DNA of 51,143 nt. Origin: Geitlerinema sp. BBD 1991-9 (GTDB lineage: Bacteria > Cyanobacteriota > Cyanobacteriia > Cyanobacteriales > Geitlerinemataceae). Shown here piece by piece: positions 1 to 51,143 of this stretch. The translations under genes were made by a program, and so were the position numbers. The stretch covers positions 32,001-83,143 of the forward strand of contig LWRO01000040.1 in NCBI GenBank assembly GCA_001657325.1, given 5' to 3'. Position 1 is the stretch's first letter. Every line of letters begins with the position of its first letter. The notes under the pieces are model-generated. The model was not told the origin of the DNA. It worked only from the letters and a program-made list of their open reading frames with translations, and ran no database searches.

Positions 1-3000
1 AACGACTTCGGCTTAATTGACGCTCCGATTCCCGTAGACGGTACCGTTCCACTCAACCCGAATCCCGTTCCCGTAGTCTTAGGACTCATCGATCTCGGCA
101 GCAACAACGACTTCGATGCCAGCGACGAAGACGGCAGTATTAACATCCAAAACCAACCGACGTTGGGAATCTTTCAACCCGACGGAATTGCCTCGTTCAC
201 CATGGGAGAACAAACCTTCTACATCGGTGCGAACGAAGGCGATGCCCGCGATTACGACGGTTTCAGCGAAGAAGAGCGCGTCGAAGATCTGACCCTCGAC
301 CCGACGGCATTCCCCAACGCAGCCGAATTGCAAGCCGCCGAAAACTTGGGACGGTTGAAAACAACGAATACCCTCGGCGATCTCGACGGCGACGGCGATT
401 TCGATCGAATCTACAGCTACGGCGCTCGATCGTTCTCCATCTGGGACGAATTCGGAAACGTGGTTTACGACAGTGGCGACGAATTCGAGCGTCTCACCGC
501 CCAACTCGCGCCTCAAGCCTTTAACTCCCAAGGCGATATCGACAGCTTCGACAATCGCAGCGACGATAAAGGCCCCGAACCCGAAGGCATCGATGTCGGC
601 GTTATCGACGGTCGTACCTATGCCTTTATCGGATTAGAGCGCATCGGCGGCATCATGGTCTACGATGTCACGAATCCCACTGCACCGTCCTTCGTCCAAT
701 ACGCCAACACCAACAACTTTAGCGGCAACACCAACAACGACATCGGCCCCGAAGGCATTAAATTCATCTCGGCGACCGAAAGTCCCAACGGCAAACCCCT
801 CTTGGCAGTTGGGAACGAAGTCAGCGGTTCGACAACGCTATTTGAAATTAATCCCGAAGGTGCAACCCCACCACCAACTCAGTCGAACAAATGGCAAATT
901 CTCCACACCTCCGACCTCGAAGGTAGTGTCGGTGCCATTCAAGACGCGCCGAATTTTGCAGCAGTTGTCGAAGGCTTGGAAATCGACGCAGCGAATCAGG
1001 GCATTAACTCGATCGTCCTGTCAGCAGGAGACAACTACATTCCGGGGCCGTTCTTCTCCGCTGCGGGAGACCGTTCCGTTCGCGATACACTGCAACAGGT
1101 TTACAGCGATTTCTTCGGGGTCGAACTCGACAACATCCGCGAAGGCAGCGGACGGTTCGACATCACCAACATGAATGTCATCGGTTTCGATGCCTCTGCT
1201 GTGGGAAACCACGAGTTCGATGCCGGAACTAGCGCCTTTGAAGATATCGTTGCAACGGACATTCGCGGCGATAGCCTTGGTGACGTGCGTTGGTTGGGCG
1301 CACAGTTCCCCTACCTCAGCACGAACTTAGATTTCTCCAACAGCAATTTAGGTGGAGTGGCCACGAACGAAATCCTTCCGAATACGGCTTTCCAGTCGAA
1401 CCCCAACGACCTAGATGCCGCCGCCGACGCACCTAAATTCGCCCCGGCCACGATTATCGAGCGCAACGGCGATCGAATTGGCGTTGTCGGTGCGACGACT
1501 CCATTAGTGCCAAGCATTTCCTCGACGGGAGATGTCAGCGTCATCGGCTCCCAATCCAACGATATGGCAGCCTTGGCCGGTATCTTGCAACCGACCATCG
1601 ACAGCTTACTTACCCAAGGGATTAACAAAATCGTCACCGTCTCGCACTTGCAACAGTTCCAACTCGAACAGGAACTCATTCCGCTACTGCGCGGTGTAGA
1701 CGTTGCCATTGCAGGCGGTTCGGACACGATTGTTGCGAACAGCAGCGATCGACTGCGTCCCGGCGACGAAGTGGGTGTCAGCCCCTATCCTTTCCTGACG
1801 ACCAACGCCGATGGCGATCCGACGGCCATCGTCAGCACTGACGGCGAATATTCCTACGTCGGTCGCTTGGTGGTCGAATTTGACGATAACGGCGTTTTGA
1901 TTCCGAGTAGTATCGCTCCCAACCAAAGCGGGGCGTTTGCAACAGACGATCTCGGAGTCACTGAAGTTTGGAACCAAGTCGCTCCCGGACGCGATCCGTT
2001 TGCAACGGGGACGAAAGGCGGCACCGTCCGAACGCTGACCAATGCTCTGCAAGAGGTCGTCAACGCCAACGATCGAGACGTATTTGGTGAAACGACGGTC
2101 TTTATCGAAGGACGACGCGAAAACGTTCGCACAGAAGAAACAACGCTCGGTAACCTCACCGCCGACGCCAACCTGTCTGTCGCCCAACAGTTTGATTCGA
2201 CCGTGCAAGTTTCCATTAAAAACGGTGGGGGTCTTCGCGCGCCCATCGGGGAAGTGGTCGGTGACTCTGGGGAACTCGTACCGCCTCAAGCCAACCCCCT
2301 CTCGGGCAAACAAACGGGTCAAATTTCCCAGTTGGATATCGAAAACACGCTGCGGTTCAACAATGAGTTAACCCTCCTGACTCTGACGGCAGAACAATTG
2401 ACGGAAGTCATCGAACATGGGGTTTCGGCAACTGCACCGGGCGCGACACCGGGACAGTTCCCGCAAGTCGGTGGTGTTTCCTTCAGCTTCGACCCGACGT
2501 TACCAGAAGGCGAGCGAGTGAAGTCCTTAGCGATCGTCAACGACGACGGTGATGTGGTCGATCCGGTGGTTGTTGGCGGCGAGGTCTTCGGCGACCCCAA
2601 CCGTCCGATTCGCATCGTGACGTTGAATTTCTTAGCAGGTGGCGGCGACAGCTATCCCTTCCCCGAATTTGTCGAAGCGAACGCCAGCTTTGCCAACGTC
2701 GTCGATCTGCCGGACGTATTGACCGATGCCGGTGCAGCGACAGCGGCCGATCCGGGTTCCGAACAAGATGCCTTAGCCGAGTTTTTGTTGGCGGGTAGCA
2801 CGTTTACGACGGCGGAAACGGCTCCCTCGGAAGATACGCGCATTCAAATTCTCACAGAGCGATCGGATGAAGTCTTCGATTCGCTGACGGGGTTGAGCGT
2901 GCGCGAGTTGGTCAACCTGTTAGAGAACAGCGGTAGTACTGATATCTTCCGACAGCTAGTCGTTCTGATTAACGAAGCGGAAGGTTCGGAAAACGCACCG

Positions 3001-3168
3001 TCTCGTCGCCGCCGCCGTCGCACGACCTTTGACTCGATCGCATCGGTTGCGTCTGCTGCTTCGATCGAAACATCGGCAGATCTCAACGACGATCGGGTTC
3101 TCAGCGATGGCTTCACGGACGACGCTTCACCGTTTGAGGTTGTGACGAACGACGTGAGCCTCATTTAA
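1..3168 (+). CDS. Choice-of-anchor I / 5'-nucleotidase-like secreted protein (5'-truncated by window edge)
   Basis: The reading frame is already open at base 1, so the true start lies outside the window. The first ~280 visible residues look like the choice-of-anchor I (phytase/esterase-like propeller) domain, with the segment GPEPEGIDVG and many Asp/Gly-rich loops. From about base 890 a calcineurin-like phosphoesterase domain follows: HTSDLEG (base 904), AGDN, then GNHEFDAG (base ~1203). A 5'-nucleotidase C-terminal domain follows with RTEETTLGNLTADA (base ~2130) and NGGGLRAP (base ~2221). The fusion suggests an extracellular or periplasmic phosphatase acting on nucleotides or other phosphate esters; the substrate is inference. 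The C-terminus carries a run of six Arg followed by a low-complexity Ser/Asp tail. A hairpin terminator follows. Family assignment is firm, function less so. Confidence 0.85.
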   Translation, partial: NDFGLIDAPIPVDGTVPLNPNPVPVVLGLIDLGSNNDFDASDEDGSINIQNQPTLGIFQPDGIASFTMGEQTFYIGANEGDARDYDGFSEEERVEDLTLDPTAFPNAAELQAAENLGRLKTTNTLGDLDGDGDFDRIYSYGARSFSIWDEFGNVVYDSGDEFERLTAQLAPQAFNSQGDIDSFDNRSDDKGPEPEGIDVGVIDGRTYAFIGLERIGGIMVYDVTNPTAPSFVQYANTNNFSGNTNNDIGPEGIKFISATESPNGKPLLAVGNEVSGSTTLFEINPEGATPPPTQSNKWQILHTSDLEGSVGAIQDAPNFAAVVEGLEIDAANQGINSIVLSAGDNYIPGPFFSAAGDRSVRDTLQQVYSDFFGVELDNIREGSGRFDITNMNVIGFDASAVGNHEFDAGTSAFEDIVATDIRGDSLGDVRWLGAQFPYLSTNLDFSNSNLGGVATNEILPNTAFQSNPNDLDAAADAPKFAPATIIERNGDRIGVVGATTPLVPSISSTGDVSVIGSQSNDMAALAGILQPTIDSLLTQGINKIVTVSHLQQFQLEQELIPLLRGVDVAIAGGSDTIVANSSDRLRPGDEVGVSPYPFLTTNADGDPTAIVSTDGEYSYVGRLVVEFDDNGVLIPSSIAPNQSGAFATDDLGVTEVWNQVAPGRDPFATGTKGGTVRTLTNALQEVVNANDRDVFGETTVFIEGRRENVRTEETTLGNLTADANLSVAQQFDSTVQVSIKNGGGLRAPIGEVVGDSGELVPPQANPLSGKQTGQISQLDIENTLRFNNELTLLTLTAEQLTEVIEHGVSATAPGATPGQFPQVGGVSFSFDPTLPEGERVKSLAIVNDDGDVVDPVVVGGEVFGDPNRPIRIVTLNFLAGGGDSYPFPEFVEANASFANVVDLPDVLTDAGAATAADPGSEQDALAEFLLAGSTFTTAETAPSEDTRIQILTERSDEVFDSLTGLSVRELVNLLENSGSTDIFRQLVVLINEAEGSENAPSRRRRRRTTFDSIASVASAASIETSADLNDDRVLSDGFTDDASPFEVVTNDVSLI

Positions 3169-3202
3169 CACCACCCCATTCTGACGAGTTATGAGTCACC
3201 AG

Positions 3203-3238
3203 CAGTTTCCAGTGGGTACTCGACACCACTGGAAACTG
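3203..3238 (+). terminator. Intrinsic terminator-like hairpin after the nucleotidase gene
   Basis: Perfect 13-bp inverted repeat (CAGTTTCCAGTGG at 3203-3215 against CCACTGGAAACTG at 3226-3238) with a 10-nt loop, 34 bases after the stop codon. The T-tract behind it is weak (TTCTCGTT), so it may act as a stabilising 3' hairpin rather than a strong terminator. Confidence 0.6.
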
Positions 3239-3362
3239 TTCTCGTTGATGGTTGGTGGCGGGTGACCGTTCGCTGTTCCCTGAAAAAGACGAACGCACTT
3301 AAAATGAATTAGATAAATTGATAAAAAGTGTTACAAAATCGCAGTCATCGATTTCTAACCTT

Positions 3363-4241
3363 ATGAGTACGACTGTCACGCCAGCGAAAGCCCAGGCTCG
3401 ATCGAGTTCCATTGAGACAGAGGCAGGGAATCTGTTCGGGGAGTTCGTGCAAGAAACGTCAGCCTTGACCCGTCGCTTGTTCATTCAACTGCAACGCCGC
3501 CCGGCCACCTTGATGGCTGGAATTATTCAGCCATTGATGTGGCTGATCCTGTTCGGTGCTTTATTTCAAAACGCACCTGAAGGGTTGTTTGAGGAAAGCC
3601 AGAATTACCTGCAATTTTTGGGGGCGGGTGTCATCGTCTTTACCGCCTTTGCGGGTGCGCTCAACGCCGGACTTCCGGTGATGTTCGATCGAGAATTCGG
3701 GTTCCTCAACCGTCTCCTCGTCGCACCGCTCTCGACACGATTTTCGATCGTCATCGCATCCGCCATCTACATCGTCGCTATGAGCCTAATTCAGACAGCG
3801 GTGATTTTAGTCGCCGGAACGTTCATGGGGGCGGGATTGCCAAGTGTCGTGGGCTTAGTCGCCATTGCGACGTTTCTGTTACTCCTCATCCTTGGCGTAA
3901 CGGGATTGAGTTTGGGACTTGCTTTTGCCCTTCCCGGTCACGTGGAACTGATCGCCGCAATTTTCGTAACCAACTTACCCCTCTTGTTTGCAAGTACAGC
4001 ACTAGCTCCGCTGTCGTTCATGCCCGTTTGGTTGCAATGGGTTGCAAGTCTAAATCCCCTCAGCTATGCCATCGAACCCATTCGCTACCTGTACCTGCAC
4101 GATCGTTGGAGTTTGAACAGTGTCGTCATGCACGCTCCCTTTGCCGATATTACCTTTGGCGGAGCTTGGTTCGTATTGCTGGGATTTACCGCTGTTGCCT
4201 TGGCGGCCATCACGCCGTTATTGCGCCGCCGTTTTGCATAA
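3363..4241 (+). CDS. ABC-2 type transporter permease
   Basis: About 292 residues. A cytoplasmic N-terminus (~50 residues) is followed by six hydrophobic segments, as in ABC-2 permeases of the DrrB/NodJ type. Family features include RRPATLMAGIIQPLMWLILF in the first membrane helix, MFDREFGFLNRLL in the cytoplasmic loop and NPLSYAIEPIRY before the last helix. It would form the membrane channel of an efflux pump, but no ATPase gene is adjacent, so the partner must be encoded elsewhere. I chose ATG 3363 over an in-frame ATG at 3318, because the extra 15 residues look unlike family N-termini; this is not certain. The substrate is unknown. The small secreted-protein gene begins 44 bases downstream and may be co-transcribed. 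Confidence 0.85.
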   Translation: MSTTVTPAKAQARSSSIETEAGNLFGEFVQETSALTRRLFIQLQRRPATLMAGIIQPLMWLILFGALFQNAPEGLFEESQNYLQFLGAGVIVFTAFAGALNAGLPVMFDREFGFLNRLLVAPLSTRFSIVIASAIYIVAMSLIQTAVILVAGTFMGAGLPSVVGLVAIATFLLLLILGVTGLSLGLAFALPGHVELIAAIFVTNLPLLFASTALAPLSFMPVWLQWVASLNPLSYAIEPIRYLYLHDRWSLNSVVMHAPFADITFGGAWFVLLGFTAVALAAITPLLRRRFA

Positions 4242-4285
4242 CATAGAGGTAGCATTTCACATTTATTCAGGAAGTTTCGATCGAC

Positions 4286-4651
4286 ATGAAACCCTTGTTT
4301 TTCAAACGTGTGATGTGGGGAGTCTCGATCGCGATTGCCGCCGCAATTGCCATGCCGCTCTCCGCCCACGCCCAAACCTCAACCTATAACGAAGCGATTC
4401 CAAACGACCCGTTTGACGATAGTGCCAATCAGGGCGATCGAAGTCAGTTAGAAGGGGAAGGTGGCTTAAACGTATTCGACATCATCCATCGAGCCACCTC
4501 CGGTCCAGAAATGAGCTTTGATGAATTCGTGTCCGGACAGGACTCCGAACTCAACAATGCTGCCGAAGACTTTCGCGCCCGTCAGTTAGAACGCCTGCGC
4601 CAGCAAGAAGCCGCATCTCCCGAACTGACTGACACCTCTGAAGCACCGTAA
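4286..4651 (+). CDS. Small secreted hypothetical protein
   Basis: 121 residues. The N-terminus has positive residues (MKPLFFKR), a hydrophobic core and an Ala-rich site ending in SAHAQ, which reads as a Sec signal peptide cleaved near residue 29. The mature part is acidic and Gln/Glu-rich, with a predicted helix around RARQLERLRQQE. I recognise no catalytic motif. It follows the ABC-2 permease by 44 bases, so the two could share a transcript, and a clear intrinsic terminator follows. Function unknown; likely a periplasmic or lumenal small protein. Confidence 0.7.
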   Translation: MKPLFFKRVMWGVSIAIAAAIAMPLSAHAQTSTYNEAIPNDPFDDSANQGDRSQLEGEGGLNVFDIIHRATSGPEMSFDEFVSGQDSELNNAAEDFRARQLERLRQQEAASPELTDTSEAP

Positions 4652-4681
4652 CTTGAACAAGAACCAGGTTTCCAAAATTGA

Positions 4682-4706
4682 GGGCATCCGATTGGATGCC
4701 CTTTTT
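4682..4706 (+). terminator. Rho-independent terminator
   Basis: GGGCATCC, loop GATT, GGATGCCC, then five T (4702-4706). A perfect 8-bp stem and T-tract, 30 bases after the stop of the small secreted-protein gene. Confidence 0.9.
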
Positions 4707-4863
4707 CAATTCGGATACCCAATGCGAGACTGAGCCGAGAGCGGCGAGGGATCGCGAACAGTTCCTAGCAGGATTGCCGGTCGATCGATCGAATCAATGC
4801 ATCCAGATGGCAAACAGCCGGACTTGGTTTTACTACCATCACAACGACTCCAAAACGAGAAGA

Positions 4864-4892
4864 GGGGACAAGCCCTCGAAAGACTTGCCCCC
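4864..4892 (-). terminator. Probable apcE terminator
   Basis: Read on the minus strand: GGGGGCAAG, 11-nt loop, CTTGTCCCC, then TCTTCTCGTTTT. The nine-base arms have one mismatch. It lies 38 bases beyond the apcE stop codon. Confidence 0.65.
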
Positions 4893-4929
4893 TTCACAAA
4901 GCCAATTGCAAAACTCGTTCTAGAATCGC

Positions 4930-7605
<2,676 letters not shown>

Positions 7606-7839
7606 CTACTTCTACAGAAACGACAGGAAACCAGAAAGGGATAGGGGTAGAGGCTTGCGCTCCTACTTAATCCTATTACCGTTGTTTAACTCGAAACGTT
7701 TTAGTTTTATTGAGCTTCGCGTTATTAAGAAATGTTTCAAAATGCTTCCGCGAACCTCGTCCGTGAATATCCTAATTACCGCGACATCATAAAGGATCGC
7801 AAGGATCTAAATGAGAAAACGCAAAGTTTTGTAACTTTT

Positions 7840-7868
7840 CGAGAATCGATCGCGTCGATCGATTCTCG
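7840..7868. promoter_or_regulatory. 29-nt perfect palindrome in the leader of the methyltransferase gene; spacer 7603-7891
   Basis: CGAGAATCGATCG (7840-7852), a 3-nt spacer CGT, then the exact inverse CGATCGATTCTCG (7856-7868). It ends 23 bases before the methyltransferase ATG, in the 289-nt gap shared with the divergent apcE gene. It could be an RNA hairpin sequestering the ribosome site, a protein operator, or a terminator-like stem (no T-tract follows). The rest of the gap is A/T-richer and should hold both promoters, but I could not fix -35/-10 boxes. Confidence 0.55.
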
Positions 7869-7891
7869 GATTGAGGTGTTCGAGGCAAGCT

Positions 7892-9082
7892 ATGACGAGC
7901 AATTCTGACATTAGTGCTGCTGTTGGGCGGTTGTACGATACTTATCCGTTTCCTCCGGAACCGCTACTCGACGAACCGCCACCGGGGTATAACTGGCGAT
8001 GGAACTGGCTCGCGGCCTATAGCTTCTGCACGGGGTGCAAACCCGAAAGACAGGACGTGCGTATTTTGGATGCGGGGTGCGGAACGGGAGTGGGAACCGA
8101 ATATCTCGTCCATTTAAATCCCCACGCTCGCGTGACCGGCATCGATCTCAGTGAGGGCGCGTTAGCCGTTGCTAGGGAGCGTTGTCAGAAATCGGGTGCC
8201 GAGCGTGTCGAGTTTCACCATCTGAGTTTGTACGACGTCCATCAACTCGAAGGCACGTTCGATCTGATTAATTGTGTGGGCGTCCTGCACCACCTCAGCG
8301 ATCCGATGGCGGGAATCCGGGCGCTGGCATCGAAACTCGCGCCCGGTGGTTTGATGCACGTTTTCGTGTATTCAGAGTTGGGACGGCGGGAAATTCTGCT
8401 GATGCAGCAAGCGCTCGGACTGCTACTCGGAGATCGACGCAACGATTTTAAGGAAGGCGTGCGTTTGGGACGAAAGCTGTTCGATACGTTGCCTGAAGAC
8501 AACCGCATCGTGAAAGAGGACAAGCGGCGCTGGTCGCTGGAAAACCACCGCGATGCCAACTTCGCCGATATGTATTTGCATCCCCAGGAAATCGATTACA
8601 ACATCGACACCTTATTCGAGTTAATCGAAGCGTCCGATTTGACGTTCTTGGGATTTTCCAACCCCGCCTACTGGCAAATCGATCGATTGCTCGGAGGCGA
8701 TCCCGAGTTGCTCGATCTCGCGCAACAGCTCAGCGTGCGAGAACGCTATCGCGCGATCGAACTCCTCGATCCAGAACTGACCCATTACGAATTCTTCTTA
8801 GGCCGTCCGCCGATTCTGAAATGGGATTGGCGCGATGACGACGAATTGCGGGGGGCTACGCCGGAACTAAACCCTTGTATTCAGGGCTGGCCGAGTCAGG
8901 CTTTCTTCGATCTGAACTATCAGATCGTGAAATTGTCGCCGCTCGAGTTTGAATTTCTACAAGCTTGTGAGGGCGGCTGTCGAACCCTCGATGACATTCT
9001 CAACGACATCGAAATCGACTTAGATACCGTTCGATCGCTTCAACAGCGACAACTGCTCCTCCTAACGCCGAAAACCCCTTGA
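7892..9082 (+). CDS. Class I SAM-dependent methyltransferase
   Basis: 396 residues from ATG 7892; an in-frame TTG at 7871 would add seven residues that look like leader. The SAM-binding motif I is plain: ILDAGCGTGVG at about residues 58-68, followed by the acidic motif II region VTGIDLSEGAL and FDLINCVGVLHHL. The protein begins with a short region containing YDTYPFPPEPLL. It ends in a ~60-residue domain, SPLEFEFLQACEGG onward, that resembles a small winged-helix or PqqD-like module. The substrate cannot be read from the sequence. The gene is divergent from apcE and about 210 bases upstream of the atp operon, with no clear terminator between them. Confidence 0.85.
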   Translation: MTSNSDISAAVGRLYDTYPFPPEPLLDEPPPGYNWRWNWLAAYSFCTGCKPERQDVRILDAGCGTGVGTEYLVHLNPHARVTGIDLSEGALAVARERCQKSGAERVEFHHLSLYDVHQLEGTFDLINCVGVLHHLSDPMAGIRALASKLAPGGLMHVFVYSELGRREILLMQQALGLLLGDRRNDFKEGVRLGRKLFDTLPEDNRIVKEDKRRWSLENHRDANFADMYLHPQEIDYNIDTLFELIEASDLTFLGFSNPAYWQIDRLLGGDPELLDLAQQLSVRERYRAIELLDPELTHYEFFLGRPPILKWDWRDDDELRGATPELNPCIQGWPSQAFFDLNYQIVKLSPLEFEFLQACEGGCRTLDDILNDIEIDLDTVRSLQQRQLLLLTPKTP

Positions 9083-9292
9083 AATTGAGGAAAAACCCAT
9101 TTGAAGACTGTCCTCGATCGGGATTCATTTTTTTTAAGTATTGTTACCGCACCGTGATATCATTGCATCTGGTTTGGATTCCTCCAAACACTTCGTTGCG
9201 TCAGCCTGACTCGATCTGTTGCACCCAAACTCTAGCGCTCGCTCGCGTTTGGGGCAGCTTCGCACGTGCAACTGTTGTCGGTCGTTTCACTT

Positions 9293-9844
9293 ATGCACTC
9301 CCCTTTTCAAGAGGACATTACGCCATTGACGACACTTCCTCGTTTCCGTCGTTCGGACGATGCGGCGAGCGAGTCTCCTCGATCGATCGCTTCGCCGTCG
9401 GCAGATAACGCACCGCCAGATCCCGAGGCCAGTCCTGCCTCGACCTCGGAAACCTCAGTGTCGCCGATGCAGGAGTACTATCAGTTTCAAACCCGACTGT
9501 ACGTCCTCACGCTCGCTCTGATCGGCACGATCTTCGGAGCAACGTGGCTGGCGTATTCCCTCGACATCGCACTGAACTACCTCCTCGGGGCGAGCTTTGG
9601 AGCAGTGTACTTGAGAATGATGGCGAAGGATGTCGAGCGTCTGGGCAACGTCAAAACGAAATTGGGCAACGGACGTTTGGGGCTGTTCGTCGGACTGATC
9701 GTCGTGGCCACCCAGCTCAACCAGCTTCAGATCGTCCCAATTTTTTTGGGATTTCTGACCTATAAAGTCGCGATCGTCGTTCACGTGCTGTTCGCAACTT
9801 TCGCCCCTACCGTAAGGTCGTCAAGGCAACTTGCCAATCGATGA
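9293..9844 (+). CDS. atp1: ATP synthase protein I (Atp1), assembly factor
   Basis: First gene of the atp operon. Four hydrophobic segments follow the sequence MQEYYQFQTRLYVLTLAL, the usual start region of cyanobacterial Atp1, which helps assemble the c-ring. The start is uncertain. ATG 9293 gives 183 residues with a ~60-residue Ser/Pro/Ala-rich N-terminal extension. TTG 9326 is preceded by AGAGGA at a reasonable distance. ATG 9469 gives ~125 residues, the usual family length, but has no obvious ribosome site. The C-terminal part is well conserved. It is followed 6 bases later by atpB. The 210-nt region 9083-9292 should contain the operon promoter; no convincing boxes were identified. Confidence 0.8.
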   Translation: MHSPFQEDITPLTTLPRFRRSDDAASESPRSIASPSADNAPPDPEASPASTSETSVSPMQEYYQFQTRLYVLTLALIGTIFGATWLAYSLDIALNYLLGASFGAVYLRMMAKDVERLGNVKTKLGNGRLGLFVGLIVVATQLNQLQIVPIFLGFLTYKVAIVVHVLFATFAPTVRSSRQLANR

Positions 9845-9850
9845 AATAAC

Positions 9851-10946
<1,096 letters not shown>

Positions 10947-10963
10947 CCATTTCATTCTCGTAA

Positions 10964-11008
10964 AGGGGTCGGGCGAACGTTCTCTCGAACGATCGAACTG
11001 ACCCCTTA
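10964..11008 (+). promoter_or_regulatory. Nested hairpin in the atpE-atpF' gap
   Basis: Outer stem AAGGGGTC (10964-10971) with GACCCCTT (11001-11008). Inside it is a second hairpin CGTTC, loop TCTC, GAACG (10979-10992). There is no T-tract. Its place right after the c-subunit gene suggests an RNA-processing or 3'-end-stabilising element that raises c-subunit output relative to downstream cistrons; that role is inference. Confidence 0.55.
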
Positions 11009-11036
11009 CTGAATACAAGGAGGGTAAAGCAAACCT

Positions 11037-11519
11037 ATGGAGTGGACGATTTTACTCGCGACTGAAGCGGCCCCGGAAGGCGGTTTGTTTGCGTTTGACG
11101 CAACCCTACCCCTAATGGCCGTACAGTTTCTCGTTTTAGTCGCGATTCTGAACGCAGTTTTCTACAAACCCCTAAGTCGAGCCTTAGACGAACGGGACGA
11201 TTATATTCGCAGCACCTCTCAAAACGCTCGAGAGCGCTTGGCTAAGGCCAAACAGCTCGTCGAACAATACGACAAGGATCTCGCGACGACGCGCAAACAG
11301 TCTCAAGACACGATTGCAGCAGCGCGGGAAGAGGCGCGGAAAATTGCCAACACGCAAATCGCCGCAGCCCAACAAGAAGCCATCGAAGCGAGAGAACGAG
11401 CGGCGACAGAAATCGAACAACAAAAACAGGCGGCTATGGCATCTCTCGAACAACAAGTGGGAGGTCTGAGCCGACAAATTCTCGAAAAGCTCCTAGGTTC
11501 TGAACTCGTCAAACGTTAG
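11037..11519 (+). CDS. atpF2: ATP synthase subunit b'
   Basis: 160 residues (atpG in cyanobacterial naming). This is the second, diverged b-type subunit found only in photosynthetic ATP synthases; with b it forms the heterodimeric peripheral stator. One N-terminal membrane segment ([20 protein letters not shown]) is followed by a long charged coiled coil rich in Ala, Glu, Lys and Gln. The motif [15 protein letters not shown] after the membrane segment is typical. The ribosome site AAGGAGGG lies about 13 bases before the ATG. Confidence 0.96.
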
Positions 11520-11530
11520 GCGCGATACGG

Positions 11531-11568
11531 AACGGGGACTGGCTCGACGGGCCAGTCGTCAAACCGTT
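11531..11568 (+). promoter_or_regulatory. Intercistronic hairpin between atpF' and atpF
   Basis: GACTGGC (11537-11543) pairs with GCCAGTC (11551-11557) around a 7-nt loop. An outer AACGG/CCGTT pair (11531-11535 with 11564-11568) extends it. No T-tract. Probably an RNA stability or processing hairpin within the operon. Confidence 0.5.
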
Positions 11569-11611
11569 CGGGGTTAACCAGTAGAAGTTAAGCGATTATG
11601 GGTTAAGAATC

Positions 11612-12136
11612 ATGGAGACTTTTTTGTGGCTTGCCGAAGCAGAGGGCGGCTTCGGCTTGAATTTGGATATCTTCGGCACCAACATCATCAACCTCGCCAT
11701 CGTCATCGGCATCTTGTATTACTTCGGGAGCGGTTTTCTCGGAAAAATTCTTTCTGAGCGACGTGGCAGCATCGAAACTGCTGTTAGCGAAGCCGAACAG
11801 CAGGCGAAAGAGGCGGAAAAAGCCCTAGCTGAAGCTCAACAGAACCTAAAACAAGCGCAGGATCGGGCCGAGCAAATTCTTGCTGAAGCCCAAGAGCGCG
11901 CTCGGGCTGCGAGAGAGGCCATTTTGGCCGAGGCACAAGCGGATGTCGAACGGTTGAAAGCGGCGGCCGCTCAAGAGCTGCAATCGGACGAAGGCCGAGC
12001 AATGGCTCAGTTGCGCGAGCGAGCAGTGGCTTTAGCGTTGCAAGAAGCCCAACAGTACCTGCAAGAGCGCCTCGATCCATCCGATCGAGAAGCCGTCGTC
12101 GATCGCAGTATTCGCTTACTCGGAGGTCAGGGATGA
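11612..12136 (+). CDS. atpF: ATP synthase subunit b
   Basis: 174 residues. A short N-terminal region (WLAEAEGGFGLNLDIFGTNI) leads into one membrane helix, then a long Ala/Glu/Gln-rich coiled coil that forms the stator stalk with b'. The sequence YYFGSGFLGKILSERRGSIE at the membrane-stalk junction is characteristic of cyanobacterial and chloroplast b subunits. The stop codon overlaps the atpH start in an ATGA arrangement, implying translational coupling. Confidence 0.96.
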   Translation: METFLWLAEAEGGFGLNLDIFGTNIINLAIVIGILYYFGSGFLGKILSERRGSIETAVSEAEQQAKEAEKALAEAQQNLKQAQDRAEQILAEAQERARAAREAILAEAQADVERLKAAAAQELQSDEGRAMAQLRERAVALALQEAQQYLQERLDPSDREAVVDRSIRLLGGQG

Positions 12137-12681
12137 AAAGCCGCTTTTCCACCGGAGAAATTGCCGAACCTTACGCTCAAGCGCTAATGTCCATTGCGCA
12201 AGAATACGATCTCGTCGATCGCATCGGGGAAGACGTGAGTGCTTTACGGGAAACCCTGCAAGTTTCGGAAGACTTACAAGAGTTTCTCGAAAGTCCCCTC
12301 ATCAAAGCTGAAGCGAAGAAAAACGCATTGCGCCAGATTTGCAGCGAGACCGTTCACAACTACACGTTGAACTTTCTCATGCTTTTGGTCGATCGCGGCC
12401 GCATTCTGTTCCTCGATGCCATTTGCCAAAAATATCAAGCGCGGTTGCGCGAACTGAAGAACATCGTTCTGGCGCAAGTCACCGCAGCCCAGGAATTGAC
12501 CTCGGCTCAGGAAGATGCCGTTCGCGAGAAAGTCAAGGCTTTGACGGGTGCTGAGTTCGTCGAACTCGAAATCTCGATCGATTCCGACCTCATTGGCGGT
12601 CTCATCGTTCGCATCGGCTCGCAAGTTCTCGATGCCAGCTTGCGCGGTCAGTTGCGTCGCCTCGCCTTGAGTTTGAGCTAA
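12133..12681 (+). CDS. atpH: ATP synthase subunit delta
   Basis: 182 residues (atpD in cyanobacterial naming; the OSCP equivalent). It joins the top of the F1 head to the b/b' stator. The family features are the N-terminal helical bundle beginning [17 protein letters not shown] and the C-terminal segment [20 protein letters not shown], including the GG(I/L) motif typical of delta. It overlaps the atpF stop by 4 bases. A 7-bp hairpin lies between it and atpA. Confidence 0.96.
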
Positions 12682-12692
12682 AGCCTCGAACC

Positions 12693-12712
12693 GGCCGTTC
12701 TCGACAACGGCC
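12693..12712 (+). promoter_or_regulatory. Hairpin in the atpH-atpA gap
   Basis: GGCCGTT, loop CTCGAC, AACGGCC: a perfect 7-bp stem 12 bases after the atpH stop, with no T-tract. A similar, bulged hairpin (TTGCCCGT with ACGGCAA) occupies 14293-14316 in the atpA-atpG gap. Confidence 0.5.
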
Positions 12713-12751
12713 AACCCTCGACTAAGAACCGTTCAACAGCGAGAAAAGAAA

Positions 12752-14269
12752 ATGGTAGCTATCAGACCGGACGAAATTAGCAGCATCATTCAACAGCAAA
12801 TTCAAGAATACGACCAAGAGATTAAAGTCTCGAACGTCGGAACCGTTCTCCAAGTCGGCGACGGTATCGCTCGTATCTACGGCTTACAAAACGCCATGGC
12901 TGGCGAGTTGTTAGATTTTGAAGACGGAACGGTCGGTATTGCACTGAACTTGGAAGAAGACACCGTCGGTGCAGTGCTGATGGGTGAAGGTCGCAATATC
13001 CAAGAGGGATCTTCCGTCACTGCCTCCGGTAAAATCGCTCAAGTTCCCGTTGGGGAAGCGATGATCGGCCGCGTTGTCGATGCACTAGGCCGTCCCATCG
13101 ACGGGAAAGGCGACATTAACACCAGCGAAAGCCGCCTGATCGAATCCGCTGCCCCTGGTATTATCGCCCGGAAATCCGTTTGCGAACCCATGCAAACGGG
13201 AATTACCGCCATTGACGCCATGATTCCCATCGGTCGCGGCCAGCGGGAACTCATCATCGGCGACCGTCAAACGGGTAAAACCGCCATCGCCATCGACACC
13301 ATCCTCAACCAGAAAAACGAGGACGTGGTTTGCGTCTACGTAGCCATCGGTCAGAAATCCTCTACGGTGGCGCAAGTGGTCGGCGTTCTCGAAGAACGCG
13401 GAGCCATGGACTACACCATCGTCGTCGCTGCCAACGCCAGTGACCCCGCAACCCTGCAATATCTGTCGCCTTACACGGGTGCGACCATGGCTGAGTACTT
13501 CATGTACAACGGCAAAGCCACCTTGGTCATTTACGACGACCTCTCGAAACAAGCGCAGGCTTATCGTCAAATGTCCCTGTTGCTGCGTCGTCCGCCGGGT
13601 CGTGAAGCCTATCCTGGCGATGTGTTCTACCTCCACTCTCGTCTGTTGGAACGGGCGGCGAAACTCAACGACGCGCTCGGCAGCGGTAGCATGACGGCAC
13701 TGCCCATCATCGAAACTCAAGCCGGTGACGTGTCGGCGTACATTCCCACGAACGTGATTTCGATTACCGACGGTCAGATCTTCCTGTCGTCCGACCTGTT
13801 CAACTCCGGTCAGCGTCCGGCCGTAAACCCCGGTATTTCGGTATCCCGCGTGGGGTCAGCCGCACAAACCAAAGCGATTAAGAAAGTAGCGGGTAAACTG
13901 AAACTCGAATTGGCTCAGTTCGACGAACTCGAGGCGTTCTCTCAGTTTGCATCCGACCTCGATGCTGCAACCCAAAAACAACTCGCTCGCGGTAAGCGCC
14001 TGCGCGAAATCCTCAAACAGCCTCAAAGCGAGCCGCTGCCTCTCGAAGAACAAGTGGCGATCGTCTATGCGGGTGTGAACGGTTTGCTCGACGAAATCCC
14101 TGTTGAGAAGGTAGTCAGCTTTACCCAAGGGCTGCGCGAGTACCTGCAAAGCAGCAAACCCAAGTACGGCGAACTGATTCGATCGACGAAGAAACTAGAA
14201 CCCGAGTCGGAAAGCCTCCTCAAAGAAGCCGTTGCCGAGTACAAGCAATCCTTCTTGGTGTCTGCATAA
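12752..14269 (+). CDS. atpA: ATP synthase subunit alpha
   Basis: 505 residues, the family length. Alpha alternates with beta in the F1 head and binds non-catalytic nucleotide. Visible landmarks: Walker [16 protein letters not shown] near residues 170-184, Walker B region [17 protein letters not shown], and the alpha signature ending [17 protein letters not shown]. The N-terminus [18 protein letters not shown] is typical of cyanobacteria. atpB-beta and atpC-epsilon are absent from this window, as expected, because cyanobacteria keep them in a separate operon. Confidence 0.98.
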
Positions 14270-14363
14270 TTGAAGTCGAAGGTCGAGTTGCGTTGCCCGT
14301 GGGTCTGCTACGGCAAGGTTGCTCGATTCTTCGATCGCCACATCTCGTTCGGAACTCTTCGTT

Positions 14364-15314
14364 ATGGCTAATCTCAAAGCGATTCGAGATCGAATTAAGT
14401 CGGTCAAAAACACGCGCAAAATTACCGAGGCTATGCGTCTCGTGGCGGCGGCGCGCGTCCGTCGCGCTCAAGAGCAGGTGTTGGCTACTCGTCCGTTCGC
14501 CGATGCGCTAGCACAGGTTCTCTACGGTTTGCAAAGCCGTATGAAATTTGAAGATGTCAACCTGCCCTTACTGCAAAACCGAGAAGTCAACACCGTTGCG
14601 CTCGTCGTGGTTTCGGGCGATCGAGGGTTGTGCGGAGGTTACAACACCAACGTTATTCGCCGTGCAGAAACTCGGGCGGCCGAGCTTCAAGCGGAAGGGA
14701 AGAAAGTCACCTTTGTCCTCATCGGACGCAAGGCTATTCAGTACTTCAAACGGCGCAATCGACCCATTAGCGCGACCTTCTCTAGCCTCTCACAAATCCC
14801 TACGGCGTCAGAAGCCGGACAGATCAACGACGAACTCCAGGCGTTGTATTTGTCTGAGTCGGTGCAGCGTGTCGAGCTGATTTACACGAAATTCGTCTCT
14901 CTCGTCAGCTCGAAACCTGTGGTTCAAACGCTGTTTCCGCTCGACCCACAAGGCTTGGAACCCCACGACGATGAAATTTTCCGCCTAACGACGCGCGGGG
15001 GAGAATTTGACGTTCAACGAGAAACGGCTCCGGTTCCTCGCACTGAATTGCCTCGTGACATGATCTTCGAGCAAGACCCGGTGCAGATTTTAGAAGCGCT
15101 CTTGCCGTTGTACGTTACGAACCAGTTGCTACGTGCTTTACAAGAAGCAGCAGCCAGCGAACTGGCAGCTCGGATGACGGCGATGAACAATGCCAGCGAA
15201 AACGCCAGCGAACTGATCAAGACGCTGACGCTTTCCTACAATAAAGCCCGTCAAGCGGCGATTACCCAAGAGCTTTTGGAAGTCGTCGGCGGCGCGGAAG
15301 CGCTCAGTCAGTAA
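14364..15314 (+). CDS. atpG: ATP synthase subunit gamma
   Basis: 316 residues (atpC in cyanobacterial naming); the rotor shaft of F1. The ATG at 14364 gives the universal N-terminus [20 protein letters not shown]; an upstream in-frame ATG at 14319 is rejected. The C-terminus [20 protein letters not shown] is canonical. Between about residues 195 and 235 lies the photosynthetic-type insert ([20 protein letters not shown] and following). It has no Cys pair, as in cyanobacteria and unlike the redox-regulated chloroplast form. Last gene of the operon, followed by two terminator-like hairpins. Confidence 0.97.
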
Positions 15315-15353
15315 ATCTAATCGATCGAAAAGATCGATCCTTTTTAACGCTGT

Positions 15354-15381
15354 AACGCGCCTGCTTTGTCGGGCGCGTTTT
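15354..15381 (+). terminator. atp operon terminator
   Basis: AACGCGCC (15354-15361), 10-nt loop, GGCGCGTT (15372-15379) and a T-run of four. A weaker TCGATC/GATCGA hairpin followed by TTTTT sits just upstream at about 15321-15345, giving tandem terminators after atpG. Confidence 0.8.
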
Positions 15382-15400
15382 GCATTTCTCATTTGCCTTT

Positions 15401-16195
15401 CTATACGGCAACTGTCGGATCGAGCCAGCGCGTCAGCTCTTGGGTGAGTCGGTGGAAGTCACGATACCAGTTTTGTTTGACCCACTGACCGAGGGCGTCG
15501 AGGGGAGAAAAGGTTTCGCCCACTTGCCAGTTCAAATCCTGGGCGATGGGAGTGGTGTGAGTCCCGTCGAGGGTTTGCAACGTCACCATTGAGGGAAAAC
15601 GTTTTTGTAGGATACTCCGAAGCGCGAGGGTTTGATCGATATCGTCGTTTTTAAATTTGACGAGGAGGTTGCGCCGGACGCAATAATGTCGATCGATCAG
15701 ATCGTGGGTTTGATGGGGTGTGGGCGTAAATTCGAGTTCGGTGAGGTTGGATAGTTGTTCGACGAAGGGAATAGAACGACGGGCGGGGTAGTTGTTGTAA
15801 GCCATGAAGACGTTCCCCGATCGCTCGATCGAAAACAAACTTCCAATTAATAGGTGTATTTTGCAACCGAGGCTGTGTCCGACCCCGTAGATGGGAAGGT
15901 AGCGTTTTTTGAGCTGTCCGGTGACGCGCAGTCGATCGAGGGTGGTCTCGAAGCTGTGCAGGGCCGATCGAGCAATGGCTGCGTGATCGAGTCCGCTGTT
16001 GATGAAGGGTGTAGCGATAATCGCGTAGCGCTTGCGAGCGAGGGATTCGAGCAGGTATTTGTAAGTCACTTGTGGTGCGGCTGCAACGAACGCGCCGCCG
16101 AGGAAGTGGACGATGCCCCGAGGATTAGCCGGTAATAACACAGCATTTCCCGTGACCTCTTGCCAGTCCCCCCCCTGCCAGCCCTGTTGTGTCAT
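15401..16195 (-). CDS. DUF1350 family protein (alpha/beta-hydrolase fold)
   Basis: 264 residues. The N-terminal segment NPRGIVHFLGGAFVAAAPQV and the elbow GVGHSLGCKIHLLIGS (Ser flanked by Gly) are the hallmarks of DUF1350 proteins, which are conserved in cyanobacteria and plastids. The elbow resembles the nucleophile motif of alpha/beta hydrolases. A late His is visible in LDGTHTTPIAQDL. No substrate is known to me. It converges on the atp operon terminator. A catalytic role is inference from fold resemblance. Confidence 0.85.
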   Translation of the reverse strand: MTQQGWQGGDWQEVTGNAVLLPANPRGIVHFLGGAFVAAAPQVTYKYLLESLARKRYAIIATPFINSGLDHAAIARSALHSFETTLDRLRVTGQLKKRYLPIYGVGHSLGCKIHLLIGSLFSIERSGNVFMAYNNYPARRSIPFVEQLSNLTELEFTPTPHQTHDLIDRHYCVRRNLLVKFKNDDIDQTLALRSILQKRFPSMVTLQTLDGTHTTPIAQDLNWQVGETFSPLDALGQWVKQNWYRDFHRLTQELTRWLDPTVAV

Positions 16196-16271
16196 GATTG
16201 TCGCTCTCGGACGCTTGGATCGATCGAATGTTTTTTATTGTAAAGCGTTTATTGTAAATCGATCGCCAAAG

Positions 16272-16293
16272 AAAAAGGGAGCCGAAGCTCCCT
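16272..16293 (-). terminator. Rho-independent terminator of the PEP-CTERM gene
   Basis: On the minus strand: AGGGAGC, tetraloop TTCG, GCTCCCT, then TTTTC. A stable UUCG-type loop and T-tract, 48 bases beyond the stop codon of the PEP-CTERM gene. Confidence 0.9.
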
Positions 16294-16340
16294 CCTATCC
16301 GTTCGTTGTCTCGGTTGACCAACTCAGCAATCAAGCAAAT

Positions 16341-17207
16341 CTAGGCGTTGCTTGAAAATTTCCGTTTCGTGACCCCAAACAGGCTTCCGATTGCCATGAG
16401 TCCCAACATTGTAGAGGGTTCGGGAACAGCAGCAGTATCGGGAGCGTTACCCCAATGCAGGTTGTACAAGCCGGAGTGAGAAGTACCATCTGCGCCTTCC
16501 CCTTTATCGTTCACCAAACCGGAGTCGAGGGCTTGCCCCATCGCGTAGAGGAGTTTGCTTTCACCGTTGTACTCGACTTTGACGACTTCACTGAGTTTCA
16601 GGGAATAGTTAACACCGTTAATCATTTCGGTGTAGTTGAGGTGTCCGGCTAAACCGACAAAGACATCGCCGTTGTTGTCTCGGGTCGCGTAATTAACGTT
16701 GGGATCGCTGAAGCGATTGTAGAGACCGAAAGAGGTGAAAAGTGTCTTAGCAAAGCTTTCGTTTAAGAATGGGTTATTAAGTTTGGCTTTTAACCAAGCT
16801 TGAACCCCCGTTTCGGTGTTGTTCCACGCTTCGGAAAACCAGCGATCGACAAATCCATCAGAAAGCCAGTCACTTTGTGTCAAGCTGCTGATTAAGATGT
16901 TTTGACCGTCGAGAGTGCCCTGTAGCGTCGTTGCTGTAATTGGGTCAGCGGCGTTGGCATCGCCCAGTTGACCGGACAATTCGACGTTACCGCCGGGGTT
17001 GCTAACATCGCCTTGCAGCACTTGGGAGAGATCGGCGGAGTTGTTGAGAACTGTTGAACTGCCATCAGCCTCGTAGATGAGGTAGGGTTGGCTCGGATCG
17101 ACGAAGGACGGGTTGGTGAGGCTGCCAGCGAGTGCCGGGGCAGCTACGAGCGCACCTAATCCCATCGCCGAAGCACTAATGAAAACTTTACTGACCAATC
17201 CAGACAT
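16341..17207 (-). CDS. PEP-CTERM sorting-domain protein
   Basis: 288 residues. An N-terminal signal peptide (hydrophobic run ending APALAGS) directs export. The C-terminus has the PEP-CTERM tripartite signal: VPEPSTMLGLMAIGSLFG, a hydrophobic helix, and basic KRKFSSN. Such proteins are processed by a cyanobacterial exosortase and delivered to the cell surface or matrix; no exosortase gene is in this window. The middle ~220 residues contain an Asn/Asp-rich region and several aromatic-rich segments (DGFVDRWFSEAWNNTETG) of no recognised enzymatic family. It has its own terminator and a long upstream spacer, so it is probably a single-gene unit. Confidence 0.85.
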   Translation of the reverse strand: MSGLVSKVFISASAMGLGALVAAPALAGSLTNPSFVDPSQPYLIYEADGSSTVLNNSADLSQVLQGDVSNPGGNVELSGQLGDANAADPITATTLQGTLDGQNILISSLTQSDWLSDGFVDRWFSEAWNNTETGVQAWLKAKLNNPFLNESFAKTLFTSFGLYNRFSDPNVNYATRDNNGDVFVGLAGHLNYTEMINGVNYSLKLSEVVKVEYNGESKLLYAMGQALDSGLVNDKGEGADGTSHSGLYNLHWGNAPDTAAVPEPSTMLGLMAIGSLFGVTKRKFSSNA

Positions 17208-17547
17208 GGTTACGAATCCCCAAAAACTTAATCTAGAATGTTGAACTTTGTCGAACTTATGGCGGTGGGAGATCGATCGAGCGGGTTAACAACTCCGATG
17301 CGGAAGATAGTTAGCAATCGGTTCGCTCTGGCGACTCCCTAGCGGATCGATGCACTGCTCAATTTCAACCTACTGCTAATTATAGGAGGATACTTTTTAG
17401 GCAAGGTAAAGTTCCGATAGAGTTTACGTTATTTTTTATAAAGATTCCGACAAGAATCGTTGTGATTTCGATCGCATTGCTCCGTATTTTTTAATAGGTA
17501 AAAAAACATTTCTCGGTAATTTCAGGGATCGATCGATCGATCGATTG
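17208..17547. other. 340-nt non-coding spacer with a GATC tandem run
   Basis: Upstream region of the PEP-CTERM gene and downstream of the aminotransferase gene. Its right half is A/T-rich. At 17527-17545 GATC is repeated four times in tandem (a run of overlapping TCGATCGA palindromes), ending two bases from the aminotransferase stop. I see no RNA gene or reliable promoter boxes. Confidence 0.6.
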
Positions 17548-18735
17548 TTAAAAAGTGACTTCTTGACTCCGTAAAAACACGGCAATTCGATCGACAGCTT
17601 GTTGTAAAAGATCCGGCTCGTGGACTAAAGCAAAACGCACGTAACCTTCTCCTCCTTCTCCAAAGCCGGCACCGGGAGACGCAGCAACACCTGTTTCTTC
17701 AATGAGTTGCACGCAGAAACCGACCGAATCCTTATCCCAAGGTTGAGGCAATTTTGCCCAAACGTACATCGTCGCACGAGGTTTTGGCACGTTCCAGCCA
17801 ATACGATTCAAAGATTCGACAAACACGTCGCGACGTTTTCGGAAGGTGTTCACAGTGGCTTTCACTGGAGCCAAATCGCCGTTCAAAGCCGCGATCGCAC
17901 CGTTGAGAATGCCCCGATACTGATTGAAGTCGATTGCAGCTTTCACCTGGCGCAAAGCTAGAATCAATTCGGGGTTTCCGATGGCGTACCCGATGCGAAA
18001 ACCACCCATATTGTAAGATTTCGAGAGTGTAAAAAACTCGATCGAAACCTGTTTCTCTCGATCGGCTTGCAACACAGACGGCGGAGGGTTACCCTCGAAC
18101 ACCAGATCGACGTAAGGAAAATCGTGGACTAAAACCAATTCGTGCTGTTTAGCAAAAGTAACCGCTTTCTCGAAAAAGTCTAACGAAGCCACAGCCGTTG
18201 TCGGATTGTGCGGGTAGCTCAACACCATCATCCGGGTCTGAGACAGTATCTCAGCCGGAATCGCATCTAAATCCGGTAAAAATTGGTTTTCCGCCCGCAA
18301 CGCCATCCGGTAAATTTGCCCGCTGGCCAAATACACTCCACCCGCATGAGACGGATAGCCCGGATCTTGCAACAGCGCGTAATCTCCCGGATCGAGAATC
18401 GCCAAGGGAAGATGGGCCGTTCCCTCCTGCGATCCGATGAGTTGGAGAACCTCCGTTTCTGGATCGACGGGAATGCCGTATTTTCGCTCGTACCAGGCGG
18501 CAGCCGCTTCGCGAAATTTCCGCGTGCCGTGAAACAGCAAATATTGATGAGTACTCGGATCGTGCAGCGATCGAGCAATTTCATCGAGAACAAACGGAGC
18601 CGCTGGCAAATCCGACGAACCGAGCGAGAGATCGAGAATCTCCCGTCCGGCAGCTTTTGCCTTGGCTTTCGCGCGATCCATATCGGCGAAAACGTTAGAG
18701 CGGAGGGGATTGAGGCGTTGGGAAAAGTGAACCAT
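17548..18735 (-). CDS. PLP-dependent class I/II aminotransferase (LL-diaminopimelate aminotransferase-like)
   Basis: 395 residues from ATG 18735 (MVHFSQRLNPLRSNVFADMD); an ATG at 18753 would add six residues not seen in relatives. Fold-type I landmarks include LDLSLGSSDLPAAPFV, YPHNPTTAVA (the NP motif), VLVHDFPYVDLVFEG (PLP Asp/Tyr) and the Schiff-base Lys in FFTLSKSYNMGGFRIGY. The closest remembered group is the cyanobacterial LL-diaminopimelate aminotransferase/DapC-like family, but substrate is not decided by these motifs. It begins 39 bases after the thioredoxin stop on the same strand, so the two are probably co-transcribed. Confidence 0.85.
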   Translation of the reverse strand: MVHFSQRLNPLRSNVFADMDRAKAKAKAAGREILDLSLGSSDLPAAPFVLDEIARSLHDPSTHQYLLFHGTRKFREAAAAWYERKYGIPVDPETEVLQLIGSQEGTAHLPLAILDPGDYALLQDPGYPSHAGGVYLASGQIYRMALRAENQFLPDLDAIPAEILSQTRMMVLSYPHNPTTAVASLDFFEKAVTFAKQHELVLVHDFPYVDLVFEGNPPPSVLQADREKQVSIEFFTLSKSYNMGGFRIGYAIGNPELILALRQVKAAIDFNQYRGILNGAIAALNGDLAPVKATVNTFRKRRDVFVESLNRIGWNVPKPRATMYVWAKLPQPWDKDSVGFCVQLIEETGVAASPGAGFGEGGEGYVRFALVHEPDLLQQAVDRIAVFLRSQEVTF

Positions 18736-18774
18736 GAAGCGATGCGGGGGCAAGGAAAACGGTACGAAATGCAG

Positions 18775-19104
18775 TTAAGCTGTTAGCACTGCATCGATCA
18801 GTTCGCTGAGTTTCTGCTTAGTAATTGCCCCTTCGCGGGACTCGACGAGCTGACCGTTTTTAAAAAATCGTAGGGCAGGAACCCCTTCAACTTGACATTC
18901 TTTCACCGTCGCAGGGTTGGGGTCGACTTCCAATTTTACGACTTTGAGTCGATTGGCATATTCAACAGCTGCCCAATCGATCGAGGGCGACACGAGTCGG
19001 CACGGACCGCACCAAGAAGCCCAAAAGTAAGCTAAAACGGGTTTGTCTGACTGAATTACTTCAGTGTCAAACAGTGAATCGGTAATTGTAACAGGACTGC
19101 TCAT
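18775..19104 (-). CDS. Thioredoxin
   Basis: 109 residues, a full thioredoxin domain. The redox-active motif WCGPC is at residues 31-35 and the cis-Pro loop is EGVPALRFFKNG. The surrounding sequence (YFWASWCGPCRLVSP, VDPNPATVKECQVEG) diverges from the usual m-type TrxA, so it may be one of the minor cyanobacterial thioredoxins. It heads a likely two-gene unit with the aminotransferase downstream. Confidence 0.92.
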   Translation of the reverse strand: MSSPVTITDSLFDTEVIQSDKPVLAYFWASWCGPCRLVSPSIDWAAVEYANRLKVVKLEVDPNPATVKECQVEGVPALRFFKNGQLVESREGAITKQKLSELIDAVLTA

Positions 19105-19434
19105 TTTAAAAAATCGGTTTACTCAAACGATCGCGGTTTCAAACCAACAGTTTAAACCGATACCGTCTCCCGATTGAAGTCCTTTTCTCCTGCTCTATCT
19201 CTTGAAATCGAGAATTTTCCTGAAACAAAGCGTTTCCTTGAAGTGGTACGCAAATTCACAGACTTCGATCTCTGAGCAACAGGATTTGTCGCTATTTCAG
19301 CATTCTCAACCCATTGAAGCTTGCCGTAGAAGGGGAAACTTAAAAACGAAGACGATACAGTTTTGCGATGGGCTTACTCGCTCGATCGAGGGATACGTTT
19401 CCCCTCTTCCCAGTTGACGTTACAGGTTTCGACG
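19105..19434. other. 330-nt spacer between vipp1 and the thioredoxin gene
   Basis: Holds the thioredoxin promoter region and the 3' flank of vipp1. A 13-bp direct repeat GACGTTACAGGTT occurs at 19416-19428 and 19431-19443; the second copy covers the vipp1 stop codon. No clear terminator or RNA gene is visible. Confidence 0.5.
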
Positions 19435-20199
19435 TTACAGGTTATCCAGTTCGGCGCGCAGTTTTTCCAGTTCGTCGTCGACTTCCGGGGAAGACGCTGC
19501 TGACGCTTGACCTGGGGGCAATTGTCCGACGGCTTCAGGCGTACCGGTCAACTGCGCTTTCATCGCGGCCAGTTCGTCGTCTACATCGCTCCCCGATTCG
19601 AGTCGGGCAAACTGACTTTCGAGGTCAGCACCGGCCAGTTCTCCGGCTGCTTGAGAACGTGCTTCAGCTTCGAGAACTTTTTCTTCCATACGCTCGAAAG
19701 CTGCCATCGCTCCAGTGGTGTTAATCGAACCCAAGGTACTTTGCAATTGCTCCTGGGCTTTAGCAGCTTGAATACGAGCCTTGAGCATATTTTTCTTCGT
19801 CTTGGCTTCGGAAATCTTGCTTTCGACTTGCACCAAACTCCGTTTGAGCGCCTCGACTTGTCCGTTTTGGGTATCGAGTTGTGTTTTCAGCGTAGCTGCC
19901 GTTTCGGCGTGGGATTTTTTGCGAACGAGGGCTTCCCGTGCCAGATTTTCGTCGCCTTTTTGCAAGGCGAGTTGAGCGCGACTTTGCCATTGATTGGCTT
20001 GGCTTTGAGCTTGGTTGTGCTGTTGCTGCGTGCGTTTTTGCTGTGCGATCGACTTAGCCACAGCTTGGCGCAATTGCACCAAGTCTTCTTGCATATCGAG
20101 AATCGACTGCTCGAGAACTTTTTCGGGATCTTCCGCCTTGCTGACCAGGTCGTTCATATTGGCCCTGATAACGCGGCTAATGCGGTCGAATAGTCCCAT
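19435..20199 (-). CDS. vipp1: Vipp1/IM30 (PspA family) thylakoid membrane-remodelling protein
   Basis: 254 residues. Vipp1 is an ESCRT-III-like protein that forms rings and rods on thylakoid and plasma membranes. It is almost wholly helical. The amphipathic helix H0 is MGLFDRISRVIRANMNDLVS, followed by KAEDPEKVLEQSILDMQEDL and a long coiled coil including ENLAREALVRKKS and KISEAKTKKNMLKARIQAAK. After ~residue 215 comes a linker and a C-terminal helix, DDELEKLRAELDNL, the extension that separates Vipp1 from bacterial PspA. A close paralogue lies immediately upstream on the same strand, indicating a tandem duplication. Confidence 0.95.
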   Translation of the reverse strand: MGLFDRISRVIRANMNDLVSKAEDPEKVLEQSILDMQEDLVQLRQAVAKSIAQQKRTQQQHNQAQSQANQWQSRAQLALQKGDENLAREALVRKKSHAETAATLKTQLDTQNGQVEALKRSLVQVESKISEAKTKKNMLKARIQAAKAQEQLQSTLGSINTTGAMAAFERMEEKVLEAEARSQAAGELAGADLESQFARLESGSDVDDELAAMKAQLTGTPEAVGQLPPGQASAASSPEVDDELEKLRAELDNL

Positions 20200-20427
20200 A
20201 ACTCTCTACTTCCTTCTGGCGGTTAACAAATTAAAACACTCGTTCTTCCCTCCAGTTTAACGAATGGAGGGTTTGGGGAGCGCTTCACAGTCGCCGCGAG
20301 CATCGGCCGGACCAGTCTTGGCCCGGTGTCTCAAGGGCTGAATCGTTGGCTGTCAGCTCTGTATAAAACTATCTCGAGCCGTGAAGGAATCGATCGATTG
20401 ACGAAGGCATTCCCACATTTCACCGTG

Positions 20428-21185
20428 TTATAGGTTGTCGAGTTCCGAACGTAGTTTTTCAAGTTCGGCATCGACTTCTGAAGGAGGCGCAGAGGAGGCT
20501 TGACCCTCAGGCAAGGATTTTTGCTCGATACTTCCCCCAGTCAACTGCGCTTTCATCGCGGCCAGTTCGTCATCCACGTCGCTCCCCGATTCGAGCATGG
20601 CAAACTGACTTTCGAGGTCGGAACCCACGAGTTCTCCTGCCGCTTGAGAACGCGCTTCGGCTTCGAGTACTTTTTCCTCCATGCGCTCGAAGGCGGCCAT
20701 CGGACTACTGGTATTCATCGAACTCAGCGTACCTTGAAGTTGTTCCTGTGCTTTAGCCGCTTGAGCCCGGGCCTTGAGCATATTTTTCTTCGTCTTGGCT
20801 TCGGAAATTTTACTTTCGAGTTGTACCAGACTCCGTTTGAGTGTATCGACTTGCTGAGTCTGCATATCGAGTTGTGTTTTCAGCGTTGTCGCTGTTTCGG
20901 CTTGGGATTTCTTACGAACGAGGGCTTCCCGTGCCAGATTTTCGTCGCCTTTTTGCAAGGCGAGTTGAGCGCGACTCTGCCATTGATTGGCTTGACTTTG
21001 AACTTGGTTGTATTGCTGTTGCGTGCGTTTTTGCTGTGCGATCGATTTGGCAACGGCTTGGCGCAATTGCACCAAGTCTTCCCCATAATCGCCTGCTCGA
21101 GAACTTTTTCAGGATCTTCCGCCTTGCTGACCAGGTCGTTCATGTTGGCTCTAACAACGCGGCTAATACGATCGAATAGTCCCAT
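20428..21185 (-). pseudogene. Second vipp1/IM30 copy with a frameshift near its 5' end
   Basis: Closely similar to the intact copy over its whole length, including H0 (MGLFDRISRVVRANMNDLVS) and the C-terminal helix (LEKLRSELDNL). The frame breaks near 21081-21084, after VLEQAIMG: seven bases are missing relative to the intact copy. Six of these would be an in-frame loss of two codons; one breaks the frame. Adding one G to the run of four (minus strand) would restore MGEDLVQLRQAVAK and a ~252-residue protein. As written, the first frame gives ~101 residues with a scrambled tail, and a GTG at 21075 could start a 215-residue product lacking H0. It is a recent pseudogene, a sequencing error in a homopolymer, or (least likely) a programmed frameshift. 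Confidence 0.8.
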
Positions 21186-21330
21186 AACTCTCGGTTTCCT
21201 TCTGGCGGTTGATAACTTTAAGACACTCTCTCTTCTCTTCAGTTTAACGAGTCAGGGTCGGGATCGGGGGAGTGCGTTTCAGGCTCTTCCTAAAATTTAG
21301 AAGGATGGTAGAGCCGGGTTTCGCAGGCTA

Positions 21331-22584
21331 TTACTGAGGACGATAGACCTCAGCTGAAATCCCTTGCTGCTCCAACACGTCAACGAGACTCTCAGCTGTC
21401 GGAGAGTCATCAAAAGCACCGACTTGTACTTTCGTCCCGTTGGGAAACTCGCGCAGATAAGCATCGGGGACGACTTCACGCACGAGATCGAAGGTTTCGA
21501 CGTTGCCGTTATAGTTGACGACAACGAAATAGTAGCCGTAGTAATTCTCATCTCGATCGATCGGCGGTTGCGGGCGATTTTCATCGGCTCGATCGGTTTG
21601 AGCGTCGTCTGCTGTATCTGCTGTCGCGTTCTCAGCGGGTTCTCCCTCGTTTTCTACATCCGGTTCGTTCGATTTCGGCGTGAGCAGCTCAGAAATATTA
21701 TCGAGGGTATTCGTATTTTCAGAATTCGCCGCCGCTGATGGAGCAGGAGAAGGCGGCTGAGGGTTGGACGCAGCACTCGCAGGGGGTTGAGACGGTATTG
21801 CTGCCTTACCGTCCGGATCTAAACTGCTGAGGGTTTGTAAGTCGAGTTCGACGAATTCTTCCGCAGCTAAATCGGGGGACTCAGGTAAACGCGGTACCCG
21901 TCCGACGCTGGGAGCTTCTTCAGCGAGTTCGGGGTTCGGGGTTTCTGCTTCTGATTCGCTTTCCAATTCGCTGGCAGTTTCCCGATTCAGCAGGTCATCG
22001 AGACCGAGGCGGTTTAAACTCTTGGGATTGACGAGAACGTACCCTAACGTCGCACTCGCTGCGAGAAATAACAAGATCGAACCCACGCCCAGGGGAGTGA
22101 TTCCTTTTTTCTCAGATCGATCGCTGGCGGGTTCGACAGTTCGATCGAGAAGCCGCTCGGAAGATTCGAGATAGTCTTGCGGCGGAAGTTCGTCGGAGGT
22201 GGCGACGTTGGGTATTGAATCGAGGTGGTCTTCACCCGAAACGTCTTCGGGGGGTGGAAGTTCGGTTTGAGTTGAAGCTAAATTAGTGTTGGGAGTCGTG
22301 CCGGGAAGCGCAGCTTCTGGTGTGGCGGAATCGGGAGCCTGCAATTCGAGGGGGAGTTCTTCAGGGGTTGGAGGCGTTTCGACCTGACCTTCCACAATGC
22401 TAACCGGGGGGGAAGAGGAGGTGGAAAGCGATGGCAACGTTTGGGCTTTTTTCGCGGCGAGGCGATACCGTTCGAGTTCTGTGTCGAGTTGAACGTCCAA
22501 ACTGCCGAGTGCCAGTCGTAACGCTGGACTTAACGGCATTTTAGGGGGCGTGGGAGTCGTTTCAAGGGAGGACAGTTGACTCAT
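21331..22584 (-). CDS. Single-pass membrane protein with C-terminal SPOR-like domain
   Basis: 417 residues. The N-terminal ~165 residues are Pro/Glu/Ser-rich and disordered, preceded by LSPALRLALGSLDVQLDTEL, a short helical region. One membrane span is seen at about 170-190 (GVGSILLFLAASATLGYVLV). A long acidic low-complexity linker follows, then a ~75-residue C-terminal module, YFVVVNYNGNVETFDLVREV to ISAEVYRPQ, with the pattern KVQVGAFDDSPTAESLVDVL typical of SPOR domains, which bind denuded peptidoglycan at division sites. A role in the cell envelope or septum is inference. It is upstream of the two vipp1 genes on the same strand, with about 145 bases between. Confidence 0.75.
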   Translation of the reverse strand: MSQLSSLETTPTPPKMPLSPALRLALGSLDVQLDTELERYRLAAKKAQTLPSLSTSSSPPVSIVEGQVETPPTPEELPLELQAPDSATPEAALPGTTPNTNLASTQTELPPPEDVSGEDHLDSIPNVATSDELPPQDYLESSERLLDRTVEPASDRSEKKGITPLGVGSILLFLAASATLGYVLVNPKSLNRLGLDDLLNRETASELESESEAETPNPELAEEAPSVGRVPRLPESPDLAAEEFVELDLQTLSSLDPDGKAAIPSQPPASAASNPQPPSPAPSAAANSENTNTLDNISELLTPKSNEPDVENEGEPAENATADTADDAQTDRADENRPQPPIDRDENYYGYYFVVVNYNGNVETFDLVREVVPDAYLREFPNGTKVQVGAFDDSPTAESLVDVLEQQGISAEVYRPQ

Positions 22585-22800
22585 GGGTTTTAACTCCAGC
22601 CTTTCTCTCGATCTCGACGGTGGAACGGACGTGTATCGGTTCCCAGGGTACCTTAGAGTTCAGTGTAATGCGAACGCTCGCCTGCGTCTATAGGCAAAGA
22701 TTCGGCCAGTGCAAGGTTGCCCCCGTACTGCCACGATCGCTGCCACGGATCGCGAAACTCATGGGCTTTTTTTTCTTGTCTTTTGCCGATTACTGTTGAG

Positions 22801-23373
22801 ATGAGCTTTGAATCGATCGATCGAATTTTACAATCGCTGTCGGGGGTCTCTCCGTCGCCAGAACAGCGTCAGCTCGATCGAATTGTCCATCTCTGGTCTG
22901 AGGTTGCGGGGGAGAACGTCGCACGTTACAGCCGTCCAGTGCGAGTGCTGCGGAACCGGTTGCAGGTCGCGACCGTCGATCCAGTCTGGGCGCAACAGTT
23001 GCATTTCAAGCGCACGAGGCTCGTTTCAGCTTTGAACGCTCGCCTGTCGGTACCGCTAGTGGATATTCGATTTTCTCCAGCCCTGTGGCATCGTCGCGAC
23101 GAAACCCCAGAACCCGCACCCAAGTTCGAGCTATCAGAACATCCGAGTACGTGGACGAAAACGGGCTTAGCGCCTTCGAGTTCGCCGACACCGAAAACGC
23201 CTCGAGAAGCCTTCGATCGATGGTCGAAACGTCTTGCCAAACGGACGGCTGGACTTCCCTTGTGTCCTCAGTGTCACTGTCCGACTCCACCCGGCGAGCT
23301 AGAACGTTGGTCAGTTTGTGCGTTATGCGCTGCGACACAACACGCAACACAGCACACGACAGAACAGGACTGA
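22801..23373 (+). CDS. DUF721/DciA-like protein with C-terminal zinc-ribbon
   Basis: 190 residues from ATG 22801; an in-frame upstream start at 22717 is unlikely. The N-terminal ~95 residues match the DUF721 (DciA) domain: LDRIVHLWSEVAGENVARYS and LQVATVDPVWAQQLHFKR. In many bacteria DciA works as the replicative helicase DnaB loader or operator. After a disordered linker, a four-Cys element, CPQCHCPTPPGELERW then CALCA, forms a likely zinc-ribbon, seen in cyanobacterial members. The helicase role here is by homology only. Confidence 0.8.
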   Translation: MSFESIDRILQSLSGVSPSPEQRQLDRIVHLWSEVAGENVARYSRPVRVLRNRLQVATVDPVWAQQLHFKRTRLVSALNARLSVPLVDIRFSPALWHRRDETPEPAPKFELSEHPSTWTKTGLAPSSSPTPKTPREAFDRWSKRLAKRTAGLPLCPQCHCPTPPGELERWSVCALCAATQHATQHTTEQD

Positions 23374-23780
23374 GTCAACTCCGTCGTCCGACAGGTCTCG
23401 ATCGAGTCGATCGCAATGACGTTGATTGTTCGGTACTATCTAACCCGAGCCTCAATCGCTTCAATTTGAGTTCGATCGAGCGGTTGTCCTTTTCCCTCGA
23501 ATTAATGTAAAGTTCTGTAAAGAATCCTCGAAAAACGATCGCTCGATTGGCAGAGTTTCCACTTCCTGACACGCTTTACTCGTCGATCCCCATCAATTTC
23601 TATATGTTTTACTGGAATGTATCGATCGATACTCGATAAAGTAACTTTTGTTTACCTAAAGTATCAAATCTTAATAAAAAACCTTGAACCAATAAATTTT
23701 TATATTTTCTTTGGGATCGAAAAAAGGCGATCGATCTACAATTAGGGGTAATAAAAGAGTTCAGATTTTAAAGAACTTCT
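23374..23780. other. 407-nt spacer with a perfect GTATCGATCGATAC palindrome
   Basis: No gene seen. The right half is A/T-rich and is presumably the promoter region of the Cys-rich protein gene; a TACAAT box lies near 23737 but no well-spaced -35 box was found. A 14-bp perfect palindrome occupies 23619-23632 and could be an operator or a chance CGATCG repeat. Confidence 0.5.
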
Positions 23781-24050
23781 ATGAAACCTCAAAGCTGCCC
23801 GATCTCAACCTGTCGCTCTTGTCGGTATTACGCTCCTGAGGGTCGTCGCGGGGGATACTGCCAGCAACTCGGTGCTCCCGTCTGTGGAGGATGGAAAGCT
23901 TGCGCTTTAGGATTTCCGCCGTTCGCTCCGTCTTGGGAACATCTCGAAAGATTAATGGAAATCGGATCTCACAAAGTTGCACTGCGCGAAATAGTCGTTA
24001 AGGACGAGAAGCCACGGAAAGCTAAGCCGGTCGCGAGTAGTATCGCTTAA
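23781..24050 (+). CDS. Small Cys-rich conserved hypothetical protein
   Basis: 89 residues. Six Cys occur in the first 41 residues: CPISTCRSCRYYAPEG, then YCQQLGAPVCGGWKACALG. The spacing suggests a metal-binding knuckle or redox cluster. FPPFAPSWEHLERLMEI follows and the tail is Lys-rich. I recall similar short proteins in many cyanobacteria without assigned function. The ATG at 23781 follows an A/T-rich leader. Convergent with menB, whose terminator separates them. Confidence 0.75.
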   Translation: MKPQSCPISTCRSCRYYAPEGRRGGYCQQLGAPVCGGWKACALGFPPFAPSWEHLERLMEIGSHKVALREIVVKDEKPRKAKPVASSIA

Positions 24051-24121
24051 ACCCCAACCGTTCGATCGTTACAATTATCTTCTCAAAAAAGCCGTTCGTT
24101 TGAAGGCCTGAATATAACGAT

Positions 24122-24153
24122 AAAAGACCCCACCAGCCAAAGCTGTGTGGGGT
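24122..24153 (-). terminator. menB terminator
   Basis: On the minus strand: ACCCCAC with one bulged base and CAGC, loop TTTG, then GCTGGTGGGGT, followed by CTTTTATC. An 11-bp stem with one bulge, about 50 bases past the menB stop; it may also serve the convergent Cys-rich gene. Confidence 0.8.
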
Positions 24154-24205
24154 TCGATCTCTCGAATCGGGGAACGTTTAGAAACCTTCGATCGATCCGA
24201 AGTTC

Positions 24206-25033
24206 TTATGGAAGCCAAGGATACTGGCGAAAGTCTGGGGAACGTTTTTCCAAAAAGGCTTGTTTGCCTTCTGCTCCTTCCTCTGTCATGTAATAGAGGA
24301 GCGTCGCGTTTCCGGCGAGTTCTTGCAATCCTGCTTGTCCGTCGCAATCCGCATTAAAGGCAGCTTTGAGACAGCGAATGGCAATGGGGCTTTTTTGCAA
24401 GATTTCCCTGGCCCAGCGAACACCTTCAGCTTCCAATCGATCGACTGGCACGACGCAGTTGACTAATCCCATCTCGAGCGCCTGTTGCGCGTCGTACTGG
24501 CGACAGAGAAACCAAATTTCACGGGCTTTTTTCTGTCCGACAATTCGGGCCAGATAACTAGCCCCAAAGCCACCATCAAAGCTTCCCACTTTCGGTCCAG
24601 TTTGTCCGAAAATGGCATTATCGGCGGCAATGGAGAGATCGCAGACCACGTGAAGGACGTGACCGCCGCCGATGGCATACCCTGCAACCAGAGCAATGAC
24701 GACCTTCGGCATCGATCGAATCAACCGCTGCAAATCCAACACGTTTAAACGAGGAATTCCCTCCTCGTCCATATACCCTGCTTTCCCGCGCACGCTTTGA
24801 TCGCCACCAGAACAAAAAGCGTATTTACCATCTGTGTGGGGGCCGACACCGGTGAATAAGACCACACCGATACTCGTATCTTCTCGCGCGTCAACGAAAG
24901 CATCGTAGAGTTCGACAACCGTTTTCGGTCGAAACGCATTGCGTTTGTGAGGACGGTTAATCGCGATCTTCGCAATGCCGTCGCCTTTGTGATACAGGAT
25001 GTCTTCGTAAGTTTTCGCCGTTTGCCAATCCAT
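24206..25033 (-). CDS. menB: 1,4-dihydroxy-2-naphthoyl-CoA synthase
   Basis: 275 residues, crotonase fold. MenB closes the second ring of the naphthoquinone nucleus in phylloquinone (vitamin K1) synthesis, needed for photosystem I. Family motifs: [23 protein letters not shown] (active-site loop), the oxyanion-hole region [20 protein letters not shown], and [20 protein letters not shown]. The C-terminal [18 protein letters not shown] is also canonical. It lies about 90 bases downstream of tyrA on the same strand; both use chorismate-derived chemistry, though co-transcription is inferred only from order. Confidence 0.97.
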
Positions 25034-25059
25034 TTACGATTTACGATTTACGATTTACG
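25032..25059. repeat. Four tandem ATTTACG heptamers
   Basis: Exact four-fold tandem repeat of a 7-mer in the tyrA-menB spacer, starting at the menB start codon region. Heptameric short tandem repeats are known from cyanobacterial intergenic DNA. A related TTGACGA set lies at 38477-38500. Confidence 0.85.
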
Positions 25060-25144
25060 ATGGGGGCGGCTCGGGGGAGCCGGTTTTCCCATCATCGCAC
25101 CGATTCGATTAACGATTGACGATCTACGATGGGGGCGGCTCGGG
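25056..25144. repeat. Two 20-bp direct repeats (69-bp period) across the end of tyrA
   Basis: TACGATGGGGGCGGCTCGGG at 25056-25075 and again, identically, at 25125-25144. The second copy encodes the last residues of TyrA (PEPPPS) and overlaps its stop codon, suggesting a local segmental duplication of the tyrA 3' end into the spacer. Confidence 0.85.
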
Positions 25145-26212
25145 CAAGGTTGTATGTCTTTGAACGCGATCGGCAGCCAAGAAGACACTCATGGCGTTGA
25201 TGAGTCGATCGCTCTCTCGCACGGCACGTTCCGTTTCCTCACCAAATGTCCTCGTCGCTTTCACAAATTCGTCGATCAATTCCTGGCGGTTTTCATCACG
25301 CACCAACTGAGCCAAGTGCGCAAAGGTGTCGGCGAACCGCTCGATCGATTCCCGACGTTCCGAGTTGGCCAACATGATATCCACGTAAAGCGAAGCATCT
25401 TGACCGAAAAGTCGACTGACCATATCGATTCCCAAACGGTAAATCGGACTCGACAGTTCTAAACTGCGGCCGATGTCGATGCCTTCCGCCGCCAAAAACA
25501 CCCCCAACCCAAACGTCGAAAAATGGCGGATGGCCTGTACCATCACCATGATTCGATCGTGTTCTTCGGGCGTGCAATAGACCAAATCGCCGCCGTCTTT
25601 ATCCATTAAATCCACCAACCACTGCCAGGCCTCGGGTTCGCGACCCGGACAGATCGCGACTTTTTGAGAGAGGAACGACTCGACCCCCGGCCCGAACATG
25701 GGATGCAACCCCACAACCGGGCCGGGATGCGCTGCCAACATCGCCTCGACCGCCGGGCCTTTGATGCTGGTAATGTCTGCCAGAACAGCCGTTTTGGGGA
25801 GGTGTTTAGCCGTGTCGCGGATGATGTCGAGGGTTCGATCGATCGGCACCGACACCAATGCCAAATCCACATCGTCTAAAATCTCGTCTGCGTGCGGCCA
25901 GTCCGTTCGTCCTAACACTCGTACTTCGCAATTGGCTTCCTCAAATCGCTGTCGGAAGAACTGACCCATCACCCCTTTCCCGCCGACGATCGCAATACGG
26001 CGTTGGATGGAAGATGTCAGAGGTTTTCGTGCTAAGGCTGCCGTACAACTGGTGACGACGCTGTGCCAAACAAAAGCCGGAACCCCAGCTTGTTGAAGTT
26101 CCGACCGCTCGATCGAAATGGGTTCAGCAGTCGATCGAGCCAATAACGCCATACGTTTTCGCAGCAGTTCGACCAGCTGACGATCGATATCTTGAAGAGA
26201 GTTTTCGCTCAT
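25124..26212 (-). CDS. tyrA: Prephenate dehydrogenase, T-protein type with vestigial chorismate mutase domain
   Basis: 362 residues. The main domain (about residue 70 on) resembles the enteric bifunctional T-protein rather than the ~280-residue arogenate dehydrogenase usual in cyanobacteria. Features: nucleotide loop IAIVGGKGVMGQFF, LADITSIKGPAVEAML, GLHPMFGPGVES with the catalytic His, and RHFSTFGLGVFLAAEG followed by LELSSPIYRL. The N-terminal ~60 residues (LQDIDRQLVELLRKRMALLA) look like chorismate mutase helix 1, but the following active-site helix region is shortened and the usual Lys/Arg-containing segment is missing, so mutase activity is doubtful. It lies in a minus-strand run holin-like/tyrA/menB. 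Confidence 0.85.
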   Translation of the reverse strand: MSENSLQDIDRQLVELLRKRMALLARSTAEPISIERSELQQAGVPAFVWHSVVTSCTAALARKPLTSSIQRRIAIVGGKGVMGQFFRQRFEEANCEVRVLGRTDWPHADEILDDVDLALVSVPIDRTLDIIRDTAKHLPKTAVLADITSIKGPAVEAMLAAHPGPVVGLHPMFGPGVESFLSQKVAICPGREPEAWQWLVDLMDKDGGDLVYCTPEEHDRIMVMVQAIRHFSTFGLGVFLAAEGIDIGRSLELSSPIYRLGIDMVSRLFGQDASLYVDIMLANSERRESIERFADTFAHLAQLVRDENRQELIDEFVKATRTFGEETERAVRESDRLINAMSVFLAADRVQRHTTLPEPPPS

Positions 26213-26225
26213 CTACGATCTCGTT

Positions 26226-26585
26226 CTAATTGCTTTTTGCATCCTGTCCGGCGAGGTTGTTCAGAATTCCCGACACGATCGACAACACGATCGACCCCAC
26301 CAAGGCTGGTAAAAAGCCGTCCACTGTCAAGCCAGGGGAGAAGTAGCCCACGAGCAAAATCCCGATGGCGTTGATAACAAACAGAAACAGTCCCAGCGAA
26401 ACAATTGTAATCGGGAAGGTCAGCACGACTAAAATCGGTCGCACGGTACTGTTCACAAATCCCAGAACGATTGCAGCGATGAGTGCGGCGGCAAAACCAC
26501 CGGGAAGGGCTAAACCGGGAACGATATACACCGTAACGACGAGCGCTAGTGCCGTCAGCAGCCAAGTGACGAGAAATTGCGGCAT
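26226..26585 (-). CDS. Phage-holin-family (PF04020-like) small membrane protein
   Basis: 119 residues with four hydrophobic segments. The pattern VYIVPGLALPGGFAAALIAA, GFVNSTVRPILVVLTFPIT and NAIGILLVGYFSPGLTVDGF matches the holin 4 superfamily 2-like proteins common in bacterial chromosomes. Despite the name these are not prophage-linked here and no lysis genes are near. It begins a minus-strand run, ending 13 bases before tyrA starts, so it is likely co-transcribed with tyrA. Function unknown. Confidence 0.8.
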   Translation of the reverse strand: MPQFLVTWLLTALALVVTVYIVPGLALPGGFAAALIAAIVLGFVNSTVRPILVVLTFPITIVSLGLFLFVINAIGILLVGYFSPGLTVDGFLPALVGSIVLSIVSGILNNLAGQDAKSN

Positions 26586-26693
26586 TGTTCCTCTTTCGAC
26601 GCGACAATTTCATTCTAGCGAGTTCGACTTTCATTGCTGTTTCACGATCGAGTACCCTAGAGATCGATCGGTTGAAAAGAACGTTCGATCTCG

Positions 26694-27194
26694 ATGGTTC
26701 AATTTATTGTCACGCTATTTTTGAGTTGGCATCTCAGTTTGTCGGGATGGGCAGACGCACCGCTGGCTCAAGCGGTATTGTATCCTCCGGCACTGTCGTA
26801 CAGCGAAGCCGAACTCGTCGATCGAGACTTTTCAAACCAAAAACTCGCCGCTGCTGAATTTGCCGGATGTACCCTTCGATCGGTCGACTTCAACCATGCT
26901 GATTTACGCGGGACGACCTTCAGCGTATCTTGGATGAACGATGTCGATTTTAGCGGTGCCGATTTAAGCAACGCCATGCTCGACCAAGTTTCATTTATCA
27001 ACACCGATCTGCGCGATTCGATTTTAACCGATACGATTTGGCTTCGATCGAGCTTTGAAAACGTCAAAATTGAAGGTGCTGACTTTACCGATGCAATTCT
27101 CGACGGCGCACAAGTCCAACAACTCTGTCAAATTGCCCGTGGCATTAACTCGAAAACTGGCGTAGCGACTCGAGATTCGTTGTATTGTCGTTAA
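26694..27194 (+). CDS. Exported pentapeptide-repeat protein (probably lumenal or periplasmic)
   Basis: 166 residues. An N-terminal hydrophobic stretch ending WADAPLAQA reads as a signal peptide. Pentapeptide units of the A(D/N)LXX type follow: CTLRSVDFNHADLRGTTF, DVDFSGADLSNAMLDQVSF and GADFTDAILDGAQ. They would form a right-handed quadrilateral beta-helix of about four coils. The Cys-containing C-terminal segment LCQIARGINSKTGVATRDSL is shared with thylakoid-lumen pentapeptide proteins, as I recall them. No enzymatic residues. Divergent from the holin-like gene. Confidence 0.85.
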   Translation: MVQFIVTLFLSWHLSLSGWADAPLAQAVLYPPALSYSEAELVDRDFSNQKLAAAEFAGCTLRSVDFNHADLRGTTFSVSWMNDVDFSGADLSNAMLDQVSFINTDLRDSILTDTIWLRSSFENVKIEGADFTDAILDGAQVQQLCQIARGINSKTGVATRDSLYCR

Positions 27195-27262
27195 TTGTCA
27201 GTTGTGAATTGCTAAAACCTTTTCACTTCAAGTCACTGTTTTCGCTATTGTTTTCAGCCTTA

Positions 27263-27338
27263 AACTCGCACGGGTCGCAATCGTAAACGGTCAATCGCAA
27301 TCCAACTCGTGCGGGTCGCAATCGTAAATTGTCAATCG
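27263..27338. repeat. Imperfect 41-bp tandem repeat upstream of purK
   Basis: Two copies beginning AACTCG at 27263 and 27304. They share the exact 17-mer CGGGTCGCAATCGTAAA (27271-27287 and 27312-27328), then (G/C)GGTCAATC-like or TTGTCAATC-like ends. They end 10 bases before the purK ATG, in a position to affect promoter or leader. Confidence 0.75.
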
Positions 27339-27347
27339 TTAATTGTA

Positions 27348-28484
27348 ATGAAAGCTTCAATCGATCGAGTGGGAATTATTGGTGGCGGACAATTGGCTTG
27401 GATGATGGCCAAAGAAGCCCCATCACTCGGACTTCAAGTCGTCGTCCAAACGCCACATTCCGACGATCCGGCCGTAGAACTCGCAACCGAAACAGTCTTC
27501 GCTGAAATTGCGGATGCGAAAGCAACGGCAACCTTAGCTGAGAAATGCGATGCGATTACCTTTGAAAACGAATTTGTCGATTTAGAAGAACTCTCGAAGC
27601 TTGCCGATCGAGGGGTTTGCTTTCGTCCTCACTTATCGGCATTGAAGCCGCTCCTCGATAAGTACCACCAGCGCTGTTTTTTAAGAGATTGGGGATTGCC
27701 CGTCCCTCAATTTTTTAAGCTCGAACCGACGGAAACACGACCGGCTGAATGTTCGTTTCCATTAGTAATGAAGGCACGGCGGCACGGCTACGACGGACAA
27801 GGAACCGCCATTGTCAGTACCCAAAGCGAGTTCGATGCAGTTTGGCAGCGGTGGGGAAATCCCTCGATTCTAGTCGAAGCGTTTGTTCCATTCGATCGAG
27901 AATTAGCCGCGATCGCGGCGCGCAATCGAGCGGGGGAATTTGCGATTTATCCCATTGTCGAAACCCAACAGGAAGCACAGGTTTGTCGTCGCGTTATCGC
28001 GCCCGCACACCTGTCCGATACTGCGATCGCGCAATGTCACTCGATCGCGAAGACGCTATTGGAAAAATTAGAGGTCGTGGGGTTATTTGGCATCGAGTTA
28101 TTTCTCACGCGAGATGAAAAAATATTGGTCAACGAAATTGCGCCGAGAACTCACAATTCTGGGCATTTTTCCTTAGATGCCTGTGAAACCTCTCAATTCG
28201 CTCAATTACTGCGAGTGGTGAGCGATCGCCCCCTCGGTTCGACGGCGATGAAGTCGAACGCAGCGGTGATGGTGAATTTGTTGGGATACGAAGTGTCTCG
28301 CAGCGACTATCGAGAAAAACGCAGTGCGATGGAGGCAATTCCGAACGCAACGGTCTATTGGTATGGCAAAACTGAATCTCGTCCCGGACGTAAGTTGGGA
28401 CACGTGACAGTGCTGGTTGAAAACCCGTCGATCGCAATGGAGATAGCACGATCGATCGAGACGATTTGGTATTCCCACGCTTAA
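27348..28484 (+). CDS. purK: 5-(carboxyamino)imidazole ribonucleotide synthase
   Basis: 378 residues from ATG 27348 (an in-frame GTG at 27309 lies inside the upstream repeat and is rejected). ATP-grasp enzyme that carboxylates AIR with bicarbonate and ATP to N5-CAIR in purine synthesis. Visible features: N-terminal dinucleotide-like loop RVGIIGGGQLAWMMAKEA, ITFENEFVD, the ATP-grasp segment PLVMKARRHGYDGQGTAIV, and NEIAPRTHNSGHFSLDAC near the active site. It is not clustered with other pur genes; purF is about 5 kb away on the opposite strand. Confidence 0.95.
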   Translation: MKASIDRVGIIGGGQLAWMMAKEAPSLGLQVVVQTPHSDDPAVELATETVFAEIADAKATATLAEKCDAITFENEFVDLEELSKLADRGVCFRPHLSALKPLLDKYHQRCFLRDWGLPVPQFFKLEPTETRPAECSFPLVMKARRHGYDGQGTAIVSTQSEFDAVWQRWGNPSILVEAFVPFDRELAAIAARNRAGEFAIYPIVETQQEAQVCRRVIAPAHLSDTAIAQCHSIAKTLLEKLEVVGLFGIELFLTRDEKILVNEIAPRTHNSGHFSLDACETSQFAQLLRVVSDRPLGSTAMKSNAAVMVNLLGYEVSRSDYREKRSAMEAIPNATVYWYGKTESRPGRKLGHVTVLVENPSIAMEIARSIETIWYSHA

Positions 28485-28580
28485 AAATCCGTCGATCGAA
28501 TCGGGCTTTACGTCGATCCCTTCAAGCATAAGAATCTATTATAATTCCGATTGAGAGTACCTACTGTTCGTGCCGTGACA

Positions 28581-29972
28581 ATGCTGAAGGGATCGATTTT
28601 ACAAAAACTCGTGGAAGCCCATCGTCAAGGCCAAACGAGCAAAACACCGCTGAATTACGGGGTTTACTATAAAAACACGCTGATATCACTGTGTCACGCC
28701 CTTGAAGATAGTATCCTCGAATCGGAATGTAACCCGATCGTTATCGCAGCGTTTCAACGGGGAAAATGGTACTTGCAAGAAGCCGATCGATATGCCGACA
28801 TTGCCGATCGAGCAAGGCACGTTGCGATTCTGGCAGCACCGGATACCGGATTCACCGAACATCCCACCCGTCAAAAGCCCAACGTCGATCTCCTCTCGCT
28901 ATCTCCCGACGATCCGGTGGCGCAAGAGTGGCATTTGATGATTTTGTCACCGACGTACACGGCGATGGTGATGTGTCAGGAACTCGCCCCGGAAGATTAC
29001 GGTGCAGAAGGGGTTCCCGATGTCGATATCGAACGCAAATTTTACGGATTTTGGACATTCGAGCCGGAGTTAGTCCTCGAAGCTGTCAAACTGACGATCG
29101 AGCATACCAAACAGCTCGACAAGACGTTACACCAAAAACTGATTTGCGACGTGGCAGAAATTGAAGGGGAAGCGGCACAGATCGATCGCATCGAAAATCT
29201 CAATCCCATCGTGTCGCGAGTCGTCAACTATCTTAAAAGTAGCCATCGCCATCTCGACGAACAGCTCGATTCGTCTCCCTTTCCTCACCAACCCGATCTC
29301 GAACGCAATATCATCTCCAATAAGTTGCAAGCCTTTCTCCGCATGGCGCAACTGATCGATCTCACCGATACTGAAAATTCCATGGCAGCGGCGGAAGTGT
29401 CCTCTTTATGCGAGATGATGGGACAACTGCTCGATCTCCCCGCGTGGCAAGTCAAACGCCTGCGTCTCGCGGGCTTGCTCTATCGCCTCGACTATCTTCC
29501 CGGCAGCGCACTCCAGGCTCTCCCCAGCGCAAGTGCAGACGCGCCGAGTTGTCCCCTGCGAGCCGGCGCACAAGTTTTGCGAACCATGCCCCAACTGCGA
29601 GCGGTGGCGCAGATCGTGACCCATCAAACTGAATGGTGGGATGGTTCCGGACAACCCGCCGGACTCCGTTACGATGCGATTCCCCTCGAATCGAAAATTT
29701 TAGGGTTAATGGCATATTTTCAAGCTCGATCGAATCAGTTGGCCAAAACGCACAGTCGAGAAGAGGCTCTTAGCATATCTTGCTCAGAATGTCAACATCA
29801 AGGCAACCAACGATGGGACCCTAAACTGCTCGAAACCTTGCAGCTATTGGTTATCGGAATGCAACAAGGAATGAGCCTTCCGCTCGATAATTTTAAAGTC
29901 AGTGCCGGGATGTGGTTACTCGACGAGCGTGACGAAATGCAACCCTCCATCGAAACACAGACGTCTATTTAA
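28581..29972 (+). CDS. DICT-domain sensor with degenerate HD-GYP-like output
   Basis: 463 residues from ATG 28581 (MLKGSILQKLVEAH, the typical start of cyanobacterial DICT proteins). The N-terminal ~240 residues form a DICT sensory domain, a module found with c-di-GMP enzymes and two-component systems. The C-terminal ~200 residues resemble an HD-GYP phosphodiesterase, but the metal dyad is lost: where HD is expected the sequence is LLYRLDYLP (about residues 299-307), and the later motif reads HQTEWWDGSGQP (348-359) with GQP instead of GYP. It is therefore probably a non-catalytic regulator or binder. The downstream pentapeptide gene starts at the very next base after its stop. Confidence 0.8.
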   Translation: MLKGSILQKLVEAHRQGQTSKTPLNYGVYYKNTLISLCHALEDSILESECNPIVIAAFQRGKWYLQEADRYADIADRARHVAILAAPDTGFTEHPTRQKPNVDLLSLSPDDPVAQEWHLMILSPTYTAMVMCQELAPEDYGAEGVPDVDIERKFYGFWTFEPELVLEAVKLTIEHTKQLDKTLHQKLICDVAEIEGEAAQIDRIENLNPIVSRVVNYLKSSHRHLDEQLDSSPFPHQPDLERNIISNKLQAFLRMAQLIDLTDTENSMAAAEVSSLCEMMGQLLDLPAWQVKRLRLAGLLYRLDYLPGSALQALPSASADAPSCPLRAGAQVLRTMPQLRAVAQIVTHQTEWWDGSGQPAGLRYDAIPLESKILGLMAYFQARSNQLAKTHSREEALSISCSECQHQGNQRWDPKLLETLQLLVIGMQQGMSLPLDNFKVSAGMWLLDERDEMQPSIETQTSI

Positions 29973-30623
29973 GTGACAGCAAAGATGAAAGACCTCGAAA
30001 TCCTTCAATCGAGACAATTCGAGCACCTACGAGGTGCCGACCTCGAAGAACAAGACCTGTCCGGCTTCGATTTGCGAGATATCGACTTGTCCGGGGCCAA
30101 CCTCGTCGGGGCAAATTTGTCCAGTTGTCGGCTCGAAACAGCTCGTTTAGAAGGTACGAACCTCCTTGGCGCGTCTTTGTACCGAGCGGACGCCCGCGCG
30201 ACTTTTCTCGGTGCAAACCTGATGCAAGCGGACTTACGGGAAGCCGACTTGCGGGGTGCCAACTTGCGGGGTGCGAATTTAATGGGGGCAATGCTGCAAC
30301 AAGCAGCACTCAGTGGCGTGTTTTTGAGCGGTGCAACGCTGATGGGTTCGAGTTTGCAAGGGGCAGATTTGCGCGGGGCGGATTTGCGCGGGGTCAATCT
30401 CAGTGGAGCGAATCTTTCGGGAGCCGACCTGTCATACACCGATTTACAAGGGGCCTTATTGACTGAAGCCAACCTAGAAGAAGCCAATCTCAACGGGGCG
30501 AATTTATCTGGGGCGACTTTGGTGCGAGCGAACTTGCTCTGTGCGGACGTGCGAGGAGCGAAACTCGAAGGCGCGAACTTGACGGGAACCTGTCTGACGG
30601 GAACCATCCTAATCGCGTCGTAG
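29973..30623 (+). CDS. Pentapeptide-repeat protein
   Basis: 216 residues, starting with GTG immediately after the TAA of the DICT gene (an ATG at 29985 is the alternative). Almost the whole protein is A(D/N)LXX repeats, for example ADLREADLRGANLRGANLMG and ADLRGADLRGVNLSGANLSG, about 35 units, predicting a long quadrilateral beta-helix. No signal peptide, so it is likely cytoplasmic. Zero-base spacing suggests translational coupling with the DICT/HD-GYP-like regulator. Some such proteins mimic DNA and bind gyrase, but most have unknown roles. Confidence 0.9.
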   Translation: MTAKMKDLEILQSRQFEHLRGADLEEQDLSGFDLRDIDLSGANLVGANLSSCRLETARLEGTNLLGASLYRADARATFLGANLMQADLREADLRGANLRGANLMGAMLQQAALSGVFLSGATLMGSSLQGADLRGADLRGVNLSGANLSGADLSYTDLQGALLTEANLEEANLNGANLSGATLVRANLLCADVRGAKLEGANLTGTCLTGTILIAS

Positions 30624-30670
30624 CGCGGGCATCTGACCTATCTGGCTTTCAGGCGAGACGTCTGCGCTAC
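30620..30670. terminator. Long hairpin between convergent pentapeptide and symporter genes
   Basis: GTAGCGCGGGCATCT (30620-30634) pairs with AGACGTCTGCGCTAC (30656-30670) with two G-U pairs and one mismatch around a 21-nt loop. It spans the stop codon of the pentapeptide gene. No T-tract on either side, so termination is uncertain. Confidence 0.4.
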
Positions 30671-30691
30671 GGGAATGCTAAAGCCGATTCG

Positions 30692-32179
30692 CTATTTGTA
30701 GACCGGCATTTCGCCGCCATGAAGTCGATCGAGATAGCTTTTGAGATCTGCTGCCACGTCGTTCGACAAGATAAACCCACCGAGCATATTGGGAAACGCC
30801 ATCGTCAACAGCATCATATCGCTGAAATCCAACACCGATCCGAGATTCACGACTGCCCCCACGAACACGCAAGCGACGAAAATCAAACGATACACTTGTG
30901 TCTGACTTTCACCGAACAGATAAGTCCAGGCTCGTTCGCCGTAATAACTCCACGAAATCATCGTTGAAAACGCAAACAGCAACACGGCGATCGACAGTAC
31001 GATGGGAAACCAACCAATGGCGCTTTCAAACGCGGAGGACGTTAACTCGACTCCCGTTGCGTCCGTGTCGCGATAGACCCCAGTAATCACCACTACCAAA
31101 GCCGTCATATTGCAAACCACGACGGTATCGACAAAGGGTTCGAGGAGCGCGACAATGCCCTCGCGCACGGGCTCGTGAGTTTTCGCCGCTGCATGGGCGA
31201 TCGCCGCCGAACCAATACCGGCTTCGTTGGAGAAAACGGCCCGCCTCACACCTTGAATCAAAACGCCGATAAACCCACCTTCAACCGCTCTCGGTGAAAA
31301 GGCTTCATTGAAGATCGTGCCAAAGGCCGACGGAATTTCAGTCAGGTTCGTTAACAAAATCCACAGAGCAGCGAGAATGTAAATCAAACACATGGACGGA
31401 ACGAGTGCTGCTGCCACCGAGCCAATGCGCTTGATTCCCCCAATAATGACCAGTCCCACGAGAAGGGCGAGAACAATACCGTACACCCAATTCGGGATGG
31501 GAACGAGCGATGATAGTGCGGCAAAGGATTGGTTCGCCTGGAACATATTTCCGCCGCCGATGGAACCACCGATACAGAGAATTGAGAATAAGACCGCCAG
31601 GCCGCTTCCCAAAACGTGAAATCCTTTTTCCGATAATCCCTGCGAGAGGTAGTACATCGGGCCGCCCGAAACGTGACCGTCCGAACGGATCGTGCGGTAT
31701 TTGTGCGCGAGCGTACATTCGACGAACTTGCTGGTCATCCCAAAGAGTCCGGCGACGGTCATCCAAAATACAGCACCGGGGCCGCCCACTTGCACGGCGA
31801 TGGCAACACCTGCGATATTGCCCAATCCAACCGTTGCAGAAAGTGCGGCGGAGAGGGCTTGAAAGTGGGTCAGCTCTCCTTCTTCACTGGGATCGTCGTA
31901 ATGACCCAAAATCACGTAAATAGCGTGTTTGAAGGCGCGGAGGTTAACGAAACCCATGCGGAGCGTGAAGAAAATCGCCCCACCCGCGAGCCACAGGACG
32001 ATGAGGGGAATGCCGCCGATGCTGAAAAACAGCACCTCGGCCATCCAAGCGACGAGGGTGCTAAAGACAGCGTCAAGTCGATCGATAAATCCGCGTTCTG
32101 TCGTGATGGCGTCAGCTTGGGCGAGAGCCGCCGTCGGAACGGCCAGCAGGAGCAAAAATAAAAACCAGCGTTGTTTCAT
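30692..32179 (-). CDS. agcS: Sodium:alanine symporter (AGCS family)
   Basis: 495 residues with about eleven membrane segments. Family features: GGAIFFTLRMGFVNLRAFKH, the signature ALSATVGLGNIAGVAIAVQV, GGPGAVFWMTVAGLFGMTSK and NEAGIGSAAIAHAAAKTHEP. It imports small neutral amino acids (Ala, Gly) with Na+. Unusually, the N-terminus MKQRWFLFLLLLAVPTAALA looks like a cleavable signal peptide before an amphipathic segment; several cyanobacterial members have such an extension. Single-gene unit on the minus strand. Confidence 0.93.
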   Translation of the reverse strand: MKQRWFLFLLLLAVPTAALAQADAITTERGFIDRLDAVFSTLVAWMAEVLFFSIGGIPLIVLWLAGGAIFFTLRMGFVNLRAFKHAIYVILGHYDDPSEEGELTHFQALSAALSATVGLGNIAGVAIAVQVGGPGAVFWMTVAGLFGMTSKFVECTLAHKYRTIRSDGHVSGGPMYYLSQGLSEKGFHVLGSGLAVLFSILCIGGSIGGGNMFQANQSFAALSSLVPIPNWVYGIVLALLVGLVIIGGIKRIGSVAAALVPSMCLIYILAALWILLTNLTEIPSAFGTIFNEAFSPRAVEGGFIGVLIQGVRRAVFSNEAGIGSAAIAHAAAKTHEPVREGIVALLEPFVDTVVVCNMTALVVVITGVYRDTDATGVELTSSAFESAIGWFPIVLSIAVLLFAFSTMISWSYYGERAWTYLFGESQTQVYRLIFVACVFVGAVVNLGSVLDFSDMMLLTMAFPNMLGGFILSNDVAADLKSYLDRLHGGEMPVYK

Positions 32180-32436
32180 AAAACGTTTCCAAAATTCACG
32201 CGCGTTTCAAGAATAAAGCGTCCTCTACATTTAAATCGGTCGTCGAGGACGTTCTCAGAGATTTCTTCTAAATTGCTTCGATTCTGCCGGAAGGCCTGTG
32301 GGTTGGAAAGTTAGCTAAGTTGCATTATTGGTCGGCTCGATCGATATCTGAATTGACGAGATCGAGGGTTTCTGAGACAATCCCTGACAGCGGTAGTCGA
32401 AATGCGATTTTCAATAAATCATTGAGGAAACCGTTT

Positions 32437-33510
32437 TTGAAGCGTCACCGAGCGATCGCGTTAGGATGGGTTCTGGCTGGGATGGCCGGAACGGCGGCAG
32501 CTGTCGATCGACCGGTTGACGAAGTGGCTGCTTTTTTAATCGGGGCGATGGATTCGTCGGTACAGGCGATGTTCGATCGCGGTGCGCCTGACGTGCGAAT
32601 CGTCACCTGTAACGTCGAAGTGCCGGACGGCGATTCCTCTGCTAGATATTTGTATCAGGAACAGGCGCTTTCGTTGCGACTGGGACGACCTTACCGACAG
32701 CGATTTTTAAAACTCTTTCCCATAGAGGACGGTAACGGTGTCGCCTCGTTAGCCTTTCGTCCCGAAAATACCGAGCAGTGGGTGGGGTTGTGCGATCGAC
32801 CTCGAGAACAGCGAAACGTGCAGTTTGAGGAATTCGGCGACGCGATCTGTCAGTTGAACTTGTACCGAGACGGCGAAATCTATCGCGGTGCGACTCCAGA
32901 ATCGGGTTGTCCCACAAACTACGGCGGCGCGGTTCGCATCACGAATACCGTCGAGTTGAGCGAAGCGACGATGGAAACTTGGGATCGCGGCTTCGACGAA
33001 AATGGAATGCAGGTTTGGGGCGCAGAAGATCGATCTGATCAGTTCCGCGATATCAATCCGACGAGGCAAGATCCCGAAGCCAACGCCGTCGTTCAGTGGC
33101 TCAGCGGCGAGTTTCGACAGGTGGACGGCGAGGGTGGCTATCGCAACTGTACTGTTTTACCTGCGGGTTTGCGAACGATCTTGTCGGTTCCAACGGATAG
33201 AGACGATCCGAGGTTGCTGCAAATTCTGCGAAATCGATCGGGACAACTGGAAATTTTAGTTTATTCCTTAACCGGAGATTGGGAGAACTTTTGCGATCGA
33301 GATCCGTCACGACGCTTGATTCCAACTGAACGGATGGAGGCTGTTCGCTGTCGGGTTCCGTTGCGGTTTGAAGAGAATACGTTTGTCGGCTCGATTTCGT
33401 CGGAAACCTGTCTCGACGGTCAGCGAGATATGCGTTTGTCTCGGGAGTCGTTGGAAATTCGAGATGTGATGGAGATCGATCGAGTGTATCGATCGGTTGA
33501 AACGAATTAA
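32437..33510 (+). CDS. Exported CpcT/CpeT-like protein with a second, diverged half-repeat
   Basis: 357 residues from TTG 32437, chosen because GAGGAAA lies ~8 bases upstream and the product then begins with a clean signal peptide (KRHRAIALGWVLAGMAGTAAA). A TTG at 32320 would add 39 residues of non-conserved leader. Residues ~40-195 carry the CpcT/CpeT chromophore-lyase pattern: YLYQEQALSLRLGRPYRQRF, CQLNLYRDGEIYRGAT, GC(P)TNYGGAVRITNTVEL and DRGFDENGMQVWGAED. The remaining ~150 residues repeat the layout weakly (Cys-X-Val, CRVPLRFEENTFVGSISSETC). CpcT/CpeT lyases attach bilin to phycocyanin or phycoerythrin beta-Cys in the cytoplasm; export makes that role doubtful here. Confidence 0.75.
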   Translation: MKRHRAIALGWVLAGMAGTAAAVDRPVDEVAAFLIGAMDSSVQAMFDRGAPDVRIVTCNVEVPDGDSSARYLYQEQALSLRLGRPYRQRFLKLFPIEDGNGVASLAFRPENTEQWVGLCDRPREQRNVQFEEFGDAICQLNLYRDGEIYRGATPESGCPTNYGGAVRITNTVELSEATMETWDRGFDENGMQVWGAEDRSDQFRDINPTRQDPEANAVVQWLSGEFRQVDGEGGYRNCTVLPAGLRTILSVPTDRDDPRLLQILRNRSGQLEILVYSLTGDWENFCDRDPSRRLIPTERMEAVRCRVPLRFEENTFVGSISSETCLDGQRDMRLSRESLEIRDVMEIDRVYRSVETN

Positions 33511-33634
33511 TGGGTCTGTTGGAATTGTGGTGGTATTTGATTGCTTATGATACCAAAACCCTGCTTATCACCCTAAGTCTAACAGACCCAAAAAAAAGGA
33601 AAAGTTCAGAACTATACAATCCCTAAACTTTCCC
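33511..33634 (-). terminator. purF terminator and flanking inverted repeat
   Basis: On the minus strand, GGGAAAGTT (33626-33634) pairs with AACTTTTCC (33598-33606, one bulge), followed by eight T (complement of 33590-33597): a strong terminator for purF. A separate 10-bp inverted repeat, TGGGTCTGTT at 33511-33520 and AACAGACCCA at 33581-33590, directly follows the CpcT/CpeT-like gene. Confidence 0.8.
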
Positions 33635-33709
33635 TTCTTCTGTTGTTATTTTTGCCTGTAAAGAAACGCTCGATCGAGAGTCTCTACAAATCCAAATCGA
33701 ACTGAAGTT

Positions 33710-35170
33710 TTAACGAGTCGTTTCCAGCATCAACTTCGACTGCTTGAGTCGATCGGGAATTTCAATCGGATAACTTCCCGTGAAGCACGCCGAACAGAAC
33801 GAACTCGGATCTTGTCCCGTTGCTTCGAGCATTCCCTGCCAACTCAAATACGCCAGCGAATCGACTCCAATTTGCGCGCGAATCGATTCGATCGACTTCG
33901 TCGCTGCAATCAATTGCTCTTGATCGTCCGTATCGATGCCATAAAAACACGGATGCGTCACTGGTGGAGACGAAACGCGCATATGCACTTCGAGTGCTCC
34001 CGCTTCGCGTAGTGCTTTCACCAGCTTACGGCTCGTCGTTCCCCGAACGATCGAATCGTCAACAATGACAATTCGCTGACCCTCCAGAACGTCTTTAAGT
34101 GGATTCAACTTCATCCGAATTCCCGACTCGCGCATATGTTGCGTCGGCTGAATGAACGTACGCCCCACATAGCGATTTTTTATCAACCCTTCCGCATAAG
34201 AAATACCCGACTCGCGAGAATATCCGATCGCCGCCGGAATTCCCGAATCGGGAACGCCAATGACGAGATCGACATCTGCCGGAGATTCTTTCGCCAAAAC
34301 GGTTCCAATTCGCATCCGATAGCTGTAGAGACTCTCTGCATTCATGACACTATCGGGGCGTGCAAAGTAAATCATCTCGAACACGCACAATTTCGGAGAC
34401 GAATTGTCCGCCCATTGAAGCGAAGACAGACCGTTTTCGTTTACCAAAATCAGCTCTCCCGGCCGCACAGAACGCAAATAACGAGCGCCGATAATGTCCA
34501 ACCCGCAGGTTTCCGAGGCGAACACGTAGCCGTCTTCAGGCGTATCCGTTTCAATGGTTCCGAGAACCAAAGGACGAACGCCGTTGGGATCGCGCGTTCC
34601 AAAAACCCCAATGGGTGTTCCGATCGTGAGACTAAACGCACCCCGACACAATTTCAACGCACTGACGATGGCTTCCGTCCAATCTTTCCCACTGTCAACC
34701 TCTGTTCCAATCGCCAGCGCGATCGCCTCTGAGTCGCTACTGGTCACGAAATCGCACGAACGTCGATCGAGTTCCTCGCGCAACTCTCGGGTATTGACAA
34801 GATTACCATTGTGTGACAGAGCAAGTGTTCCCAACCGAGTTTCGACTAAAGCCGGTTGTGCGTTTCGCACGTGAGACGATCCAGTTGTGGAATAGCGATT
34901 GTGTCCGATGGCCAGATCGCCAGGAAGCTTTTTGAGAATATCTTCGTTAAAAACGCGAGAGACCAAGCCCATGTCCTTATAAGAATGCACCCGGTTACCC
35001 TGAAACGTCGCAATTCCGGCAGACTCTTGACCTCGATGTTGCAATGCGTATAAGCCGAAGTAAGTCAGCTTGGCAACATCTTCGTTCGGGGCGTAGATGC
35101 CGAAAACGCCGCAGGCTTCTTCGGGTTTGTCAGGTCGTGCGTCAAATGGGAAGGAAGGATTGGGCATCAT
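33710..35170 (-). CDS. purF: Amidophosphoribosyltransferase
   Basis: 486 residues. First committed enzyme of purine synthesis (PRPP + Gln to phosphoribosylamine). A propeptide is followed by the nucleophile Cys-20 in EEACGVFGIYAPNED, typical of the [4Fe-4S] class that is processed at this Cys. The glutaminase domain has LQHRGQESAGIA and GHNRYSTTGSS; the transferase domain has the PRPP loop IVIVDDSIVRGTTSRKLVKA. Cluster-ligand Cys are seen in HPCFYGIDTDD and FCSACFTGSYP. Start: two adjacent ATGs, at 35170 and 35167. A large palindrome sits about 60 bases upstream. Confidence 0.97.
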   Translation of the reverse strand: MMPNPSFPFDARPDKPEEACGVFGIYAPNEDVAKLTYFGLYALQHRGQESAGIATFQGNRVHSYKDMGLVSRVFNEDILKKLPGDLAIGHNRYSTTGSSHVRNAQPALVETRLGTLALSHNGNLVNTRELREELDRRSCDFVTSSDSEAIALAIGTEVDSGKDWTEAIVSALKLCRGAFSLTIGTPIGVFGTRDPNGVRPLVLGTIETDTPEDGYVFASETCGLDIIGARYLRSVRPGELILVNENGLSSLQWADNSSPKLCVFEMIYFARPDSVMNAESLYSYRMRIGTVLAKESPADVDLVIGVPDSGIPAAIGYSRESGISYAEGLIKNRYVGRTFIQPTQHMRESGIRMKLNPLKDVLEGQRIVIVDDSIVRGTTSRKLVKALREAGALEVHMRVSSPPVTHPCFYGIDTDDQEQLIAATKSIESIRAQIGVDSLAYLSWQGMLEATGQDPSSFCSACFTGSYPIEIPDRLKQSKLMLETTR

Positions 35171-35228
35171 TGTGTAAGAATCGTTCCTAGCGAAGGGACG
35201 TGTGCGAGATAAATGAGAGCCATATACT

Positions 35229-35277
35229 TACACTGTATCGTTTTGTTACATAAGATGCCAAAACGATAACCAGTGTA
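35229..35277 (-). promoter_or_regulatory. Long palindrome over a candidate purF promoter
   Basis: TACACTG-TATCGTTTTG (35229-35245) and CAAAACGATA-AC-CAGTGTA (35259-35277): two perfect arms of 10 and 7 bp separated by a 2-nt bulge on one side, 13-nt spacer. On the minus strand TTGGCA, 18 nt, TACAGT could be a sigma-70-type promoter whose boxes lie inside the palindrome. The symmetric layout suggests a repressor operator for purF or for the divergent galT, or a hairpin leader. Confidence 0.6.
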
Positions 35278-35469
35278 GCCTTAATATTGTCTTAATTAAA
35301 CCGCAATCCGGACTTAAGGGATACTGTTAAAGCGAAAAGAATTAACCTAAGAGCGCTCAAAGAGCGTCAACGATTGTTGCAAATCGCCGGTTTTTCGCCT
35401 CTCCAATGCCAAAATAAGAAAGCAAAACGAACTCGAATTCCGGTTTGCTGTTGGAAGGTAGGAAAAGCA

Positions 35470-36492
35470 ATGACCGAACTCAGACAAAACCTCATCACCC
35501 GCGATTGGGTGGTCATTGCGACAGAACGATCGAAACGTCCAGACGAATTCAGTAAAGACTCGGCGCGCATTTGCGAACCCATTCCCACCTATCGCGAAAA
35601 TTGCCCGTTCTGCGAAGGAAACGAACACCTCACGGGGATCGAGTGCGCTCGGCTGTGTGACGATCGAGGGTGGCGAGTGCGATCGGTCGTCAACAAATAT
35701 CCAGCTTTTTCACCGGAAGAGGCTTTTTTACGCCAAGGGGGAAACATTTATCGAGCGATGTCTGGCTTTGGATTTCACGAAGTCATCATCGAACATCCCC
35801 GTCACGATGCGAACATTGCCAACCTTCCCATCGCAGATGTCGCGAACGTCTTACAAATGTACCGCCAGCGCTACACCGTCATGCGCCGCGATTCGAGGGT
35901 TTCCGCCATTATTATTTTTAAAAACCACGGTAAAGGTGCGGGAACGTCTCTCGAGCATCCCCATTCTCAAATCGCTGCCATGCCGATCGTTCCCTATCAA
36001 CTACGATTGCGTACGCGGGAAGCCGTCCGCCACTTCGACGACCACGGCGAATGTCTGTTCTGTCGAACGCTCCACGAAGAACTCGCCGCCCAAGAGCGTA
36101 TTATCTACGAAAGCGAATACTTTGTTGCATTTATCCCTTACGCAGCGTTATCGCCGTTCCACACCTGGATTTTCCCCCGTCGCCACGTTTCTTCCTTTGA
36201 AAACATCACCGAAGCCGAAATCTTCGATCTCGCAGAAAACCTCAAAACGGTATTGTCGAAACTTTACATCGGACTCAACAATCCCGATTACAACTACACG
36301 ATTCGATCGATCCCCACGGACGAACACAAAACCGGATATTTCCACTGGTATCTCGCGATCGTCCCTCGCGTTTCACTCGCCGCCGGATTTGAGATGGGAA
36401 GCGGGATGTTTATCAACACGGCACTGCCCGAAGAAAGTGCGGAATTTTTAAGATCGATCGAAATTCCCGCAACATTTGAAATGAGCGGCTGA
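35470..36492 (+). CDS. galT: Galactose-1-phosphate uridylyltransferase
   Basis: 340 residues from ATG 35470, preceded by AGGTAGGAAAAGC. A HIT-superfamily nucleotidyltransferase. The catalytic motif HPHSQ is at residues 163-167 (EHPHSQIAAMP), with the second His as the nucleophile. Zn-site Cys are CPFC at 45-48, and a second CLFC pair lies further on. The substrate may be UDP-glucose/galactose-1-P (Leloir pathway) or, as in related proteins, ADP-glucose phosphorylase-type. Convergent with the TRAP permease genes, with only 16 bases between. No galE or galK is nearby. Confidence 0.88.
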   Translation: MTELRQNLITRDWVVIATERSKRPDEFSKDSARICEPIPTYRENCPFCEGNEHLTGIECARLCDDRGWRVRSVVNKYPAFSPEEAFLRQGGNIYRAMSGFGFHEVIIEHPRHDANIANLPIADVANVLQMYRQRYTVMRRDSRVSAIIIFKNHGKGAGTSLEHPHSQIAAMPIVPYQLRLRTREAVRHFDDHGECLFCRTLHEELAAQERIIYESEYFVAFIPYAALSPFHTWIFPRRHVSSFENITEAEIFDLAENLKTVLSKLYIGLNNPDYNYTIRSIPTDEHKTGYFHWYLAIVPRVSLAAGFEMGSGMFINTALPEESAEFLRSIEIPATFEMSG

Positions 36493-36508
36493 GGAGACGA
36501 TTTCCCCA

Positions 36509-37846
36509 TCACACCGAAGACTGACTCAAAGAAGGAAGCCAACTGACAATTCCAGGGAAACAAATAATTGCAACTAACACCAGAATTTGTAATATCACAA
36601 ATGGAATCGCCCCTCGGTAAATATCCCCTGTTTTCACCTCAGGCGGTGCAATACCCCGGAGATAGAACAATGCAAACCCGAACGGTGGCGTGAGAAACGA
36701 CGTTTGTAAGTTCGCTCCTAAAATGACCCCGTACCACACCATATCCATCTCAAAACTTTGGGCAACTGGGGCAAATAGTGGCACGATAATAAACGCAATT
36801 TGGAAAAAGTCGATAAAAAAGCCCAGAAAAAAAACGATCGCCATACTCACCGCCAAAAAGCTCACTGCTCCACCGGGAAGGTTCGCTAAAGCGGTTCGCA
36901 CGAACTGTTCGCCGTTGAGTCCGCGAAATACCAAACTAAACGCCGTCGAACCCAGCAAAATAAAGACCACCATGCTGGTAATCCGCAACGTCGAATCGCT
37001 AACTCGTTGCAACGAATCCCAGGAGAGTTGACGGTTTACTAATGCCAAGACGATCGCACCTAAACTCCCCACAGCGCCCGCTTCTGTCGGCGTTGCGATG
37101 CCGAAAAAGATACTTCCGAGTACCAAAACAATCAGCAGCAAGGGCGGTACCATTGCCTTGAGAACCCGAATTCCCAAATCGCGGTTGCCCATTTTGCGAA
37201 CTTCAGACGGCAGTGCAGGCGCCAGTTCCGGACGCAAGTTAGAGATCGCGAGAACGTGAACGGCAAATACCCCCGTCATCAACAACCCCGGTATCATCGA
37301 CCCCACAAATAAATCTCCCACCGAAACGCCTAACTGATCGGCAAGGACGACTAAAACCACACTAGGAGGAATGATTTGCCCGAGCGTTCCCGACGCGGCG
37401 ATGACACCCGTAGCAAGTTCTTTGTTGTAGCCGTAGCGCAACATGATCGGCAGCGAAATCAAGCCCATTGCAACCACCGTTGCCGCAACCACGCCCGTCG
37501 TCGCGGCGAGTAACGCCCCGACGAGAACGACGGCGAGGGCGAGGCCACCACGGACTCGTCCGAAGAGAATACCGATCGTTTCTAGCAAGCGTTCGGCAAT
37601 TCCCGATTTTTCCAACATTGCCCCCATAAAGATGAAATAGGGGATCGCCAACAGGGTGTAGTTGGACATCGTGTTAAACACTTGCAGGGGAAAATTACCC
37701 CACAGTGCAAAACTAAATCGGCCGGTTGCCGTGCCGATGAGACTGAAGAGAATGGCGACGCCACCGAGGGTAAAGGCGACGGGGTAGCCGACTAACAAAA
37801 GGGCTAGAGCCACGCCAAACATTGTAATTCCCAACCATTCAGCCAT
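36509..37846 (-). CDS. TRAP transporter large permease (DctM/GtrB-like)
   Basis: 445 residues with about 12 membrane segments. Family features: PIMLRYGYNKELATGVIAAS, GTLGQIIPPSVVLVVLADQL and ATPTEAGAVGSLGAIVLAL. The large subunit catalyses Na+-coupled uptake with a periplasmic binding protein. The best remembered cyanobacterial counterpart is GtrB (Synechocystis glutamate TRAP system), but substrate is not proven. It overlaps the small permease by 8 bases, implying coupling. No binding protein gene (DctP/GtrC) is adjacent, again as in Synechocystis where it lies apart. Confidence 0.93.
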   Translation of the reverse strand: MAEWLGITMFGVALALLLVGYPVAFTLGGVAILFSLIGTATGRFSFALWGNFPLQVFNTMSNYTLLAIPYFIFMGAMLEKSGIAERLLETIGILFGRVRGGLALAVVLVGALLAATTGVVAATVVAMGLISLPIMLRYGYNKELATGVIAASGTLGQIIPPSVVLVVLADQLGVSVGDLFVGSMIPGLLMTGVFAVHVLAISNLRPELAPALPSEVRKMGNRDLGIRVLKAMVPPLLLIVLVLGSIFFGIATPTEAGAVGSLGAIVLALVNRQLSWDSLQRVSDSTLRITSMVVFILLGSTAFSLVFRGLNGEQFVRTALANLPGGAVSFLAVSMAIVFFLGFFIDFFQIAFIIVPLFAPVAQSFEMDMVWYGVILGANLQTSFLTPPFGFALFYLRGIAPPEVKTGDIYRGAIPFVILQILVLVAIICFPGIVSWLPSLSQSSV

Positions 37847-38387
37847 CTCGCCCTTCCTCCTCGGATGCCGTCAAACGTGTAAACACCGACCACTTTTTAA
37901 TAGCTTCAGAAACACCTTGCAGAATCAGCAAGACGAAACTAACGAGAACAAACGTTTTGATAGGATAGCGGGGAAGTCCACCCGGATCGGGGGAGGTTTC
38001 CAAAATATTCCACGAATTGACAATCGGCGACCAGACGAACCACAGGGCGATCGAGCAAAACGGAATTAGAAATAACAGGGTTCCGATGAAGTCGGCGAGG
38101 GCTTTCCGTCGCGGCGGCCATCCGCTATACAATACGTCCATTCGCACGTGTTCGTTCTGTTTGAGCGTGTAGGCAGCTCCTAAGAGAAATACGAGACTGA
38201 AGAGATACCATTGAGCTTCGATGAAAACGTTAGAACTTAGGTTCGTGCCGATTGCTTGACCGACGTAGCGTCCAATAACGTTCCACACGCCAACGAATAC
38301 CATTAATAACACGAGCAAACTCGCCAGACGACCGATCGATTCGTTGGCACGATCGATGAGTCGCGACAGACGCAACAGGATTTGCAA
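37839..38387 (-). CDS. TRAP transporter small permease (DctQ/GtrA-like)
   Basis: 182 residues with four membrane helices. The pattern NVIGRYVGQAIGTNLSSNVF, EAQWYLFSLVFLLGAAYTLK and HVRMDVLYSGWPPRRKALAD is typical of DctQ subunits. It is translated before the large permease, with an 8-base overlap. Together they form the membrane part of a TRAP importer, likely for a carboxylate or amino acid such as glutamate; that substrate is inferred from GtrAB. Confidence 0.9.
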   Translation of the reverse strand: MQILLRLSRLIDRANESIGRLASLLVLLMVFVGVWNVIGRYVGQAIGTNLSSNVFIEAQWYLFSLVFLLGAAYTLKQNEHVRMDVLYSGWPPRRKALADFIGTLLFLIPFCSIALWFVWSPIVNSWNILETSPDPGGLPRYPIKTFVLVSFVLLILQGVSEAIKKWSVFTRLTASEEEGRDG

Positions 38388-38732
38388 CAGACTTTCTCCC
38401 TACGATCGATATGAGAAATGAAGCGATTTTGTATTTTACCAAGGAAGTGACGGTTGGGAACTTACGATTTAGGGGTTTGACGATTGACGATTGACGATTG
38501 GTGGTTTTAGAACGCTTTACGGCTGAAGGCGGAAAGGTCGTCTGAGTAAGACTTAATACTTACCTCCGACATCCGATATCTATGAGGTACAATATAGGTA
38601 GTTTGAGACGCTTGTACGAAACGAAACCGGCTGGGATTGAGTGAAGCCGACTTGGATTGAGCAAAATCGACTTGACCAGATAAACTATTGCTTTGACATC
38701 ATCTCGATCGTCGATCGAGTACATTACTGCTT
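38388..38732. repeat. 345-nt spacer with two repeat sets between the TRAP operon and the GAF gene
   Basis: 38477-38500 is TTGACGA repeated 3.4 times. 38634-38653 and 38654-38673 are two contiguous 20-bp near-copies, GGATTGAGTGAAGCCGACTT and GGATTGAGCAAAATCGACTT. A TACAAT box at about 38588-38593 may belong to the GAF gene promoter, putting the 20-bp pair in its leader. Confidence 0.65.
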
Positions 38733-39227
38733 ATGTTCGATCGTAAATTAAAAATCCTCGCCCATCGCCTCTCTAAATCTCTGGCAGGCGATGTAATCGT
38801 ACAAAAGACGGTTCAACAAATTCGAGAACAACTACAAGTCGATCGAGTCGTGCTGTATTATTTTTATCGAAAATGGAAAGGACAAGTGACGTTTGAATCG
38901 CTGTCATCACCGAGTTTGTCCATTTTGGGTTCGACGGGTGCAGACGATTGCTTTAACGACGAATATGCTCGACTCTATTTAGAAGGGCGATATCGCTCGA
39001 TCGAGGATATTAAAACAGCTAAAATTCATGCGTGCCATCGAGCATTCCTCGAGAGTATTCAAGTCCGAGCAAATCTGGTTGTTCCAATCCTCAAAAATCA
39101 AGATTTGTGGGGCTTGCTCGTCGCACATCACTGTCAATCACCTCGCCCCTGGCAATCCAAAGAAGTTGAAGCCATGCAATCGGCTGCAAAACAATTAGAA
39201 ACCGCTGCGGCAATTCGGAATGTGTGA
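38733..39227 (+). CDS. Stand-alone cyanobacteriochrome-type GAF protein (DXCF class)
   Basis: 164 residues that consist of one GAF domain and nothing else. It has the bilin-binding signature: Cys-101 followed by His-102 in HACHRAFLESIQVRANLVVP, and the LWGLLVAHHCQSPRPW tail shared by cyanobacteriochromes and phytochromes. It also has the DXCF motif, D-D-C-F at 71-74, whose Cys-73 lies 28 residues before Cys-101. This equals the Cys494-Cys522 spacing in TePixJ. The pattern predicts dual-Cys blue/green-type photochemistry. With no output domain, it would act through protein partners or as a modular photoreceptor subunit. It is divergent from the TRAP genes. Confidence 0.75.
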   Translation: MFDRKLKILAHRLSKSLAGDVIVQKTVQQIREQLQVDRVVLYYFYRKWKGQVTFESLSSPSLSILGSTGADDCFNDEYARLYLEGRYRSIEDIKTAKIHACHRAFLESIQVRANLVVPILKNQDLWGLLVAHHCQSPRPWQSKEVEAMQSAAKQLETAAAIRNV

Positions 39228-39363
39228 CCGAGGCAAGTTGGTGGATCGCCAAGGCATGCTCATGAAACCTAGACTTTTTACTTTTAATTACCTAAAAATC
39301 TGTCGTTCGGAAATTATCAATCCTCAAATCTTCTAAACTGCAAGTTATAAATCGTAAACTCTC

Positions 39364-39708
39364 TTACGGTATCCCTGGAAAAGAATTCACAAACTCGATC
39401 TCAATATCGGGAAAAGAATTGACAAATTTAACGGTAAAGTCGGGAAACGATTCGACGATTCTCCACTTCCCACAAGAATCGGGAAAAGATTCGACGACTT
39501 TGACTTTTAGATCGGGAAAAGATTCGACGACTTTGACCTTTAAATCGGCAAAATGCTCGACCACTTTGACATCGCCATAGAGTTGAATTCCGTCCGCCGC
39601 GCAATGATTCTCGTTAACATTTCCCGTTGACGATCGAGCGATGCTGACAGACAAAATTACCAGCAAAGCCAACAACACTCCGATCGATTCACGCCACCGT
39701 TTCGTCAA
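39364..39708 (-). CDS. Secreted short-repeat protein resembling the 7(1) septoil-knot family
   Basis: 114 residues. The N-terminus (basic, then LLALLVILSVSIARSS) is a signal peptide. The mature part is about six 11-residue units: DLKVKVVESFP twice in near-identical form, a unit with an inserted Cys (DSCGKWRIVESFP), DFTVKFVNSFP, DIEIEFVNSFP and a short GIP tail. The two Cys (HCAADG and DSCG) could form a disulphide. The repeat pattern resembles the family annotated as 7(1) septoil knot (earlier a DUF); this is from memory and moderately sure. It follows the TPR gene by 22 bases on the same strand. Confidence 0.65.
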   Translation of the reverse strand: MTKRWRESIGVLLALLVILSVSIARSSTGNVNENHCAADGIQLYGDVKVVEHFADLKVKVVESFPDLKVKVVESFPDSCGKWRIVESFPDFTVKFVNSFPDIEIEFVNSFPGIP

Positions 39709-39730
39709 TTGCTTTTCCGAACGAGATTGC

Positions 39731-40669
39731 CTAATTTTGTTGTAAGTACTGAATCGCCTCCCGAGCGAGTTGTGCGGCTTGAGGTCGTTCTTGTCGATCG
39801 AACAGCGTCGCCGCCCGTTGAAAATCCTCGATCGCCTGCTCTCGATTACCGAGGGACACGTAAGCTAAGCCGCGATTTCCGTAAGCTTCCGGATTGTTGG
39901 CGTCGATCGATAAAACCCGCTCGAAATCCTCGATCGCGGCATAAGGCTCGGACTGTTCTAGCCACAACATTCCACGATTGAGATAAATCGGAATTGCATA
40001 GGCTGGTGCTTCTGCCGGAACGGCATCGAGTGCGTTTGCGTAACTGGCCAACGCCGCCTCGATTTGTCCGAGTTCGCTCAACGTCAGAGCGCGGTTGTAG
40101 TGAGCTTCTACGTAATCCGGCTCGAGTTCGATGGCTCGATCGTAATCGTCGAGTGCCCGTTGTAAATCGCCTAACATCGCGTAAACATTACCGCGATTGA
40201 GATAGGGAATCGGTGCGCTCGGCTCGAGTTCGATGGCTCGATCGAAATCCGATAAAGCTGCAGCAATATCGTCCGCACTCGTCGCAGAAGTCCAGTAAAC
40301 GTTCCCGCGATTAATATAAGCGGCCGTGTATTCCGGACGCAGGCGAACGGCCGTACTGTAATCCTCGATCGCTCGATCGTACTGTTGCAACGCTTCCCTC
40401 GATCGAGCGCGATTGTAATACGCTTCCGGCAATTGAGGTTCCACCTCGATTAATTGCGAGAACACCTGTTCGGCCCGAACGTAATTGCCACGCTCGAACT
40501 GCTCGATCCCTTCCAAAAACAGCGTTTCTGACTGTGGCGATAGGGTTTCAGCAGATTCTCGTTCGGCCCTAACAGCGACTTTAGGAATGCCGAAACCGGT
40601 CGCTAACGCGAGGGCAAGCGTTCCAATAGCAATTTGAAGTGTTTTAATAAACATCGTTCTAATAGACAT
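39731..40669 (-). CDS. Exported tetratricopeptide-repeat protein
   Basis: 312 residues. N-terminal signal peptide (hydrophobic run IAIGTLALALATGFG). About seven TPR units fill the rest, seen as AYYNRARSREALQQYDRAIE, AYINRGNVYW, PYLNRGNVYAMLGDLQRALD, AHYNRALTLSELGQIEAALA and AYGNRGLAYVSLGNREQAIE. TPRs scaffold protein-protein contacts, here outside the cytoplasm. An ATG at 40654 is an alternative start. Its only close neighbour is the downstream repeat protein, so the two may act together; that is inference. Confidence 0.88.
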   Translation of the reverse strand: MSIRTMFIKTLQIAIGTLALALATGFGIPKVAVRAERESAETLSPQSETLFLEGIEQFERGNYVRAEQVFSQLIEVEPQLPEAYYNRARSREALQQYDRAIEDYSTAVRLRPEYTAAYINRGNVYWTSATSADDIAAALSDFDRAIELEPSAPIPYLNRGNVYAMLGDLQRALDDYDRAIELEPDYVEAHYNRALTLSELGQIEAALASYANALDAVPAEAPAYAIPIYLNRGMLWLEQSEPYAAIEDFERVLSIDANNPEAYGNRGLAYVSLGNREQAIEDFQRAATLFDRQERPQAAQLAREAIQYLQQN

Positions 40670-40815
40670 TAAACTGGGAAGATTACAACGTTTTCACCCT
40701 TCACGATAGCGCAGTTGCGTTCGTCCAGCTCTCCATCTCGGTATGATGACAAAGCACGGGCGGAGCCGTTCCAGCCCCAACGCTTAATCTATTCGGCATT
40801 TCGAGCAATTCGATC

Positions 40816-42048
40816 GTGAGCGACGCACAAAAACAAGTTTGGGTTCTGATCGTCGGGCGCTTTATCTCCCAAATTGGCACCGGCTTTACCCTCTTCTACG
40901 CCTCAATTTTCTTCGTCAACCAAGTGGGCTTGTCCGCCACCGCTGTCGGTATCGGTTTGGGGAGTGCTTCAGTTTCGGGTGTTTTCGGGCGCATCCTGAG
41001 CGGTTCGATGTGCGATTCCCCTGACTGGGGACGCAAGCGAACTTTACTGCTGTCTGCCGTTCTCTCCGCCCTCGGATCGTTCGTTCTCGCCTCGACTCAA
41101 GATTTTACAACGTTAATCCTCGGCAACCTCTTAAACGGAATGGGCATTGGCTTGTACTGGCCGGCCTCCGAAACCGTCGTCGCCGATCTCACCCCCCCGG
41201 ACAAACGCCGCGAAACCTACGCCCTCAACCGTCTCGCAGACAGTTTGGGATTAGAAGTCGGGATCGTTTTCGGTGGAGCTTGGGTAGAAGTCACGGGAAC
41301 TTATCGTCTGTTGTTTGTCATCGACGGAATGTCTTACGTGCTGTTTCTGGTGGTGTTGGCTGCGGCTATTCGCGAAACGGGACATCTTTGGGCGAAAGTG
41401 GGAAATCCCCTGAAAAACTGGGCAACAGCGTTAAGAGATCGAACCCTCCTCGTTTACGTCGCGGCGAACGTCGTATTTACCACCTACATCGCACAAACCC
41501 ATACCGCTTTACCCGTTTATCTGAGTAATTTCGTTGCGGTCGATCGCGACGGTGCAGGTTTGTCACCCGCTGCGATTAGCGGCTTGTTTGCATGGCATGT
41601 GGCGATGTCCGTTCTGTTACAACTTCCTATCGCACGGTGGATGCATCGCTTCAGCCACGCTCGCGCGTTAGTCTTATCAGCGGCGATCTGGGCGTTGAGT
41701 TTCGTCGGTGTGTGGGTGACGGGAAATACAGGTTTTCCGATCGCTTGGGCTGTGATTGCGTTGGGCGTGATGGCTGTTGCAACGGTATCTTATACCCCCT
41801 CCGCGTCGACGTTAGTGGCAGAACTGGCGCCCGATACGTTGCGCGGTGTTTACCTGTCGATCAATGCTCTGTGTTGGGCCGTAGGATACGCCATCGGGCC
41901 GCCGTTGGGAGGATTGGCACTCGATCGAGACAAAGCCTTCGCCGATGGATTTTGGTTGGTACTCGCCGCCAGCGTCGGGTTGCTCGTGGTGATATTGCAG
42001 CAGCTCGATCGACGCTTAAAACTCGCCCCTAAAAGTCCATCCCGATAG
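40816..42048 (+). CDS. MFS transporter
   Basis: 410 residues from GTG 40816. Twelve hydrophobic segments; the motif-A loop between helices 2 and 3 reads GSMCDSPDWGRKRTLL, a near match to GXXXDXXGRR. A second related loop is RWMHRFSHARAL. The helix-5 end YWPASETVVADLTPPDKRRE is also typical of drug or sugar efflux type MFS members. Substrate unknown. The last 20 bases overlap the convergent HNH gene. Confidence 0.9.
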   Translation: MSDAQKQVWVLIVGRFISQIGTGFTLFYASIFFVNQVGLSATAVGIGLGSASVSGVFGRILSGSMCDSPDWGRKRTLLLSAVLSALGSFVLASTQDFTTLILGNLLNGMGIGLYWPASETVVADLTPPDKRRETYALNRLADSLGLEVGIVFGGAWVEVTGTYRLLFVIDGMSYVLFLVVLAAAIRETGHLWAKVGNPLKNWATALRDRTLLVYVAANVVFTTYIAQTHTALPVYLSNFVAVDRDGAGLSPAAISGLFAWHVAMSVLLQLPIARWMHRFSHARALVLSAAIWALSFVGVWVTGNTGFPIAWAVIALGVMAVATVSYTPSASTLVAELAPDTLRGVYLSINALCWAVGYAIGPPLGGLALDRDKAFADGFWLVLAASVGLLVVILQQLDRRLKLAPKSPSR

Positions 42049-42532
42049 CGTACTTCTGCCACTCGGGATGTCGTCCACTCTTGAGGTGTTTGCGAACCTC
42101 GAAATACAAACTGCTGTGAGGTCGTCGGGGTGGGTTTTTCAGGAGCATTTTCGCTTCCTGGGGCGTTCGGTTGCCTTTTTTAACGTTGCAGCGCACGCAG
42201 GCCGTCACTAAGTTTTCCCAGGTTTCCCCTCCCCCTCGAGACCTCGGAACGACGTGATCGAGCGTCAAGTCATCCCCCGTGTAGTTACAATATTGACAGG
42301 TGTGCGCGTCTCGGTAGAAGATGTTGCGTCGGGTTAAGGGAATCTCTTGATAAGGAACTCGCACGTAGTAGCGCAGTCGGATAACCGTAGGGAGTGGAAA
42401 CTCGGGATAAATAAACTTACCATTGTGTTCGAGTTGTTCCGCCTTTCCCTTCAAAACCAGCACGATCGCCCGCTGCCAATTCGTTATATTTAACGGCTCG
42501 TAAGAGGCGTTCAAGACGAGAACCTTAGCCAT
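42029..42532 (-). CDS. HNH endonuclease family protein
   Basis: 167 residues. The HNH core is CQYCNYTGDDLTLDHVVPRS, then RGGGETWENLVTACVRCNVK, giving the zinc Cys pairs and the catalytic His-Asn-His. The N-terminal VLVLNASYEPLNITNWQRAI is the conserved lead of a cyanobacterial HNH family with no mobile-element context. It may be a DNA-repair or housekeeping nuclease. The gene tail overlaps the MFS gene convergently. Confidence 0.88.
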   Translation of the reverse strand: MAKVLVLNASYEPLNITNWQRAIVLVLKGKAEQLEHNGKFIYPEFPLPTVIRLRYYVRVPYQEIPLTRRNIFYRDAHTCQYCNYTGDDLTLDHVVPRSRGGGETWENLVTACVRCNVKKGNRTPQEAKMLLKNPPRRPHSSLYFEVRKHLKSGRHPEWQKYAIGMDF

Positions 42533-42598
42533 TGATGCGTCGATGGTGTCAATTCTTTAACCAAAGCGTAGCATATCCGCTTCGCGATATCTTGAAGC

Positions 42599-42616
42599 CG
42601 CCAAGCGTGGCGTTTT
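42599..42616 (+). terminator. Terminator-like hairpin in the hetZ leader
   Basis: CGCCA, loop AGCG, TGGCG, then TTTT, 62 bases before the hetZ ATG. A second small hairpin (GCCGA, ACCT, TCGGC at 42637-42650) follows. It could attenuate hetZ or terminate an upstream RNA. Weak evidence. Confidence 0.35.
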
Positions 42617-42677
42617 GGGGACTTGCATCTGCCGCCGCCGAACCTTCGGCAATAAGCATTGTACGCTGAGAGGGTCT

Positions 42678-43841
42678 ATGGTGACGGTGAGCCAGTCAGA
42701 GAAAGATCGCCAACGCACGGAAAGTCTTTTGCAGGGGTTGACCCAAGAGTTTCAACAGTCTACTCGAGCGAGCGAACGCAATTGTCAAGCTGTTGCGGCT
42801 CGGATTGCGGATGAAGTCGAACGGACTTGTCTTCAGAGCGATCGAATTCAAGCGTCGGGAGAAGTGGGAATGTGGGCGGCTAAACTCGCTCGCCATCGCT
42901 TGCAACAATGCTTGCAATACTATCGTCTGGGATCGCGGGGCGGACGATTGGAGTTGCACAGTACTCTCAGTGCCATTGTGTATCGTTACATCACCCCCCC
43001 ATCGGTGCAATCGAGCTATGTCGGACGATTGCAATCGATCGAAGATTTCTTGCAGGGGTTTTATGCGGAGTCTTTAAATGCTTTGCGTCGGGAAGCCAAG
43101 CTGGAAGAGACCTATTCGCCGCGCACGTTGTTGGAGTTAGCTGAGTACATGGCGTTTACGGAACGCTACGCCAAACGCCGCATTACGCTGACGCGCGGAC
43201 GCAGTCAACAGCTCGTGATTTTAAGGGCGCAAACTTTCGCTCAGCAACAACCCCCGGAAGTCTGTGTCGATCTCGATCGAGCGGGAGAAGGGAAACCAAA
43301 CGAGGGCGATACGAAGTGGAGCGATGCCTCGATGAATCAAGTGCGCGATCGAATCGTCGATCGAACGCCCGATCCGACGGAGAGTTTATTGCGTCAGCGC
43401 GTCATCGACGAACTCCTCGCCTATTTGGAAGCGAACGATCAAAGCGAGTGCGCCGACTATTTCATCTTACGGTTGCAGGATTTACCCACTTACGAAATCG
43501 AGGCGCTCCTCGGGTTGACCCCTCGCCAACGAGATTATTTACAGCAACGTTTTAAGTATCATCTCATTCGCTTTGCCCTTTCCCATCGATGGGAATTAGT
43601 CCACGAATGGCTCGATGCTGACCTCGATCGAGATTTAGGACTGACATCGGAACAATGGCAATCTTTCCTGAAAAGCTGTAGTAACGACGAAGTAGAATTA
43701 CTGCAACGCAAGCGTCGAGGAGAATCAGACGAGCAAATCGCTCAAAGCTTGAAACGAACGCCGACACAAATGCGGCGACGCTGGTTCCAACTCCTCAAAC
43801 GCGCCTGGGAAATTCGCAACGACCGAACGCCTTCAGACTAA
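42678..43841 (+). CDS. hetZ: HetZ-family transcriptional regulator
   Basis: 387 residues from ATG 42678, preceded by AGAGGG. Close match to HetZ as remembered from Anabaena: EFQQSTRASERNCQAVAARI, HSTLSAIVYRYITPPSVQSS, EDFLQGFYAESLNALRREAK, LLELAEYMAFTERYAKRRI and LGLTPRQRDYLQQRFKYHLI. The last contains a likely helix-turn-helix. HetZ acts early in heterocyst differentiation with HetR, but homologues occur in non-heterocystous filamentous strains, where their role is less clear. patU follows after 34 bases, as in Anabaena. Confidence 0.9.
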   Translation: MVTVSQSEKDRQRTESLLQGLTQEFQQSTRASERNCQAVAARIADEVERTCLQSDRIQASGEVGMWAAKLARHRLQQCLQYYRLGSRGGRLELHSTLSAIVYRYITPPSVQSSYVGRLQSIEDFLQGFYAESLNALRREAKLEETYSPRTLLELAEYMAFTERYAKRRITLTRGRSQQLVILRAQTFAQQQPPEVCVDLDRAGEGKPNEGDTKWSDASMNQVRDRIVDRTPDPTESLLRQRVIDELLAYLEANDQSECADYFILRLQDLPTYEIEALLGLTPRQRDYLQQRFKYHLIRFALSHRWELVHEWLDADLDRDLGLTSEQWQSFLKSCSNDEVELLQRKRRGESDEQIAQSLKRTPTQMRRRWFQLLKRAWEIRNDRTPSD

Positions 43842-43875
43842 GGCGATCGACTGTCCGGAGGAGGGTCATCTACTG

Positions 43876-44919
43876 ATGAATAATGATACGAATCACCCTA
43901 GCAGGGAGGGAGAAACGGTCGAGGATCGTTTCTTCGCATGGCTTCTACAATACTCGACGGGTGACGTGACATCGCCCTCTGGAGACGACGAGGCAGACAT
44001 CGATTTGGAAGAACATTCGTTCCGCCTTGCGGACGACCTCGACGCTCCCCCTCCAGTCGGGACAGAGGCAGATGTCTCACTGGAGTTTCAATCGATCGAT
44101 CTAGGAGACGAACCAACCGTGCAAGACCGTTTTTACGCACTGCTCAAGCGTCGTGTCCAACACGAAATGCAAGATCGCTTACCGCTGTTTCCCTGGGAAA
44201 CAACAGTGTTAGACTACGATACCGATCCTGTTGACGACCGCCCCGAGGTAATGGTTCCCGGCCGGATGTGGTTGTCTCAACTACAACACCTGCACCTTCC
44301 CGTTGCCATTCCTGAAGGGGTGTTATCGCAACTGTTGGCCCGTTGCCAACAACTCGCTCTATCTTCGTTGCGTCAAGGCGAACGTTTGGTCGCCGCTGTC
44401 GAAGATCTATTTCCCGATCGCACTGACGAACTCAACCTCTGGACAGAACGGGTTCTCATTTGGTCAGCTAGTCGAAGCGGCGATCGAGTCCTCGAATCGT
44501 CGGATTCAGCGGATAATTTCCCTGAAAGTTACGACTGTGCGACACCGACTCAACAAATGCTCTTGTCGCTGTTGGCAGCGAAGGAAATTGTCGAAGCGTT
44601 GTCGCTGAACGTGTCCCCAGACGAACCCACCGACCGACGCCAATGGGTCACGTCCCACGGTGTTTTGGCCATTGAGGCGCAATATTGCGGAGATGGAGAT
44701 CGTCCGAGACTGCGAGCGGCCTGTCAACTTCCCGATGGCGGCCGACTGCGCTTGCGGGGCGGAACGCAACTGACTACGGCGCAACGCTCCGATGCCGGTG
44801 CGCTGAGTGTAGAACTCCCCGATGTGGAACTCGATCGAACCTATACCCTCGAAATCCATCTCGATGCGTCGGAACAGTCACCGTTGACTTTTGCGATTTG
44901 TCCGACTCAGGGAAGATAG
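43876..44919 (+). CDS. patU: PatU-like pattern-formation protein
   Basis: 347 residues from ATG 43876, with the strong ribosome site GGAGGAGGG. The N-terminal ~75 residues are acidic and disordered; RFYALLKRRVQHEMQDRLPL then FPWE follows, the motif typical of PatU3/PatU5 proteins encoded next to hetZ. The C-terminal third has a beta-rich region (LRAACQLPDGGRLRLRGGTQ). It lies 34 bases after hetZ, so one transcript is likely. PatU modulates heterocyst spacing in Anabaena; in other strains the role is unknown. Confidence 0.8.
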   Translation: MNNDTNHPSREGETVEDRFFAWLLQYSTGDVTSPSGDDEADIDLEEHSFRLADDLDAPPPVGTEADVSLEFQSIDLGDEPTVQDRFYALLKRRVQHEMQDRLPLFPWETTVLDYDTDPVDDRPEVMVPGRMWLSQLQHLHLPVAIPEGVLSQLLARCQQLALSSLRQGERLVAAVEDLFPDRTDELNLWTERVLIWSASRSGDRVLESSDSADNFPESYDCATPTQQMLLSLLAAKEIVEALSLNVSPDEPTDRRQWVTSHGVLAIEAQYCGDGDRPRLRAACQLPDGGRLRLRGGTQLTTAQRSDAGALSVELPDVELDRTYTLEIHLDASEQSPLTFAICPTQGR

Positions 44920-45014
44920 GGAGATGGGGAGGTAGGAGGATGACCCGATCCTGTGATGACTCGATGAGGGGAAACGAATGGTTCTCCTCGCATCCTCATC
45001 ACCTCATCTCCTCC

Positions 45015-45989
45015 TCACCGTCTCAGCCAGCCGTTGAGGGTAAATCGGCTCTGCTCGAATTGCCGTGACGGACAGCGAACGGGTCTGACTTCGTGTTGGA
45101 CGCGGCTGTCGAAAAAGATAATGCTGTTGTTGCGGGGTTCGAGATCGGTGAATCGATCGAGATCGACGATTTGTCCGGTGACGGGATCGGTTTTGTAAAT
45201 CCGTAGCGCTCCGCCACGATAGGCTTTGGGGTCTTGGTGAAAGTAATAAACGTAAGTGAGTTCTCGGGTTGCCGTTTCTGGGGAACCGGAATCGTTGTGG
45301 ACTTTGTAATAGCAACCGTCGTTATGGGCGGTCAGTTGCATTTCGAGTTCTGTAACTGCAAAGGGGGATCGATGGAGTTGTCGGAGAACTTCAGGAAAGA
45401 TCTTTAAAATACGGTCTTTGACTAAAAAGTAGAAATCGTTGAAGTGTGTCGCGTAGAGAATCGCCGATTGTCGGTATTCAGAAGCGTTGTTCGTCGTACT
45501 GGAACTGACGTAGCGATCGATGTTTTTTAACGCAATGTCGAGAACTTGTCGGTGTTCTTGAGGGGAAAGAAAATTCTCGACGAGAACGTATCGATCGAGA
45601 GCGGACGCTTGAGGGTTAGAAAGATCGGCCGGTGTCGCTCCCATCGAGGATAACACTGGCTCGCGCGTCAGAAGACGTTCCAAATTTTCGAGAGATCCTT
45701 CTGTCCCGGACTTTGCATCACGCGCGATGGCTAAGATGTGAAGGGCGATCTCAGCCCGTTCTCGTTGTGAAACCTTGGGGTCGTCAAGGATTGTTTCGAG
45801 GGTACGAACGGATTTAGCAACCAGTGCTTGAAATAGAAACTCGAACTCATGGGAATTAACAGCCGATCGATCGGAGAAACTCGAAGACGCATCAGTTCTC
45901 ATAGGCTTCGCAATTGAAAACGAGATGGCTGTTCGATCGAGACCGTCGAAAACGCTTTTCCCGTTCTCAAGCTGGTTGACATCAAGCAA
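45015..45989 (-). CDS. 2-oxoglutarate/Fe(II) oxygenase (prolyl-4-hydroxylase-like)
   Basis: 324 residues. The C-terminal ~190 residues form the double-stranded beta-helix: iron ligands His-231 and Asp-233 in YYKVHNDSGS, His-299 in VQHEVRPV, and the 2-oxoglutarate Arg likely at 315 in QSRFTLNGWLRR. The N-terminal ~130 residues are helical with no recognised domain. Members hydroxylate proteins or small molecules; no substrate evidence here. An in-frame ATG at residue 30 is an alternative start. Convergent with patU. Confidence 0.88.
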   Translation of the reverse strand: MLDVNQLENGKSVFDGLDRTAISFSIAKPMRTDASSSFSDRSAVNSHEFEFLFQALVAKSVRTLETILDDPKVSQRERAEIALHILAIARDAKSGTEGSLENLERLLTREPVLSSMGATPADLSNPQASALDRYVLVENFLSPQEHRQVLDIALKNIDRYVSSSTTNNASEYRQSAILYATHFNDFYFLVKDRILKIFPEVLRQLHRSPFAVTELEMQLTAHNDGCYYKVHNDSGSPETATRELTYVYYFHQDPKAYRGGALRIYKTDPVTGQIVDLDRFTDLEPRNNSIIFFDSRVQHEVRPVRCPSRQFEQSRFTLNGWLRR

Positions 45990-46166
45990 CAGCTAAAAGT
46001 GCGATGGAATTGGATATCCGATCGATCGCACTTCTCGCCACTCGTATACTAACCTGCTTGAGACTGAACGCACCGCTTCGAGTTGAGTCAGACCGAACGT
46101 CTAGCTGCATCCTGCGAAACGATCGAGTCTGGGGTGGAAGTAGATGCAAACCCTGAGACAACAGAA

Positions 46167-46991
46167 TTAATTCGATCGACGACGGCGAAAAACACGAACA
46201 GCTGCACCAATCACCATCAAACCGATCGCTGCAGACGGTTCGGGAACCTCTGTTGGCGTCGGCGTGGGAGGAGGAGTTGGTAACGGTGTCGGGACGATCG
46301 TGGGAGCCGGAGTCGGTGTCGGCGTGGGAGTTGGAGTTGGAGTTGGAGTTGGAGCGGGGGGTGGCGCAACTGCGTACATTTTTGTACTACCATTGCGGTT
46401 TGCACCCACACTTTGCATCCGCACGCCGAAGTCTTGGTCGGCGAAGTCTTGGTCGATCGTTAGGAATTCGGTATCGTGCTTGACGATAAACGATGTCCCT
46501 TGGAAATCGTCGTTGCCTTTTAAACCTTGACTTCCAATTTCGATGGCAACGTTGAACCCGTCTGAGGGAGCGATTGCGTTGGGATACGAACCCGTATCAA
46601 CCCCACCATTGAGAGCAGCTTTTTTGGCTTTGAGAAGATTACCCGACGAACTCGTGAAAACATCGCTGCTTTGAATACTGTAAAAATTCGCAGCATTAAT
46701 GTCGCTAAAAGGGTTCGAGTTCGCCGTGATGTTTAAGCCGCTCACCAGGCTGGCATCACTGATATCGAAGAAGATCCCTCTGAGGTCGGCGAGATTGACC
46801 GCTGTATCGACTTTAAAATCAAATTGAACACTACCATCATCTAAATCCGTCAGCCAGACATCGACTTCGGCGTTACTCCCCGTAAATGGAGAGATGGAGA
46901 AGCTCAGCGACGCCGCCTGCGCTGAATTTACTGTAAGGAGGGCTATCGACGGTAGGGCCGCGCCCAGCGTTATCGCTAAAAATCGTTGCAT
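46167..46991 (-). CDS. PEP-CTERM protein with (PT)n spacer
   Basis: 274 residues from ATG 46991 (MQRFLAITLGAALP); an ATG at 47012 would add seven. Signal peptide ends VNSAQAAS. The middle is a beta-rich region resembling a cohesin or choice-of-anchor-like sandwich (VDVWLTDLDDGSVQFDFKVD). A Pro-Thr spacer of ~40 residues follows, then the PEP-CTERM tail: EVPEPSAAIGLMVIGAAV and basic RRRRSN. On DNA the spacer contains a tandem hexamer run (GTTGGA units on the plus strand near 46331), prone to length change. No exosortase gene in the window. Confidence 0.85.
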   Translation of the reverse strand: MQRFLAITLGAALPSIALLTVNSAQAASLSFSISPFTGSNAEVDVWLTDLDDGSVQFDFKVDTAVNLADLRGIFFDISDASLVSGLNITANSNPFSDINAANFYSIQSSDVFTSSSGNLLKAKKAALNGGVDTGSYPNAIAPSDGFNVAIEIGSQGLKGNDDFQGTSFIVKHDTEFLTIDQDFADQDFGVRMQSVGANRNGSTKMYAVAPPPAPTPTPTPTPTPTPTPAPTIVPTPLPTPPPTPTPTEVPEPSAAIGLMVIGAAVRVFRRRRSN

Positions 46992-47438
46992 TGCCTTCCT
47001 AACCCTATACAAGAAATACCACTTCTGACTCTAGTGTAGACACACTTTCCTCAATCGATCGAAAACTTTCTGCAAAGTTCCGTGCGGAATTTATGAATTT
47101 TTGATGTGCGAGGCTTCGTAAATCATTTCTTGAATTCTTGAAATCCTTACCTGATGGGAAATTAAAGATTTTGTTTTTATCTCGATTCTGACCGTGTATA
47201 ACACGAATTTTATTTAGTTTGTTGAGGAAATGTACGACATTTGAAATGCCTTTTTGAGGTATTTTTTGCGTGTATTCACGGATGTTCGATCGAGGATAAT
47301 ACGGAGAAAAATGCCAAAGCACGATCTTTCGTTCTCCAGCTCTCGCCCTGCCCCCGGCATCGCCAACATCCGATAACTGTGTCAGAGTAGTGACAGGCCG
47401 ATCGAGGGTCGGTTGAGTTCCCTTACCTTCAAGTGTAG
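46992..47438. other. 447-nt A/T-rich spacer between the PEP-CTERM and transglutaminase-fold genes
   Basis: Divergent promoter region. It includes a terminator-like element at 47245-47267: AATGCCT, loop TTTTG, AGGTATT and more T (plus strand). There is no upstream plus-strand gene to terminate, so it could mark a small RNA or leader. A 5-bp inverted repeat TGTCA/TGACA lies at 47380-47395. A long minus-strand open frame here has no family features and is not called. Confidence 0.45.
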
Positions 47439-49757
47439 ATGTCTGCCTCTGGTCGCTGGAACGTTACTGCTCTACCCTTATTTCGCCCCCTGTGGCAGCG
47501 ATTTCAAGCGCTCCCTCGTCCCCTTCCCGAAGATTCCATCGCCTTACGAGTTCTCGTACAAAGCATGGTCGTCGTAGGCATCATCGCTACCGATGTCGCC
47601 GCCGAGACGCAAATGAGCCTGTGGGCAGTACCCCTGAGTCTAATCGGTGCGACGTGGAGTTGGCGTCGTCGCCACGATCGTAACATCGTCACCAAATTTT
47701 GCCTCGCCATCGCGATGATCGTCGCCTTGGTGATATTTCTCGCCAACCTATTCACGACCCTCAACGACACGCGCCTGATCCTGGCAGAGCTACTCATTCA
47801 AGTCCAGGTTTTACATACCTTCGACCTGCCCCGACGCAAGGATCTCGGCTATTCGATGGTCATTGGTTTAATTTTGCTGGGGGTCGCAGGCACGATCGGT
47901 CAAACGATGGTCTTCGGGCCGTTTTTAATCGTTTTTTTAGGACTGGCAATTCCCGCGTTGATGTTCGACTATCGCTCTCGTTTGGGATTGACCCGATCGA
48001 ACTTGAGGGCGAAACCCCAACGTCGATCGATGGCCGCATTCCGTCGGTCGTGGCCCTGGAAAGCCACGCTAACCCTGATTCTAGCCGTCCTCAGCTTGGG
48101 TTTAGTACTGTTTGCCTTGATGCCTCGAGTTCCGGGCTACCAGCTTCGATCGTTTCCCGTCAGTACCACCATCGAACTTCAAGGTCGCTTCGACGGACGC
48201 AACATCGTCAGCCCGCAAGGACGTGCCGAAGGCGAAGAAGTCGACGGACAGGGTCAGGAAAACGCTCCGGAAGGCGCGGGAGAACTCGACGAAACCTATT
48301 ATTACGGCTTTAGCGATCGCATCAATCAAAACCTGCGTGGCATGATGAAGCCGAAAGTCGTAATGCGGGTTCGATCGCAAGCCCCCGGTTTTTGGCGGGT
48401 CATGGCCTTTGACGAATACACCGGACAAGGATGGCGCATTTCTCGCAGCGACGACGTGCGAACGATCGATCGATCCTATTGGACGTTCCGATTTACCCTA
48501 CCCTTCATCGACTCGCGCAGCTACACCCAAGAAGTCATTCAAACTTATTCGATCGTTTCCGATCTGCCCGGTGTCGTTCCCGCTCTCGACCAACCCCGCT
48601 TTGTCTACTTTCCCACGGAACAAATCGCCCTCGATCGTGAAGGATCGCTTCGATCGCCAGTTTTCCTCGCGGACGGCTTGACTTACACGGTCATTTCCGC
48701 CGTCTCCAAACGCGATCGAACTCGACTCGGCGACGCTTCGACTGACTATCCCGAACGCATTCGCGCCTTTTACCTACAAGTTCCCGACAGCATCCGCGAT
48801 CGACTGCGAACGTTTACCGAATCTGTCCTCGCCGAATCCCCCAAACCCCTGACTAACCCCTACGAAAAATCCCTTTACCTCGCACAGTATCTCAAACAGC
48901 GCTATCACGTTCCCGACAATCCTTTCGCACTGCCCTTTCTTGAAGAAGATGAAGATCTCGTGGATCTTTTCCTGTTCCGCTGCGAAGGAATTTCCGATCC
49001 CGCTGTTTGTTCGCCTGGGGGTTATCCCGACCATTTTTCGACAGTGTTGACGGTAATGTTGAGATCGATCGACATTCCCGCCCGATTAGCAACGGGATTC
49101 GCACCGGGTCAATTCAACCCGTTTACCGGCTTGTACGAAGTTAAAAATACCGATGCGTTTGCTTTGACGGAAGTATACTTTCCCCAACACGGTTGGTTTG
49201 CCTTCGACCCCATCCCCGGACACGAAATCGTTCCCCCTTCCGTTTCGGATTACGAACCGTTTGGCGTACTGCGACAGTTTTGGGATTGGTTGGCGGGATG
49301 GCTTCCCTCTCCCGTCACGGGAATTATCGGCCGCCTGTTCGAACTCGTCGGACGGGGTCTCGATTGGCTGTTGAGGCTCTTTATGACAGGATGGTTTGGC
49401 GTTCTCGCCGGACTGTTGCTTTTGGTCAGTTTCGGCTTTGCAGGGTGGCTGAGTTGGCAGGGATGGCGCGAGTGGCATCGTCGCCGTTGGCTGTCGAAAC
49501 TGCACGCTGTCGAGCGGCTATATCAACAAATGTTACGGACGTTAGCGGCGGAGGGATTCCGCAAGCATCCCGCCCAGACTCCTCTCGAGTACGCCGATCG
49601 CGCCCGCAATCGATATGCTTCAGAGGTGGCAGAATCGATCGATGCCATTGTCCGAGCTTATGTCAGTTGGCGTTACGGTGGGGCAACGGTGGACGTTCGA
49701 TCGCTCGAACAGCGCTGGCAAACTTGTCGATCGAAACAGCGACGATTTTTTCGGTAA
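47439..49757 (+). CDS. TgpA/DUF3488-type membrane protein with inactive transglutaminase domain
   Basis: 772 residues. The N-terminal half has about seven membrane segments (DUF3488/TgpA type), then a periplasmic transglutaminase-like domain and one C-terminal membrane span near residue 650. The fold signatures VLTVMLRSIDIPARLATGFA and EVYFPQHGWFAFDP are present. But the catalytic Cys position is Pro-530 (GGYPDHFS, normally GxCEHFA) and the catalytic His position is Phe-574 (DAFALTEV, normally HAWVEV); only Asp-590 remains. I recall the same loss in other cyanobacterial homologues, so this is a conserved pseudoenzyme, perhaps a peptide or cell-wall binding scaffold. Confidence 0.88.
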   Translation: MSASGRWNVTALPLFRPLWQRFQALPRPLPEDSIALRVLVQSMVVVGIIATDVAAETQMSLWAVPLSLIGATWSWRRRHDRNIVTKFCLAIAMIVALVIFLANLFTTLNDTRLILAELLIQVQVLHTFDLPRRKDLGYSMVIGLILLGVAGTIGQTMVFGPFLIVFLGLAIPALMFDYRSRLGLTRSNLRAKPQRRSMAAFRRSWPWKATLTLILAVLSLGLVLFALMPRVPGYQLRSFPVSTTIELQGRFDGRNIVSPQGRAEGEEVDGQGQENAPEGAGELDETYYYGFSDRINQNLRGMMKPKVVMRVRSQAPGFWRVMAFDEYTGQGWRISRSDDVRTIDRSYWTFRFTLPFIDSRSYTQEVIQTYSIVSDLPGVVPALDQPRFVYFPTEQIALDREGSLRSPVFLADGLTYTVISAVSKRDRTRLGDASTDYPERIRAFYLQVPDSIRDRLRTFTESVLAESPKPLTNPYEKSLYLAQYLKQRYHVPDNPFALPFLEEDEDLVDLFLFRCEGISDPAVCSPGGYPDHFSTVLTVMLRSIDIPARLATGFAPGQFNPFTGLYEVKNTDAFALTEVYFPQHGWFAFDPIPGHEIVPPSVSDYEPFGVLRQFWDWLAGWLPSPVTGIIGRLFELVGRGLDWLLRLFMTGWFGVLAGLLLLVSFGFAGWLSWQGWREWHRRRWLSKLHAVERLYQQMLRTLAAEGFRKHPAQTPLEYADRARNRYASEVAESIDAIVRAYVSWRYGGATVDVRSLEQRWQTCRSKQRRFFR

Positions 49758-49866
49758 AATTCCGTCGATCGAGAAAAATATCACGTAGGGATGAGGTTTC
49801 CCCACCCCAAAACATCGTGTCCTAAAACATCAACCGTTCCGTCCGTTCGCCCTGAAGCGCAGAAAG

Positions 49867-50943
49867 ATGACCAATCGGAACCGCCCCACTCGATCGAACT
49901 TTGCCCTTTTACCGGTCTTCGTTCTGGTGATATGTCTCGAAAGCTGTTCCCCGCGAGATCGTCAAGGGCAGTCTGTTCCTTCAAACGCGATCGCTGATGC
50001 AAGCATCGTCGCCGAATCCCTGGCAATCTCTACAAGCTCGATCGACGTGCTACTGCCTCTGTCCGGTGTCAGCAGTCGCTCTTCCCCCACTCCTCCAATA
50101 CCCTCAACATCTTCTCCCGTTTCTTCTTCTGAAATTCAACCGAAAGTAGCAGGTGCGAACGTGGGTTGGACTCGCAATTTATCGATCGCTGGGGTCGCTT
50201 ACGATCTCTATATTCCAGCCAATTACGGCAACGATTTACCCTGTGCCGTGATGCTTCCCGGTTGGGATTTCGACAAACAACGCTGGGTTAACGAAACGAA
50301 CCTTCAAACTCTCGCCGACACATACGGTTATATTTTAGTGTTACCGCAAATGGGTCAGACGCTGTACGAAAGTGCGTACTACCCCGAAACCGAAATGCGC
50401 TGGCATCCCTCGCTACCAGGGGGCGAGTTCATACGCAACTATTTCATTCCCACCATGCAGCAACGACATGGTTTACTGATCTCCGGTCAACACAATACCT
50501 TAATTGGTCTTTCGACTGGGGGGCGTGGGGTGGCGTTAATCGCTCTAGAAAACCCAGGCTTATTCGTCGCAGGTGCGAGCTTTTCTGGGGATTTCAGTCA
50601 AGATCGCACGCCGGACGATCGATTGATGACGGCGGTTTACGGCGCTTACGATGGATATCCCGAACGCTGGACGGGACGCGATAATCCTCAACGTCGGGTT
50701 TCGGAATGGCGAATGCCCCTCTACCTCTCCCACGGCACTGCTGACGATATCGTGCCGGAATCTCAAAGTCACGGCTTTTACCAAGCGCTTGTCAATGCTG
50801 GATCGGGCCATCGAGTGGAGTATCATTCGGTAGCCGGTGCAGGACATGACTTTTCCTTTTGGGGAGGTGAGTTAGGGTCGGCTTTTGAGTTTTTCGAGCG
50901 TGTTCGGGGCAGTGAAGTCGGGGCAATGAAGTCGCACCATTAG
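49867..50943 (+). CDS. Lipoprotein esterase/depolymerase-like alpha/beta hydrolase
   Basis: 358 residues. The N-terminus has a hydrophobic run and lipobox LESC (Cys near residue 27), implying a lipoprotein. A ~65-residue Ser/Pro-rich linker follows, then an alpha/beta-hydrolase domain: nucleophile elbow GLSTGGRG, acid in SHGTADDIVPES, and His in AGAGHDFSFW. The layout resembles esterase-D or polyhydroxyalkanoate-depolymerase-like enzymes. Substrate is unknown. It lies 109 bases after the transglutaminase-fold gene and could share its transcript. Confidence 0.82.
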   Translation: MTNRNRPTRSNFALLPVFVLVICLESCSPRDRQGQSVPSNAIADASIVAESLAISTSSIDVLLPLSGVSSRSSPTPPIPSTSSPVSSSEIQPKVAGANVGWTRNLSIAGVAYDLYIPANYGNDLPCAVMLPGWDFDKQRWVNETNLQTLADTYGYILVLPQMGQTLYESAYYPETEMRWHPSLPGGEFIRNYFIPTMQQRHGLLISGQHNTLIGLSTGGRGVALIALENPGLFVAGASFSGDFSQDRTPDDRLMTAVYGAYDGYPERWTGRDNPQRRVSEWRMPLYLSHGTADDIVPESQSHGFYQALVNAGSGHRVEYHSVAGAGHDFSFWGGELGSAFEFFERVRGSEVGAMKSHH

Positions 50944-50990
50944 CGAGGATGGTGGTGACACTCTGCAACGGCAGCCGCATCTTGACTACT

Positions 50991-51011
50991 CTCCGCGCTA
51001 AAGCAACGGAG
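50991..51011. repeat. IS200/IS605-like right-end hairpin relic
   Basis: CTCCG (50991-50995) pairs with CGGAG (51007-51011), flanked by TTGACTACT and ATTCCCCGGAG. The flanks parallel those of the second hairpin at 51063-51094 (TTGACATC on the left, ATTCC on the right), suggesting a second, older element end beside it. Confidence 0.4.
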
Positions 51012-51062
51012 ATTCCCCGGAGGGATTTCAGCACTTCTGATAAGCTGGAACGGTTGACATCC

Positions 51063-51094
51063 TCTCCACGCAAATCAAAGATTATGCGTGGAGA
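51063..51094. repeat. IS200/IS605-like right-end hairpin
   Basis: TCTCCACGCA (51063-51072) pairs with TGCGTGGAGA (51085-51094); inside, AATC and GATT pair around a 3-nt loop, with one bulged A. TTGACATC lies just left and ATTCC just right, the context usual at tnpB 3' ends in cyanobacteria. The likely element boundary is near 51054. Confidence 0.65.
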
Positions 51095-51143
51095 TTCCTT
51101 GGGTCGCCCCAAAGATTTCCTGCTTCACAGCCAGCCAGCTAGA
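51075..51143 (-). mobile_element. tnpB: C-terminal fragment of a TnpB (IS605 OrfB-like) gene, continuing beyond the right edge
   Basis: The minus strand is open from the window end to a TGA at 51075-51077 and encodes 22 residues ending WLAVKQEIFGATQGISTHNL. The VKQE string is familiar from TnpB C-termini. The stop lies inside the terminal hairpin, as is common where tnpB overlaps its guide RNA region. Most of the gene is outside the window, so intactness cannot be judged. Confidence 0.6.

Follow-up and report, generated by a model that had tools for sequence, protein, structure and literature searches.

An output-less GAF protein of the DXCF cyanobacteriochrome type, conserved in single copy in a subset of cyanobacteria

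As commonly understood, cyanobacteriochromes provide the light input to kinases, cyclases and chemoreceptors. For the chemoreceptor TePixJ, passages of PMC6955287 describe Cys522 as holding ring A of the chromophore and Cys494 as reversibly binding C10 of phycoviolobilin. Conversion of phycocyanobilin to phycoviolobilin is usual, not universal, in DXCF cyanobacteriochromes, according to part of PMC11284453. A precedent for action in trans is provided by PixD, a short soluble photoreceptor that contacts the response regulator PixE in a light-dependent manner (passages of PMC5812497). Here we analyzed a stand-alone GAF protein encoded in a 51,143-nucleotide stretch of DNA from Geitlerinema sp. 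BBD 1991-9 (the window). The protein resembles the TePixJ photosensory domain in its cysteine motifs but, unlike TePixJ, is output-less. It is comparable to PixD in working principle only, the BLUF fold and flavin chromophore of the latter being unrelated.

Motifs, register and fold

The photoreceptor gene (Table 1) begins with ATG and runs for 164 codons to a stop. Its product contains GAF PF01590 (4.8e-22, residues 21–158 of 164) as sole Pfam domain, overlapped by two weaker GAF models under their cut-offs. The open frame amounts to 176 codons, starting 12 codons upstream of the ATG and ending at the same stop, so it conceals no fused output; the single GAF domain is all that Pfam detected there, with no output module. 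Nor was a PHY domain, as expected of a phytochrome, found after the GAF domain, with which the protein ends. An earlier note on this DNA, made from the sequence alone, had described a GAF-only protein of 164 residues with a DDCF motif and a Cys101-His102 pair, and the translation and domain scan bore this out. Its spacing of 28 between the two cysteines was accurate as a distance in positions, but only 27 residues lie between them.

Table 1. Coordinates of the photoreceptor gene, its motifs and its upstream flank in the window
Feature	Positions	Strand	Basis or remark
Stand-alone DXCF-type cyanobacteriochrome GAF protein, 164 aa	38733..39227	+	ORF, translation, Pfam, orthologs, model
DDCF motif, residues 71-74; second Cys is Cys73 (TePixJ Cys494)	38943..38954	+	Alignment
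Canonical Cys101-His102 (TePixJ Cys522-His523); Cys101 is the predicted bilin attachment site	39033..39038	+	Alignment
Family-specific pre-DXCF loop S-I-L-G-S-T-G, residues about 64-70 (approximate stretch)	38924..38942	+	Row comparison
Upstream intergenic region, divergent DctQ-like gene to photoreceptor gene	38388..38732	+	
TRAP transporter pair DctM + DctQ	36509-38387	-	Divergent from photoreceptor gene

Residues 9–151 aligned to the TePixJ GAF domain (3vv4) without a gap (phmmer, 2.2e-22), as did a profile built from 18 orthologs (5e-31). The offset to TePixJ numbering was 421 throughout, using residue numbers from passages of PMC6955287. The window DDCF thus aligns to TePixJ DPCF, and Asp71, Cys73, Arg86, Cys101, His102 and Asn114 correspond to TePixJ Asp492, Cys494, Arg507, Cys522, His523 and Asn535. 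An AlphaFold model from an 87-row alignment (mean pLDDT 88.3, pTM 0.83) superposed on TePixJ 4glq with Z 22.6 and rmsd 2.1 over 149 residues at 32% identity. The best PDB matches by both sequence (2.7e-27) and fold (Z 24.7) were not TePixJ but miRFP670nano proteins. These were engineered from the lineage of NpR3784, which has no DXCF cysteine; it is therefore the cysteines, rather than fold or overall sequence, that single out the DXCF group. The GAF fold, the canonical Cys-His pair and a second cysteine within DXCF, all found here, are those of a cyanobacteriochrome. Neither Cys73 nor Cys101 was out of register in the alignment, and the assignment to the DXCF (TePixJ) type made in the earlier note stands.

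Three TePixJ residues named in the PMC6955287 passages are not shared: His498, Trp499 and Gln526 are replaced by Glu77, Tyr78 and Phe105 in the window protein. Because the residues at Trp499 and Gln526 have changed, the colours of TePixJ may not apply to this protein. With respect to chromophore supply, the source genome carries genes for PcyA (334 bits against a cut-off of 206), a PebB-type bilin reductase and two heme oxygenases. Phycocyanobilin can be made, since PcyA and heme oxygenases are both encoded.

The stand-alone family and its multidomain relatives

Among 386 genomes drawn from across the phylum, with the source genome included, 57 (the source genome among them) contained exactly one match each at E up to 1e-44, where at most the best nine first-look candidates were scored per genome. 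Their frames spanned 165–213 codons with no internal stop. A profile rerun recovered the same 57 at 206.6–294.9 bits. The next profile match scored 173.2 bits, and from there down all the rows listed lay in frames of at least 383 codons. This gap of at least 33 bits, which is independent of frame length, sets the family apart from the scored multidomain cyanobacteriochrome domains. The source genome itself yielded 30 matches, all but the query in open frames of at least 516 codons. Short orthologs were present in five of 19 close genomes (source included), identical or at 53–67% identity. Scanning named genomes located 16 loci, including Baaleninema, Planktothricoides, Limnofasciculus, Fischerella, Pelatocladus, Desmonostoc and Nostoc, and all 13 genomes examined of one genus carried the stand-alone gene. 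A search for viral copies turned up 14 pattern matches, but none of them was a relative. Conservation of the stand-alone form, in single copy, shows that the protein is not a fragment. This is in keeping with the suggestion of the earlier note that it could be a natural minimal photoreceptor.

Orthologs were picked by score, or by identity above 49% combined with a frame below 230 codons, giving 73 loci that encode 72 distinct proteins. Cys73, Phe74, Cys101, His102, Tyr42, Tyr45, Trp48, Arg86, Trp126 and His132 were invariant in all 73, the distance between the cysteines was always 28, and Asn114 was retained in 71. The motif pattern is more than chance, as Cys73, Phe74, Cys101, His102 and their spacing are identical at every orthologous locus. 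The DXCF aspartate (Asp71) was kept at 61 loci and replaced by Ser in eight and by Glu, Asn or Arg in four, so that some members deviate from a strict DXCF motif. Orthologs without the aspartate retain both cysteines (L081, L083, L087, L097, L109, L110, L116, L119, L120 and others), and this sub-group is possibly a natural colour-tuning variant. Across 118 pairs at 80–98.5% protein identity, the median dN/dS was 0.17 and no pair exceeded 0.37; the stand-alone clade is under purifying selection. Nostocales-type loci (L061–L067, L069–L070, L073–L074 and others) carry an N-terminal tail of ~17–20 residues before the GAF domain. It begins at an aligned GTG with a consensus like V-Q-I-H-P-H-S-E-F-N-H-S, and is absent from the window protein.

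A tree of 80 GAF domains, built by a quick method, was computed with 26 stand-alone rows (the window and 25 of the 72 other loci) and with multidomain rows of at least 120 residues; loci L014, L019, L021, L024, L026, L028 and L030 were dropped. All 26 stand-alone rows fell on one side of a branch with SH-aLRT 100, a test partly selected in that the orthologs had been chosen by score or by identity and frame length. The clade sits in a larger group with GAF domains from multidomain proteins (support 93, not starred). The closest multidomain relatives scanned all contained further GAF domains and HATPase_c (4/4). The nearest are GAF-GAF-histidine kinases (in the source genome C80, 708 codons) at 44–47% identity. 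They share the dual-Cys motif, present in their GAF as G-x-x-G-A-D-D-C-F, but are fused to GAF and HATPase_c and form a clade separate from the stand-alone proteins. On the simplest reading, the output was lost once and the solo form has persisted for long since, though the tree by itself gives no direction.

In multidomain sensors the end helices mediate dimerization and provide the link to the output. We compared 63 of the 73 stand-alone rows with 24 multidomain rows, excluding gaps from the counts. The pocket signature was common to both, with Cys73 and Cys101 each present in 63/63 stand-alone and 23/24 multidomain rows and His132 in 63/63 and 22/24, respectively. The first and last helices, in contrast, differed. 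Arg14 occupied 19 of the 21 multidomain rows with a letter and no stand-alone row, and position 19 was Leu in 16/22 multidomain but Arg in 58/63 stand-alone rows. Towards the C-terminus, Leu151 (20/24 multidomain) was mostly Gly or Ala in the stand-alone rows, and both Gln154 (20/22) and Ile157 (20/20) were mostly Thr. Newly conserved in the stand-alone rows were Tyr43, Tyr45, Gln51, Thr53, Ser67, Thr68 and Asn75. Tyr43 was found in 62/63 of these rows, compared to Gln or Arg in 23/24 multidomain rows. The loop preceding DXCF was likewise fixed in the stand-alone rows (Ser67 59/63, Thr68 61/63, Gly69 63/63) and not conserved in the 24 multidomain rows. The helix erosion fits a protein that would no longer signal in cis, and the newly conserved residues fit a possible new interface.

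Gene neighbourhood and Alr3356 of Anabaena

In the window the gene is flanked on one side by the divergent TRAP transporter pair and on the other by a small repeat protein, past which comes a TPR protein. Its own promoter is presumably contained in the upstream intergenic region (Table 1). Promoter-like consensus sites (3 against 1.9 expected) were not above chance, and no terminator was seen, leaving these scans uninformative; positions 38300–39700 gave no Rfam match for a regulatory RNA. Among neighbours at 17 loci, the setting was closely matched only in Baaleninema. No operon partner was shared across the neighbours of 17 and of 43 loci, and none can be named because the widest neighbour families reached only 10/43 loci, local to related genomes. 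A 114-residue ORF at 39364–39708 (-) contains repeats of about 11 residues, with 33-nt direct repeats at 39373–39563; it had no match in the Pfam scan and has a counterpart in Baaleninema. Elsewhere in the window, the ORF at 46167–47012 (-) shows a Pro-Thr repeat followed by V-P-E-P-S, a hydrophobic stretch and an Arg-rich end, which we take to resemble a PEP-CTERM sorting signal. The ORF at 29973–30623 (+) encodes 216 residues with pentapeptide-repeat-like A-D-L-x-x motifs.

At eight of the 73 loci, ndhH lay directly upstream on the same strand, a count in which it may be missed at the 27 loci (L075–L101) with about 1.5 kb of flank each. The same arrangement occurred in 4/8 further regions from four additional genomes. 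This gives 12 genomes in total, and in the most closely examined genus the arrangement held in 7 of 12 genomes; the adjacency was absent in the window and at most loci. In Anabaena PCC 7120 the ndhH gene is numbered alr3355 (passages of PMC8147232 and PMC12923008). PMC4788461 describes Alr3356 of Anabaena/Nostoc sp. PCC 7120 as a phytochrome-like cyanobacteriochrome whose GAF domain binds a chromophore. According to the same paper, alr3356 rose 3.94-fold with furA switched off and was bound by FurA in vitro (EMSA positive), making it a direct target of this iron/redox regulator. It also cites Ma et al. 2012 (FEBS J) for seven blue-absorbing GAF domains of PCC 7120. As alr3355 is ndhH, and ndhH precedes the family gene in 12 genomes, Alr3356 is probably the PCC 7120 ortholog of the window family, judged by ndhH synteny, gene numbering and description. 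We presume that Alr3356 is one of the seven domains of Ma et al. 2012. Judged by their listings, the papers returned by the literature searches included none about a conserved family of cyanobacteriochromes without an output. The novelty implied in the earlier note is reduced: the kind of protein is known and one probable member, Alr3356, has been published as a cyanobacteriochrome, so that the advance is modest.

Proposed function and alternatives

The reading we favour, and hold to be reasonably likely, is that this stand-alone protein is a dual-Cys cyanobacteriochrome of the DXCF type, sensing blue light and passing the signal on in trans. Photosensing as such is very likely, given the motifs and their register. 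Phycocyanobilin would be attached at Cys101, and Cys73 would add to C10 to give a blue-absorbing dark state, probably with isomerization to phycoviolobilin. Light would then flip the 15,16 bond and break the Cys73 link, yielding a green- or teal-absorbing state. The altered surface could bind or release a separately encoded partner, for which response regulators, kinases and other GAF proteins are candidates. Contact-based signalling in trans appears, on balance, the best explanation for the absent output, although no PixE-like partner was identified for the window protein. The soluble light switch acting through protein contact proposed in the earlier note is plausible and would fit the loss of helix residues. 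More tentatively, and with slightly more doubt than belief, we propose that a cyanobacteriochrome lineage shed its kinase to become a trans-acting switch with remodelled dimer and linker helices and light-dependent binding of a candidate partner. Its family-specific surface would comprise Tyr43, Tyr45, Gln51, Thr53, Arg19 and the Gly-Ser-Thr-Gly loop.

A specific form of trans signalling would be a detached photosensory subunit that docks onto one of the GAF-GAF histidine kinases of the organism and modulates it. GAF domains do form helix-mediated dimers, and the GAF and HATPase_c content of the closest multidomain relatives is as this model would have it. Yet the helix positions altered here are the very ones that kinase-linked GAFs conserve, and no kinase occurs among the conserved neighbours at 43 loci; we regard docking as unlikely. 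Comparably unlikely is a bilin-binding protein that does not act as a signalling sensor but serves as a pigment sink, a bilin carrier or a photoprotective or redox protein, for example one linked to iron or redox state. The lack of output and of a conserved partner gene would suit such a role, as would the control of alr3356, a probable relative, by FurA (passages of PMC4788461). Against it, the second cysteine, the one that makes a photocycle two-coloured, is kept at all 73 loci, and a mere carrier would not need the retained His102 and the nearly constant Asn114.

Bilin binding is itself a prediction, and 12/73 loci lack the DXCF aspartate, which leaves some room for a GAF domain with a different ligand, or with no ligand at all, that keeps its cysteines for other reasons. 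With the whole bilin-pocket signature in register, a cyanobacteriochrome fold match and the chromophore enzymes present, we consider this improbable. The absence of output modules could also mark a pseudogene or a truncated relic of a multidomain photoreceptor. This candidate was rejected as scarcely credible: the short form is open, with no internal stop, in 57/57 gene-bearing genomes, forms one clade and is under purifying selection (median dN/dS 0.17), and no fused close relative appeared among the matches listed.

The interest of the locus lies in the conservation of the solo architecture together with the eroded signalling helices. A conserved lineage without an output makes it testable whether a cyanobacteriochrome can signal alone, through protein contact. 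If so, the family would represent a natural blue-responsive bilin switch of roughly 18 kDa and an as yet unexplored light pathway, which FurA might connect with iron status should Alr3356 prove to belong to the family. If the lineage did shed its kinase to act in trans, the protein would parallel PixD with a bilin as its chromophore and could be used as it stands as a minimal optogenetic binder.
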